DNA from: Daucus carota subsp. sativus
Taxonomy: Eukaryota; Streptophyta; Magnoliopsida; Apiales; Apiaceae
Length of the DNA: 64,000 nt
Assembly: GCF_001625215.2 (NCBI RefSeq)
Contig: NC_030383.2
Location: 13,838,779 to 13,902,778, forward strand
Direction: 5' to 3'
The stretch's first letter is position 1. Every line of letters begins with the position of its first letter. The notes under the pieces were generated by a model. The model had not been told where the DNA came from. It did no database searches and was given only the letters and a program-made list of their open reading frames with translations. Of the stretch, positions 1-64,000 are shown one piece after another. The position numbers and the translations under genes are program-made.

Positions 1-1914
1 AAGAGTTTTGCCACCAAAAACTTGAAAATCTTGCTAACATTGATGTTGTGGACCGCGCTTGAGAAGAAGAGAGTTGCTTTCATTGCCTTTGCATATTCTC
101 TTGCCTGCATTTAGTAGAAGATAGTTACAGTATTCACACAAGATAGTTATGATCAATACGCATAAATACAAACTGAAACCGTGCAGAAGGGGTGGGAGGT
201 GTGGGAGTTGGGGGGCTTCATGCTGCGGATAAAATTTTGTACCTGGATCACTATTGTCCATTGAAGATCTGGTGGAAGCCGGATGAAGTCATCAAATTTG
301 GTCCCAACTATTATGGGAAGTGCAGTCTGCAGCATGGCAATGGCATAATCAGACAGGTGCAAAATGAAATTTATGACATGACCAGAAATTACAGTTGGAA
401 GAACAAAATTAAGCCACTGGAGAGCTTATACTGCTGGTTTTGTTTGTGTTCAAGTTATCTTCTGGAGATGGTGCTTCTTCTTTGTGTGTGTGTTTGCCTG
501 ATTTAAATTCACAATGCAAAGCATAGGGATAGAATGGAATGGAGGGAGGATGGAATGTATTTTGTACTCTAACATAGTGTTGGTTTGAGAAACTGTCTAT
601 AATTTTCATTCCTTCAATCATTCCATTGCTACTATTTTAACTAGAATTTTAACCTCATGTTTTGGAAGGAATGCTCATTCCACTTCTACATCATGTTTCC
701 TTTCAATCTTTATCATAAGAAATTTAAACTCATTCGTATTTAGGCAATATATTATCTCACACTTTCATCTTTCTCCATAAAACTTGTATATAATTTTTCA
801 TTCCATTCTCCCCTCATTCCATTTCATCCAAGTGAACACATCCTAATAGAGCAATAATATAGCAACAATAGGGCTCACCTGATTCCATTTCCTTGCTTTA
901 CCATACCACTCAACTACACTGTATGCACACGGAAAGATTAAGCTAGTTAGCTAACTTATAAGAATCATGATTAGTGTTATGAGAAGCATTTATGCACACC
1001 ATGTTTGGTACCTATATAGTGTACACCTGCTAGTCAGATCAAACATGAACAAAATTGCTGCAGCATCTTTGCAAGCAAGCGGAACCTGGTCTGCTGATTC
1101 TTTGCCACCTACAGATGATCACAATCAAGAATACCTCAACAAAAATGGACAGGCCAGGATCATGTCAGACTCTGAATCCTTTCTTGTGAGAGTTCAATAT
1201 CTTAATATTGATTCCCGAGTTGATTTTGAAAAAAAAGCCCTAAAGCATCTCCGATAGGCTTTTTAAACAGCTCTTTAACTTCAAATTTGAAGATGTGTAA
1301 AACTAGTGCTATCGAATAAGTTCTCCGATAGGCTCTTTAAACCAGCTTTTACACGCTTGGTATCGAGCACGAGCAAATTCATAAATAATTCTGCAATTGA
1401 CAAGACGAAGAAAACAAAAAAAAGGGTAATACCTCCAACGTCCCATATAGTAAAAGCAATCCTTGCTCCCTTAACAAGCAAAGACCTATCAGTCAAGTTC
1501 AGCCCCTTCGTTTCCAAGCATCTCGTCTCTAGTTGCTCATCATCTGTATACTTGGCCTTGAAAACAAAATTCTTAACAATAAAACAGAGCTAAATACACC
1601 CGAAAAACAGAACAAAACCAACAAGCACTCACCACAAAGCTCGTTTTGCCAACTCTGCAATCACCCAACACGATAATTTTAACCGTAATAAAATCGCAAT
1701 CCGAATCATATCGACAAGATGCAGAACTGACGGGAGTCTCCTCGTTTGACGAACAAGAATAATCGAGGTCATTAAAACGGTGATAATCAGCTGGCCTCCC
1801 TGTGGAACACACAAGTATTCTGTCCCATACGAACCTCGAATATTGCCGCACATTTTCAGTAACCACGCTCCAAGTAATATACTTCGGAGCCATGAAAAAA
1901 ATTTTGAGTTTCAT
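1..1914 (-). CDS. SGP: Spg1/Tem1-like small GTPase (septum-promoting GTP-binding protein), 3' end outside window
   Basis: Six exons read on the minus strand: 1633-1914, 1433-1556, 1012-1108, 879-918, 243-326 and 1-104 (continues beyond the edge). All junctions are GT-AG and in phase, giving 243 codons so far; the plant family is about 280 residues. Seen: N-terminal plant extension with RFVWDRILVCSTG, P-loop GDCRVGKT (about residues 84-91), switch II WDVGG, ILFMFDLTSRCTL, the base-recognition motif GTKFDDF, then FFSSAVHNINVSKIFKF. These match plant homologues of yeast Tem1/fission yeast Spg1, Ras-like GTPases that in yeast start septation and mitotic exit; the plant proteins are reported partners of MAP4K-type kinases. 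Start chosen at 1914; the ATG at 1893 is an alternative. Introns hold MITE debris (about 520-845). Family assignment is firm; cellular role is inferred. Confidence 0.88.
520..845. mobile_element. Degenerate MITE-like sequence in GTPase intron
   Basis: The stretch is rich in ATTCCATTC-type motifs in both orientations and ends near TCATTCCATTTCATCC. It resembles the family at 21937-22216 and 40612-40875, whose ends read TTGTGTTTGGTTGGGG. Borders and target duplication are not clear. Confidence 0.3.
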
Positions 1915-2480
1915 ATTGGTTTCATTGAGACTTTTAGTAGGGGAAGAAGACTTGGTTCTATTGTTTGTTTTGTAGCTCGTTTGTGTAAAATATGTTGCTT
2001 GCTGTGTTTTTTCTGCTGGACTTTTGTTCAACGTCTTTTAAGGTGTATGTTAGTATGTATAAAATAAAATATTTGTGATATATGATTCTGATTTTAAGTT
2101 GAAAGTTATCATGAAAATGTACAATTTACATAGGGAGTGCTCACCTTTAACTTTTTGCATTTTCCCACCTATCAAACTATTCCAGATGTGCCGGCTTATT
2201 GTTGTTTACGTCTCTGTTTTGTTGAAACCAAATTGGTGTTATCCCTAATTTTATAAATGGGTTGCTTAAACATCAGATATGCTCCACTTTGACAGTCTTT
2301 TAACAGATTTTGTAGGTTGCTAACAAACATTTTTTAATTATATGTCGGATTTTTGTTAAATTCAATTTTATTAATAATAATGTTTCGTTGCACAAAAATT
2401 TTCATCAATTAAAATCTTCCACCTAACAGATATTGCATTGAAAACTCAAGTCACTGAAAAAAAAAAATCAAACTAACTTG
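1915..2480. other. Upstream flank of the GTPase gene
   Basis: AT-rich sequence upstream of the GTPase start codon. It should hold its promoter and 5' UTR. No coding region or repeat was recognised. Confidence 0.4.
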
Positions 2481-3659
2481 TGACTTTAAGTAATTTGTTT
2501 CAGAATAAATCTTAGCGTACATCCTTATTCACTACTAATACACTACCTGCTTTTTAGGGTAACATGTGACCCCCTCTCTCACTTGTTTTTTTGTTTGTTA
2601 TCGATTTACGTGTGTTTTAACAAATTCTTATTACTTAGTCAAATTTTCACCTTTAACTTCAATCTCAAGAAAAACTTTCTTATGTAATTTTGATTTTACA
2701 AAATATTTACCGACTATAATATAATTATATTTTAGTATATAATATGTAATTTATATAAAATTATATTATGAGTTTATATAATTATAATTTTAGTATATAC
2801 GCATTTGATCCATCATATATATATTTAAAAAATTATAGAGGATGTATCATCATATGAGGTTATATATATAATATATATATATAATTATATATTTAATATG
2901 GCTTAATATTTACTGACCATAGTTTTTAAATAAAAATTATATAATATTAATAATTATACATATAATATTATAACTTTTATTAATATATATATATAATTTT
3001 ATTAATATATGTATATTAAGATTTTATTTAAAAATTATGTGAAAGTTGTCGATGAAAAAAAGTCCAGGAGCTATATAAATTTATTGTGTGTAAGTCTAAA
3101 TGTAAAGACAACCCTATCTGTTACATAGGGATGATAACTCAACAATAGAACAGGACAAGTAAATAACACTACGCCTGCACCGGAATTGGAAGATACGAAG
3201 ACAAAGGTTGAAGAAGCCATCTACAGTCTTGAAGGAATAAGTTCACTGGAAGAAGTTCATTAATATGTTCATGCCTCAGTGAAGAATAAAGATTGAAGTA
3301 TTCAAGATTGTGGAAGCAATGAAGATGTTGTCCAAGTACTCGAAAGATTTCAGTGCAACCCCTGAAGCAAGATATTTCTATATATCTTGGTTGGTTATTT
3401 ATAATCAACAAACTGAAGCATAAACTAACCCGGAACCGACTGATCAATGTTTGCTGACAAAGACGGTACAATGTTTGACTTCAGTGTTAGTCGCTTGTGA
3501 ACCAGACCAGTGCACTAAGCGTCATCACGTATGAAGTTATGCAGAGTATTTATCAATCGAAGAAATTGATCAAGTTATCAAGTCATCTATTTCAAGTCAA
3601 GCCTTCAGAATATCTCCAGAGTCAGCTGATATAGTTCCATGCAACTACTGCTCAACCGT

Positions 3660-3930
3660 CATATCGGGAAGTGGCCTAATTTATATATGTGTGCACTTAT
3701 ATATTTGTATATGTACAAATATATTTATATATATATGTATATACGTATATTTAATTAAATATAATATATATAATATATATGTATATATGTTTTTAAACAT
3801 ATGTATATGTATATTTATATGTATATATATTTAAATAAATATATGTATGTATATAGTATATGTATTTATATTTTACATAAACATATATATATTTAAGTGT
3901 ATATATATATATATATATATTATATTATGT
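3660..3930. repeat. AT-rich TATATG/TATA microsatellite
   Basis: Nearly pure alternating A/T with ATATGTATAT-type units, inside the solo LTR just upstream of its GC-rich minisatellite. Confidence 0.8.
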
Positions 3931-4029
3931 GCATAAATGATGATGTCACGTGTCTACTTGGAAGCTAGCTATGCAAATCCCAAGTTGCGCCTAGTAATCT
4001 CCAGTGGCGCCCTTGCTGAGTACATGAAC

Positions 4030-4630
4030 ATCCTTGCTCAGAAACTAAGGCTGGAAGTTGCGCCTTATAGTGCCCTGGAAGCGCCTTAGTTGCGCCTTGA
4101 AGATGCGCCTGAAGTTGCGCCTTAGAGTGCTCGAGTTGCGCTCGAGTTGCGCTCGAAGTTGCGCCCTCGAAGTTGCGCCTTACAGTGCTCGAGTTGCGCT
4201 CGAGTTGCGCTCGAAGTTGCGCCCTCGAAGTTGCGCCTTATAGTGCTCGAGTTGCGCTCGAAGTTGCGCCCTCAAAGTTGCGCCTTACAGTGCTCGAGTT
4301 GCGCTCGAGTTGCGCTCGAAGTTGCGCCCTCGAAGTTGCGCCTTACAGTGCTCGAGTTGCGCCCTCGAAGTTGCGCCTTACAGTGCTCGAGTTGCGCCTG
4401 AGGTTGCGCCCCTCGAGTTTGCGCCTTAGAGCGCCTGGGAAGCGCCTTGAAGTTGCGCCTGGAAGTTGCGCCTTAGAGCGCCTGGGAAGCGCCCTTGTTG
4501 CGCCTTGAAGTTGCGCCCCTTGAGGTTGCGCCTGTTAGCGCCCAAGTTGCGCCTTGTGTGCGCCCTAGTGATGCCCTGTGAGGGTGTTAGCGCCACTAGC
4601 GCCCAAGTTGCGCCCCATTGGTGCCCTATG
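4030..4630 (+). repeat. GC-rich minisatellite with higher-order structure inside the LTR
   Basis: Dozens of copies of a core GAAGTTGCGCC/CGAGTTGCGC are arranged in higher-order units. Blocks starting CTTACAGTGCTCGAG recur at about 4122, 4179, 4236, 4282, 4340 and 4376, giving spacings of 57-58 bp for full units and 36-46 bp for shortened ones. The open frames here (Leu/Arg/Ser/Cys-rich) come from the repeat and are not genes. It is strikingly GC- and CpG-rich compared with the AT-rich sequence around it. Confidence 0.9.
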
Positions 4631-4696
4631 GATGCTTAAAGCTTGAAAATATTCTAAGGCATGGGATTTCTACATACATACACATTGGAAGCACTT

Positions 4697-4750
4697 GGGA
4701 CGAACTCAATTCGTCCAGGACGAACTCAAGTCGTCCAGGACGAACTCGTT
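4697..4750. repeat. Short tandem repeat of a GACGAACTC/GTCCAG unit
   Basis: About three copies of a roughly 20-bp unit (GGACGAACTC...TCGTCCAG), each partly palindromic, lying just upstream of the LTR TATA box at 4776. The position suggests an LTR regulatory module, which is inference. Confidence 0.6.
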
Positions 4751-5356
4751 AACCATGGTTAGTTTATGAAAAGCCTATAAATACCCATGGATTTTGTTCT
4801 CATTTGTAACACACTCTCCACCACCTTTATGGTGGAATGGCTTTGTGCCTTGCACACTACTACACACAAATAAATCATAGCTTAGTTTTGTAATATATAT
4901 ATATTTAGAAGCTAGGGTTTGTGAGTGTATGTAGTAGTAGCCATTGTAGCCAACCTTCGGGTTTGGATTTATAGCACCCTTCGAGGTATTTATCAATATA
5001 CAGATATACCTTGGAAAATATTGTGTGTTGGTTTAATATTTTCATATCCTCAGAAACCGACCCAATAAATATCCGGAACACGAAACCCATTACAGAACTG
5101 CAATTTGTTTATCCGCAAGATTCGAAAGAATTTTAAATTGTAGTGAGTATCGTATTCAACCCCCCCTTCTACGATACTTTGGACCTAACATTGTGTGCTA
5201 GTTATTTTTCTTTCTTTTACTATTTAAGTAATGTATTTATCAGAATTTTGCTAACAATAAAAACATACAGACAAATAATATTAAATTTTAAAAATAATTT
5301 TTGACACATGATACAAGATAAATTTGATATTTAATCATGAAAGGCATAATATAATA

Positions 5357-6014
5357 CTAGCCTTTAACCCCGTGCAAAGCACGGGCGGGTATATGATTCG
5401 TAATTTATTAATTATAATTTAATTCTTTACACCATTTTATTAGTATTTTAGTATTAATGAATTGGATTTTAGTTAAATTATATTAACCAACTCGTTATAT
5501 CTTCTAACGGAAATTTAGCTTTCACAATTTATTATCTATCTATAAATATTTTTCTATATTAATATGTGACAGTTTATTATTCAATTTAAATCAAAATTTT
5601 CATATTTCATATATCTTCATATGTTACGTAATGGCTCGTGTTTGTAATGAAATAGAATACGTAAGTGTTAAATTTCGAGTAGAATACGTTATAATTAAAA
5701 AGTAGCATCTTTAATTATTTATATGTATTTTAGACAAAAGATATTCAAAATTGTATATTTATAATTAGTTATACGTTTATCTATAAGTAATTTTTAATAT
5801 TAATATATTTTATTAACAGTAGTTTCACCTTTTTTTTAACTAATTATAAATTATATTTAAAAAGATATTAATATACATAAGGAGTGTTTTTAGTATATGA
5901 AACTATTTAATAGATATCTACTTGTAGACTTTTAGTTTTAGAGGAGAGTACCAAACCAAAATTTTGCACGACTACAAATTATACCTATGTTGGCTTTTTA
6001 TAGTATAGTATAGA
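5357..6014 (-). mobile_element. Non-autonomous Helitron, 658 bp
   Basis: On the minus strand the element begins TCTATACTATACTATAAAAA (ending at 6014) and finishes with the hairpin CCCGTGC-TTT-GCACGGG followed about 11 nt later by CTAG (5357-5360). It sits between a host A and T. 5' TC, 3' hairpin plus CTRR and A/T insertion are the Helitron hallmarks. It is too short for Rep-helicase and carries no ORF. Confidence 0.75.
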
Positions 6015-6348
6015 TTCTATTAGGGTCAAATTCAGTGGAGTCCAATTTAATTGGAGTCTTTAGAGACCAATTTTATAACCATTAGATGGATATCAGATCC
6101 TGTGGCTAGCAAATTTTGAAGATATATAGAATATTTTTTTAAAAAATGTTAACCCCGTTGATGTGGGTTAACTATCCCCAAATCAAAATCCCGCACTTCA
6201 CTCCACTCAACCCCCCCCCCCCCCTTCCCTTCCCTGCGCAGAACAATATCCCACGAAATCAACACACCAATCTCAGAGATAAAAATACGAGTGCTACGGG
6301 CGGAAGACAGTGCGAATCAAGAGGAGCTTCATCGCAGAACACAGTATA

Positions 6349-7371
6349 ATGTCATCAGGTTTTTACTCTGAGTTGCTTCCTTCTACTTATTTTGTGCTAT
6401 TTCGTCTAAATCGATGTTATACTGTATGTATATGCATGTTAGGGTTCTTAATTTGCTAATGTTGTGTTCTGTGTATTTTGCTTTTGGGTGTTAATGGCCG
6501 TCGATATAGCAGTGTTTGGTCTAATTGTATTATGTTTTGCATTGTGCAATCACCTTGTGATTAGCTTTGTGGTTGTATATAATTATGCACTATGTTTGAG
6601 GTTAAATGACTTGAATTAAGTTCGCAAATGGTTCCGTGGTTGTATTATTTGAATTGATGTACCATGTTTGTGCATAATGTTCTGCACTGTGTTTGAGGTT
6701 AGTATGGCCTGAACTAGGAAGCAAAAATCGAAATTAAGTTTGCAAATGGTTTAATGAACAATGGTGAACTTGATTGTGATGTGCACTGTTGTGATTTAGT
6801 GGTGCACTAGTATGATTTATTGTTCTGAGCTATTAAGATTTAGTTGTGTGCCTAGTGTTCTGCACTTTATGTACAGTACAATGTTTAAGTATATGCGAAT
6901 GTGATAGATTTTATTGTATACTCCTGAATCTTAGAAATAAGGGAAATACGGGTGTCCAACTAGTTACTAATTGATATTAATATTAACGTTTTATACAAAA
7001 TATTTAATGGATGCATTGAATCACCTATGTGTAAATTGTAATTTTAATGTCTTGTACAATTGTTTTATTTTTTTATTGGTGGGGACATTGTGTTTGCAGG
7101 ACAACGACGAAATTCAAGACTTGCTGAAAGTCCAAGAGTTTTCAATCAGGTGAAGAAAAGGCAGGCTTATGTAGACCTTGGTGAGATAGATCATTCTCCA
7201 ATACAAGACAAGATACGTCGGGTTCCACGGGCTGAACCTAAAACTAATGTGCATGATATAAGATTAGAGATGAATCTTGTGCGGGATAAAAGAGCACCGG
7301 TTTCACAAGATGATAATGACTTTGTCACCCCTCTAAAGAGATTGATAGAGAGTGAGAGACATTTGGCATAA
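6349..7371 (+). CDS. Possible two-exon reading frame carried by the MULE, unknown
   Basis: An ATG at 6349 (MSSG, exon ends 6358 before GTTTTTAC) can be spliced to 7101 after TTTGCAG, giving about 92 residues. The protein is charged, with stretches such as QAYVDLGEIDHSPIQDKIRR and DDNDFVTPLKRLIESERHLA, then stops at 7369-7371. I recognise no domain. It lies wholly inside the element, so it may be a captured host fragment or an element-specific ORF. Polypyrimidine tract and splice sites look sound, but expression is unproven. Confidence 0.35.
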
Positions 7372-7429
7372 AAAATTTCAGATTTCATAGTCTAATTTGT
7401 GCCTTTTAAAAGGATACTAAGGATCGAAA

Positions 7430-7740
7430 TACTGCAACATTTTTGTTCTGTTATCCTAATATATGTTTACATTTTAATCGTTTTTTGTTATGTTCTGAAT
7501 TGCTTGTTGCAAGTGAGAATGAAGAACATTGGTTCCGCATGCAGAACATTTTGCAAGAATATTTCAAATTTCATAGCCTAAAATATTTTGTATCCCTTAA
7601 AAGGGGACTAGTGATCGAACCACTGCAACATTGTTGTTCTGTTCTCTTAATACATGTGTACATTTTAATCGTTTTTGTAATGTTCTGCAGTGCATGTTGC
7701 AAAGTGAAAGTGCAGAACATACTATGTTATTGCAGAATCA
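7430..7740. repeat. Tandem duplication, roughly 180-bp period, inside the MULE
   Basis: Segments near 7436 and 7622 share CTGCAACATT, TTGTTCTGTT, TACATTTTAATCGTTTTT and ATGTTCTG. The motif TGCAGAAC/GTTCTGCA recurs many times between 7440 and 8720 in both orientations, which suggests subterminal binding sites. Confidence 0.6.
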
Positions 7741-8064
7741 ATGTAAAGTTTCCAAAAAAATTTTAGAAATACAAATCATAGCCATTGGATTATGCAGCAA
7801 TCGTGTGTTTATGAATTATTTAATGATTTCTTTAAAAAAAATATAATAAGCAACCGTAAATCTCGTCACAGTCTCTTTTTGTCCCGTGTATTTTCCATTT
7901 CGAAAATCAAATCCTGCATTTTACCCCAACAAAGAAATCATCACAAGTGGGGAATATATCCATTAAAACAAGCTTCCTACTAAAAAATAAACTTCAATTA
8001 GACAGAACCCAACTCGAGCGACGGAGCAATGATAGGAGAAATCTTGTAGTTGCAGAACTCTCGA

Positions 8065-8305
8065 CAATACCGATACATTAACAAAAATGAAAATACCAAT
8101 TTTTTATGCAGAACAATCCATCTAAACATAATTCTAGCATGTTCTGCACTACTTGACAAATGTGACTAAGATAATAGCATAACGTCTCGACTACCGATAC
8201 AATAACAAAAATGAAATTACAAATTTGTTATGCAGAACAATCCATCATAACATAATGTTAGCATGTTCTACACTACTCGACAAATGTGACGGAGATAATA
8301 GCATA
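8065..8305. repeat. Tandem duplication of about 120 bp inside the MULE
   Basis: Two adjacent copies (about 8067-8185 and 8189-8305) share ATACCGATACA, ATGCAGAACAATCCATC, GCATGTTCTGCACTACT and ACAAATGTGAC. They are close to identical, so the duplication is young. Confidence 0.7.
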
Positions 8306-9570
8306 ATAGTATGTTCTGGAATTCCACTATCAAGCACATCATATTCATGATTATATGATTTCCGAGTCTGAACTCTCGCTATGTGGCGCAAACACATAAC
8401 CTACAAAAGTTAAGTACATATATATCGTTAGACAGCTTGCATAACATACACACCCAGAAGATTAAGACACAAGTAAAATGTGACATTTTTTATGTTAAAC
8501 AATTCCTAAGAACAAATAATTTTATTTTATACTGCTGAACAATGCAAACTGATAAGAAAACCAAAAAATTGCCAACAAATTCAAAAATATGAAAACAACT
8601 TATGCAGAACCAAGATTTTAGAAAATAGATAAATTTAATCCCACTGTAGTGCGTACACACCTAAAAGACGACATACATGTACAATGTAAAACAACTTATG
8701 CAGAACTATCTTTAAAGAACATATAACTATCACGATTCGAGACTACGATTATTACTAAGAAACCCAAAATCAAACCGATGAAAAGAAATCATATTGATAA
8801 ACATTATCAAACAAAATCACAAATCAAATAAGAAAAAAGAATCGACGTATTCCACTTGATCATCAACGTGCTACATGCATCTCCACAAGAATCCAGAAAC
8901 TAGACAGAAACATAGTATGGTAGAATCCTATAAATTGAAAACAAAGAAGGATTTTGATTATATGCAAGCGGGAAGATAAAATGATCTTTGCCTGCAGTGA
9001 ATAAAGATGATTTTGCAAGAAAGGAGAACAACGATTTGTAACTGTTTTTGCTGAATTCAAGCAACCCACACGGATGATGTTAACGCCGTTCAATATTAAC
9101 AGATTTCAATTTAAAACTGTCAATATTGGGTTTGTTTATTTCTTTATTAAAAAAATTCAAAAGTAGAACTGACCATTGGATTAAGATGTAATGGATGGTT
9201 AAGATTTTGGGCTCCAAGACTCCGAAAAAAGTGTGGACTCCATAGAACTTCCTTCTATTATATAAATTACATATTATATACTAAAATATAATTATATTAT
9301 GGTCGGTATATATTTTGTAAAATTTAAATATAAAGGAGGTTTTTTTGGGGATGAAGTTGAAAGTGAAAATTTGGCTAAGTTAAAAATAAGAATCTGTTTT
9401 GTCACAAAAAAAAATTTGTTGAAATACACGGAAATTGATAACAGTTAATGAAAACAAGTGAGAAAGTGGGTCCACGTTTTACCCTAAAAATCAGGTAGTG
9501 AATTAGTAGTGGATATGTATGTACGCTAAGATTTATTGTTTATTTCATACCTTAAATCAACTACCTACTT

Positions 9571-9835
9571 ATTACACAAACGGATATTTTTCAACTTAGA
9601 AATCGAAAATGTCTTAAATCCGAACTTTTAAACCCAGACAAACACCTAGCAATTATGACATATTATCATTGTTATGTAAAATTAAGTTACTCTTAAGAAA
9701 AATCTTGAAAATGCTCATATGGTTTTGTTTGTGCTGTATGCTGTGTGATGGTCAGTGGATGACTTGATTTGTTCATATTAACATTCACCGTCTTCGAATT
9801 TATACGTTGTATCTATTTTTTTGCAACCTATTTTA
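9571..9835. other. Non-coding flank
   Basis: AT-rich sequence between the nest and the tandem repeat. No feature recognised. Confidence 0.4.
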
Positions 9836-10170
9836 TCAGTATCCTTTTCAAATGTTTATACACACCTTCTCTGGGAAGGCCAATTGTATTGGAAGGACGA
9901 CAAATTCTGCACTTTACCGCCTTGTTTAGGAAGGCCAACAGTGTCAAAACAAATTTTGCTCTTCAAATGTTTATACACAGAAGGCTAATTGTATCATACG
10001 ATGTCGGAAGGGCTGACAAATTTTGCTCTTTAAATGTTTATATACACACCTTAGGAAGGCAAATTGTATCAAATGGTGTCAGAAGGGCTGACAAATTTTG
10101 CTCTTCAAATGTTTATACACACCTTGGGAAGACTAATTGTATCGTAAGGGCTAGCCGGGGAGGCAATAGC
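9836..10170. repeat. Tandem repeat, about 90-bp unit
   Basis: Four degenerate copies contain CAAATGTTTATACACACC, GGAAGGC, AATTGTATC and GGGCTGACAAATTTTGCTCTT. They happen to keep one frame open on the plus strand, but its protein is just the repeat and I do not call it a gene. Confidence 0.65.
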
Positions 10171-10589
10171 TACGTCCCATGCTCCTGCATGAGTCGAATT
10201 TTTCACCAAGTGGTGAGTGGTGCAAGGGCTGACGGAGCAATGCTGTAAATTTTACCATGCGAAGCAATGATATGGTACCTTAGACAACCATAAGCGCATC
10301 AACTGAAACAATACCAATAAAAAACAAAACAATATCCACATGTATGGAAAAACTAAAAGGAGTACTCACTGAACTCTTGTTTGCGAAAGAAGGGCAACGT
10401 CTGGGATGTCAATACTTGGAAAAAGGAAGATTAGATTCATAACAATATAATATTATATAGTCATACATTGCTATCTAATTCAAGTCAAATAGCAGTGAAC
10501 CAAACCTGCAGCCCAAAAGAGACTACATTCATAATATTAGAGAGTTATACTATGCTATCCAATTGAAGTTGAAGAACCAGGGACCTACA

Positions 10590-10850
10590 AACCCGCTACT
10601 CCAAGAGAGGCTACTCCTGCTAGTACAATACCAAAACCAGGAACCACACCCGCTATAATTCAAGTTGAATAGCGATGGACCAAACCCGCTAATCCAAGAG
10701 AGACTACTCCTGCTAGTACAATACCAAAACCAGGAACCACACCCGCTACTCGAAGACAGACTACTCCTGCTAATACAATACCAAAACCAGGAACCGAACC
10801 TGCTACTCGAAGACAGACGACTCATGCTCATACAATACCAGCACTCTTGA
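10590..10850. repeat. Tandem repeat of about 60 bp downstream of the PP2 lectin gene
   Basis: Four copies contain ACTCCTGCTA, ACAATACCAAAACCAGGAAC and CCGCTACTC. The array begins about 40 bp past the lectin stop codon, so it may lie in that gene's 3' UTR. It explains the repetitive open frames on both strands. Confidence 0.75.
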
Positions 10851-10888
10851 TAAGTTATAGAAAAGGATGAATTAAGCATCCTGTCTAG

Positions 10889-12320
10889 TTATACCTGCAT
10901 GCCTTTAGGCCGAAACTCAATGCCCTCTACGAAGAGACCGCCCTTCCAGTTTTGCGCCTTAGTCTCCATAAGTGCTGCTTCCACTTCACCATCATTATCA
11001 TTTCCACAATCATTGTAGAATTCTCCGAGTTTTATCTCCATCCAACCATCCCGTCTCTCAAATGAAAGCTGTGCATTCTCTTGTGGCACCTGTCTCTCTG
11101 CATGTCCAATATAATATCTAGCTCCTCCATCTGTACCTCTTGGGGATACCAGATGAACAGCACTTACCTCGCGTTCTTCTGAATCAACAAATTTGACAAC
11201 AGATTCTGCTGCAAACTCCAAACCAAAACATTCGGCTTTGGCTTTAAACACAAGGTATGCCGAATAATTAGTCTTGTCGGACAGCATTGTGGTCGCAATC
11301 TTCCCTCGGATTTCAAGCCAACACACACATTGAAGCTCAGCTACCTCAGAAAATCTGCAAATAAACAAAGAATTTATATATGGTGTCTCACATCATATGA
11401 GCCCACAGAGAGGGAGAGGGAGAGAGTGAGAGCCGAGAGGGGGATATCAGAATTATGTAGACCTTGATTCAGGTAAAGTTGTCCATCGCCAAAAGTACGG
11501 AGTATCTTTCCAAGCGATTGAAAGCTCCCTCGCACTTAGCATACAACATTTTTCACCTCCCCCCTTGTTTAACACAAAACTCTGGATTAACAATAACATA
11601 ATAGAAGGAACATTAGTCATAGATATTTTTGCAAAAAAAAAATCCTTGATTCAGTTAGTTCCTGCCCCCAAATATTGCCAAGAAGTCTACAACAGTATTA
11701 GAGTGAGCGATAACGCATACTATTATGTGTAAAAGCACATATTCCCCAATTTTGTACACTCTGTTGTACTAAATCAACTGTTCTCCCCCTAGCAAAAGCC
11801 CTTATAAATTTATATGATTAATACTCTCCTTCATTCAAGAACAAATCTCTCACAACTCATCCAAACAACAAACTAACAACTCCTTCATCCATACTAGTAG
11901 TCAAGAGAAAATCTAGTAAGAACAGAGAAAAACTAGCAAAAACTCATAAATCCCATGATTTGCACAAGTATAAATAAAACTATTGGCTAAAATAATCTCA
12001 AAGAAGAGTGGTAAAACTAAAGATACCAATTTGCCCTGATCCAAGAGGAAAGGAGAGCCAAAGAGGAGGAGATAGGCTTGCTTCTTAGTGATGACACCAG
12101 GAGAAACCCCTTCTCTTGCAAGAATCTCACCATAATCCCATGGCAAAAACTTGTCCCATACATCATCATCATCTCCCACTGCCTTCAACTCCCATGAATC
12201 ATTGCACGCCTCCCAAGGTGACGATGAATCTAGGCCATCTTTTTTGGACATGGTTTTCTTGGCAGCCACACCAAACACTCTCTTCTCTTCCATGAGTTCC
12301 TGTTTACTCAAACTCAACAT
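10889..12320 (-). CDS. Phloem protein 2-like (Nictaba-domain) lectin, PP2-B type without recognisable F-box
   Basis: Three exons: 12027-12320, 11463-11581 and 10889-11354; introns GT-AG, phases consistent, 292 residues. The C-terminal two thirds is a PP2/Nictaba carbohydrate-binding domain: KCCMLSARELSIAW, TPYFWRWTTLPESRFSEVAE, CVCWLEIRGKI, TNYSAYLVFK, RDGWMEIKLGEF, ending GGLFVEGIEFRPK. Upstream VWDKFLPWDYGEIL and the GSPFLLDQGK segment match the linker of F-box/PP2-B proteins. The expected F-box (LP..CI..VLSFTSPRD...SLVS) is missing; only about 45 polar residues precede VWDKFLP. The product should bind glycans in cytosol or nucleus but not join an SCF ligase. Start at 12320; ATG at 12293 is an alternative. 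Confidence 0.88.
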
Positions 12321-13103
12321 GCCACTTTCACTTTTAAAATATGTTTGTCACCGCCTTATTACCATTCCCGAGGTATTAAATACTTGGTTGTCGTGGACGC
12401 CACTTTATCTGGCTTCATTCAGGACAACTTGCATGCAATTAAAGAGCACCTAGAGTTTTCTTTTAAGGATAAGGAATCGGTTACGTTGTCACTAACAGTA
12501 ACTTTACTCGTACCACGGTACTAGCAAGTAGCAAGTCACTCTGGTCGTAGTCGTACACTACACAATTCATATTTTGCTGTGGAATTTTGAACCCCACAGA
12601 ATTTTAATAGGGTCAATCGAAATATATTCTCCGTTTCAAATTTTTTATATTATTTAACACGTATTTTAAGATTTTATATAATTTAGTTTTACTTCTAAAC
12701 CCAAGTTTAAATATAAAAAATTTAAAAACGATTGACATGATAGAATCAAAATTATTTAAGTTACTTTTTCTCTTATTTCCTACTCCCCTCTTTGTAACGA
12801 GAGAGAATGAGAACATTTTCCCTTCTAAATTAACATAGTTCCTTTTCTTTTATAAAGATTAGGTGGCAATTTTGTTATTTCAGATAATTTAGAGGAAATA
12901 TTAATAGATTATCTATCGAATCACTTATTAATAATATAAAATAACGATTTTACTGAATCCTGGTGATTTATGGAATTTATTTTTAGGGTCGACTCTAATA
13001 GCAATTCCAATATTTGTTTTAAATTATTATTTTAATAATAAATTTGAGTGAAAGGAGAGGCGAAAGAGAAAAAAAAGGAAGAAAAAAGAATTTTTTATTT
13101 ATA
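12321..13103. other. Upstream region of the PP2-like gene
   Basis: Presumed promoter and intergenic DNA, followed by an AT-rich stretch and a purine run near 13050-13090. No gene recognised. Confidence 0.4.
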
Positions 13104-13440
13104 AATATTAAAGACTTAATTGCACTTTGTGTGCTTGAAGTATTTTAGATTTGCACTTCAGTGACTAAATTTTTATTCAAGCCAATATAATGGCTAGATG
13201 TTTTATTTTTTGACATATTAGTGGCTCGGCATGACTTCCGTTAGTCTAGCCGTCAAAATTAACGGGAATAAAGTTAAAAAGGCAAAAAAAATATTTTCAT
13301 TCGTGACTTTAATAAGATCAGCACTCTCCAACCAATAGTCCAATACTGCATTTGATCATCTGCAATGTGTCGTCTTCGGAAGCGCTCGGCTCCACCAGGT
13401 GCCAGTTTACCAGCCACATGCCTGAGGAGGTGATCATCGA

Positions 13441-13967
13441 TTGATGGAGCTTCCGTCTATCATCTTTTTGCCCTTATTCCTCCTGGCCTTCTTATTCCTC
13501 CTGGCCTTCTTATTGCTCCGTGTTTCACATTTTATCTTCTTTGCATTTCTTGTATTCTTTCTCAAGCAATATAGTTTTCTTTTAACAGCTTTCTTATCAT
13601 CTTCATCTGTGTCCTCTCTTTCTTCTTCGACATCTTCGTTGTCTTCATCATCATTTTCATCTTAATTGTCTTCTTCAGATTTCAGCTCCAGTTTCTCTTT
13701 TGATCCTTTAACAAAGCTTGTTGAAGACTGTGGGTGGCTGATGCTGCTGTTTTCTTGCCCGTCGAGAAACTTGACTTGACGCCTAATGCCCCACCGAACC
13801 ATCCCATTAATCTTCAGTTGACACATCAAACAGGTGGTTGTTTCTTTATTGAAAATGCCACACAGAGCAGCAGATTGAGGAGAGTTTTTAATCAACCAGA
13901 ATCCACATATAAAATCAAGAATATGAAGGGGGTACTTTTTAAAAGCCTTTATGTTTTTATAAGACAT
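13441..13967 (-). pseudogene. Captured gene fragment, acidic then basic tail, in the MULE
   Basis: On the minus strand a frame of 101 residues (MCQLKINGMVRWGIRRQVKF..., SKEKLELKSEEDN) meets a TAA at 13662. It then continues in the same frame with an acidic run (DENDDEDNEDVEEE) and a Lys/Arg-rich tail (KKAVKRKL..., KKARRNKKARRN) to a stop near 13441. This composition is typical of nucleolar or nuclear proteins and suggests a host 3' exon captured by the MULE, since broken by one stop. I do not recognise the parent gene. Confidence 0.4.
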
Positions 13968-14291
13968 CTTATTTTTTTGAAAGTTTTATATGACATTCTT
14001 GATTTAATATTCGTTTCTTAGTTAACAAACGTTAAACTGCCGTTATGTTTTTAATGGAGATGGTGCGGAGCCACTCATGTGGCTTAATAAAGGACATTTA
14101 TGGGCCATTTGTTTGCTGCTTAATCTGGCTGAATGTTCCTGATCTGACCGCTTCATACGATTCAGAACGTTTGGGCCTCATATTAAGTGGGCTGAGCGAA
14201 TCATTGAGCGCTGAGTCGCTTCGTTTTAAAATCAAGACTGATTCATCCATACAAGTCTATATTACCTCGTAAACCCTCAGCCACTTGTTTT

Positions 14292-14932
14292 TTTTTTGAA
14301 AGGCAACTTGCATAGATATAAGAAAACCACCCCTGGCAGGGGAGTACAAAAGAAACAGTGGCAGCCTACAAGAGATGCCTATAATATCTCCAGCTTATAT
14401 CTAGGGAAACATCAGAAAAAGCCTATACTAAGAGGCATAATCTACCAACCATACATCTACCAAAAGCCAACCTACATGCATGGATCGAGCAAAAGACAAA
14501 CCCTAGGATTTTGACCTACATCAACACCCCTTCTTCCTCCACCTCCACATCATCTTCAAAGATAAAGTCCTGGATCACAGCCTCTTGGTGATCCGGAGCG
14601 TTAGGGCCATCTGAAAAGCTGCACCAGCCAGAAAAACTGCAGCTAACCCCACCTCCATCGGACCCTGAGGTGCTGCCAAAGCCACTTCGAGCAGTTCCAG
14701 CTCTTCTTCAACCATCTCAGCTTCGATAAGGTCCGGGTCATGAGGACCCAAGCCGATATCTAGGTCCATAAGTTCCGCAGCACGACCTAGAGGCTCCATG
14801 AAGAAGAACAGACGAGTGAAGAGCTCAGCACCCAGAAGAGCGAGATACGTCGCCACCCTGTTCCTACGAGGGTAGACGTAGCGGATGGAGCAGTTCCAAG
14901 AGGCATTGTTTTTCAGCAACAAGATTTGTTGA
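14292..14932 (-). mobile_element. 5'-truncated L1-type LINE 3' end with RNase H remnant
   Basis: The minus strand encodes SIRYVYPRRNRVATYLALLG, like the end of the RNase H domain of plant L1 LINEs. It then runs into a 3' UTR resembling LINE tails (CCAGGGGTGGTTTTCTTATA) and a terminal poly(A), seen as T's at 14288-14297. A candidate duplication ACTTGTTTT lies at 14283-14291 and 14933-14941. It inserted into the MULE at 13113-15443, so it is younger than that element. Confidence 0.6.
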
Positions 14933-15458
14933 ACTTGTTTTACTCCGCCAAATCAATCCATCCCACTCTGATAATTTATAATATATATTTATAATACTTG
15001 CAAGACCCAATATATAATATTTATATATTACATATATTTATAATATATATGATAAGTTAATAGAATTTATAATATATATATTTTGTTTTAATAAAATATA
15101 AAAACACAATATATATATTTATAATATATATGGTAAGTTATTAGATTTTTTATAATATTTATTTTGTATTAATAAATTTCATTCGATATACGAAAATTGT
15201 CAAATAGCCTTACTTAATCAGATGGGTAAAATTGGAAAAATATTTTATTCAGATATTATGAAAATTTATTTATCAAATAATATTATTCACTCAGAATTCA
15301 GATTTCAGATTTATTCAGATCATTCATATATATTAATCTTTCAGATATAAATCATTCAGATTTGCCAAATGACCCCTTAGCCATGACATGAATAATTTCG
15401 TGAGAATATAAAATACTTTAGGGACATAGAGTGCAATTAAGTCAATATTAAACAAGTA

Positions 15459-15739
15459 CTCCCTCCGTCCCTCCCATTTCTTATCAAATGGGTTGGGCAC
15501 GGAGGTTAAGAAATATGTATAAAGTAGTGGAAAAGAGAAAGAAAAGTGGGTGTAGTGGTGGGACCCATTAATTTTTAATGTATAAAAAAGAGATAGTGGA
15601 GTAAAAGTAGTGTGAAAAGGAAAGAAAAATGGAAAAGTGGTGGGACCCATTGACCATATTTGGTAAGTTTTGAAATATAAAGAATTGGATGGGACGCCCC
15701 AAAAAGGAAAGGGTAAAGAAATGGTTGGGACGGAGGGAG
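15459..15739. mobile_element. Stowaway MITE
   Basis: Terminal inverted repeats CTCCCTCCGTCCC...GGGACGGAGGGAG flanked by TA duplications (15457-15458 and 15740-15741), the Tc1/mariner Stowaway signature. 281 bp, non-coding. Confidence 0.9.
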
Positions 15740-15908
15740 TAATAGCTATAAGAAAATCTAAGAATAGTTAATCATTGAATCTTGTAACCAACTACAATGT
15801 TTGAGTATAATTATGTGAATCTTGTAACAAGTATAATTATGTCATATATGTTTCATGCCACTATTATGTCATATTTGTTTTAGTATAATTATGTCATATT
15901 TGTTACAG

Positions 15909-16756
15909 GAATCATTTTTCCTATGAATGGGAAAGCTTACTGGAAAAAGCATGGTCATGAGGTCCAGCCTCCTCTCATTCAAAAGCTACCAGGAAGGCCT
16001 AAAATGAAGCGGAGACGTGATGGTAACGACGACAAAGATAAATGTAGTAAAGATGGGGCCAAACTGTTGAGGAGGGTGGATCAGACTAGTGTTAGGTGTA
16101 GCCTATGCAAGCAGAATGGGCATAATAAGAGAACATGCAAAGATGCACATTCTTCAACTGACGACCTTATTGGTGCTACTGGTGTCCAAACACCAACAGT
16201 TGACACTGTAGCTGTTCCTGAGGATGCTGACGGACACCATGACTGCATCTTGGAAATGGATTTGCATGAGGCACCAATACTTACTCAAGGAAGTCAAAGC
16301 ACACAAGGAGAAGGTACTCTTCAGTGGCCTGAAGTTGTTGGCACACCACCACAAACAGTGTGGCTAGCTTGGCCTACACTTGAGGTAAAGCGTCCCTCTG
16401 AGGTTGGTGCAACACATGTTAATGTGGTAATCAAAGGCAAGCACACTCTCAAAGGTGGTAAGGGGAACAATAACAAGCGACTGCCTCCTACAAACTACAA
16501 TGGACCCAGTTTACACGGTTGTAGTTTGAGTGAACCTGTCCAGCAGTTCAAGACAAATGTGGGTGGAACTGAGGTTGTATCGGCATCATTTACAAAGAAA
16601 GGCAAGTACATGGTAACACATGGTGCTCTATCACAGGCTCTGGCAGCAGCTAAAAGGAAGCTTGGTGAGGCCAATAGTGATGCAGCAGTCCAGTCAGATG
16701 AAAGCATGCATAAAGATGCTCATGGAGATGAGGCTGGTGGGGAGGATGCCACGTAG
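15909..16756 (+). pseudogene. Inverted duplicate of the MuDR-type transposase last exon (left arm)
   Basis: An 848-bp exon copy preceded by acceptor TTGTTACAG. It encodes the C-terminal tail of a MULE transposase: GRPKMKRRRDGNDDKDK, a CCHC zinc knuckle CSLCKQNGHNKRTC, and a low-complexity region to the stop at 16754-16756. It is an isolated partial copy with no catalytic or N-terminal part. The frame is intact and slightly better preserved than the right arm, which carries a MITE. It is more likely to act as hairpin RNA than as a protein gene. Confidence 0.85.
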
Positions 16757-16864
16757 AGGTGCTACTTAAATGTGGAAGCATTGTAGTTGCATACTAGCAA
16801 CTGTGAACCAGCTACGTGGCATCCTCCCCACCTTGTACAATGCTTCCACATTTAAGTAGCACCT

Positions 16865-19800
16865 CTACGTGGCATCCTCCCCACTAGCCTCATCTCCATG
16901 AGCATCTTTATGCATGCTTTCATCTGACTGGACTGCTGCATCACTATTGGCCTCACCAAGCTTCCTTTTAGCTGCTGCCAGAGCCTGTGATAGAGCACCA
17001 TGTGTTACCATGTACTTGCCTTTCTTTGTAAATGATGCCGATACAACCTCAGTTCCACCCACATTTGTCTTGAACTGCTGGACAGGTTCACTCAAACTAC
17101 AACCGTGTAAACTGGGTCCATTGTAGTTTGTAGGAGGCAGTCGCTTGTTATTGTTCCCCTTACCACCTTTGAGAGTGTGCTTGCCTTTGATTACCACATT
17201 AACATGTGTTGCACCAACTTCAGAGGGACGCTTTACCTCAAGTGTAGGCCAAGCTAGCCACACTGTTTGTGGTGGTGTGCCAACAACTTCAGGCCACTGA
17301 AGAGTACCTTCTCCTTGTGTGCTTTGACTTCCTTGAGTAAGTATTGGTGCCTCATGCAAATCCATTTCCAAGATGCAGTCATGGTGTCCGTCAGCATCCT
17401 CAGGAACAGCTACAGTGTCAACTGTTGGTGTTTGGACACCAGTAGCACCAATAAGGTCGTCAGTTGAAGAATGTGCATCTTTGCATGTTCTCTTATTATG
17501 CCCACTCTGCTTGCATAGGCTACACCTAACACTAGTCTGATCCACCCTCCTCAACAGTTTGGCCCCATCTTTACTACATTTATCTTTGTCGTCGTTACCA
17601 TCACGTCTCCGCTTCATTTTAGGCCTTCCTGGTAGCTTTTGAATGAGAGGAGGCTGGACCTAGGGGTGGCAGTTTCGGGTAACGGGTCGTGTTCGTGTCA
17701 GCAATCGGGTCAATTTCGAGTCGATTTCGGGTTAAGCTAAAATCACTTAAAATTGAATAAAATTAAAAATTGAAGTTATTAGAAACGAAATTAGAATTTC
17801 GGGTCATGTCGGGTCCATTTCGTGTCAAAACGGGTGATTTTCGTGTCACTTTCGGGTTTTGTCTCAGTAAATCGGGTTACGAGTTTGGGTCGGGTTCGGG
17901 TCAGGTTCGGGTCGTGTCTGATATTGCCAGCCCTACCTGGACCTCATGACCATGCTTTTTCCAGTAAGCTTTCCCATTCATAGGAAAAATGATTCCTGTA
18001 ACAAATATGACATAATTATACTAAAACAAATATGACATAATAGTGGCATGAAACATATATGATATAATTATACTTGTTACAAGATTCACATAATTATACT
18101 CAAACAAATATGACATAATTGACCACATACCTGTGTAGCATTGTGCATATGATTTAATTGAATATGCAGCATCAACAAAATCATAAGGATCTAGACCAAG
18201 CCGGTTGATGGCAGATATGGCATGGTGGCATGGAATCTCATTTAGCTCCCATCTACGACATCCACAAGTCTAGTTGTTGAGGTCAACAGCAAATCGATTA
18301 CCACTAACAGTATTAACTTGAAACTCATTATATCCTGCATATGCAACATAAACATTACCACTCCATCTCTTGTATTTGTCAATCATCAATCCACATTTTG
18401 GAGTCACTCTCCTATCCTCCCAACTGGCAGCCTTCTCTCTTTTTTTCTGTAATCTATTCATGAGATATTCCCTTATCATCTCAAGCATTACAAGTATAGA
18501 TTCAGACCTTGCAACCACAATGCTTCTGTTGAATGATTCACACATGTTATTTAATAGAATATCACATTTGTTCTCACATTTGAAAGCTGACCTAGACCAG
18601 TGGTGTGTAGGAACTTCTGCCAACCAATCAAAAGCAGCAGGCAGCTCACTCTTAACTTGTTCCATGTACTCATTGAATTTTTGCACATTAGGAGCTCTAG
18701 CAGCACACCACATCTTATCTTTCAAGGACCTTCCTGGAAACTTTTGCTTGAAGTTGTTGTGCATGTGTCTAACACAAAACCTGTGTTCAGCTGCTGGCAA
18801 GAGCTCTGCAACAACATTTAGGAGTCCTTTCTGTCTATCACTTATAATGGTCCATGCCCTGCCATCCCCAGCATCAATGTCTTGTTTAAGGAGCTTCACA
18901 AACCACTCCCAAGAGTCTCTGTTTTCAGCTTCAACAACAGCATAAGCAAGAGGGTACATACAGTTGTTTGGGTCTACTCCAACTGCTGTGAGAATCTGCC
19001 CTTTGTAGTGATTTTTTATGTGAGTCCCATCAAGACCAATTACTCTTCTGCAAGCTAACTTGAATCCATGTTTCAGTCCTCCAAAGCATAAGTACATCCT
19101 TTTGAAAACTCCAGGATGGCCTACAAACATAATTGGATTAAGAAAATAATTGAATATAATGACTGTTCCATGTACAGTGAGACATTGAAACCTACCTGAC
19201 TCAAATTGAAGCTCAATAGTAGAATTTGGATTCCTCTACAGCAACTCCATCCTGTAATCCCATAGCTTTGCATACTGGTCAGCATCTATGCCCTTTATGT
19301 TCTTCATACACTTCCTCCTAGCTCTTCTCAGCACATTAGGATTGAAATCCACTTGAATGTCCATTAGAACCCTCTCATGGAAAGCAGTGATGGGCCAATT
19401 TGGATTAATCCTGAACTCAGATTCATATTTTTCAGCTAGGAAGCCAGAATGAATTAAAGGAAGATCCCTTTGTTGTCTAACACAAGTGTGTGCTGCATAA
19501 AATTTAGATCTAGGGTTACATAAACAATGTACCCATAAAGACATGTACACAGCAAAAAGACAATAATGCACCAAAAAGTTGCTAGTTCAATAAAAACATA
19601 AATAAAGAAATAAATGAATAATTAATTGTGGAGAATATAACAGCTTATGTTCACCTGGACCCACTTGCTTCATTTGAAAAGTTTTATCAAAATTTAAGCT
19701 TGCATACATATACCAAGGGCATGGATGCTTGCACACAGCTCTGACTCTCTTCTTGTCAGATTTAATGAAATGGATTTGCCTGCCCTGCTTGTAGCTGTGC

Positions 19801-20772
19801 TTGATCATGGAGTCTCTGCATTCTTGCTGGTCTTTGAACAACATGCCAACCTCCCAAGCAGGATCATCTGAGTCTTCATAAACTGGCCAAGTTATCTTCT
19901 TCATTCCCACAATACACTCATCTGCCAGAGTCTCCATGAAATGTTCTAAAGAATCCACATCTGATTCCTTAGACAACTCCTCATCAGAATCTTGTCCAAC
20001 ACTGTCATCCCCATCTTCTGACAATCCCAGTGTCTGCTTTATCCTACCTATCCATTCAGCTTCTTCATCCACATTTTCTGCAAATAATCTGTCATCATCC
20101 TCCCCCATGGAGTAGTCACTGTCCTCCCATTCATAATCATCAATTTCATCAATTAAATAGCCTACATCATGACTGTCATTTGAAGCATGTTCATCTGGAC
20201 AAACATTTGAATAGATGTCATTAGATGTCTGCCCTGTTCCTTCCTCGAGGAAGAAATGCTTAACATACAAATCTATCCTATAGTTGTTTTCCTTCGCATA
20301 TTCTAGCATCTTTGTAAGATCACACTCTTTTTTAAGTTCAACCATACCAACATCCATTACTACTCCTGGAACTCTATAATAAATAGTTGTGTGCCCAACG
20401 TAGCCTAAGCCCTCTATTTTACAATGAATTTCTTCCAGGGAGATGGAATCTAACCCCCAAAAATCATACACAGTTAGTTGGCCACCTATATACTCGGTAT
20501 GAGGTATCCAGTTTAGCAATCCACCATGATACAACCTCACACTTAATATGTCAACACCACTATCTACGGACACAAAGAAATGACCATATGTTAACTATAT
20601 GAAGACAAACAATAAACTCAAATTAACAGCAGATGCATAAGACCACACAAAACACACCAAATGTAACCTAGATTATGCAAATAAAGACAACACAGGTAGC
20701 TGGTTACATACCATATAGTGGTGAATGGGGGTCATTGTAATCACGTACAACCATTGTTGGTCGGATGATCAT
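16865..20772 (-). pseudogene. MuDR-type (Mutator-like) transposase gene, decayed
   Basis: Five exons on the minus strand: 20712-20772, 19655-20563, 19196-19492, 18131-19120 and 16865-17995. In order: an N-terminal PB1-like part, acidic region, MuDR DNA-binding domain (WEVGMLFKDQQECRDSMIKH), catalytic region (VIGLDGTHIKNHYKGQ with the first Asp; TIISDRQKG with the second), SWIM zinc finger CGCRRWELNEIPCHH and CCHC knuckle. It is broken by two in-frame TAG stops (19236-19238 and 18270-18272) and by a 275-bp MITE in the last exon. Both stops sit where CAG fits the sequence around them. The gene cannot make a full transposase as it stands. Confidence 0.85.
17662..17936. mobile_element. hAT-type MITE inside the transposase last exon
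   Basis: Ends AGGGGTGGCA...TGCCAGCCCTA with the 8-bp duplication CTGGACCT at 17654-17661 and 17937-17944. The body is a run of TCGGGT-type repeats. The matching site in the left hairpin arm is empty and shows one CTGGACCT (as AGGTCCAG), which proves insertion after the inverted duplication. Confidence 0.85.
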
Positions 20773-20989
20773 TGCGCGCCACTTCTCCAAGCTAATCAAA
20801 CGAACTCCACTGCACAATCGAGTTTGTAAACTCTGGTACCTATTAGCTCACTCTCCAAAGCTATTGTCTAATAATCTTGCTCTCTTACATTTTAATTGGA
20901 AAGATATTAGGGTTAATGTGTACACAGCACATTGTTTCCAAGCAATTACCTCTCTATCCTTTTTGAATGTCAGACATTGAAGCTGGAAA

Positions 20990-21115
20990 AGGCGCGAGAG
21001 GGTTGCAGCATACAAATCTCGTACTTGAGGGGCTGAACCGTACAAAATGGTACTTGAGGGGTTCATGTGCATATTGGTGTCAACTTGGAGGGTTAAAGCG
21101 TATTTAAGCCTTAAT
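20990..21115. repeat. Probable right terminal region (TIR) of the decayed MuDR-type element
   Basis: Upstream of the transposase start is a block with repeats of GTACTTGAGGGG and ending GCGTATTTAAGCCTTA. This is the style of a MULE end (TAAGGCTTAAATACGC on the minus strand). No matching left TIR was found beside the hairpin, so the element is missing one end or is rearranged. Confidence 0.45.
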
Positions 21116-21936
21116 AATTTACTGGGAATCTGGGATGGTGTTGGAAACTTGAAATAACTTTTTATGGTACTGGAATAACCTTTTTTGATACAATCGTCTT
21201 AATATGAGTTTAGAACCCATATTTTGGTCTTATTTTCTCCTTGCCCTTGACATATAGAAGTAGACCAGTGAAAATTAACAACGGGCCACTGCCCATTATT
21301 GTCGGTAAAGACCGGAGTACACATGATGGGGTGGGTGTGTGATCTTGACTTAACTTTCCTTTGACTTGTTATTCCTCAATCCTACTCACCGTCATCGGAG
21401 TAGCTTCAACTCACCATTATATATACACTCATATATAATATCCCTCATCCATATATTTAATATCCCTGCTATTCTGCTCCTTGCAACACATTACTGCTAT
21501 ACTGTACTTGCTTTTCTAAGACGGGCTTCTAATCGCTTGCTTAATTTCAGGCCTCATTTTCACCCATCTGCACTTGCTGTTTCTTGTTCCGCCTTCTTGG
21601 TAATCACCTCACCTCTCTTTTCTTATTACTTTTTTACGCTTGATTTCCCTTCTTTTCACTACTTTTTCTAGATCTTCCTTACTATTCTTATATATTTATG
21701 CACTACTGGATTGATACATACTTTTAAATTTCTAGTTTAGGGGTTTGTATTTCACGAGTATTATATTTCTTAGATGTATTTATTGGTCTTTAAGTGTACT
21801 TTGTGGGGGCTTGGTTTAATTTATTTGAGTTGGTTGAATTTGACAAATTTGTTAAGAATTCATATCTTGTTATTGATTAGCAATAGATATCTTGTTAAAT
21901 GATCTTACAGAAAAGGCGCTTTAAGTTCTATAATAT
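21116..21936. promoter_or_regulatory. Promoter and 5' UTR region of the 23137 gene
   Basis: A likely 5' UTR exon lies near 21460-21600, ending CCTTCTTG before GTAATCAC. It could splice to the acceptor TTCTTGCAG at 23091-23099 just upstream of the coding start, leaving a leader intron of about 1.5 kb. This is inferred from splice signals only. Confidence 0.4.
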
Positions 21937-22216
21937 TGTGTTTGGTTGGGGTCCGGAAGGAATGGAACGAAAAATGAACTATATTATCGGCGATTGTTAA
22001 CAAATTTCATTCCAACCTCCATTCCATTCCTTATATTATGTGCTAGGGATCATACCTTCAATTTGAGATGGAATGGTCCATTCTCTCCTACCCCCAATTT
22101 CTTCTCAAATCTCATCAGAGCAATTTTGCACTCACTTAAATTTATTCCAAAACTTCCCTCCTGTCTCGATTACTTTCAAGTAATTTTACTCATTCCATTC
22201 TCCCCAACCAAACACA
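21937..22216. mobile_element. MITE (TTGTGTTTGGTTGGGG family)
   Basis: Inverted ends TTGTGTTTGGTTGGGG and CCCCAACCAAACACAA with internal ATTCCATTCC motifs. It lies in the presumed leader intron. A relative is in the duplicated part of the PHD-Myb gene (40612-40875). The superfamily is unproven because I see no clear target duplication; hAT is possible. Confidence 0.6.
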
Positions 22217-23136
22217 ACACAAGGTCTTTGGCGATGGATGGAGCTCTGTCATGTTAATGTATTCATATTGGATGCTCTAAAGGCTCAGAATCTTCGTTTT
22301 TGTTTAGAGCCGAAGGCTGGTATTGAAATTTGATGATTTTAGACTCTGTTAATTTATAGGCTACTATGTCCTGCAGATTAACACTCCCAGGGGTAGTGTT
22401 TTGTAAGCCTGATCTCATTCGTTATTCGTGTATAGGGTAAGTGTGTGGCCCAAAATTTTGGCAGGATGTCCATCCTGGAATTTGAGCCAGTTGGTATATT
22501 CATGTGTCCGAAATTGCAAAGGTTTTATGTTCTTACATTAAAATGGGACTTGGGATTTCTTGCTATTTCTTTTAACTGATTAAGAGTAACTTTGCCACCG
22601 CCAACCAGTGGGATCCTCCTCGATTCTTGATCTCTTGCTGTTAATGCTAGTATAGATCTGCAGCTCTGGCTTCATGTTTCCTTATTGAAAATTGCTTTTC
22701 GAAATCAGCAAGAATTTGCTTTTAAAAGGATACATTCCTGAATTTTTTGAATGATGATGATCAGTTTTGGGGCATTGCCTTGGGTTATAATTGTGCTCAA
22801 TACATGGATTGCGATTTCTCTCTGTATTTAGTATTCTCTTCTGCTTTTCCCACAACATTGTATTCTTTTTAGCATGAAGCAATTATATCGAACTTTTTAT
22901 TTTCCCAATACTTTGTTACTTTTTAGCTTGAAGCAATTATATTGAAATTTCATCGTAATAACTGTAGTTGCTCCCAGTTGGGTTACCAACCTTTTGTTCA
23001 ACATCTACATCTTGTATATACGTAATATGTATTTTATCATAACAGGATTAGACTGTGTCGACTCTTAGAGCCACAAGTGATTATAATATATTCTTGCAGA
23101 AAAATATTATCACAACTCTGTAGCGCTTTTATAGAC

Positions 23137-23634
23137 ATGGTCCAGACATTGGAAGCTATCAAGGGTGGTGGAGGATCCATCAAAGTTGGAACAACTGGAA
23201 CAATCAGCTCCCTAATGTCAAAGGAATTGGAATCCATGAGATATGCACCCCGGAAAGCAATACCAGCAAAAGATAAATCTTCTGCAGCTACCATTCTAGA
23301 ATCTGGTGGTATTACATCTCCCAAAAGATTAAGACCACGATTATCAGCAGATGAAGCAAGCAGTAGTAATAGCAACAATTTTAGTGATAGAAATGGTGAC
23401 CTTTCAAGGAAAGAGAAACACTACAACAGACGAAGCCATAATATTCCAATGCTCAACCCTGGTAACGTTTCTGTAGATGCAACTCCTATCAGAAAAAAAT
23501 CGGACAAAAAGGGACCTTATTTGGTTGAAATTGTTGACATAAAATGTGGTCACCCAGATAGGGCATGGGCAACCCCGCTAGCAAATCGACTCAAAAAGCT
23601 CAGTTTTTCGAAGCTCTCAGAGAGCACTAACTAA
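23137..23634 (+). CDS. Conserved plant-specific protein of unknown function
   Basis: A single coding exon of 165 residues beginning MVQTLEAIKGGGGSIKVGTT. It contains GTISSLMSKELESMR, a basic Ser-rich middle (SPKRLRPRLSADEASSSNSN), the block EKHYNRRSHNIPML and a conserved-looking C-terminus KKGPYLVEIVDIKCG...DRAWATPLANRLKKLSFSKL. I recognise the pattern from a eudicot family without known function; there is no enzymatic motif, membrane segment or signal peptide. An upstream in-frame extension exists, but the splice acceptor at 23099 and the family pattern support the ATG at 23137. Its TAA overlaps the TAG of the convergent gene at 23631. Confidence 0.8.
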   Translation: MVQTLEAIKGGGGSIKVGTTGTISSLMSKELESMRYAPRKAIPAKDKSSAATILESGGITSPKRLRPRLSADEASSSNSNNFSDRNGDLSRKEKHYNRRSHNIPMLNPGNVSVDATPIRKKSDKKGPYLVEIVDIKCGHPDRAWATPLANRLKKLSFSKLSESTN

Positions 23635-24197
23635 ACGTGCAAGGTATTGGTATCTGCTTTCAGAGACCTATAACTGAATCTCGAACTCATATTTGGCTGA
23701 TTCCTCTTCTCAACAATGTCCACCATAGAACACATGCTTGGTAAGAGCCTGCTGCTTCCTTTCTTCTTTTTAGCAATTGTAATCATGGAGCCAAGTTTTG
23801 GCTTCGTACTACCTGCATCTGTGAGTTTTCGCTCAACGGGTTTCTGTGACATAATCTGACTCTTTACTTCTAGCTGCGCAAAGTACTCAATCTCTTGTGT
23901 TACGAGAGATCCAAAAGTGCCTCTTGTGCCTATCTGTACTGGTGTTTTCCCCGCCATTCTCTCAGCAACCGACGATGTATTAGAGCTAGATTTATACATC
24001 ATCTTCTCTGGGGTAGACCCAAAAGTTCCTCTTGTACCTGTCTGTGCTTGAAGTGAGGTGGTTCGAAGTGGTATCTTAGTATGGGAATTGGCCATAGGAA
24101 GTTTGGTTTTCTTTATATAAACGACAGATCTATTCTTTCCCTGTGATGGATAGGTGGTGATCTGATTACTGTGTTCATGTGTTGGTAGTGACGGCAT
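23631..24197 (-). CDS. Plant-specific protein with repeated GTRGTFGS motif, unknown function
   Basis: A single-exon frame of 188 residues. It carries two copies of a TGTRGTFGS-type motif, the second followed by LVTQEIEYFAQLEVK, and a basic tail (TIAKKKKGSSRLLPSMCSMVD). The duplicated, well-kept motif in an uninterrupted frame argues for a real gene. I recall similar short plant proteins with GTRGT..SL..QEIEYF but no function. It is cytosolic or nuclear by composition, with no signal or membrane segment. It is convergent with the 23137 gene; the two stop codons share 23632-23633, so each 3' UTR must lie antisense to the other's coding region. Confidence 0.7.
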   Translation of the reverse strand: MPSLPTHEHSNQITTYPSQGKNRSVVYIKKTKLPMANSHTKIPLRTTSLQAQTGTRGTFGSTPEKMMYKSSSNTSSVAERMAGKTPVQIGTRGTFGSLVTQEIEYFAQLEVKSQIMSQKPVERKLTDAGSTKPKLGSMITIAKKKKGSSRLLPSMCSMVDIVEKRNQPNMSSRFSYRSLKADTNTLHV

Positions 24198-24566
24198 TTA
24201 AGTTGCTTAAACTCAGTGTGCCATTTCTAACCACTTGGCATTCATAGTATTGTCCCCCTTCTTTATCATGATTAATTGGTGTTTTGTGTGATATCTTAAA
24301 AGCTTCATAGCTGTTGCTCTGTCTGAAGTTTTTAAATTTGAATGTTGGACTGACTTCTGTTAAATGGAGTAGAGTAGCATTTATATACCTTTATACTTGT
24401 AGATGTAGAGTGTAGTGGTTGAAAATTTAACTTTGCCCTCATTAGATTTCAAGGTATTTCTCTTTTAAAATATTATACTTTCTTTAATTTTACTAGTTAA
24501 TCAATTGTTTTAATTTCTTTTGTAAGAAATTTCCAACATGATTTAGAACAGGAAAAAAGAAGAAAT
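24198..24566. promoter_or_regulatory. Upstream region of the GTRGT gene
   Basis: AT-rich flank that should hold its 5' UTR and promoter. No clear element was picked out. Confidence 0.35.
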
Positions 24567-24582
24567 GAGCTTGAGAGTACTT

Positions 24583-25833
24583 TTTTTTTTTTTTTGATAA
24601 TGAGAATAAATCTCAACGAATATGACTCGGCAATTCACCGTGATAATTCTTTCATTTAAGAAAGCTTATTATCTAACCGTCGGACATGCAAGATGACCGG
24701 GGAAATTTAGACAATAAAACTTTAATGTCCGAAAAGAAAACCGGTCTTCTTCCAAGAATCCTGAAAATAGAACAAGGAAAACAAAAAAAATATAAGTCAA
24801 TATATAAAACAGATTATATCAAATATTTCCACAATCATGATAACTCATAATTGAGACAATTAAACTCTCAATTAAGGCACAATTAATAAAATATTAACGT
24901 CCTTAATTAAGACACAATTAACACCCTTAATTAAGGCTCAATTAACGTCATCAATTAGGAGGCACAATTTACGCCCTCAATGGCACAATTAAGACCCTCA
25001 TTAAGAGGCACAATAAAACGTCCTCAATTAAGGCACAATTAACGCCTTCCTTTTTGAAATCGGATCCCGTACTGATCCCGGAGCCTCTGTCGCCGCCATC
25101 CTCGGCGGCCACCGCTATGCTATCTCTCTCGTACATGACCGCTTCGATCAAAATTGAGAAAAGAGTACACCAAGAATAAGCATGAGCAGATTCATGACTG
25201 CGTCGAGAGCTGGAGGAGTGATTTTGTTCGGGAGTCCAAAACAGATTTAACATAACTAAATCCAAGAAACTAAACAAACACATCAAAATTGCCAAGAACA
25301 AGCATTCCAAACAAGGTGCAGTTTAAAATACATACATAGCCAAAAATCAAGAACTATAATGAACTAACACACAATCTATTACCTAAGATTATCAAAACCG
25401 CAAAAACAAAATGCAAAATCAAAAGGTGTCCAAGATCTGACACAAAAACAAGTCTTGACACTGAAGTGAACCAAAATCAATGAGATTAATCTCTCTAAAA
25501 AGAAGAAGAGATCGTAAATAATAATAAAAAATAATTTACATTTGTAGTGCAATAGGAGCAGATAAAAAGAGGAACGGACTCACCGGACAGGCTTCAGACT
25601 ATAATATGATGGCTGATCGAATGATGGAGATGATGGGAAAATCGATCAACGAATCCCGAAAATCATAGTTTTAATATAATGATAAATAGTGGGAAGATGC
25701 TTTAGTTTGGGAGTAGCTCTTTCGGAGTTGGCTATTGTTTTGAAATCTAGACAAACCCTCCACTTAGACATGGTTTTGGTATACTTTGGAACCTAGAAAT
25801 ATCTTCTTGTATACACATAAGACGTTTATACGC
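24583..25833 (-). mobile_element. 1.25-kb retroposon with poly(A) and 16-bp TSD
   Basis: A poly(A) (T-run 24581-24595 on the plus strand) ends a 1251-bp unit flanked by the perfect duplication GAGCTTGAGAGTACTT at 24567-24582 and 25834-25849. This shows LINE-machinery insertion. The body has no reverse transcriptase and no convincing ORF; it has a GC-rich patch at about 25070-25130 and an internal repeat. It could be a processed transcript of a host non-coding or UTR-rich gene, or an unusual long SINE. Confidence 0.75.
24855..25050. repeat. Degenerate tandem repeat (TTAAGGCACAATTAA unit)
   Basis: About eight copies of a roughly 20-25-bp unit containing GGCACAATTAA with CCTCAATTAA spacers. It lies entirely inside the retroposon, near its 3' end. 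Confidence 0.7.
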
Positions 25834-25849
25834 GAGCTTGAGAGTACTT

Positions 25850-26598
25850 GAAGGTAAAGAAAAAGGAGATAAACCGCATACTTATTAAAAATAAAAAATA
25901 AATGAAGGAAAATTTTGGAATCCGACCTTCAATGGAAAAGTTAAAAAGCCGTTTGGGCAAATTTTAAAAAGTGACTTCTTGATTAAAGTAAAGAAAGAAG
26001 TGGATTAGAAGTGAGCAGTAAATAAGTTAATAAAATATTGCAGAAAAAAGTTTGTTTAGCATTCTCAACTTTTTAAAATTAATTTTTAATTAAGTACCAT
26101 TTTAATAGTAATATATCTTATATGCCTGATTACAAGGTGAGATGTAAAAAATTGCAACGACGAACTTTTAAGATTCTTTATAATTACGATTAAACCCTTA
26201 AATCATGTTTGCTGATGCTATATCTTCTATGCATCAATTGAAGATTCACTGCATGCGACATTGTTGGTTAAAGTTTTACGCATTCAGCTCCTCTCATTCG
26301 TACTCGCTGTAAATCAAAAATGGATGAAGAATAATCAGACAACCCCAGTGACACCAACTACGTTATTAGATCTTGTGCAACATGAAGCATGAAAAAATTA
26401 GCTTTGGGATTTATAACACAAAATTTTGAGTAACTGATAATGTCAGGTGAAAGGTGAGTTGGGTATTTAAAATTGTTTCACGACAGGTGTAATCGTCAGA
26501 GTTGGACAATGTTATGCAGACGATACAATATCACAAAACACAAGTTCATCTGTTTTAACATAAAACTCAATTTCATGCCGAAACACCATCAACAACTC
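25850..26598. other. Intergenic DNA downstream of the kinase gene
   Basis: AT-rich. The right part should hold the kinase 3' UTR and poly(A) site. No other feature recognised. Confidence 0.4.
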
Positions 26599-28296
26599 TT
26601 ACTGTCTACCTTCCGCCATACTTCTACCTTCAGCCATACTACTCGCTGCAGACATCACACCCTCCTTGCTATCACTATCACATAAAAACTCGAGCGCAGA
26701 TACCACATCATTGATATACGGCCTAGTTTCATCTTCATCCTGTAGACACATTGCTGCTACTGCAAGAGCTTGGTGGAGCCCCTTTTTCGGATATTGATTT
26801 TCCAGCAGTGGATCTACCATTAAATGAAACTTCCTCTTGTCTCTGAAATATGGTTGTGCCTATACAGAATTCGAGAAACAAAAATAAAAAAGACTTAGCT
26901 TTCCGTTAACACTCACAAAATCCCATCCCAAGTAACTTCATAACAAATATATGATATGCATACGCACCCAAGTAACGAGGTTTTGCTCCTCGCTTGGCCT
27001 AGATTTGTCAATCACTCGCCTTCCTGTGATCAACTCCAATAACACTACTCCAAAGCTGTAAACATCAGACTTTGCTGTCAACTGCCCTGTTAATGCATAT
27101 TCAGGTGCACAGTAGCCATAGGTTCCCATTACTCTTGTTGTAACATGGGTTTTGTCACCGGTTGGGCCTAGTTTTGCGAGTCCAAAGTCTGAAAGCTTTG
27201 GGTTAAAGTTTTCGTCTAACAAAATGTTAGAAGCCTTAAAGTCACGATAAATTACAGGAGGATCAGCTGTGTCGTGCAAATATTCTAGTCCTTTAGCCGC
27301 TCCTTTGGCAATTTGCATCCTTGTTTTCCAGTCTAAAGGCTTCTTTTCTCCTATATCTGCAATAAACGATGTATATTCGTTAATTTATGCTATATACTTC
27401 TAATGATGAATCTGATCTATAAGATTGTATTTTAGGCTAATTACACAAGATACATACCAAGAAGATGATCCTCTAGAGAGCCATTGGCCATGTATTCATA
27501 GACTAATATTCTGTGCTCTGCATCAGTACAATAACCAACCAAATTTACAAGGTTGGGATGGTGAAGAAGACTCAACATAAGGACCTCTACAAGAAATTCT
27601 CTATTCCCTTGAAAACCATTCCTGTCAAGTTGCTTAATGGCAACATCCTGAAGTGATTTATTTTTTATTTTGTTAAAAATTCATGAAAAAGACTAAATTA
27701 AGAGAAGTTGAGATGCTGATTGAAGCAGTACCATGTTTTTGCTTTCAAGATGACCTTTGTAAACCCTCCCAAAACCACCTTCACCTACCATACAATCAGG
27801 GCGGAAATTTTGTGTTGCAGCAGATAACTCCTTGAATGGGAAGAACTCCGTGGTAACACTTCCTTTTCCATATTTTGATATCTCCCCTACTATATACCTT
27901 CTCCTGCTGCCATCTGTATATGCACAGAAAAACCAGATCTTAAATTCCATTCTTTTCCACACATAACATTATGAGAACAATGTATTTCACATTGTAGCCT
28001 TTAAATCTGTACCCATATATGTACACCGCTAATTTGGTATGGATATGCCTAGGCCGGCATAAGCATGCATGATGCAACACATATTGGAAGACATATTGAA
28101 TACATTGGTACAAACACATGGACCGCATCAAAAGGAATAATAGCATGTGAAAAATACCAGATTTAAAAGATAAATTAGCAAATGAACTAGCAAATGAGGA
28201 GGCTATAGTTCTGGCATCTCTGCCCTCTTGAATGCTCTTCCTGAGTGACCTTCTATTGACCTTGTCTTCAGACAGGCAACACGAAAAGCAGCTCAT
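26599..28296 (-). CDS. Receptor-like cytoplasmic kinase, RLCK-VII (PBL-type)
   Basis: Five exons: 28158-28296, 27732-27913, 27458-27647, 26968-27356 and 26599-26859; phases agree, 386 residues. Seen: N-terminal MSCFSCC, a likely S-acylation site for plasma-membrane anchoring (no Gly2 for myristoylation); [13 protein letters not shown]; glycine loop [11 protein letters not shown] (about 90); VAIKQLD with catalytic Lys (about 112); [13 protein letters not shown] (RD kinase, Asp about 209); DFGLAK (about 227); activation loop [30 protein letters not shown]. This is the PBL/RLCK-VII pattern, closest by memory to PBL21-PBL23. Such kinases relay signals from receptor kinases in immunity and development. 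The C-terminus ends in a short SMAEGR duplication. All catalytic residues are present. Confidence 0.92.
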
Positions 28297-29152
28297 TTCA
28301 AACTATCTTCTGAATTAGTCAGACGTCAGGCCGACCATATTCAGATGTATCCCAACAATATCATAAAATCATAATAAGCTTTTTTTAGGATGGGATTCAG
28401 CTCAAACTCATAGAAGAGAGAATAACTAGGCCCCCAAGAAGAGCCTGTATTATATTTTACTGGTTCTTCAGGAAACAAATTATGTTTTGCTTCAAAAGTT
28501 TATTTCGGCCATACTTTGTTAACTACCCATCCTCTATCGCTATAATTGGAAATATAGTTACTATCTTAAGACAACCGTGTGTTTCTCAGCCATCAAAAAA
28601 TATCTCTACATGAACCGGATAGAGCTAAGGTACCAATTTAAATATTCCAACCATCTAACTCAAATTATGCAATAGCTTTCTTCACCTTCAGGTGGTCTAA
28701 TTGAATTTATTCTTAAATTTTTGTGAATTTGCATGAGTAGTATTTGTCTACACCGTTGTAATTACCCCTATATCCCTCTCATTTTTTTACACTAAAATAA
28801 TTACCCTCCATCCTCTCTTTTTTTTTTTTTTACATTGCTTGACATACATTTTAAGATGTATATAAAACATAATTTCATAATTTATTGTTGAAATTTTCTG
28901 CATAAAAAAAAGTTTAAAACAATTTAAGAACTTGAGCATTAAAATGCGTATCGAACATTCTATTTTTTTTTTTTAAGAACGTAGAAGGTTCTTTTTGTTA
29001 AGAACATGGAGAGACAGAAAGAGTAATAGTTCGCAATTTTTTTTCTATACTTATTCACATAAAAAAAGTATTATTTTTAACTAATTGAACAAAGCACAAT
29101 GAAATATGTGGAATAAATAAGGGACTTCAGTTAAGAACGAAGAGAAGTCTGG
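28297..29152. other. Upstream region of the PBL kinase gene
   Basis: Likely promoter plus AT-rich intergenic DNA with several T/A homopolymers (28820, 28965, 29040). No gene recognised. Confidence 0.4.
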
Positions 29153-29155
29153 TTA

Positions 29156-29965
29156 GAGCATCTCCAAGGGGATGCACCTGTTAAGTATAAAATCCAGCTG
29201 TTATGTTAGATTTTAAAAGTATAGCTAATGGCCGCAAAAGAGAGTACTCCAAGGCAGTGAACTGTTAGTAATAATTTTAGATAACGTAAAACACGCACGC
29301 TACATATGTTGAATGAAAACTCATCATCTATATTATTTCCATGTCATTTTCCTTTAAAATGTACTTTACTTTTATATTTTTGTCACTTACATGTCTCTAT
29401 GTTACTTAATAATTATATTATATATACTATAATTTTAATAAATTTCTTTATTAAATTAATTAAGGTCTCACCTATATTATTTAATAATTATATTATATAT
29501 ACTATACTTTTAGTTTCTTTATTAAGTTAATAAAGCTAAATTCAATTATTAACTTTTAAAAATAAAATAAAAGTACAAATAATTAAAACCGTATATCTTT
29601 TTATAAAATTTTTGTTTGATTGAATTTGAAAATTTATTTATCAGTTTTATTTAAAATAAATTTTTAAATAATAAAATTTCAAATAATTAAAAAAACATAT
29701 ATATATATATTTATTTATTTATTTATTTATGTAAAATTTTATTTGATTGAATTTAGAAAAGATTACTTATGAAATTTATCTATAACAAATAATTATTATT
29801 TAAATTTATATTTATTAAAATTTAAAAACAATAATATAACATATAGCTAACCATTATAGCTAGCACCGCTGGAGCAGAAACGCTTACATGTTCAGCAAAT
29901 TTTTACATATCATCTATTTTTATCATTTTAGCTAACAATTATGCATATCTCCTTTGGAGATGCTC
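29156..29965. mobile_element. PIF/Harbinger-type non-autonomous element, 810 bp
   Basis: Ends GAGCATCTCCAA...TTGGAGATGCTC with TTA duplications at 29153-29155 and 29966-29968, the Tourist/PIF signature. The interior is very AT-rich, with a repeated block TTTAATAATTATATTATATA (near 29404 and 29480), and is non-coding. Confidence 0.8.
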
Positions 29966-30730
29966 TTATGGTCCTTATGGAGCATAGGGAGTACTGGAAG
30001 ACTTACAACCAGAGATCAATGCTAAAACAAATATCATAATTTATTGATACTGAAAAAATAATTACAGCCAAGTGTTAGAATACATAATAAGGTCCAAGAC
30101 TTTACAAATATGTATTCCAAATTACTGATCCGCCCTACCAAAGTAAAAAAGTAAATTTTACAAAACATTTATATTCTTTACATTCAAATTATATATCAAA
30201 ATCCAGGACAACTATGTCGATGATATTTGATAAGAATAATGGGCTTTCTGATGTTCCTTTGATCTTCATCTCTGATCCAGTGTTGTTGCAAAAACTGAAG
30301 ACTTTTATCAAGCAAACAGAGCTGTAAACCTCAACCAATTACATCTGAGAAAAATGCTTAGCAGAATATAGGGGCCAATAATCATAGGAGAGGCATATTA
30401 AAACCCATTTAGCAACACAAGGCAAAACTGTGAACTACTTCCAACTTCCAAGTTCCAACACGAACTGAAAGCATAATGTATGTCGGAACTTCAATTCTAA
30501 TAACAATCACCGCCTATTATGTTCTCAAGTCATGACTCATGATGCTAGATTGCTATTTAGTCATTTATATAATTCCTACATTGTCAATTCTAACTTGAGC
30601 GATGCACTAAACAGATTTTTATCTTAAAAAAACATTTAATAAGCCAAAAAATGTGGCTTTTCGAACAAACATCCAGGTAAATAACAACACAGGAAATGAT
30701 TGCTACATTCCGAAGAAAAAACAAAAATAA
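29966..30730. other. Non-coding region downstream of the snoRNA cluster
   Basis: No protein gene seen. It may include the 3' part of the snoRNA precursor transcript. A weak plus-strand C/D-like pattern near 30215-30300 was not convincing. Confidence 0.35.
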
Positions 30731-30808
30731 ACATCCCTCAGAAACAATTAATCTGTCATTAAACAGTCAGTTTACTTTTAACGTTTTAAATAGTCATCAC
30801 AGGGACGT
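30731..30808 (-). ncRNA. C/D box snoRNA (cluster member 3)
   Basis: Minus strand, 78 nt. Terminal stem ACGTCCC with GGGATGT (one G-U pair), C box GTGATGA (30794-30800), D' CTGA (30767-30770), D box CTGA (30738-30741). The guide upstream of D' reads AACGTTAAAAGTAAA and is related to the guides of the two neighbours, so the three probably arose by duplication. Predicted role: 2'-O-methylation guide with fibrillarin in the nucleolus. My recollection is that TACTTTTAACGTT occurs in plant 25S rRNA; this must be checked. Confidence 0.75.
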
Positions 30809-31011
30809 GAATCAAGCAATTCTAGTTAATTTTCAACCAAAAGCTCATAAAAGTTGGGAAAAAACTCCTTGGACAAAATAGCAACACACGATCAATCTCG
30901 ATTCATGTAGATTATTACTCTACAAAGGGATTCATGAATGATATAACTAGTCTACAAACAACAAAACATATGAGCAATTTGTAGCAGTAATATAAGCAAA
31001 CAGATAGACAA

Positions 31012-31081
31012 ATTCCTCAGAGATTGTAATTCATCAATGAATTTCAGGCCACTACTTTAATATTTAACTCATCACAGGAAT
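31012..31081 (-). ncRNA. C/D box snoRNA (cluster member 2)
   Basis: Minus strand, 70 nt. Stem ATTCC/GGAAT, C box GTGATGA (31069-31075), D' CTGA (31044-31047), C' TTGATGA (31031-31037), D CTGA (31017-31020). All four boxes are canonical and in order. Guide before D': ATATTAAAGTAGTGGC. This is the best-formed member of the cluster. Confidence 0.82.
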
Positions 31082-31144
31082 GGAATGATGATAAAAATAC
31101 AAAATCAAAACACTGGAAAAAATAATTGAAAATTAATAATGAGA

Positions 31145-31235
31145 TGAATCCCTCAGATATATAGATTATTCAGCAAAGATTATCAGTCCACTACTTTTAA
31201 CATTAACTTGAATTGCTAATCTTCACAGGGATTCA
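31145..31235 (-). ncRNA. C/D box snoRNA (cluster member 1, promoter-proximal)
   Basis: Minus strand, 91 nt. Perfect 8-bp terminal stem TGAATCCC/GGGATTCA, C box GTGAAGA (one base off consensus, 31220-31226), D' CTGA (31083+100, i.e. 31183-31186), D CTGA (31153-31156). Guide before D': AATGTTAAAAGTAGTGGA, sharing AGTAGTGG with member 2. The imperfect C box lowers certainty, but the stem and position in the cluster support it. Confidence 0.7.
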
Positions 31236-31259
31236 TACTCAACATAATTAAAATAACTC

Positions 31260-31470
31260 ACACTAGCTGGAAGAAGATAAACCCTAGCTTGAAACTTGTT
31301 ACAGTCGTTGATGTTGCGGCGGGTGATTATTGTTATTTTATAGAGAGGGCTTGTGTGTTTTTGTTTGGGCTGAATGAGCCCACTTTGACATAAACTAGGC
31401 CCAAAATGAAAGACAATATGGGCCGGGTTGGATGGTTCCTGCCGACACAAGACGGCAAGTGTGACTGTGT
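31260..31470 (-). promoter_or_regulatory. snoRNA cluster promoter with telo-box, TATA and site II motifs
   Basis: On the minus strand, in transcription order: GGCCCA (about 31420), TGGGCC (about 31398), TGGGCT (about 31377), TATAAAA (about 31335-31341), then the telo-box AAACCCTA (plus strand, 31272-31279). Site II (TGGGCY) plus telo-box is the known promoter architecture of plant snoRNA and ribosomal-protein genes. The order fits a Pol II polycistronic precursor starting near 31310. Confidence 0.65.
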
Positions 31471-31584
31471 GAGGAGTTGAGGAGAAGATGACTTGAGAGA
31501 CTGAGTTCATTTAAGAGGAGAGACACTTCTGTCGTGTCGGTCCTGAGTTCGATTCTCCGTAAACTCCAGAAATATATATTTTAT

Positions 31585-34006
31585 ATGGAGATTGCAGCGA
31601 GAGTGTACCTATGGGGAATATTGATGATGATGGTGGTGGGAGTAAAAGGATGGACTGGTGAAATCAATGGGCGGGTTGTATGCGATGTTTGTGGAGATGC
31701 TTCTATTGGGCCTGAAGATCATGTTCTACAAGGTCTCACCATTCTCAAACTCAACTTCCTTTAATCCTTCTTGTGATTTCCTTTATAAGGTTTTCTATAT
31801 GTTTCTGTTGTTTGCTATTATTTGTTCCTCAGCTCGAAATTTGGTTTGGTTTTAATGAGTAATGTCATAGTTTAGGACTTTAGGTGGGGAAAAACAGGAA
31901 ATTTAGGCACATCTTATTGTACTTTCCCTTAGAAATTTGTGTACATGTATTCAAAGGAAACCGAATGTTCTAAAAACACAACGTAGGAGTCATAACATTA
32001 CTTGATTCTTTGTGTTCAATGGGATACTTGGGATGATTCACAACCCAACGGTAGAACCTTTTCATTTCAAGCAAGTTTAACTTAAGAGCAGCTTCTTATT
32101 TCTTACAAGTAAAAGGTTACTTATATCATTTTTTTTCAATTGAGACACAATTTTTTTTAGCAAAAAAGAATAAAATAGATAACTGTTTAATCTATCAGTT
32201 TGGATAAATTTATTAGTAATTTATAACTCATAATCAGGTATTAAAACTAGTAATATACTAATAAAGTATCACAAATTGAATTTCAAAATGATCAATACAT
32301 TTTTATGAACTAAAAAATGATCAACATAAGTCCGTGAAAGAAGTTAGGATTTTCAACTTCTCAAATTCCAACTTAAAAATCAGAAGTTAACTTACAAGTT
32401 TATTACACAAATAGTACAAACAAGTTGATTCTGACTTATAAGTGAGAAGTTGGGCTTCTTAAGCCCACCCAAACAGCCTGTATATATTATGGGGCATATC
32501 ATAAATGTAGGTAGTGAAGTATAGAATAGCTTCAAATAAATTTGTAGCATGTGTACAGCCTTGATTTCAAAGTCATTTTATGTTTATGTTATTAGTCAAC
32601 TATGTTCTGTATATTAGTGAATCATGATATGTATACACTAAAGTATTTTTCCGTATTCAGAATTTTTGTTGAATCTTTTATCTCTTTTTTAGTGAATCCC
32701 ACATCTATATTAAAGAATTAAGAAATTTTTAAGGTTTGTAGAGTTCGTACGCGTACTAAGATGGTTTGTAGTGGAGTATGACCCCATATATGTATACATT
32801 GCAAATGGCTCAAACACAAGATAAAAATCCGAAAGTGTGCTTATATATTTGCATTGTGTTGCATGTTTTAAATGTTGGTTATAATTCACATTGTTGAAGG
32901 GCCAGGGAAAAAAATTGTTTTGTTCTTCTAATTACTTCAATGACAGTGGAGTGACATTGAAATCAGTCAACTAGATTTAGGGCTGTTCTTTGAAGCAAGT
33001 CAAGACGAGCTTTTAGTTATCAAGAAGGAACTTTTACATGTTGAGATGAGCTTAAACATTACTGAACCTAGGAATATTGTTATAGTTCTCATTGTGATAA
33101 AAAGAGCCTGGTTCGAGTTTGTTTATGAGTTTTGAATCCGAGTCAAGCTTGAGTTGAGTTTGAGTTACTAAAAATTCCAGTGCATATGTTTAAACCTAAT
33201 AGTGAGCCCAATCTAAAATTAACAAACCCAATTTATTGCATGTATAAGAAAACTATTTTTTAGCTTGAGCTAAATGAGTTGAGTTCGTCAAGAACTCAGA
33301 GTGACTTGAATTCCTTATCAATCTCAAATACTTGTTAGAACTCGAGTTTGAAATCGGGTTCGAGCCTTCTAAATTCGAATCACAGCCCTAACCAGATTGG
33401 TGCAGTGTGTGTGGTGTGACCAAGAGGGGTCGAATGGAATCAAATGAGATGGGAAATACAGCATTAATTTTGCCATAATTGTGCCATGATAATAGATTGT
33501 ATTTGCTTAGTTGATACATTTGTCTTTGTATTTAGTATTCTTTTACTAGATATTGTGCAGATTCACCACTAAGTTGTGTAAATACTCTTTAGTGATCCAG
33601 ATATCACTCTCATTATCATGACGGATTAGAACAACGAAATCCAGCTTCTGTGCAACATATTATATGCTTTCTATGTGATGTTATTGTTAATAAGGCAATC
33701 GGCTTTTTACTGTTTGATGCAGGTGCTGAAGTAGCTGTTCTTTGCATAACAAAATCAGGGGAAGTCCTAAATTATCAAGCGTTCACCAATTCTAAGGGAA
33801 TATACACTGTTGCAGAAACAATGCCAGAAAGTGATCGTTGGGATGCATGCCTGGCTAGACCTATTAGTAGCTTCCATGAACACTGCACACAGCTAGGAGT
33901 TGCTACTTCTGGTGTAAAGTTCAGTTACAGTCATCCCTCAGGTTACTCTCACTCTGTTCGACCTTTTGTATATCGGCCTACCAGCATTCCACTGTATTGC
34001 ACTTGA
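31585..34006 (+). CDS. Pollen Ole e 1/extensin-like secreted protein
   Basis: Two exons, 31585-31732 and 33723-34006, split G|GT within a Gly codon; 143 residues. It starts MEIAARVYLWGILMMMVVGV, a signal peptide with cleavage likely after about residue 22, then GEINGRVVCDVCGDASIGPEDHVLQGAEVAVLC (in two exons), the Ole e 1 entry pattern. Next come FTNSKGIYTVAETM, RWDACLARPISS, HCTQLGV and a Tyr/Pro-rich end PFVYRPTSIPLYCT. The Cys pattern fits an Ole e 1 domain. Such proteins are secreted to the cell wall, with poorly known roles. The intron is 1990 bp and holds a hAT MITE (32978-33390). The upstream in-frame ATG at 31534 is less likely because it precedes the signal peptide. Confidence 0.82.
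32978..33390. mobile_element. hAT-type MITE in the Ole e 1 intron
   Basis: Ends TAGGGCTGT...ACAGCCCTA. The flanks ACTAGATT (32970-32977) and ACCAGATT (33391-33398) match at 7 of 8 positions, as expected for an old hAT duplication. The interior is rich in GAGTT/AACTC repeats. Confidence 0.65.
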
Positions 34007-35739
34007 GTGTTATTGATAAACCCCTGATAGATAAATACCTATAAAAAGACAAGAGTGAATGATGCAACTGTATGCAATGTGTCGATCCATTCTATAATTT
34101 GAGAAAACAAATTGCAGAGTATAAGATTTGAGTTCATGTATTATGAACTTTTTTTTTTTTCTGTTGCATTTGGCTATGTGCCTGTTTCATAGTTAAGCTA
34201 GCTGTAAGTTATCAGCTTCACTAGGCAAATGGGATGTTTTATCTATTAATGCACTGTTTATTTCAGCTCTTTGTGCTTGAAAAGATTTTAACATGCCTAT
34301 GAATACAAGTGCTTCTGCCCCAAATCCTAGTTTGCCAATCCTTCACACTATTCAGAAATGCGAACTCAGTGAGCTCCCATCTTTCAGTTTATAGGTTCAT
34401 TTTTTCACAGATTCAGATTATTCATGTTGTAACTGCATCGAAACATTGTAATTAGACATATAATAGTATGCATAAACTAGTAATCATAGCGGAAGCCATG
34501 CTTGTGGTTCTTCCTGAAATTTAAATTAACCATTTTTGAAGGGGGAAAAAATATATACTGTGAGTAACAGGGAAGGAATCTGCCAACTTTTTATACCAGA
34601 TAATCGTATTCATGGTTCAGAGTTGCGGTTCCAGCAGTAAGGCTATGTTTGTTCTGAGAGGTTAATCCATGTAAATTTATTACGACTCATCTTGAAATCC
34701 AAGAATCTGGGTTAACGTTGGAGACTTGGAGGGCGGCCGGTTCATTTTTTTTCCTATCAATTTCAAATTTTCAATTTGTTTTTTAGATTAATTTAAAAAT
34801 TATTTGCAATTATATTTCTTCTTGAAATTTTATTGAAAAAACAGTTTATTTTAATTTTGATTTCTTTTCTAAATTTTAGTTGAAAAAACAGTTTGTTATA
34901 AGTTCAATTTCTTTATGAAGTTTTGTTGAGAAAATTAATATGTTTGATTTTTCATTTCCTTGAAATTTAAAAAGAACCAGGTGGTAGCTAACTGTTCGAG
35001 CAGGCAAATCGAACTAGTGTAGCTAAATTAAATTTTAAATCTGTTGTTCTATCGAATCGGGCGGATTACGTAATAATTCAAATCATTTTTTTGACATATC
35101 GGTTCTGGTTTGGCGGGTTGAACCCGTCCCTTTCACCAGATCTGTGCCAAATAAGCGATAAATAACATAATATCTGATAAAATAAATATTGATCTCTAAA
35201 TATAAAAATAAATTAGAAAATTTCCATAATTTACTTTAAAAAAAGAAGAAAATTTACATAAATTTTTAAAATAAGTAATTATTTTTGAAAGGTAAATTAA
35301 AAGAAACTTCCATTTTCTGGCCAAAAAGAAAAAAAGAAACTTCCGGAGTTCATAGCCTTAAAATACATACAGCACGAATGTACCAGGGACTAGGGAGAAG
35401 GGATCATCTTGTTTGGCGAGACTCGCAAGTCGCAACTATACTAGACTATCCGTCCGATTTATAGGTCTGCGTTCTTCATATGTCTCCTTATTTTGTTCCT
35501 TTCATGTTATGAATCTCAATATATATTTGGTTCAGGTAGGTACTGTTTAACCGTTCATATCAATTTTAGCTTTCTCTGTCAAAAAATGAACAAGTATGGC
35601 AGGTTTTATGGTTAGTGTGCACTACTTGTGCTGCATTTGTGTCTAAATAAGATTTTGAAATCTGGGCTTTTGCTTAAAACAGTGATTGACTGATTCCATT
35701 AGGATTTGGTTGAACTTTTTGATTTAGGGTGGGGAAGTG
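34007..35739. other. Intergenic region between the Ole e 1 and PHD-Myb genes
   Basis: 3' flank of the Ole e 1 gene, a T/A-rich middle, then the promoter and probable 5' UTR intron of the PHD-Myb gene (acceptor TTTGATTTAG just before its ATG). No other gene recognised. Confidence 0.4.
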
Positions 35740-38700
35740 ATGGATGAAGCTGTTCATATCAACAAGTTTCATTGGATGGATTTGTGTATTAAATGTGATA
35801 AGGGTGGGAAGTTGTTGACTTGTCACCAGAATGGCTGTCCTGTGGTGGTTCATGAGGATTGTTTGGGTAGTGAAGCTCAATTTGATGATATTGGAAATTT
35901 TTATTGCCCGTATTGTGTGTATAAACAGGCTACTGAAGATTTTACTCGAGCGCAGAGAGAGGTGGTTTTGGCGGAGAAAGTTTTGTCTAAGTATTTAGAC
36001 GGGGAAGGGTTAGGTACGGAGGCTTTTGGGACTGTAAATGTGACTAAGAGCAGTGATGTGGGTAATTGGCGTGTTGAGTTGGAAAAAGATTGCCACCAAA
36101 TGACAGGTCGTGGATGTATTATAGGGGATCATGAAGCTGATGTGAATAAAGAGAGTGACGTGTTGCTTAACAGGTTTGGTGATGATGGCCGGATAAGTGA
36201 TGATATTAATCGGGTTAAGAGCTTGGAGAAGCAAAATGAGTTGGAGGGTGGTGTTAGCAGATGTGGTGATGAATGTTGCAGTGGAGGAGGTCAGGTAGAT
36301 CAACAGAACATGGACAGAAGATGTCAATCTGGTGATAAAATACAATATGATGCTATCCTGACTGATACACCTTCCAAACAACACCAGGATGCAGGACATT
36401 TGGAAGCACACAAAATCATGAAAGAGAGTGTAGAGGCAGTTGAAGAGAGTGAAGAAACGATGGATGAAATACAGAATCAGGAACAAGCGCACAAAAGTGG
36501 AAGATGCCAATCTGGTGATAAAATACAATATGATGCTATCCTGACTGATACACCTTCCAAACAACACCAGGATGCAGGACATTTTGAATCACACAAAATC
36601 ATGAAAGAGAGTGTAGAGGCAGTTGAAGAGAGTGAAGAAACGATGTATGAAATACCGAATCAGGAACAAGCGCACAAAACCACAGAGAAAATCATGTGCA
36701 AAGAATCTGCTCCGCAGGTGCATACGGAAGCTAAAAGAAAAGTTGGAGATACTACTGCTTCCACTTGCATGGACAATAATACTATCTCAGAGAAAGTAAT
36801 TGGAGCACAGCCACCAGGTGTTAATGCCCCTAGCAGATCGCTTAGGAAAAATAAGTCGGTCCATATCGAAAAAGGTAGTACACGCTGCAAGCCTTCGAAA
36901 GTTGCAACGCCTCCTACAATATTGTAAGTAATTGTTATACTAGTCTTTTGGAGACTGTAGGAAGATATGCAGGTCTTGTTAAACTTGAAGTATTGTAGGT
37001 TCAGATAGTAGTAAGTTTGATGTTGTATATAATTGTTATTCAACTGTTCTCTTTTGCAGCACAAAGTTACCAGCTCTTAAAGAGAAGCGCAAACGGTTAG
37101 CTTGGAAAGTGGAAGAGGAGGAGATGCTGAAGGTACTGTCTCTAGATTAAGTGTTTGTCTGTTATTGAACTACCATGTAATTACCGTGACTGTATAATTA
37201 GATGATGTACTACTGTACTCATGAAATTTCTTGAATATTGTTGCTGCTTAATATCTTTGAGTAATATGGGAAGCCTCCTACCAGGACTAGCTACCTATGT
37301 TGCCTGCACTCAGATATGGAGTGTTGGATACAACACATATCCAAGGCGAAACACTCTTACTCTGGAATATATGAAAATTGGTGATACGGAACCTGACCTG
37401 ATTTTGGATAAGATATCTTAGTAAGATTAAACAAAAATGTAAAAAGGAATCTGAGAATTAGAAATAATCTTTTCTTAAACTACCAAGGAGGCTTCTCATA
37501 TTTCTTTTTCTCCTTTTCTTTTTCCTTTTACTTCCGCATTTTCTTCTGCATCCTCAGTTCATCTCTTATGTGGTCTGTAAGTTGGTCAAAGTGTCCAACG
37601 TTCAGTTGAAGGATCTAGCATGACTAAGTGTTCTGTGCAGGGGTCTGACACGTGTACAACAAATGAGTCCCAGTAACATAGGTAAAAGTTACAGTTTCTT
37701 TACCTAGGTAAAAGGTACAGTTTCTTTACCTTTGATGGTTTTGATAAATTACAAGCAGAGATCATTTTAATAGCAGATATATCTCCTCTGGTTCGCAGAA
37801 ATTCTGCATACTAAAGCTGATTTTTGTCTTGCTTACTATTAATTTTAGCGTCTCCAGTAAGAAAATAAGTAACATGCAATTCTTTCTATAACAGTGGGAA
37901 AATAGAAGAGACTAACTTGATTCATGAAAGCACACACTAGAAAAACCCATAAATATATAAGTCAAAATATTGTGGTACATGAGCAATCGTGAATCTTCAA
38001 GTAGAATTAAAGTTTCAGCCTCTCCGTTACTATCTAAGTTGAACTAGAATATCACTATATGCTAATAGATTTGCTGCAGCTTGTTAATTGTTTGGCCTAA
38101 AATACAATATGATACTATCCTGACTGATACACCTTCCAAACAACACCAGGATACACGACATTTCGAAGCACACAAAATCATGAAAGAGAGTGTAGAGGCA
38201 GTTGAAGAGAGTGAAGAAACGATGGATGAAATACAGAATCAGGAACAAGCGCACAAAACCACAGAAAAAATCATGTGCAAAGAATCTGCTCCGCAGGTGC
38301 ATACCGAAGCTAAAAGAAAAGTTGGTGATACTACTGCTTCCACTTGCATGGACGCCAATACTATATCAGAGAAACTGAATGAAGCAGAGACACCAGGTGT
38401 TAATACCCCTAGAAGATCGCCAAGGAATAAAAAGTCAGTCCATATCGAAAAAGGTAGTACTCCCTGCAAGCCTTCAAAAGTTGCAAAGCCTCCTACAATA
38501 TTGTAAGTAATTGGTATACTAGTTTTTTTGGAGACTGTAGGAAGATATGCAGGTCTTTTTAAACTTGAAGTTTTGTAGGTTCAGATAGTAGTAAGTTTGA
38601 TGTTGTATATGCTAATGTTATCATCGTTCTCTTTTGTAGCACAAAGTTACCAACCCATAAAGAGAAGCGCAAACGATTAGCTTGGAAAGTGGAAGAGGAG

Positions 38701-41202
38701 GAGATGCTGAAGGTACTGTCTCTAGATTAAGTTTTTGTCTGTTTTTGAACTACTGTGTAATTACTGTGACTGTAGAATTAGATGATGTCCCACTGTACTC
38801 ATGAAATTTCTTGAATATTGTTGCTGCTTAATATCTTTGAGTAATATGGGAAGCCTCCTACCAGGACTAGCTACCTATGTTGCCTGCACTCAGGTATGTA
38901 GTGTCGGACACGACACATATCCAAGGCAAAACACTTTAACTCTGGAATTTATGGAAATTGGTGATACTAGGGCCTGACCTGATTTTGGATAAGATATCCT
39001 AGTAATGATTAAACAAAAATGTAGAATGGAATCTGCGAATTAGAAATAATCTTTTCTTAAACTGCCTAGGAGGCTTCTCATATTTCTTATTCTCCTTTTC
39101 TTCTTCCTTTTCTCCGTATTTTCTTTTGCATTCTCAGTTCATCTCTTATGTGGTCTGTAAGTTGGTCAAAGTGTCCAACGTGGTTTGTAGGACCCCTGCA
39201 CAGAACATGTTTAGGATCTAGCACTGACTAAGTGTTGTGTGCAGGGGTCCTACATGTGGACAACAGATGAGTCCTAGTAATATAGGTAAAGGTACACTTT
39301 CTTTACCAATGATGGTTTTGATAACTTACAAGCAGAATTCATTTCTATAGCATATATATTTCTTTTGGTTCGCAGAAAATCTGCATACTAAAGCTGATTT
39401 TTGTCTTGCTTACTATAATTTTTACCGTCTACAGTAAAAAAATAAGTGACGTGCAATTTACTTTCTTTAATAGTGGAAAAGTAGAAGACTTTAACTTGAT
39501 TCATGAATATGTGATAAATATATGAGCTTATTGCAATTCGCACCCCTAGACTTCGGCCCAAAAACACTTTAGTATGCAAACTTTGGATAATTGCACGTCG
39601 CCACCCACTGGTATTTTGTGCACGGCAACATGCACCCCTTCCGTCAAAATTTAACGGTTCCGTTAAAAAATTAAGGGCAATTGTGGCATTTAAAAAATTA
39701 AAATACAAACCCATTATTAATGGCTTAATTAGACAGTATCTGTGTTCCAGCATGAAGAAAGTTTCTAAAATCATCGATTATTTTGCTACCTCTGTCAACT
39801 TCTTCTATCCTAGTCTCTGAAGAGCTGTCGTTTCTAGACCTTGGGGTGGCAGATGATTTACCAGAAGATAGACCCAACCGAAGCTCAAGACCATTGGTCA
39901 TCCTCCATTTGGAAGTGACACAAAGTGTTCAATATGATTCACAGAAAATAATCAAGTTTCAAAATTGCAGCTTCAAGTGAAGCATTACCTTGATGGTCAA
40001 CGATGTCAACTTTGAAAGTCTACAGACCATCAAAATTGAACTGCGGCATGAGAGAAAGCTTTATTAAAGACTAACTTTAGTCTTTTGCATCAAAACATTT
40101 AATTAAATACATACAAGATTTAATCATCAAGCACCAGTTGTATTAAACTAGCCCAGTGGTAGTTACTGTAGTTTTAAATCTCTTCATAATTCACATAAAA
40201 ATTACAGGTATACAAATATAGAAAACAAACTCCGTTGGGTATCACCCACAGAAAATGTTATCGAATCACTTAATACACCAATATCCTCTTCATTCTCCCC
40301 ACATCATCAATCCCATTGTTGCAGCGTGTAATATTCTAGTAAATTAGGGCTTATATAAAGTAAAATGGAGAAGAGGGTAGATGAAAACTTGATTTCTCAT
40401 TTTACCCCCGCTAAAGTAACGTTAAATATGAATATTTAACGGAGATTGACGGAAGGGGTGCACAAAATACCAGTGGGTGGCGAAGTACAATTATCTAAAG
40501 TTTGCATGCTAAAGTGTTTTTGGGCCGAAGTCTAGGGGTGCGAATTGCAATAAGCTCTAAATATATAGTCAAAATATTGTGGTACATGAGCAATTGTGAA
40601 TTTTCAAGTAGAATATTACTCATTCCATTCCAGTCCATTATATGTTGTGTTTGGTTGGGGAGAATGAATATGGAAGGAATGGACAAATGTTTATAAATTT
40701 CATTCTTCCTCCATTCCATTCCTTGCACCCTATACTAGAGATCAAATCCCTAATTTGGGAAGCAATGGAACATTTCTTCCTATACTCATCTTCTTTTCAA
40801 ATCTCATCATAAAAATTTTGTACTCACTAACTTTTCATTTATTTTGTCATTCCATTCCATTCTCCCCAACCAAATTAGAGTTTCAGCTTCGTTACTATTT
40901 AAGTTGAATTAGAATATCACTATATGCTAATAGATTTGCTGCAGCTTATTAATTGTTTAGCCTAGTATCTCCAGTTGTTTGTACATACTTATAAGTTTAA
41001 GGCATTAGTTTTCATTGCATGCTGAGTGTTGACATTGCAGAAAACAGTTCAGAAGTACTCAAAAACGGTGAACATAAAACTTCCTTGGCAGAAGATCTTG
41101 GAAGAAGGTCGTGTTGTATTTGATGAGACTCGTACTCCAACTGATCTCAAGGATAAGTGGAAGAACATTTTGTCTAAAGAGCCTCGCTTTAAAATATCTT
41201 AA
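35740..41202 (+). CDS. PHD-finger and Myb/telobox-type DNA-binding protein
   Basis: Exons 35740-36923, then either 37060-37132 or its duplicate 38640-38712, then 41041-41202; 472 residues with either choice. The N-terminus has a C4HC3 PHD finger: CIKC, LLTC, NGCP, VVHEDCLGSEAQF and FYCPYC. A long charged region follows with a 61-residue tandem repeat. The C-terminus is a Myb/SANT domain of the telobox kind: KRLAWKVEEEEMLK, then KTVQKYSKTVNIKLPWQKIL and TPTDLKDKWKNILSKEP. The layout matches Arabidopsis Homeodomain-like proteins with a RING/FYVE/PHD zinc finger. Likely nuclear, reading histone tails and DNA (inference). Including both duplicate exons would shift the frame, so they are mutually exclusive. 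Confidence 0.82.
36320..36690 (+). repeat. 183-bp in-frame tandem duplication in the PHD-Myb first exon
   Basis: Two 61-codon copies (SGDKIQYDAILTDTPSKQHQ... to ...NQEQAHK) start at about 36321 and 36504. They differ by only a few bases and preserve frame. The fragment at 38099 matches copy 1 in its TMDEIQNQ stretch but joins to sequence following copy 2, so the repeat history is not a simple single step. Confidence 0.9.
38640..38712 (+). CDS. Duplicate (alternative) Myb exon of the PHD-Myb gene
   Basis: A 73-bp exon with acceptor TTTTGTAG and donor AAG|GTACTG, encoding (F)TKLPTHKEKRKRLAWKVE... It matches exon 37060-37132 except for ALK versus THK. Same phase on both sides, so it can replace but not follow its twin. 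Confidence 0.65.
39524..40557. mobile_element. Young non-autonomous MULE, 1.03 kb, in PHD-Myb intron
   Basis: Near-identical TIRs of about 100 bp (GAGCTTATTGCAATTCGCAC outward end) and the perfect 9-bp TSD TAAATATAT at 39515-39523 and 40558-40566. The empty site exists in duplicate unit A, so the insertion followed the segmental duplication. The interior (39740-40080) looks like a captured genic piece, but I cannot name it. Confidence 0.85.
40612..40875. mobile_element. MITE insertion (TTGTGTTTGGTTGGGG family)
   Basis: Contains TTGTGTTTGGTTGGGGAGAA and, inverted, CATTCTCCCCAACCAAA. Comparison with unit A (near 38010) shows the sequence is extra in unit B, which fixes approximate borders. Related to 21937-22216. 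Confidence 0.6.
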
Positions 41203-42073
41203 AAAGCATATTTTTATGAAATTATTGGTTTTATGCACCTAAAATACAGTTTGTATCAGGAGAATGGGATTAAGGTGTTTAGATCTCATTTTTAGTGTAT
41301 ATACAGCAAGGTAGGTTTTTGATGCTCAGCTGGCTCTTACAGCAGTCTTAAGTATAAACCAGTAGTAAGAAGTTTTTCTGTAATTTCATGAATATGAGAT
41401 GGCGTCCTAAACTTTCAGACGATAAGTGTTTACATGTTGGTTATGAAATTATGCAACAAAGCTTGGACAGGCATTAACTAATTTCTGGAAAGGTATCAAT
41501 TATCATGGCTACAAGATGCTTGCACACTTTCACAGAGAGTTACCACTAAGAAAATCTTTGTATGCAGGGTTGTAGTACGCTTAGAATAATTTGTTCTAGT
41601 TTGATACCTTACTTTTGTTGTATTGTTTATATGAACACAGGTAAATAAAGCAAACTTATCTAAAGCTCATCCGAGCTCAACTTATGTAATTAAATTTTAA
41701 ATGACACCGATTAATATCAGTTTTATCATGTTCAACTGTTCAAGAACTTCGAGTAACAAGTATGCCTTGGATGTGACTATTGACGAGCTGAAACATCTTC
41801 TTTTTATCCATATGTAAAGAACAATACAATTTGCACCTAACACATGGTAAAAGTGATATCTGGTTAATTAGCAAAAAATAAGTGGCATTTCAATGGCCTG
41901 AACATAAGAAACACAACTGAATAGCTGATTAGCGCTGAATCGCAATTTTACAACAGTTAAGTTAAGCTCTTTTTCATTACAATAACCAATACTAGTTTTC
42001 ATGTTCAAACTAGGTTTTGTAGCTTTGATACATACAAGTGTTGGATTAGCAACAGAAGAAATAATCAATGACA
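41203..42073. other. Convergent intergenic region between PHD-Myb and FAX genes
   Basis: Should hold the 3' UTRs of both genes. No ORF or repeat of note. Confidence 0.4.
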
Positions 42074-45000
42074 TCACTCAGTCTTGGTAGGAAAATGGTT
42101 CCCACCTGTAGCAAGCTTGTAGAGATAAAACAGAGTCATGACCATACTGCAAAATAAATGAGGTACATTAGATACACCAACTACGAAGAAAGCAATGAAC
42201 ACTTTGCCGCAAGATGGCAGAATTTGTCTTTCATGATGTTCAAAAAATGGTTAATGAACAAAAAAGTATTTGCACATTCTCACATTATTATTGCTAGATA
42301 AAATGAAGTTACAATTTTCATTTGCCATTCAAGCCTCTCCATCTTTATGCCTACCAGAGCCGGCTTCACGGGGAGTCTTCCCAGTTATTTGCCTAGGGCC
42401 TCCATCAATACAGGGGCCTCCAATATATATACATACATGTAGTATTAATATTTATAATTATTAGTTATTAATTATATTCAATAAAATTATTACAATAATA
42501 TCTATTCTTCTCCCTTATACACGAGTTTAGGAATATGGACAGTACTTTAACTTTATAGGCCCATGTAATAGAATACATGGGCCCAATAATTATAATGTTT
42601 TTCAATATTTTAAATCATTTTAAGTCTATAATATATCCAAAAAGGTAGAAAACCTAATACGCTCAATTGAGCAAATATAGAACCAAGAAGAACAGCAAAG
42701 GTAATATATAGTGATCTTTTCAATTCTTTTATACTTTGATATTTTTAATTCAAAATTAATTTACTATACTAGATACTACATATTTTTGATTCTTTGTAGT
42801 ATATTACAGGTGTTAGCATAATGACGGGTAAAAGGAAGCATAATTCAGGATGTTTTAAGAGAAAGAAAAAAGAGAGGCAAAACAAACTCACACAATCTTT
42901 ACAAGGATCTATGAATAGTTATGTGAAACCTATCAATATATTGGGTAATTCAATATATTGGTTAATTCAAGTGAGAATGTCACACTCAAAATGTTGGCTA
43001 AATTGAATTTTGGTGATTTAATTAAAGATTTTGCACATTCAAAAGCAAGAAGAATAATAACTTCTTAGCTTTAACTTAAACTATTTTTATGCTTTGTTTC
43101 TTAGTTAAGAATTATTTTTACCACTGCCAATTTTTCATGCGATTTTAGTTCATCAAATTTTAGATTTTGGTTCAAAAATACTAGGGCCTCCAAAATCCTG
43201 GAGACGGCCATGATGCCTACCTATATTTGTTAACTGGTCTTGTCATGGATTTGATCAATTCATGCAACAGTGAACTAAGACAGTTTCCTTCATTGCTAGA
43301 AATGAAGGAGACCAGGTTCACCTGACAAGTTCTTCAAGGAAACAGGCACCACTGGCTTATTTCGTGCATAAGAGGGAACACGAGAAAGAAAGTAAACATG
43401 CTACTTAAGTCATAGCAGTTACTCCTCTTCCTTAGCTACTAGCCTACTATGTATCAAATAAGATTGAGTATTTCGAGTGTTTGTTAAGGCATGTGCAAGG
43501 AATACATAACTTTACAGACATAAAGGTAGATCACGAAGATGTATTATTCCGCATATACAAAGTACAATAATTATTATCGAGTAAAATGTTCCATACTAAG
43601 ACCCATAAATAACTCATAGTAAATTCAACAAAAGCACAAAGTCTGATACACAAATGCAGTGGCAGACTTAAATGTGCGAAACTGTTAATTGAACATATTT
43701 AACTGAAAATAAAGGATTATATTAGGTACTACTAATTACCTGATCCCTGCAACCATACCAGCTGGCATTATCTTTGATGTTTCAGCATACCTTTGCCCCA
43801 TGACCCACGTGAGTGCTGCAGCACAAACTGCATACAAATATTTTCATTAAATTACCAACTACGTATTACCCAATTCATTAAGATGTACATATATTTACTG
43901 CAACTAGTGCAGACTTTGTTTGCATTACTGGCGTAGCATCATTATAGGCATTATTGAAGAAAAAATATCATTAACGCATATTTAGGATTCTGTATAGATC
44001 AACTTACCTACTATATTCGTAAATCACCAATACTAAGTTTCAGAGGGACAATTTCACTTATCCAGAGATAACATTATTAAACAAAAGCAATAAGGAGTGC
44101 ATACATGTAAGAGACGCACAAAAGAGGTTATAAAGTTAAAAAAGGTAAGTACTAAAATATACAGTAGACCCCCCACCAAAGTGATATACATGATCATGAT
44201 ATCCTTGGAATCAGAATAATTTATCACTTTCGAGTTTACAGAGGTTGTCAATAGGAGAGGGGTTTACAATTTTGTTTTCTTCTTTCAAAATAACTAAAAA
44301 TTGATTATAGCTACGAATACATAATACATATTAGTATATTACATATATATACATAGTTTCTGGAATTTCCTAAATATATACTAACATTCATGCATGCATG
44401 TTAATTTTCACAACATTACTAACAAATATGATGACATCTTCTAAATTCATGAACATTTTCCAAAATGCAACATGATAGAGAACACGACCAATTGAAGACA
44501 AATCTCATGACAATCGATGGTGTAAAAGTTAAAAGATAAGAATATTTAGTAAAATTAGGGGGCATTTGGATCATTGATTAGAATGGGAACCGGGCGTGGA
44601 AATGAAGGGTAGGGGAATGGGGTTTAATGGGAGTGAGACGATATGATATCCCAAAGTGTAGGTAGCGAATGATTTATTAATCCAATAACAATGGGGTTCT
44701 CATTCCAACAAACCAAATTGATTTCTGATTCTCGTAAACAGAGGTCATTAACCATGAACTAAACACACCCTTACTATCATAAGTTTTTTAATTTGAAATA
44801 AATAAAATACATGTGTCTAACTGAAAATATCACTTTATGCAGAAGTTTGGAATATAATTTAACACCATGATATATTTCTTTAAATATATCACTTTATGGT
44901 CTGAAATTGGGACCAGAACATTTCATGACCTTATTAAAGGTTACTAATTAGACTCAATCAGCTTGAAGCAATCACTGTTGCAATATGGCTCTGCAGACTG

Positions 45001-46167
45001 AAAAGTTGTGGCAGAAGGCTCGGATTTCTAAATGAAGGCACCGAAAAAGAAGAAACATCAAACAGTATCTGACACGCAAAACACATAATTTGTTTGATCC
45101 CTGGTATCAAACAGTATGTTCTAAATGTTAAGTGGGTTCAACCCAAGTCCCACATCGGAAAGATAAAGAAGATTTATCTTGAATATAAGCGGCCAAAGAA
45201 CTTCATTAGTATGAGGCCTTTTGGGAGGAGCTCGAAAACAAATCCGTGCGGGCTTGGCCACGGCCCAGAGCGGACAATATCATACTAATGCGGAGTTCAC
45301 GGGTGTTGCGCGGCCCAACAAGTGGTATCAGAGCCAGGTTAAGAAGTTGATCCCGGGGTTGCGGGCTGTAGTTGTGTGATGTGGGGGAGGCTCTCCAGAA
45401 CTACGATTGGAGGTCTTGGACGGCTTGTGTCGAAAGTCTTTCCGACAAAGGTGGTTGGACGGCGTGTCCCGCAAGATGAGGAATCAATGAGTAGCGGCGG
45501 TATAAGGGTCACAAGATTGGTGGTTCTTGGATTGAGGGGAGATTGTTAAGTGGGTTCAACCCAAGTCCCACATCGGAAAGATAAAGAAGATTTATCTTGA
45601 ATATAAGCAGCCAAAGAACTCCATTAGTATGAGGCCTTTTGGGAGGATTACTAATGCGGAGTTCACGGGTGTTGCGCGGCCCAACACTAAACACATATTT
45701 CATCTGAGTTTTCTGCTATGCTCACTTAAGGGGCATCTACAAACTTGTTGACCCATCTCAGGCTAATCAAACTTCTAAATACTCTTTGTCAAAAAAAAAA
45801 AAAAAAAAAACTTCTAAATACTCAATTTGTTTATTTTCAAGGTCAAACTCAGAAAAGCGCAAGAAACCCATTAGCATACACAAAGTTAGTAGGAGTACTA
45901 TGTTAGAAAGATTCGCAATAAATGTAATTTGAAAAAAGGAAGGCCATAAATATGTAAGTATGGAATACCAGTCTCGAGAATTAAGGCAAGAAATGAGTTT
46001 TTCTTCTTATGAAAAGCATTGAGACTGAGATAACCGGCCAGGAGAAGCAACAAGCCGGTGGCAAGACCTCCGCCAAGAGAAGCGGTGCTTCCTTTTCTGA
46101 TGAAACCAATGAGCCCCCCGCAACCTACAATCATCCCATATGGGATTGTGAAGCAAAAATCATGCAT
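42074..46167 (-). CDS. FAX: FATTY ACID EXPORT-like protein (TMEM14 family)
   Basis: Three exons: 45969-46167, 43740-43827 and 42074-42146; 119 residues. It begins MHDFCFTIPYGMIVGCGGLI, then FIRKGSTASLGGGLATGLLL, LLAGYLSLNAFHKKKNS, VCAAALTWVMGQRY, KIMPAGMVAGIS, and ends YLYKLATGGNHFPTKTE. This is the TMEM14 fold with about four membrane helices and Gly-rich motifs, at the normal short length without a plastid transit peptide, so it fits the FAX5/6/7-like group thought to sit in ER or other non-plastid membranes. Role in fatty-acid transport is by family. The upstream in-frame ATG (46260) would add 31 polar residues and is less likely. Introns hold a hAT element and a TRIM. Confidence 0.9.
42355..43212 (+). 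mobile_element. Truncated hAT transposon with 8-bp TSD in FAX intron
   Basis: The perfect 8-bp duplication ATGCCTAC (42347-42354 and 43213-43220) flanks ends CAGAGCCGGC and GACGGCCATG. Inside, 42821-43006 encodes MTGKRKHNSGCFKRKKKERQ, like the start of hAT transposases of the TTF-type zinc finger group. The rest of the transposase is deleted. Non-autonomous, moderately old. Confidence 0.75.
43828..45120. other. First intron of the FAX gene, left part
   Basis: AT-rich intron sequence. A segment near 44560-44775 has a GGGGGCATTTGGATC start and CCATTCC-like motifs and may be a degenerate hAT MITE. Nothing else recognised. Confidence 0.35.
45126..45686 (+). mobile_element. TRIM (terminal-repeat retrotransposon in miniature) in FAX intron
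   Basis: Direct terminal repeats of 195 bp (45126-45320) and 143 bp (45544-45686), each running TGTTAAGTGGG...GCGCGGCCCAACA. Just after the left repeat is a primer-binding site TGGTATCAGAGCC (complementary to initiator tRNA-Met), and before the right one a purine run GGGGAGA. The perfect 5-bp TSD CTAAA is at 45121-45125 and 45687-45691. The TCCCACATCGG motif is shared by several plant TRIM families; whether it is Cassandra is untested. Non-coding. Confidence 0.88.
45785..45807 (+). mobile_element. Ultra-short poly(A) retroposition insert (23 bp) with 16-bp TSD
   Basis: TTTGTC followed by a run of A's lies between two copies of AAACTTCTAAATACTC (45769-45784 and 45808-45823). This is the scar of an extremely 5'-truncated LINE/SINE insertion. 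Confidence 0.7.
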
Positions 46168-46606
46168 TTTCGGATCGTGGTGATAAATGAGCTTGGATTC
46201 GGTTAAGTTGAAGATTTTTGAGAGATGGTTGTGCTGTGCTGTTGTTGTTTCGTTGGTCAATTATGTACTATTGCTTAGTACAGTATTTCTTTTGACCAAC
46301 TCCACCGCGTTTTCTGTACTAGTTGCTAGCTGGGTCTTCCCCTTTGATTGCTTCTAAGCTTTTACTAATCACAATTGTGTTTGTGACTCTGTTTTTGAAA
46401 AATTAGTAATCACAATTTCACTAATTTTATTAGTCAAGATTGTGCTAAAAAAATTAGTCAAAATAAAATTTTATTTCGGAAAAATTTAATATTTATAAAA
46501 TAAATTTAAAATTAAATATTTGATAGATGTTCAATAATTGTTATATACAGATATAAGTTAATTTTTCCTGAAAAAAAAAGTACATTTGAAAATATGTCAC
46601 CTATGC
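46168..46606. promoter_or_regulatory. FAX upstream region
   Basis: Presumed 5' UTR and promoter on the minus strand, then AT-rich DNA with repeated ACTAATTTTT/ATTAGTCA blocks. The MULE inserted about 440 bp upstream of the FAX start. Confidence 0.4.
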
Positions 46607-47173
46607 TTAAAAAATGGGTTAAATATCAAGTAGGTGATTGATTGCGCCCGGATGACTCAGTTTGGTCACTGATTGAAAAAGTGACTCAAAGTAGTCACTC
46701 ATTTAATTAAAAAAGTCATTCCGTCAGTTTCAAATGAAAGAAGCAGTCAACTTTAACAAAAAGAGTTAAAATCACCGTTAGTGGGTGACTTGTCGCCTAA
46801 TAGGCTCCAGATGGCGCTGACTAGATAAAAAATAGAAAAAAAGGAAAAGAAACATGACGGGTTAAAAACCTAAGTAGCTCGACAGATACAAACATAGTTG
46901 ATGGAGAAGAAGCGGGAAGAGAAGAGCGATTGAGAAGGCCAACCCTAATCTCAGCCACGAGCGCGTTTCGACTGATTGAAGTTGTTCCTGTGCAAAACAT
47001 TGAAGCCCACTAAGTCACCATCACTGTAAGTCATCTTCGAACCTATATACGCAACTGTTGTAGTTAGGGTTTTTGAGTCATGACTGTTGGGTGATCATTT
47101 CTGTGTGTTTTTTTCATTTTTGTGTTGTCCTTACACCATTTGTATGTATAATCTTTAATTTTTGTATATAGGA

Positions 47174-50100
47174 ATGGATTCTAGGGTTTTAATCTATCTG
47201 CATCATCACGGGGACTTTACCTCTGCAACCTTTAAGGGAAATGCTAATTATGTAGGGGGTAAAGTAGATATTATGGAGAATGTGGATACAAACAAGCTAA
47301 CCATGCTTACCATCCAAAGCTATTCACTGAAATACAAATATAGCAGGACAGATTTTGTGTATTTCCAAACTGATGGCCATAGCTTTAGGAAGGGCATTAG
47401 GCTAGTATATGATGATGATTCGCTTAGTAACTTGATTAGGGTGTCTTTGCCTTACAAAAGAATCAATTTATTTGTGAATCATAAAAAAAGGTTCAGTCAC
47501 TCCTCTGTCCCTGATGAGAGTGTTGGTGTTGGTGTTGGGGGGACAGAGGAAGATGTGTTTAGCGAAGATGATAGTGATGATGACCCCCTGTATGAATACA
47601 ATAGCGAGGATGAAACTGATGAGGAGCTTGTAACTGCTAGAACTGAGAGGGGGAAACACAAAGATGCTAGTTCAGGGAGTTCAGGGGATGAGTATGATGA
47701 GAATGAGTATGTTAGTGATGAACTTAGGTCTGAAAAATCATCAAGTGAAGATGAAAACATTAAAAAAGGATATGTTGGCATTCCTCCTGGTAACAAAAAA
47801 AAGAAAAAACCAACTGTGTTCAATCCTGAGAAAGATGGGGATGTTAAATGGGAAGTTGGTCTGAAATTCTCTTCCATGGCAGAGTTTAGAAAAGCTGTTA
47901 GAGCATATGGCATTAAAGAGAGAAGGGCTCTTCATTTTATAACAAATGATAGTAAGAGGGCCCAAGTAGGATGTGAGAAAGGGTGCACCTTCTACCTCTG
48001 GTGTAGTAAGATAGAGGGTTCTGAAACTGTCCAAATCAAGACCTGCCTTGATTCTCATCTTTGCATAAAACCATATCACAATAAACTTGTGAGTGTCAAG
48101 TATTTAATAGACTTGTATGGGGAGAGAATCAGAAAAAACCCTCTATGGAAGGTGAAAGAGATGCAACAGACCATAAGGGAAGAGCTTGAAATTGATGTCC
48201 CTAGGGTGAAGTGTTCAAGGGTTAGACAAGCATCACTTGCAGGGGTTGTTGAGTCTTTGAAAGACCATTACTCAAGGGTGTGGGATTTTGGGTATGAATT
48301 GCTGAAAAATGATCCCAAAAACACAGTTGACATTAGGACTAGCAGGGTTACTGAAGAATCAGAGAATAAATTCCAAAGAATTTACATATGCTATTATGCA
48401 ATGAAGGAAGGTTGGAAGCTAGGTTGTAGACCAATTATAGGCCTTGAGGGCTGTTTTCTGAAAAATGTGTATGGGGGTCAACTGTTAAGTGCTGTAGGAA
48501 GGGATGGTAATAACAATATGTATCCAGTTGCATATGCAATTGTGGAGTCTGAGAATACTGACAGCTGGATGTGGTTTATTAGCCTACTTCGAGAGGATTT
48601 AACACTTGGAGCTGGAAATCAATTTACAATAATCAGTGATCAGCAAAAGGTAATGTAATTTTGGGTGATTTCTCTTAAGTTCCATTGAGTATAAATTATT
48701 TCATTATTAACCAATTTTTTAATGTCAATTGCAGGGATTGATTAATGCAGTGAAGGAATTGTTGCCACTAGCTGAGCACAGACTTTGCACAAGGCATTTG
48801 TATGCAAATTTTAGGAAAAGGTGATATATTAAATGCACACACAGTTGTATTCTTTTTGCTGTATTTGGTAACATTTTCCTTTCTACAGGTTTCCTCAGGT
48901 GTCTGTGAAGAGTTGTTTTTGGGATGCTGTGTGTGCTACATATCCAGCACAGTATCATAAGGCAATGAAGCAGCTGTGCAGAATTTCCAAAAATGCCCAT
49001 GATGAGCTGATAAAGCTAGAACCAACTGCTTGGTCCAAAGCTTTTTTCCAAAAACACTCTTTTGCAGATAATGTTGAAAACAACATGTCTGAGTGTTTCA
49101 ATGCTTGGATCATAAATGAGAGGTATTCAAATTTAATGCTTTAATGTCTGAGTATTTTTATTGTATTTCAATGCATTAATGCTTTAATGCTTTAATTCAT
49201 TTTTTATTTGTGTTTTTAGGTACATGCCACTGCTGAACATGATTCAGGACATCCACTTCAAATTAATGAAGAGAATAAGGCTAAACAGGGAGAACATGAT
49301 GGGTAAGGACATAGAGATTTGCCCGAGGATTAAGACTAAGCTTGATCTTAATGTCAAATTTTCTAGAAAGTGGCAAGCTAGATGGGATGGAGATAAAAAA
49401 TACATGGTCAGGAGTGGGAGAAAGTCTGTTACAGTTAATTTGGAGGAAAGAACTTGTGATTGCAGGGCATGGGAGTTAACAGGAATCCCATGCCCCCATG
49501 TTGTGGCTGCTATTCATGACAGAAGACATCAACCCATAGCATATGTATCACCCTACTACTCAAAGGAGATGTACATGAAATCTTACAGCATTTCTTTAAG
49601 TGCTTTAAGAGGTGAAGACTTTTGGGAGGAGAAAAACATGGCACCAATGCTACCACCAGATATGCCTAAGAAGCTAAGGGGAAGGCCTAAAAGGCTAAGA
49701 AGGAGGGAGGAATGGGAAGGATGTCGTCAAAACAGGAGTCAAGCTAAAGAGGATGTCCAGGGATTGCAAAAACTAACTAGTGGAAAGAAGATGCATTGTA
49801 GCAATTGCAGGTTGGCTGGACACAAGAAACCAAATTGTCCACTGCTCAAAAAGACAAGTGAAGGTGCAAGGGAAGGACAAGCTGCAGAGGGAGAAGCACA
49901 AGGTGCACAAGGGGAAGAAGTTCCAGTTGAAGTGACATCTGAAGTTCAAAGGCAGCCTGCAACTAAGTTGTCAATTAGAAGGAAAGCAAGGCCAGGAGTG
50001 GTAATTAAAGAGCCAACTGCACAAGGATCTCAATTTTCAACTACACCACCTACTGCCTCTAAGGAGAAGGAAAAAGTCTGTACAAAGAGGCAAGAAAGGC

Positions 50101-50504
50101 CATTCTGGATGCAGAATAAAAGAAAGAAATGTGCTACACAAGAGACTACAAAATCTGCTGACATTGAGAAAGGTGCTGGCAATGAAGATTTTGTGATGGA
50201 GAAGATTGATCATCCAGATGAGAAGGAAAGGGAGAGGCTAGAAAATTTCAGGGCCAACCTCATTGGAATTGGTTTGGGGAAGTTGTTCATGCCCACACCT
50301 GGCTTCAAAAACATGGACCACCAACACAATGGAACTCCAGCTGCAGATACTCCTCCAGTTCAAGAAGATTTTGATGCTGATGAAGAGAATGAAAGTGACG
50401 AAGACCAGCCCTTAAGCATAAGGAGGAGCACAAGACTATCAATGAAGACCAAGTTCAAATTCACCAATACCCCTGAGACTACAATTAATTTGGATGCAGA
50501 GTGA
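47174..50504 (+). CDS. MuDR-type (Mutator-like) transposase, full length
   Basis: Exons 47174-48649, 48735-48820, 48889-49122 and 49220-50504; all GT-AG and in phase, 1026 residues. A 5' UTR intron (donor ACT|GTAAGTC at about 47025, acceptor ATATAG at 47171) precedes the ATG. Order: PB1-like N-terminus; acidic linker; MuDR DNA-binding domain (KWEVGLKFSSMAEFRKAV, about 222-290); MULE catalytic region (about 415-640) with GGQLLSAVGRDGNNNMYPVA and TIISDQQKG; SWIM finger CDCRAWELTGIPCPH (about 677); CCHC knuckle CSNCRLAGHKKPNC (about 791). Oddity: the position usually read as the first catalytic Asp (DGCFLK) is Glu425 here (GLEGCFLK). Otherwise it looks functional: cut-and-paste transposition acting on the 127-bp TIRs. 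Confidence 0.92.
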
Positions 50505-50803
50505 TGGATGTTTAATTTAAATTATATGGCTTATTAACATTATTAAGCTAAAGCCTGATGATTTGAACATCTCTTTTGTGGGAAGCTTGTATGCTTTTGC
50601 TAACAACTTTTTTGGGAACCTTGTCTGCTTTTTTGGGAATCATGTTTATATGCTTAACACTATCAGGCTATGTAATGGATGATATTTTTTGGGAATATAA
50701 TTTGCCAAGTCTTCAGTCAAATAAGCTTTTGTTCATTAAGCATAAGCATTACATTAAGCATAGAAATTACATACATTCATTTGATTTGCCACTAGCATTG
50801 CAA

Positions 50804-51214
50804 CTACATTAACTTCTGGAAAACAACCAACAACATAGCCATTAAACCACCTATAGCAATCCAGTAAATCCATACATACTTAGCATTTGTTTCTTCCAAA
50901 GCTTTGGCCTTCTTCTTGTTTGTTGCTAGCTTACCTTCAAGCATGGACACTTTTTCTTCAAGTAGGGCAATTTTCTCTTCCAGATAAATCCTTCTGTTAT
51001 TTAGTTGGGTTATGACATCACCATGCCATCCTTCAGTCTCAACATCAAACCATTCAAAGTAATCGCATCTGCTATCCTGCGGTTGGCAACAAGTATAAAA
51101 CCTTCGACCTGGATTCTTCAAAGACCAAGAAGTGTACATCTTTGCCTTCTTCCCGCAATCACAGACATAAATGCTAGCAGAAGCTCGAGATGATCTTTCT
51201 GAGTTAATTGACAT
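50804..51214 (-). CDS. GRF zinc-finger, coiled-coil, tail-anchored protein carried by the MULE
   Basis: A single exon of 136 residues. Residues 18-57 form a GRF-type zinc finger: CDCGKKAKMYTSWSLKNPGR followed by FYTCC, then C50 and YFEWFD. A coiled coil follows (about 68-112, LEEKIALLEEKVSMLEGKLA) and a C-terminal hydrophobic helix (about 114-134, WIYWIAIGGLMAMLLVVF), so it is probably tail-anchored. It lies inside the TIRs, converges on the transposase gene (300 bp between stops) and has its own TATA-like box (about 51330-51340) near the right TIR. This is the layout of maize mudrA/mudrB, but I see no likeness to MURB. GRF fingers bind single-stranded nucleic acid in other proteins; the role here is unknown. 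It may be a captured host gene. Confidence 0.8.
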   Translation of the reverse strand: MSINSERSSRASASIYVCDCGKKAKMYTSWSLKNPGRRFYTCCQPQDSRCDYFEWFDVETEGWHGDVITQLNNRRIYLEEKIALLEEKVSMLEGKLATNKKKAKALEETNAKYVWIYWIAIGGLMAMLLVVFQKLM

Positions 51215-51567
51215 GGGGCTTTCGAAAATCAGATTGTTTGAAGATTACGTGTGGAAAGAATTACATATTCAGTGAAAACACACTAGATTTGGGGGTTAAA
51301 TATGAAGAACCCTAAACCTATGTTGTCTGTGTATATACTCCATCTGTAAAGATAGCCGTTAGTTTAGAACGAGCAGTCCACGTAGGCGCCACCTAAGATG
51401 TGCTACCCATGTCATCAGCTGACCATTAGCTTCTTTCATTTGAAACTGACGGAATGACTTTTTTAATTAAATGAGTGACTACTTTGAGTCACTTTTCCAA
51501 TCAGTGACCAAACTGAGTCATCCGGGCGCAATCAATCACCTACTTGATATTTAACCCCTTAAAAAAT

Positions 51568-52060
51568 AAGATAAGCGGAGGTGTTTGCCAGCTTATATGT
51601 ACCCAACTTATTCCTATCATTGGTTTAACGAATTTATAAATCAATTTTCCACTTATAAGTCAGAATATTTAAAGTTGAGAATTTTATCTTTTTAAGTGAT
51701 TTATTTTTATCTTTAATATATAATTTTACAAATATATAGAGGACCCGTTGATAATTATAATAATTTATCATCATATTAATAATTTTTATACCCAACAAAA
51801 TTTAAACACCAAAAACATTATTGAAAGATGTAAAATAAAAATTATTTCTTACTTATAATTAACTTCTCATTTATAAACAATAAACACTCTTTAAATTACA
51901 TCTCGCAGTTTATATATTAATAAAAATTATTATTTGTATTTTTATTAAATAAAATATATATCACGTTTTCTAAACACTTTCCTTCAACCAGTTTCCAGAT
52001 GGGAAGAATAATATTTCAGTGACTTTAACTAAACACATATAAACAGGACAAGTAGAACAT
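51568..52060. other. AT-rich intergenic DNA
   Basis: No gene or clear element between the MULE and the next MITE. Confidence 0.4.
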
Positions 52061-52062
52061 TC

Positions 52063-52525
52063 GGGGATCGTTTGTTTCGCCTAGTGATCGTTTGTTTCGC
52101 CTAGTGGTATGAGGTTGGAATTAGAAATCGGGTTAAGATAGTATGGGTTTAAGGTATCATATCTCTCATATCATGTGTTTGGTTGGATTCTGGAATCAAT
52201 ATATCCAAATTTTTTAAAAAAATCTATTATTAATTTGTGTTAATTAAAAAAATATAAAAAATATTATTATTGTATATTTTTGCAGCATTAATTATTGTTG
52301 TAATAAAAATTAATATTTAATTACTAAAACAGAGACAAAAAATCAAAAATGAAATTGATTCTCATACCCTTCGTCTCATACCCACCTCCTCCACTGGATA
52401 TCAAAAACCCATACTTCGGGAGTTTGAGGTATAGATTTGAAGCTTAAATTTTTACAACCAAATATGGATTTGGAATGAATAAAAACCCATACCTGATTAC
52501 AGATTCCCGTCAACCAAACGACCCC
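52063..52525. mobile_element. Probable hAT MITE
   Basis: Ends GGGGATCGTTTG and CAAACGACCCC in inverse orientation. The left end carries a tandem copy of GATCGTTTGTTTCGCCTAGT. No clear 8-bp duplication. Confidence 0.5.
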
Positions 52526-52909
52526 TTAGGAGATTTAATGAAGAAATTTATCAAACAAATTATTCGATGCCACATTCCATAACCATTTAACACAATGTGC
52601 GGAGAGAATACTTGGTTAAATACATTGCTTCTTTGAAATCGAATTAAGAAATAAGTATGCTAAAACCAGATTCCAGAGGCCACACTAAAGGCTGCAGCCG
52701 TGTAGCTGTATCTTTCAGGGCAGCAGAATCATGAAGGCTTGACGTACTTTTGTATGCTGTTGCATTCAATTACATTACCAAAAAACATATTACACTTACA
52801 TACAGTACAATCAACACAGGGGTTGCTCAACTCCCAACACATTTCCAGTGGCATCAAAGTGGGAATTAGTTTCGCAATGCTCTACTTTGGAATTAGAAGT
52901 TTAATCAGT
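52526..52909. other. 3' flank of the purple acid phosphatase gene
   Basis: Likely 3' UTR and poly(A) region of the minus-strand phosphatase gene. Nothing else recognised. Confidence 0.4.
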
Positions 52910-55900
52910 TCATGGTGCCACGAGTTTTTCTTTTAGTTCATAATTCTTCATATCGACACATCCTGAACTCACCAAAGAAGTTATCCAGACTTGATCAGAC
53001 CTCACTGGTTCATCATCATCGTTCCTATGCCAACTCCAAAAGGCATGACTTGAATTCACCATCTTCAGCTCTCCATGACCAAAGCTCGCCTCACGGAAGA
53101 CGGACCACTCTGGCACTGGGTCTTTATACCTATCATCAAGAGTTACAGAATATGAAATTTGTTTACTAAGTGAATAAACAATAGCAAGGATAGTTTTGAG
53201 CAAAATAATGTGTGTGTGTTGTTTTGCAATTCTAACTGGAGGCTTGACCGTCTAACAGAGCACACTAAGATATACTTGTATATCTTTATAAAATTAGCTT
53301 GACAACTGAGAACCTACTTGTTTGCTAATCCTTCTTGGTTCCCTCCATCACCAATTGTTATGTGGACAGCACCACAGGGATCTGATTTACCTTGGTAAAC
53401 ACGTTTCTGAGAGATAGAAAGGCAGATTTCAGTAACATCTCGTCTATTTTACGCAATAATTATAAGATACAAGCATTACCGAACGTTCATAAGCATGGAC
53501 ATGGCCTGCTAACACTATATCTGCACCAGCGGCATAAAGTAATGGCTCCATAGCAGACATCATCCTATCTCCTTCACGTTGATGAGCAGTGTTACTATTA
53601 TACCATGGAACATGGAACAGTGCAAGTAGCCATGGCGTCCTTTTACGGTCCACTTTTAGCAGATCAGCCTGCAATATTGAAAAGCATTAACATTCTTACA
53701 GAAAACAAAAGAAAGGTTGAGATTTATCACCAAAAAAGAAATTAGATTTTTAAATATATGAAAAAGAAAACATGTTCTGTTTACTTCTTGCAATTAGCAG
53801 AACTATACGGTGTTATTATGTTTAGGAGTTTTCATCAGGACAGCATGAATTAGATGCACATAAAGTCGATGAGGTTTTTATTTGAGATTATAAAAAGGTC
53901 TATACTTGCAGGTTTCCGCCACTTAAAAATACAGTGGGGAGCAATACTTTCATGAACAAGCTAAACAATTAAAGATCATATGTAGCCCTGTTCTAGATTA
54001 GATACTCTCTCCGTTCCTTGTTACTTTTCCCATTTCACATGTCGGCATTGTTTATAATATGAGACAAATTATTAATTTACGGCTAATCTATAAGACTAAA
54101 TATAGTTATGAGTGATCTTATTGAATTCGTATTCATGAGTACTTTTTTTTTGTCATATATTCATGAGTACTTTAATATTTATTACTAATATGAAATTAAA
54201 GATATTAACGATCAAAAGTGTGCGTTGGCAAACGTGAAAAGGACAAATGAGAAAAGTATTATGGGACGGAGGGAGTAATTTTCATGATGCATACCAACCT
54301 TTAGCCAGCTGTATTGATCAGAATCTTCCTCATAGTCAGCGTACGAACCAAGCATGATTGCATGAACTCCTGCAACTTCAAAAGAGTAATAGAGATTTGA
54401 ACTTGATCCACTCTCTTCAAATGGCATTTTCCATCTAGCATTGTAAGATTCAAACCCATCTTTTAGTAATGGTATACTCTCTTCTTCATGATTCCCTTCT
54501 GTAACCATCCATGGCCTTGCACTAGCAAGTGGCTGCACCAACTCACCAAATGAGTCCCACCGGTGCTGCAAGTAATTCGCATATGAAAGGTCACCGGGGA
54601 GCATATGCACATCATAATTGCACTGCCCTATGTGATCTAGTGTTGACTTAGTCCAGCCAGTTTGACCCATATCGCCAGCAACAGCAAAAGTTATTGGAAA
54701 CTTCGATGGAGGGGTCTTGAGCTGGAACTCAGGACCTTGTCCTCCGCATCGGTAGTAGTAAATGCTGTTAGGTTCTAGTGGACCAATAACACTATGGTGT
54801 ATTGTCCCTGACTTATAAAATAGATATTTGTAAGAAGTAGTCTCTCCTTCAGCTATAGAACTGTATTCCCCAGGTGATTTTCCATATTCGACAGTCGAAG
54901 GAGATGATTTATCAGTAGTGACCCATGAGACTCGCATGTAGTTATTTCCAGCCAAAGAGATGTGAACCTGAAATATGAGTTTTGTGGAACCAAGTCTCTC
55001 AGAAACTCAACTCAAACTTAAAACCAACAAGCATAGGGCATCCGACTTCATATGTAGGGGAATATAAACATCAAGATCAACATTTATGCTCCGTCCGCCT
55101 GGAAAAATATATCTTTTGCAGAAAATTGTACCATCCGCGCAGGCAAATATTTTATCGGATTTTCTAGTGTGTGCCCATGGGCACACACTAACAACTACTT
55201 TCTAATTAAGTGGTGGATTTTTATTGGTTCTCATTTCATGAATAACGATGGCCCTCTGCATGCACAAAAATCTCTACCAATCAAAATCCTCCACCTAATT
55301 AAAAAGTAGTTGTTAGTGTGTGCCCATGGACACACACTAGAAAGACCCATATTTTATATATAGGTAGTCATAATCTTCTCATTCCTAATTCCTACTCAGT
55401 TACCAGACAGTACTTAAAGTAAAGAATATATGAAGTCATTTGGATTTTCACTCATCCCTCCTACATATCCATATTTTGTGGTTTTAGTTGATGTCCAAGT
55501 AAAATGCCAATTCTACCCCATCCCATTAATTCCAATCAAAGGAAGTTTTAGATTATGAAACTTCTAAGAGCAAGTCCAATGCAAGATGTAAAATAGCTAT
55601 AGTTACTGTTATAATTTAGCACTAAAAAGTGTTTTTCATTGTTAAAATAGAACTTCAACTCCAATGCTAGATGCATTTTGCATCCAAATAATTCCAAATT
55701 CAAGTAACTTTAGTCCCTCTCTCCTAAACTTTATTTAAAGTTCACCACTATACATACCAATTATAGTTAGTTGATGATGTGGCATGGATGCATAAATGCA
55801 TCCTTGGTTTCAAATTTAGAACCAAAGATGCATATATGCATATTTGCATCCAAATATAGAACCCCATTGGAGTTGAGATTTTTAGCATTTGATTTCAAAT

Positions 55901-56395
55901 TATAGAAATGGCACCACTTATAACATTGCATTGGACTTGCTCTAACATTTACTACAGTAATACATAAACTTCATCATTATGAAAGCAGACATAATCACTT
56001 AATGGTTTGCAGAATGCTAATGTAATTTTGTTTATTATTAATACAATCGATAGATTACTACCACATAAATACATAATCACTTGGTACACCACCACTTGAT
56101 AAATGGATTAAATATAATAAACATTATAAGTAGAAATCAATGAGGAACACATAAAATACGAAAACCCGAGATCTAAATAAAATTTAAAAACAAAGAAACG
56201 AAGGGAACTTACCTGTTGGGGAAGCTTAGAAGAAGATTTGGAACGAAAATCAAAGTGAAGAGTTTGACGAGGAGGTGGTCGGACATAATTATCGGCCGTC
56301 GAGATTTCAAAAAACGTTAGAACTAACAAAAACAGACATAACATTAGATTTGCTGCTGCTGCTGCTTTCGGCATCTGGGTATTTACTGGATTCAC
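52910..56395 (-). CDS. PAP: Purple acid phosphatase (plant PAP18/20/21/22-like)
   Basis: Five exons: 56213-56395, 54299-54967, 53480-53668, 53318-53406 and 52910-53129; 449 residues, normal for this low-mass group. A signal peptide (LMLCLFLLVLTFF, about 17-29) precedes a fibronectin-like domain (MRVSWVTTD) and the metallophosphatase domain. All metal ligands are present: GDMGQT (Asp160), GDLSYAN (Asp187, Tyr190), GNHEEE (Asn220, His221), LFHVPWY (His303) and GHVHAYER (His340, His342). Expected to be a secreted or vacuolar Fe(III)-metal phosphomonoesterase that scavenges phosphate. ATG at 56374 is an alternative start. Introns hold several MITEs, including one abutting exon 2 (54005-54275). 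Confidence 0.94.
54005..54275. mobile_element. Stowaway MITE in PAP intron 2
   Basis: Ends CTCTCTCCGTTCC...GGGACGGAGGGAG with TA duplications (54003-54004 and 54276-54277). It ends only 23 bp from the exon 2 donor. A tiny poly(A) insert sits inside it. Confidence 0.85.
54144..54160 (-). mobile_element. Ultra-short poly(A) retroposition scar inside the Stowaway
   Basis: A T-run followed by GTCATAT lies between two copies of ATTCATGAGTACTTT (54131-54145 and 54159-54173; the limit is blurred by the T-run). On the minus strand it reads TGAC plus poly(A), matching the tail TTTGTC-poly(A) at 45785 in kind. Confidence 0.55.
55164..55340. mobile_element. Palindrome-ended MITE in PAP intron 1
   Basis: Long inverted ends starting CTAGTGTGTGCCCATGG and including ACACTAACAACTACTTT and ATTAGGTGGAGGATTTT-like stretches, about 65 bp each. 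Each end also contains an internal hairpin GTGTGCCCATGGGCACAC. Superfamily uncertain. Confidence 0.7.
55568..55942. mobile_element. PIF/Harbinger-type MITE in PAP intron 1
   Basis: Ends GAGCAAGTCCAATGC...GCATTGGACTTGCTC with TAA duplications at 55565-55567 and 55943-55945. 375 bp, with repeated GATGCA motifs inside. Confidence 0.85.
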
Positions 56396-56661
56396 TCCAA
56401 AATCTAAATCGATTTGTATCTGAAGAATACTGTTATTGATGTTTGTCTTTTTTCACTAATTTTTGGCTTTGGTCGTTCAAAACTGACGTCCGTGTCGGCC
56501 ATCATTCACGGGCTGAAAACGCTTTCGTCTTTAATCAACAACTCTGTATATGTCCATACTACTTTTGTATGTAGATGAGAATTTAGAGGGCCACTTTGGA
56601 ATTAACTTGTCCCAAAACCATATACACTTCTGTTATGTTTTCCGGAACAAAAATAAGAAGA
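56396..56661. promoter_or_regulatory. Upstream region of the PAP gene
   Basis: The likely promoter is very short before a run of four Stowaway elements begins, so these may supply or interrupt its control sequence (inference). Confidence 0.4.
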
Positions 56662-56663
56662 TA

Positions 56664-56913
56664 CTTCCTCCGTTCCAATTTACATGTCCATTTTGAAGAA
56701 TTTTTTTTGTTTCAAATTACTTGTCCACTCCAAATTTCAATGCAAAATCATATTTCCTAAGTCAATTCTCCTCCACATATCTCTTATTTATATTTCTTAT
56801 ATCAATCCCACACCACATATTATGCTCATTTAATGCAATTAATTTGTAAACAACCACTTCTGTTAAACTGTGTGATTTTTTAAAAGTGGACATCTAATTT
56901 GAAACGGAGGGAG
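56664..56913. mobile_element. Stowaway MITE
   Basis: Ends CTTCCTCCGTTCC...GAAACGGAGGGAG, TA duplications on both sides. Confidence 0.85.
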
Positions 56914-56978
56914 TACTTTAAATATTAGAAGCGGATGTAATTATGAATCGCACCTCGATATTTTCGTTAAAAAAATAT

Positions 56979-57197
56979 TCCTTCCATCCCAAATTAGATG
57001 AACTAGTTGACTTTGAACACGCAAGGTGCATTGACCATCTAGTTTCGAAATTTATTTTTTAAAATTTTCTTTTGTTAACACAAATTTCATATTTAAATTT
57101 TTATTTGCAAAAATAAAATTTTAAAAATAAGTAATGTAGCTATGCGGTCAATGGATGCCCAAAGTCAACGAGTTCATGTAATTTGGGATGGAGGGAG
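56979..57197. mobile_element. Stowaway MITE
   Basis: Ends TTCCTTCCATCCCAAATTA...TAATTTGGGATGGAGGGAG, flanked by TA. Abuts the next element. Confidence 0.8.
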
Positions 57198-57199
57198 TA

Positions 57200-57417
57200 C
57201 TTCCTCTGTATCAATTTTCTGCACGTAATTTAAGGTGCACGAAAAACATACATCTACACATTATTTTTCAAATTTTCTTTTTTTGAATAAAAATATAGAT
57301 GTTAAACTTTTATTCAGAAAAAGAAAATTTGAAAATTAATATGTAGAAGTATGATTTTTTTACACCTCAAATTACGTGAAAAAAGTCAAAATGACAATTA
57401 TTTTGGGACAAAGGGAG
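57200..57417. mobile_element. Stowaway MITE, abutting the previous one
   Basis: Ends CTTCCTCTGTATC...GGGACAAAGGGAG with TA on each side. The left TA (57198-57199) is shared with the neighbour, showing one element inserted at the TA edge of another. Confidence 0.75.
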
Positions 57418-57515
57418 TAAACTTATAGCAGAATTTCGAAAAAATTAATCCTCAATCCATTCTTTTAATCCATTAAATATAGTAACACGTTTTCCATAAA
57501 AAATGCATATTATGT

Positions 57516-57984
57516 GGGCGTTTGGGAGCGGGACTTCTGGGCTTAAAAGCTCAGAAGCCCGCTTCCTCTAATGTGGTGGACCGTTTGGCAAAAACTGTGA
57601 AGGGCTCAATTATGGGGAAAAAAAGCTCTGAAAAGAAGCTATGATATGTAGCTTTTTTTTTACTCAACTTCTTTAATCAGCTTTTTTCTAACATAAAATC
57701 ATACATTCGTTCCGTCCTATCAGGTTCTTTAGGTTACTTTTTAGCAAGCATTTTAAGATTCAAATTTAGATTATTCATGTACAAATGATTTATTTATAAA
57801 TTAATTTAAAATAATAATTTTCAGACTAACTTATAAGTTAAGTTATCCAAACACTTAAAAAATTATAAGTTACGGTATCCAAACACTTGTAATAGCTTAA
57901 AAGTCCAGAATTACTTTTCACTTTTAATCAACTTTTTTACTTTAAGCAATAAGTCACTTCTTTTAAGCTCAGCCAAACAGCCCC
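57516..57984. mobile_element. Possible hAT MITE
   Basis: Begins GGGCGTTTGGGAGCGGGACT and ends AGCCAAACAGCCCC, inverted-like. Interior has AAGCTC/GAGCTT repeats. No clean target duplication. Confidence 0.4.
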
Positions 57985-58053
57985 ATATCATTAGAATTGC
58001 GTCCCTCCATTGAAAGTGAAAATTATCGTTAGAATTTTGGAGGCAAGTTGATA

Positions 58054-58357
58054 CTCCCTCCGTCCCTATTTATCTGTCCACTTTGGAAGTTAAAATTTGT
58101 CCCTATTTATCTGTTCATTTATACTTTCAAAACTAATTTAATGATAGTTTTTCAAATATATCTTCATAATTTCAATTTTCAAGGCTTGACTTATTTAAAA
58201 TTTGGTTGAATTTATGTTTTCAAGACATAAAGTAGGAGTATTCCACCATTTTCAAGATATTAATTAGAGGTATTTAATGAAAAAGTTTACACAATCAATT
58301 ATTCCTTGGTATGTGTTTTTTTTTCCAAAGTGGACAGATAAATAGGGACGGAGGGAG
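58054..58357. mobile_element. Stowaway MITE
   Basis: Ends CTCCCTCCGTCCCTATTTAT...ATAAATAGGGACGGAGGGAG, TIRs of more than 30 bp, TA duplications at 58052-58053 and 58358-58359. Good preservation suggests a young copy. Confidence 0.9.
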
Positions 58358-58983
58358 TATCTTTTTATGTTATACATGGATATATCTTGAGTGGACTCTC
58401 CTAGTCTTGTTATTTTATTCCAGCCCAGTCTTGTTTCTTCTTAGATTGAGTGTATTATAGAAAATTTATAGTTGTTCAAACAATATCGACTAACAAAATG
58501 CAGGCCGTCGGTTGTTGATCGAAAATGTCAATATTTCTGGTGATTGCATGAAGCTCTGTATCCTCATATTGCTTCAAAGAATCAACCATTTTGAAGTCAA
58601 ACCAAAGACACTTAAAAAGTGCAAGATGCAAGTGGTTCATACTTGTAAATTTGCTAACATGTATTAATTACTGCATATTATAGAATGGATAATGATATTA
58701 GGCTACTTCTTGTGAAATAAAGATTCTGATTAAGTATTGTGTTTATATGCAAGCGTACTATTATATGTATGATAGTATGAACTTGAACGAATCTTTTACA
58801 AGTTGTAATATCAATAAATATGAGTATGAGCTAATAATCTGAAACACAAACTTTAAGAAGAAAGATGCAAAGATTCTAAAAATTACTTGTCAAAAAGACC
58901 ATAAAAATCTTTTTTATTCCTCTTTACAAATATACAAATGGACGATAATGTTTTCAACCAGTGTTTTACCACTATATAATAAA

Positions 58984-59298
58984 GGGATCAGGTCCCTGGC
59001 AGCCGTATGCCAGGGACTGGTTAACCAGCATCCAACATCCTGGCCGTTGGATGCATATCCAGCGGCCAGGATCATATTAAAACTTTAATATGTCCAGCGC
59101 TTTTTTAGCGTTGGACGGGGATTCCTATGTCCATCGCTAAAAAAGCGCTGGACATGGGAATCCCCGTCCAGCGCTAAAAAAGCGCTGCACATATTAAAAT
59201 TTTAATATGATCCTGGCCGCTGGATATGCATCCAACGGTCCAGAAACTGATTGTTATATAACTCGTCCACAGCATCCGGCTGCTGTGGACCGCCTCCC
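58984..59298. mobile_element. Foldback MITE with 9-bp TSD and deep palindrome
   Basis: TSD TATAATAAA at 58975-58983 and 59299-59307. The whole 315-bp element folds on itself: the ends (GGGATCAGGTCC / GGACCGCCTCCC) pair with mismatches, and the middle repeats CCAGCGCTAAAAAAGCGCTG and ATCCTGGCCGCTGGAT in both orientations. The TSD size suggests a MULE-related foldback. Confidence 0.75.
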
Positions 59299-59307
59299 TA
59301 TAATAAA

Positions 59308-60320
59308 TAGTTAAAGCCAATTTCAAAAAGAGTTGATAGAAATAAATACCCAACCATATGTCATAACAAACGAAAACAATAGACTTTCAATACTCATACT
59401 CAATGCCATTGAATCCAGATTGTGTTGGTGAACTGTTTCAAAATACCACCACGAGTAACATTTGCATTGCCTACTCCAAATTGGTCAATGTAGACTTGCT
59501 TATGGCCTCCATTTGCTTGCTCCTTTCACAAGCTTTTTGCTTATGTTTTCTTAAGACCGCTTCCCTTGTTGCTTGTATTTTAGGTCCTTTATGCGGTTGA
59601 CAGTGCTTCGTCTCACTATCTTTCTTCAGCCATTTCTACAATGAAAATGAGTAAAAACACAATAATTCCAATTAGAAAGGTCATTAAGATGTCTATTAAG
59701 TGCCCTAACTATATGTTTTCATGAAAATTGTGTTGTGATAAAAGAATAGTTCAGTGAAATCAATTTGAAATCTATGAATGATATTCGAAAAAGATGAGCT
59801 GAATAAATATTTTTGTTTTAACTCAAAAGTGGCTTTTCAAGTTAAGCATTTTGATTTACTTTCAATTATATATATATTCTTTGAATCTCATACATATTGA
59901 TTTATACATTAGATAACTCTTTGAGCTACATATGTTCGTGTCTAATTCAGAATTTATTTGTATTTGGAGTATTATGATTCAACTTAAAATTTATATCTTG
60001 TGATCAGGGATGACAAGAGGTCGGATCGATTCTGGTTTTTTAAGATCTAAACACGATCTAATATACGAGAGAGGATGTAAGAGTGAAAAGACTTAATTAA
60101 TGAAGGGAATGAAGATTGAATAGCGGAGAAGAATGGAATCCTAATTTTAAAAGTCAGCTCTCTATGCCAACTTGCTTATTTTGTTAGTGAGGCATGGGCT
60201 CGCTTGAGTCATATTATTATTTATAAAAGTTATTTATTTTTGAAAATATTATGTAATTATATATATTTTTTTAAAAAAATGACATATCTATACAAATATA
60301 TAATCATCAATATACTTATA
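59308..60320. other. Non-coding stretch
   Basis: AT-rich. A 65-residue frame at 59403 has no recognisable family and poor context. No feature supported. Confidence 0.35.
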
Positions 60321-60322
60321 TA

Positions 60323-61305
60323 AAGGAGAAGCGAGGGGCGTGTAGGTGGCGCCTCTCAAATCACTTCGTTCTATTTTTCCAAATTTTCGGAATTTTTGGA
60401 TGAAAAATATCAAAAATTAGAACTACCTTTTTTAGTTTCGGGTATATTAGAAGCAAGTTTCAGAATCTGATTTTGTTTCAGATTATTTATGGAATATATT
60501 AGTTTGAAAGTTTTAATCTGATTTTGTTTCAAATTATTTAATTATGGGAAAGAGTAGCACACAAGTCTCTCTGCAGCTATAAATACCCCTATGGATTGTA
60601 GAATTTTGGATCATCTAAACACAACCTCCTCTGTCTCAATACCACAACTCTAGCTCTCTCTGGTGATAGTTCTCTTGCTTGATTTCTAACTCGGTGGTGC
60701 CGTTCTTCTGCAACGATAAGTGAAGGCTGTTTATATATTATTAAAAATAATAAAGGTTGTTGCAAGCAAAGGTAGTTATAGATCGATATGTGGGAGTCGA
60801 CAAATTGAAATAGGGGAAAAAATTATAGTTTTGACATGATATTGATGGATGATATCAATAAATTTAACTATTAGTGATGTATGTTTGTTGGTTATTCTTT
60901 TATAATATTTGTTTTGTTAATCGGACATGTTTGTTGTTGTTAGTTTTTATATGATTTACTTTGTATATAGGACAATATGGTGGAGAAGCGAGGGCGTGTA
61001 GGTGGCGCCTCTCACGTCGCTCCGTTCTATTTTTCTAATTTTCTGGAATTTTTGGATGAAAACTATCAAAAATTAAAACTACCTTTTTTAGTTTCGGGTA
61101 TATTAGAAGCAAGTTTCAGAATCTAATTTTGTTTCAGATTATTTACGGAATATAGTAGCTTGAAAGTTTTAATCTGATTTTTTTTCATATTATTTAATTA
61201 TGGGAAAGAGTAGCACACAAGTTTCTCTACACCTATAAATAGATCGTAAGATTTTGGATCATCTAAACACAACCTCCTCTCTCTCAATACTACAACCTCA
61301 CGGAT
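60323..61305 (+). repeat. Direct repeat pair of about 325 bp
   Basis: Copy 1 about 60323-60649 and copy 2 about 60982-61305 share AGAAGCGAGG, GCGTGTAGGTGGCGCCTCTC, TAGTTTCGGGTATATTAGAA, GGGAAAGAGTAGCACACAAG, a TATAAATA box and CTAAACACAACCTCCTCT. The TATA box and leader-like sequence suggest a duplicated promoter/5' UTR, from a gene or a transposon. No TG...CA ends or TSD, so I do not call LTRs. Confidence 0.6.
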
Positions 61306-61469
61306 TTAAGTTAGATGTTTTTGTGCACAATCAATCCAAAAAAATTGACGGAAGGTGACAATGTAAGAACGTGATTACTTTAAAAAAAACACAAATAAAA
61401 TTAAGATTCGTCGTACTTTAAATTGTTAATTACCTGTATAAATTTATTTTTATATTTTCACCATGAATT

Positions 61470-62540
61470 ATGTAACACCCTCATCTTAAATTAAGACGAG
61501 GAGTTACCTAGAAATCCAAAACCTGGTAACAGAGCGCTAATATATTCGAAACAATAATAAACAGGTCTAATAATTCCTCAAATGATTTAAATCCTCCAAA
61601 ATAATTAAATCCGAATAATGCGAATAAATAGAATCTCTAACAATAAAATCCGAATAAATGCTAGAAGTCCATAATCCTAAACAATGCGAAAAGAAAGGGC
61701 TGCTCTCCATCACACAGTCCTGAATCCCCCTAAGTACCTGCCAGAAGAAGAATACGGCATGAGTCAAATGCCCAGTACGGATTGGAAGTATTTACAAAAC
61801 AAGAAACATTTAAAATATTTTGACAGTAATATAAATCAGTTATTTTAAAATAACAGGCTGAAACAACAAGGGGTTAGGATATTTCATACCGAGATCAAAT
61901 CAGAACATATACGGATACACACATCATAGGGTACCTAATGTGTGCAACAAATCGGATAACGTGTACGACATATACAACGTCACCACAAATCATATCAAAC
62001 TGAACTGGGTGCACCCACGTATCCTGAACAAATAATCAAAATGGCCAAAGCTCCTCTCAAGAGCTAACAGAAGGATACGCCGTGACCAATCACACTGTCA
62101 CGGAAGTGTCATGTCAATGGTGCCGCAAAGACATGGCTGTAGTACCCCTACAGCTGGGTAACTCGGTATACCCTATATCTCTCTAAGGGTTCAAACAAAA
62201 CAATTTTCACAACTTTAAAATCACATGTTACAGATATTTCAAATAAACTGAACAAATCATATTTTGTAAAATCTTTGAAAACCGCATAACAAATATTTCA
62301 ATCTTTCAAAACAGATTTTTAAAATATTTTTCGGAAATCAAAACAGATTTTTAAAATATTTTTTGAAATTTAAAACAGTCAAATGAATAGCACAAAACAA
62401 ACTTAGCAAATCGGACAGATCAAAAGAGGACATATCAAAACTATTTAATATCGAAAGGAGTAGCGCTGAATAAGAGGAATAGAATCTGTACCTCGAAAAT
62501 AGCTAATCGAACACTCACGAGACGCCGTAAATAATCCGCG
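61470..62540. other. LTR-like sequence, uncertain
   Basis: Starts TGTAACACCCTCATC, as many plant LTRs do. It is followed by moderately conserved-looking non-coding sequence with no second repeat or internal domain in the window. The right limit is unknown. It could be an old solo LTR or a piece of a larger element. Confidence 0.25.
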
Positions 62541-62742
62541 AAACTCCCGACCCCGAATCTAAATATAAATAAAATATTGGATTAATAAATGATACAATAA
62601 TTTTTGACGTCTACAATATTTATTTAATACCAAGCAGTGAGTTTAAACACGCTAACGCATTTCATTGTCTTCAGAAATATTAAAATAATAACCTAATACA
62701 TGACACCTGTAATTAATAACCCACCAAACAATATATAAGTTA

Positions 62743-63060
62743 CTAGTATTGATGCCCGCGTTGCAGGGCTTTGAAACTGAAATAAAATTTACTGAAATGA
62801 GGAAGTCATACATTTGCATTTGGCTTGCAGGAGAAAGCAGCATAGCATAGCGTTACAAATTGATAATCAAACAAAACGATATAAAACTGTTCTTCGTGAG
62901 ACCTTGTTGAATGTTGATGAGCCTGGTTCAAGAGCTAAAGGTTGATGAATGGTGGATGATGTTGCTAGTGTGTCTTCGATTGTTGTATGCTGCATTAGTA
63001 TGTTTGGTACCGATTCGTGTTAAAGGTCGTGGTACTGAGTCAGTTTATCTAACTTCACCT
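62743..63060 (-). mobile_element. Possible Helitron 3' terminus
   Basis: On the minus strand a hairpin GCCCTGCAACGCGGGC is followed about 10 nt later by CTAG and a host T (62743-62746). It resembles the clear Helitron end at 5357. No matching 5' TC end was found, so the extent given is arbitrary. Confidence 0.35.
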
Positions 63061-63219
63061 TTAATTCGATTGCTTAATATATAATAAACCAATACTTAAA
63101 TTTAAAAAAAAATACTTTATTCAAATATAATATTTAAATCTAAAGTAGAATTTTATGAAATACATATTTTACTTAATGTAATTGAAAGAAACGAAGCACT
63201 TATCATTATTCAAATGGAT

Positions 63220-63470
63220 TACTTTCTTGACACATTTGAACATATAGCAATTGGATTGTTGCTGGGCTTTGAATTTTGAAAAAAAATTTAGTCGACAAAG
63301 TAACTTGGACATTTAGCAATTGGATTGTACTGAGCACCATATAGCATAATAATATGATCAAAATTGGAATATTAATTCATAAATATAATTTCTAAGATAT
63401 TCTCGGATGGACATTTAGCAATTGGATTATACTGAACACCATATAACATTGTATCTAAGATATTCTCGGG
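63220..63470. repeat. Imperfect tandem repeat, about 103-bp period
   Basis: GGACATTTAGCAATTGGATT, then TACTGA(G/A)CACCATATA, occurs at 63307 and 63411, with a partial third copy near 63235. CTAAGATATTCTCGG flanks each unit. Confidence 0.65.
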
Positions 63471-63540
63471 TGAGACAGGGTCGAACCCAGGATTAGGGAC
63501 GACATAGGATAAACTCTTAACTACTGAGTTATTCTTGTTT
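63440..63540 (-). mobile_element. tRNA-derived SINE remnant
   Basis: On the minus strand an A-box-like TAACTCAGTAGTTAAGAG is followed 27 nt later by a B box GGGTTCGACCCTG, the Pol III promoter layout of plant SINE heads. Tail and target duplication not resolved. Confidence 0.5.
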
Positions 63541-64000
63541 ACAAACTTAGTTATAAATCAAAGAAGATTCTAAGAAGTAAGAATCAAAGACCCTTATAAT
63601 AAATGCATTTCATCAAACACCTCATTAACAATTCATTTAATGATTTATCGTTATAAGTATGACATTGCCAATAAATATTGATAACATAAAAAATTATCAT
63701 GTGATATATATAATTTTATTATAACCAAAATATATTAGTTTCAACAACTTCTCGGCATTGCCTTGGGCGATACCTCGACTTCTATCTATCAATACCGATA
63801 AAGTCATATTTAAATAATTCAATTTAAATAAATTCATAAAAATACATTAATTATATTTAAAAAGTGTAACATAAGATATTATTCAATTTTTTTACAAAAT
63901 GCTAATATATCGCAAATTTATACAATTAATATTGTTTATATATCATAATAAGATACAATGAGCAATTTAGATTATCTAAAAAAAAGTGTTTATAGCTTCT
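63541..64000. other. AT-rich right edge
   Basis: No gene or repeat recognised to the end of the window. Confidence 0.4.

Follow-up and report, generated by a model that had tools for sequence, protein, structure and literature searches.

A young palindrome in a carrot MULE: probable origin by repair and a possible role as a local source of hairpin RNA

The window, that is, the whole 64,000-nucleotide stretch of carrot DNA analysed here, carries on its minus strand a transposase gene whose last exon lies next to an inverted copy of itself. The parent element consists of the following features.

16865..20772, minus strand: parent MULE transposase gene, with five exons predicted by visual inspection of splice motifs
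20772-20712, 20594-19655, 19492-19196, 19120-18131 and 17995-16865, minus strand: the predicted exons
20967..21110, minus strand: 5' TIR of the parent element, outer end GGCTTAAA
21111..21119, no strand: right 9-bp target duplication TTAATAATT, directly after the 5' TIR

Pfam matches to MULE (PF10551, 2.1e-20), DBD_Tnp_Mut (PF03108, 6.4e-11) and SWIM (PF04434, 1.9e-06), each above the cut-off, indicate by its transposase, its MuDR DNA-binding domain and its SWIM finger that the parent element is a MULE; its last exon, which bears a CCHC motif, gave no Pfam match. Two nonsense codons are private to this copy (19236-19238 and 18270-18272); at these sites C6a, C9 and C4, the three sisters in which the exons concerned are present, read CAG and TGG. 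Because of these two codons and of a MITE in the last exon, the gene is unlikely to yield a full transposase. Of the two long TIRs, only the 5' one is found in the window copy. The earlier note on this DNA had reported the left-side TIR as missing, and we indeed found none to the left of the window copy, whereas in relatives a second TIR follows about 1.94 kb past the position at which the window copy breaks off. In C6a the layout is a 5' TIR, the gene, and 1.94 kb more up to the 3' TIR; this 3' part, which is absent from the window copy together with its TIR and two ORFs, contains a sense RNase-H-like ORF (PF13456, RVT_3, 7e-9) and an antisense GRF-finger ORF (PF06839, 5.6e-7), placed between gene and 3' TIR as follows.

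L009:9382 to L010:17, plus strand: RNase-H-like ORF of C6a
L010:428-886, minus strand: GRF ORF of C6a

By eye, similar ORF pieces are visible in C9, and the RNase-H-like one in C4; the window copy has neither ORF. Our search of the open-licence literature returned nothing usable on GRF fingers in MULEs. Without its 3' TIR, the window element is probably immobile.

The core exon of the gene has 17 matches in the genome. We compared 14 of them (the window, C6a, C9, C4 and ten more), leaving out two neighbouring matches at C6:5.26 Mb and one at C5:32.59 Mb, and added C6b, which is devoid of the core exon. The genome search for elements sharing the last exon, proposed in the earlier note, did return such elements: the exon is present twice in the window and in at least four other loci among the matches listed (C6a 98%, C9 92%, C6b 92%, C4 78%), and C8a also carries it, at 76%. 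No inverted copy of any exon was seen in the 14 loci outside the window. Both TIRs are present in C6a, C6b and C8a, and TIR-sized inverted pairs occur in C8a and four others of the ten additional loci. Target duplications were read in five related copies: they are perfect over 9 bp in C6b and C8a, match at 8/9 positions in C6a and C4, and are broken at one end in C9. Judged from their reading frames and exon content, the four closest copies all appear defective. C6a is interrupted by about 12 kb close to the beginning of exon 2 and by a shorter insertion further upstream, and no frame of its exons 2 and 5 is free of stops; the same holds for at least one exon in each of C9 and C4; C6b is without exon 3 and most of exon 4. 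A search of the genome with the window TIR gave 24 matches, including four inverted pairs, 1.4-1.8 kb apart and 95-98% identical to the window TIR over 93 bases. They are located as follows.

C9:40057329-40058743: inverted TIR pair
C7:1244628-1246411: inverted TIR pair
C4:7114645-7116051: inverted TIR pair
C7:24235963-24237369: inverted TIR pair

From their size and similarity, these pairs are probably short non-autonomous elements that moved recently.

The palindrome at the 3' end of the gene is built of the following parts.

15798..16785, plus strand: left arm, comprising the end of the last intron, the last transposase exon and the start of the 3' UTR, in the orientation opposite to the parent gene
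16786..16810, plus strand: 25 nt of native 3' element sequence, found in the left copy alone, 24/25 identical to the C6a copy
16812..16832, minus strand: templated 21-nt copy of the stop-codon region inside the spacer, in right-arm orientation
16836..17661, minus strand: main block of the right arm, last transposase exon with the CCHC motif CSLCKQSGHNKRTC read from the sequence
17662..17936, no strand: MITE, in the right arm only, 275 bp, with the 8-bp target duplication CTGGACCT on both sides
17937..18106, minus strand: remainder of the right arm, comprising the last exon's 5' end (from 17995) and the terminal part of the last intron

The 988-bp left arm and the inverted right arm, which is split into two blocks, differ at 4 positions (99.6% identity). 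The main blocks, 15960-16785 and 16836-17661, have 3 differences over 826 nt, and the outer blocks, 15798-15967 and 17937-18106, have 1 over 170 nt; the differing positions, left versus right, are 15841/18063, 16116/17505, 16402/17219 and 16736/16885. This agrees with the two arms of about 1 kb and 99% identity described earlier, with the opposite orientation of the last transposase exon, which is what the right arm consists of, and with the continuity of that arm with the parent gene. Two details had to be amended. The spacer had been put at about 46 bp, but arms extended to the maximum leave 50 bp, of which 16786-16810 is native 3' element sequence; its order is 25 native bases, 1 nt, the 21-nt templated patch and 3 nt of filler, then the right arm. 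In addition, the right arm is split by the 275-bp MITE at 17662-17936, previously unmentioned. Neither the left arm nor any of the four aligned sister copies contains this insert. Its 8-bp target duplication is perfect and occurs twice, which together with the many short copies in the genome identifies it as a MITE, presumably of the hAT type given the target size and terminal bases. The stretch 17661-17900 has at least 36 further genome matches, 35 at 94-99% identity and 1 at 76%, a lower bound since 40 of 532 candidates were scored.

We also surveyed inverted repeats with at least 150 aligned bases in 22 sequences (254,414 bases), namely the window and 21 stretches chosen for their related transposases rather than at random; two of the sequences are organelle-sized contig ends, one of which offered no usable comparison. 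The window palindrome alone has arms of more than 400 bp at 90% identity or more. The inverted duplication is real and stands well clear of the noise. Assembly artefacts, from fold-back or chimeric reads, are known to take the form of inverted repeats with short spacers. Such an origin is very improbable here, and we rejected it on the grounds of the arm-specific MITE with its own target duplication, the 4 arm differences, the asymmetry of 25 bases and the patchwork spacer. The palindrome is genuine, well resolved and young. With C6a as outgroup, 3 of the changes arose in the right arm and 1 in the left, and all 4 are G-to-A on the sense strand. If substitutions accumulate at 1.3e-8 or 7e-9 per site per year, the 4 changes within 988 bp would place the duplication at roughly 0.16-0.29 million years, provided that the arms have not been homogenised. 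We also looked for possible scars of methylation. Among changes private to the window copy, C-to-T or G-to-A account for 11/25 with C9 as outgroup (5 CHG, 6 CHH, 0 CG) and 12/24 with C4; for changes private to C6a, the same two outgroups give 13/36 and 10/29. As a side observation, the last intron (17996-18130; inverted copy 15798-15907) contains 25-27-bp tandem units, partly common to C6a, of which C9, C6b and C4 showed none. It is within these units that the inverted copy terminates.

At its left edge, the palindrome is bordered by two short features.

15768..15776, no strand: left 9-bp target-site remnant TTAATCATT, 8/9 identical to 21111-21119 (TTAATAATT)
15777..15797, no strand: filler of short element-derived patches, a 13-nt patch TGAATCTTGTAAC also found in the last intron and a 10-11-nt patch AACTACAATG/CAACTACAATG

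The remnant directly borders the filler. Its resemblance to the right target duplication could be due to chance, a match with at most one mismatch being found in 36 of 2130 windows of 30 bp and in 37 of 1559 windows of 41 bp. All 21 nt of the filler are covered by element matches of at least 9 nt, a coverage equalled by 9 of 2216 control 21-mers; with longer words, 71/2216 controls do as well at 10 nt and 35/2216 at 11 nt, so that the coverage test is strong with 9-nt words only. No empty site was found in the genome. The right flank matched itself alone, and the left flank is repeated in the genome via a Stowaway MITE and two other stretches. The former, which we take to be of the Stowaway type, stands beside the palindrome at 15457-15741 (ends CTCCCTCCGTCCC) and has 36 further matches at 91-95% identity. 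Further out, a 335-bp stretch (14600-14934) has close copies at C3:12010501 (98%) and C4:31368688 (96%).

Because templated patches are present at both junctions and a near-perfect target duplication borders the lost end, we favour an aborted gap repair with template switching, an origin that, taken alone, we regard as likely. Since the left copy continues for 25 native bases beyond the right arm, its template still had a normal 3' end. According to this scenario, the MULE would first have inserted whole between two 9-bp target duplications, and a break, perhaps made by the transposase, would have arisen at its 3' end. The gap would have been filled from the right (5') side with an intact copy as template; synthesis may have halted near the stop codon, slipped back and recopied 21 nt. 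A strand switch some 25 nt past the right-arm end would have caused the last exon to be copied backwards, over about 1 kb and into the last intron, and two more short patches would have been picked up before the product was joined to the left flank where the element had originally inserted. The sequence marks are observed; the order of the steps, the enzymes and the role of the transposase are what we infer from them. The suggestion in the earlier note that one rearrangement both made the hairpin and removed the element end appears likely in view of the templated patches at the two junctions and the target-site remnant. Alternatively, two separate events could be invoked, with ectopic insertion placing an exon fragment next to the parent in tail-to-tail orientation, and the 25 extra native bases owned by the left copy would fit such a history. 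However, the arms (4/988 differences) are closer to each other than to the next copy (about 98%), both edges contain templated patches and the left edge coincides with an apparent old target duplication, all of which makes this alternative improbable. A known parallel to template-switching repair is provided by the MuDR deletion derivatives that result from interrupted gap repair, in which element sequence is lost, short templated filler is left and both TIRs are usually kept. The carrot locus has the sequence loss and the templated filler in common with them, but differs in that it lost a TIR and gained an inverted arm.

We then considered whether the palindrome could be transcribed as a hairpin. 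Of 8 polyadenylation hexamers, none occurs on the gene strand from the stop codon (16865) down to 15580, a region including the whole left arm, and therefore the parent transcript could take in the entire left arm. In C6a, used as a control, the first of the 8 hexamers appears 308 nt past the stop and AATAAA at 926. Since C6a also goes without hexamers for 308 nt, the test is weak and does not locate the natural gene end. From the sequence, read-through into the hairpin by a transcript starting in the 5' TIR is plausible; the parent transcript could also end early. The predicted fold of 18106-15798 has -2036 kcal/mol and 1064 pairs over 2309 nt. With the last intron spliced, coordinates give a stem of about 885 bp (59 + 826) with the MITE as a bulge. 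Somewhat less likely, the palindrome could be an inert relic, a repair scar behind a silent promoter with no effective transcription. The single TIR, the two nonsense codons, the MITE in the last exon and the broken state of the four closest copies would suit such a relic, but nonsense codons are no bar to transcription, and the 5' TIR and the splice-site dinucleotides at the predicted boundaries are still present.

If hairpin RNA were made, its targets would be few. Across 14 related loci, the exact arm 21-mers shared, out of 1080, number 720 in C6a, 325 in C6b, 238 in C9 and 4 in C8a, and none in the ten other loci. Allowing up to 2 mismatches, among 108 sampled 21-mers 99 match in C6a, 57 in C9, 56 in C6b, 7 in C8a, 5 in C4 and 2 in C8b, and none in the remaining eight loci. 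The hairpin RNA, if transcribed, might thus silence a few related copies, and any silencing would be narrow and aimed at a coding exon.

Mu killer (Muk) is the model case of a rearranged transposon silencing its own family, and the earlier note had likened the carrot locus to it. According to one report, each half of Muk starts at TIRA and reaches 1.298 kb into mudrA, PCR could not span the centre of the locus, and silencing plants contain short antisense transcripts, while read-through sense transcripts went with silencing failure (PMC3440606). Another describes a 2.4-kb hairpin yielding 26-nt siRNAs (PMC2563033). Both loci are natural inverted duplications of part of a MULE transposase gene, with arms similar in size to 1.298 kb, and a hairpin transcript is proposed for both, in our case from geometry and the predicted fold. 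In contrast, the part duplicated in Muk is the 5' end, TIRA being found at both ends, and its centre could not be amplified in the study cited, whereas the carrot arms comprise the end of the last intron and the last exon, with one TIR outside them and no TIR end duplicated at both sides, and their centre is fully read. Moreover, silencing, demonstrated for Muk, is a possibility for the carrot locus. The parallel therefore stands for the inverted duplication of a transposase gene, but is weaker than had been claimed, because of the 3' exon, the sole TIR outside the arms and the few targets. Comparing the two, we take the likeness to be structural only and do not file the locus as a member.

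A working silencer of the Mu killer kind, whose hairpin RNA would be made, diced and able to silence the family heritably in trans, seems unlikely to us. The arms are long and near-perfect, the 5' TIR is kept, the geometry allows read-through and three relatives share many 21-mers; four TIR pairs also suggest recent movement, while the four closest transposase copies do not look intact. On the other hand, the arms are without TIR and promoter sequence, C8a shares 4 of 1080 21-mers and the ten other loci none, and the decay of the copies is explicable without a silencer. Furthermore, according to a maize report, the Muk hairpin gives rise to 21-22-nt RNAs and to transcriptional silencing of mudrA, that of mudrB being indirect and spreading from mudrA (PMC8224964).

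Our best explanation as a whole is a repair-born palindrome whose hairpin RNA acts as a weak local siRNA source, to which we give a probability of about 0.5. The RNA step is less certain than the repair origin, and the C6a hexamer control lowered our confidence in the whole from 0.6 to this value; such odds are not exclusive, as the working silencer and the inert relic share the same repair origin. A transcript from the 5' TIR would probably continue into the inverted copy of the exon and form a double-stranded RNA of about 0.9 kb. The present role of the locus would most likely be that of a weak local source of siRNAs, mainly against its own transcript and those of three close relatives, and these would presumably act post-transcriptionally rather than at the promoters of the relatives. 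One could go further and imagine that the aborted repair of a transposase-made break, in one step, deletes the 3' end with its TIR and adds an inverted last exon, thereby creating a self-driven hairpin gene aimed at its own family; in that case, MULE transposition would repeatedly give rise to Mu-killer-like loci as a by-product, this one being directed against a 3' exon and not a promoter. We regard this broader proposal as distinctly unlikely.

The readable centre and junctions of the carrot locus nevertheless suggest how Mu-killer-like structures can form, and the locus offers a clean test of whether a 3'-exon hairpin without TIR sequence can silence a family; if no small RNAs arise from it, it is an ordinary relic. 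Besides Mu killer, our search of the open-licence literature found no MULE inverted-duplication silencer, and it brought up no paper combining carrot, small-RNA sequencing and 24-nt species. Endogenous inverted-repeat siRNA loci and young MIR loci possess a long foldback able to feed Dicer-like enzymes. The carrot locus shares the long foldback, but its arms are a transposase exon, and any small RNAs from them are hypothetical. According to a 2024 Arabidopsis study, a hunt for hairpins from rearranged LTR elements yielded one nested case, whose siRNA output was untested there (PMC11624286). As for other inverted repeats in our own set, an older one lies outside the C4 element (L015:868-1487 and 2230-2828), with 71.5% identity over 632 columns and its halves 742 bp apart.
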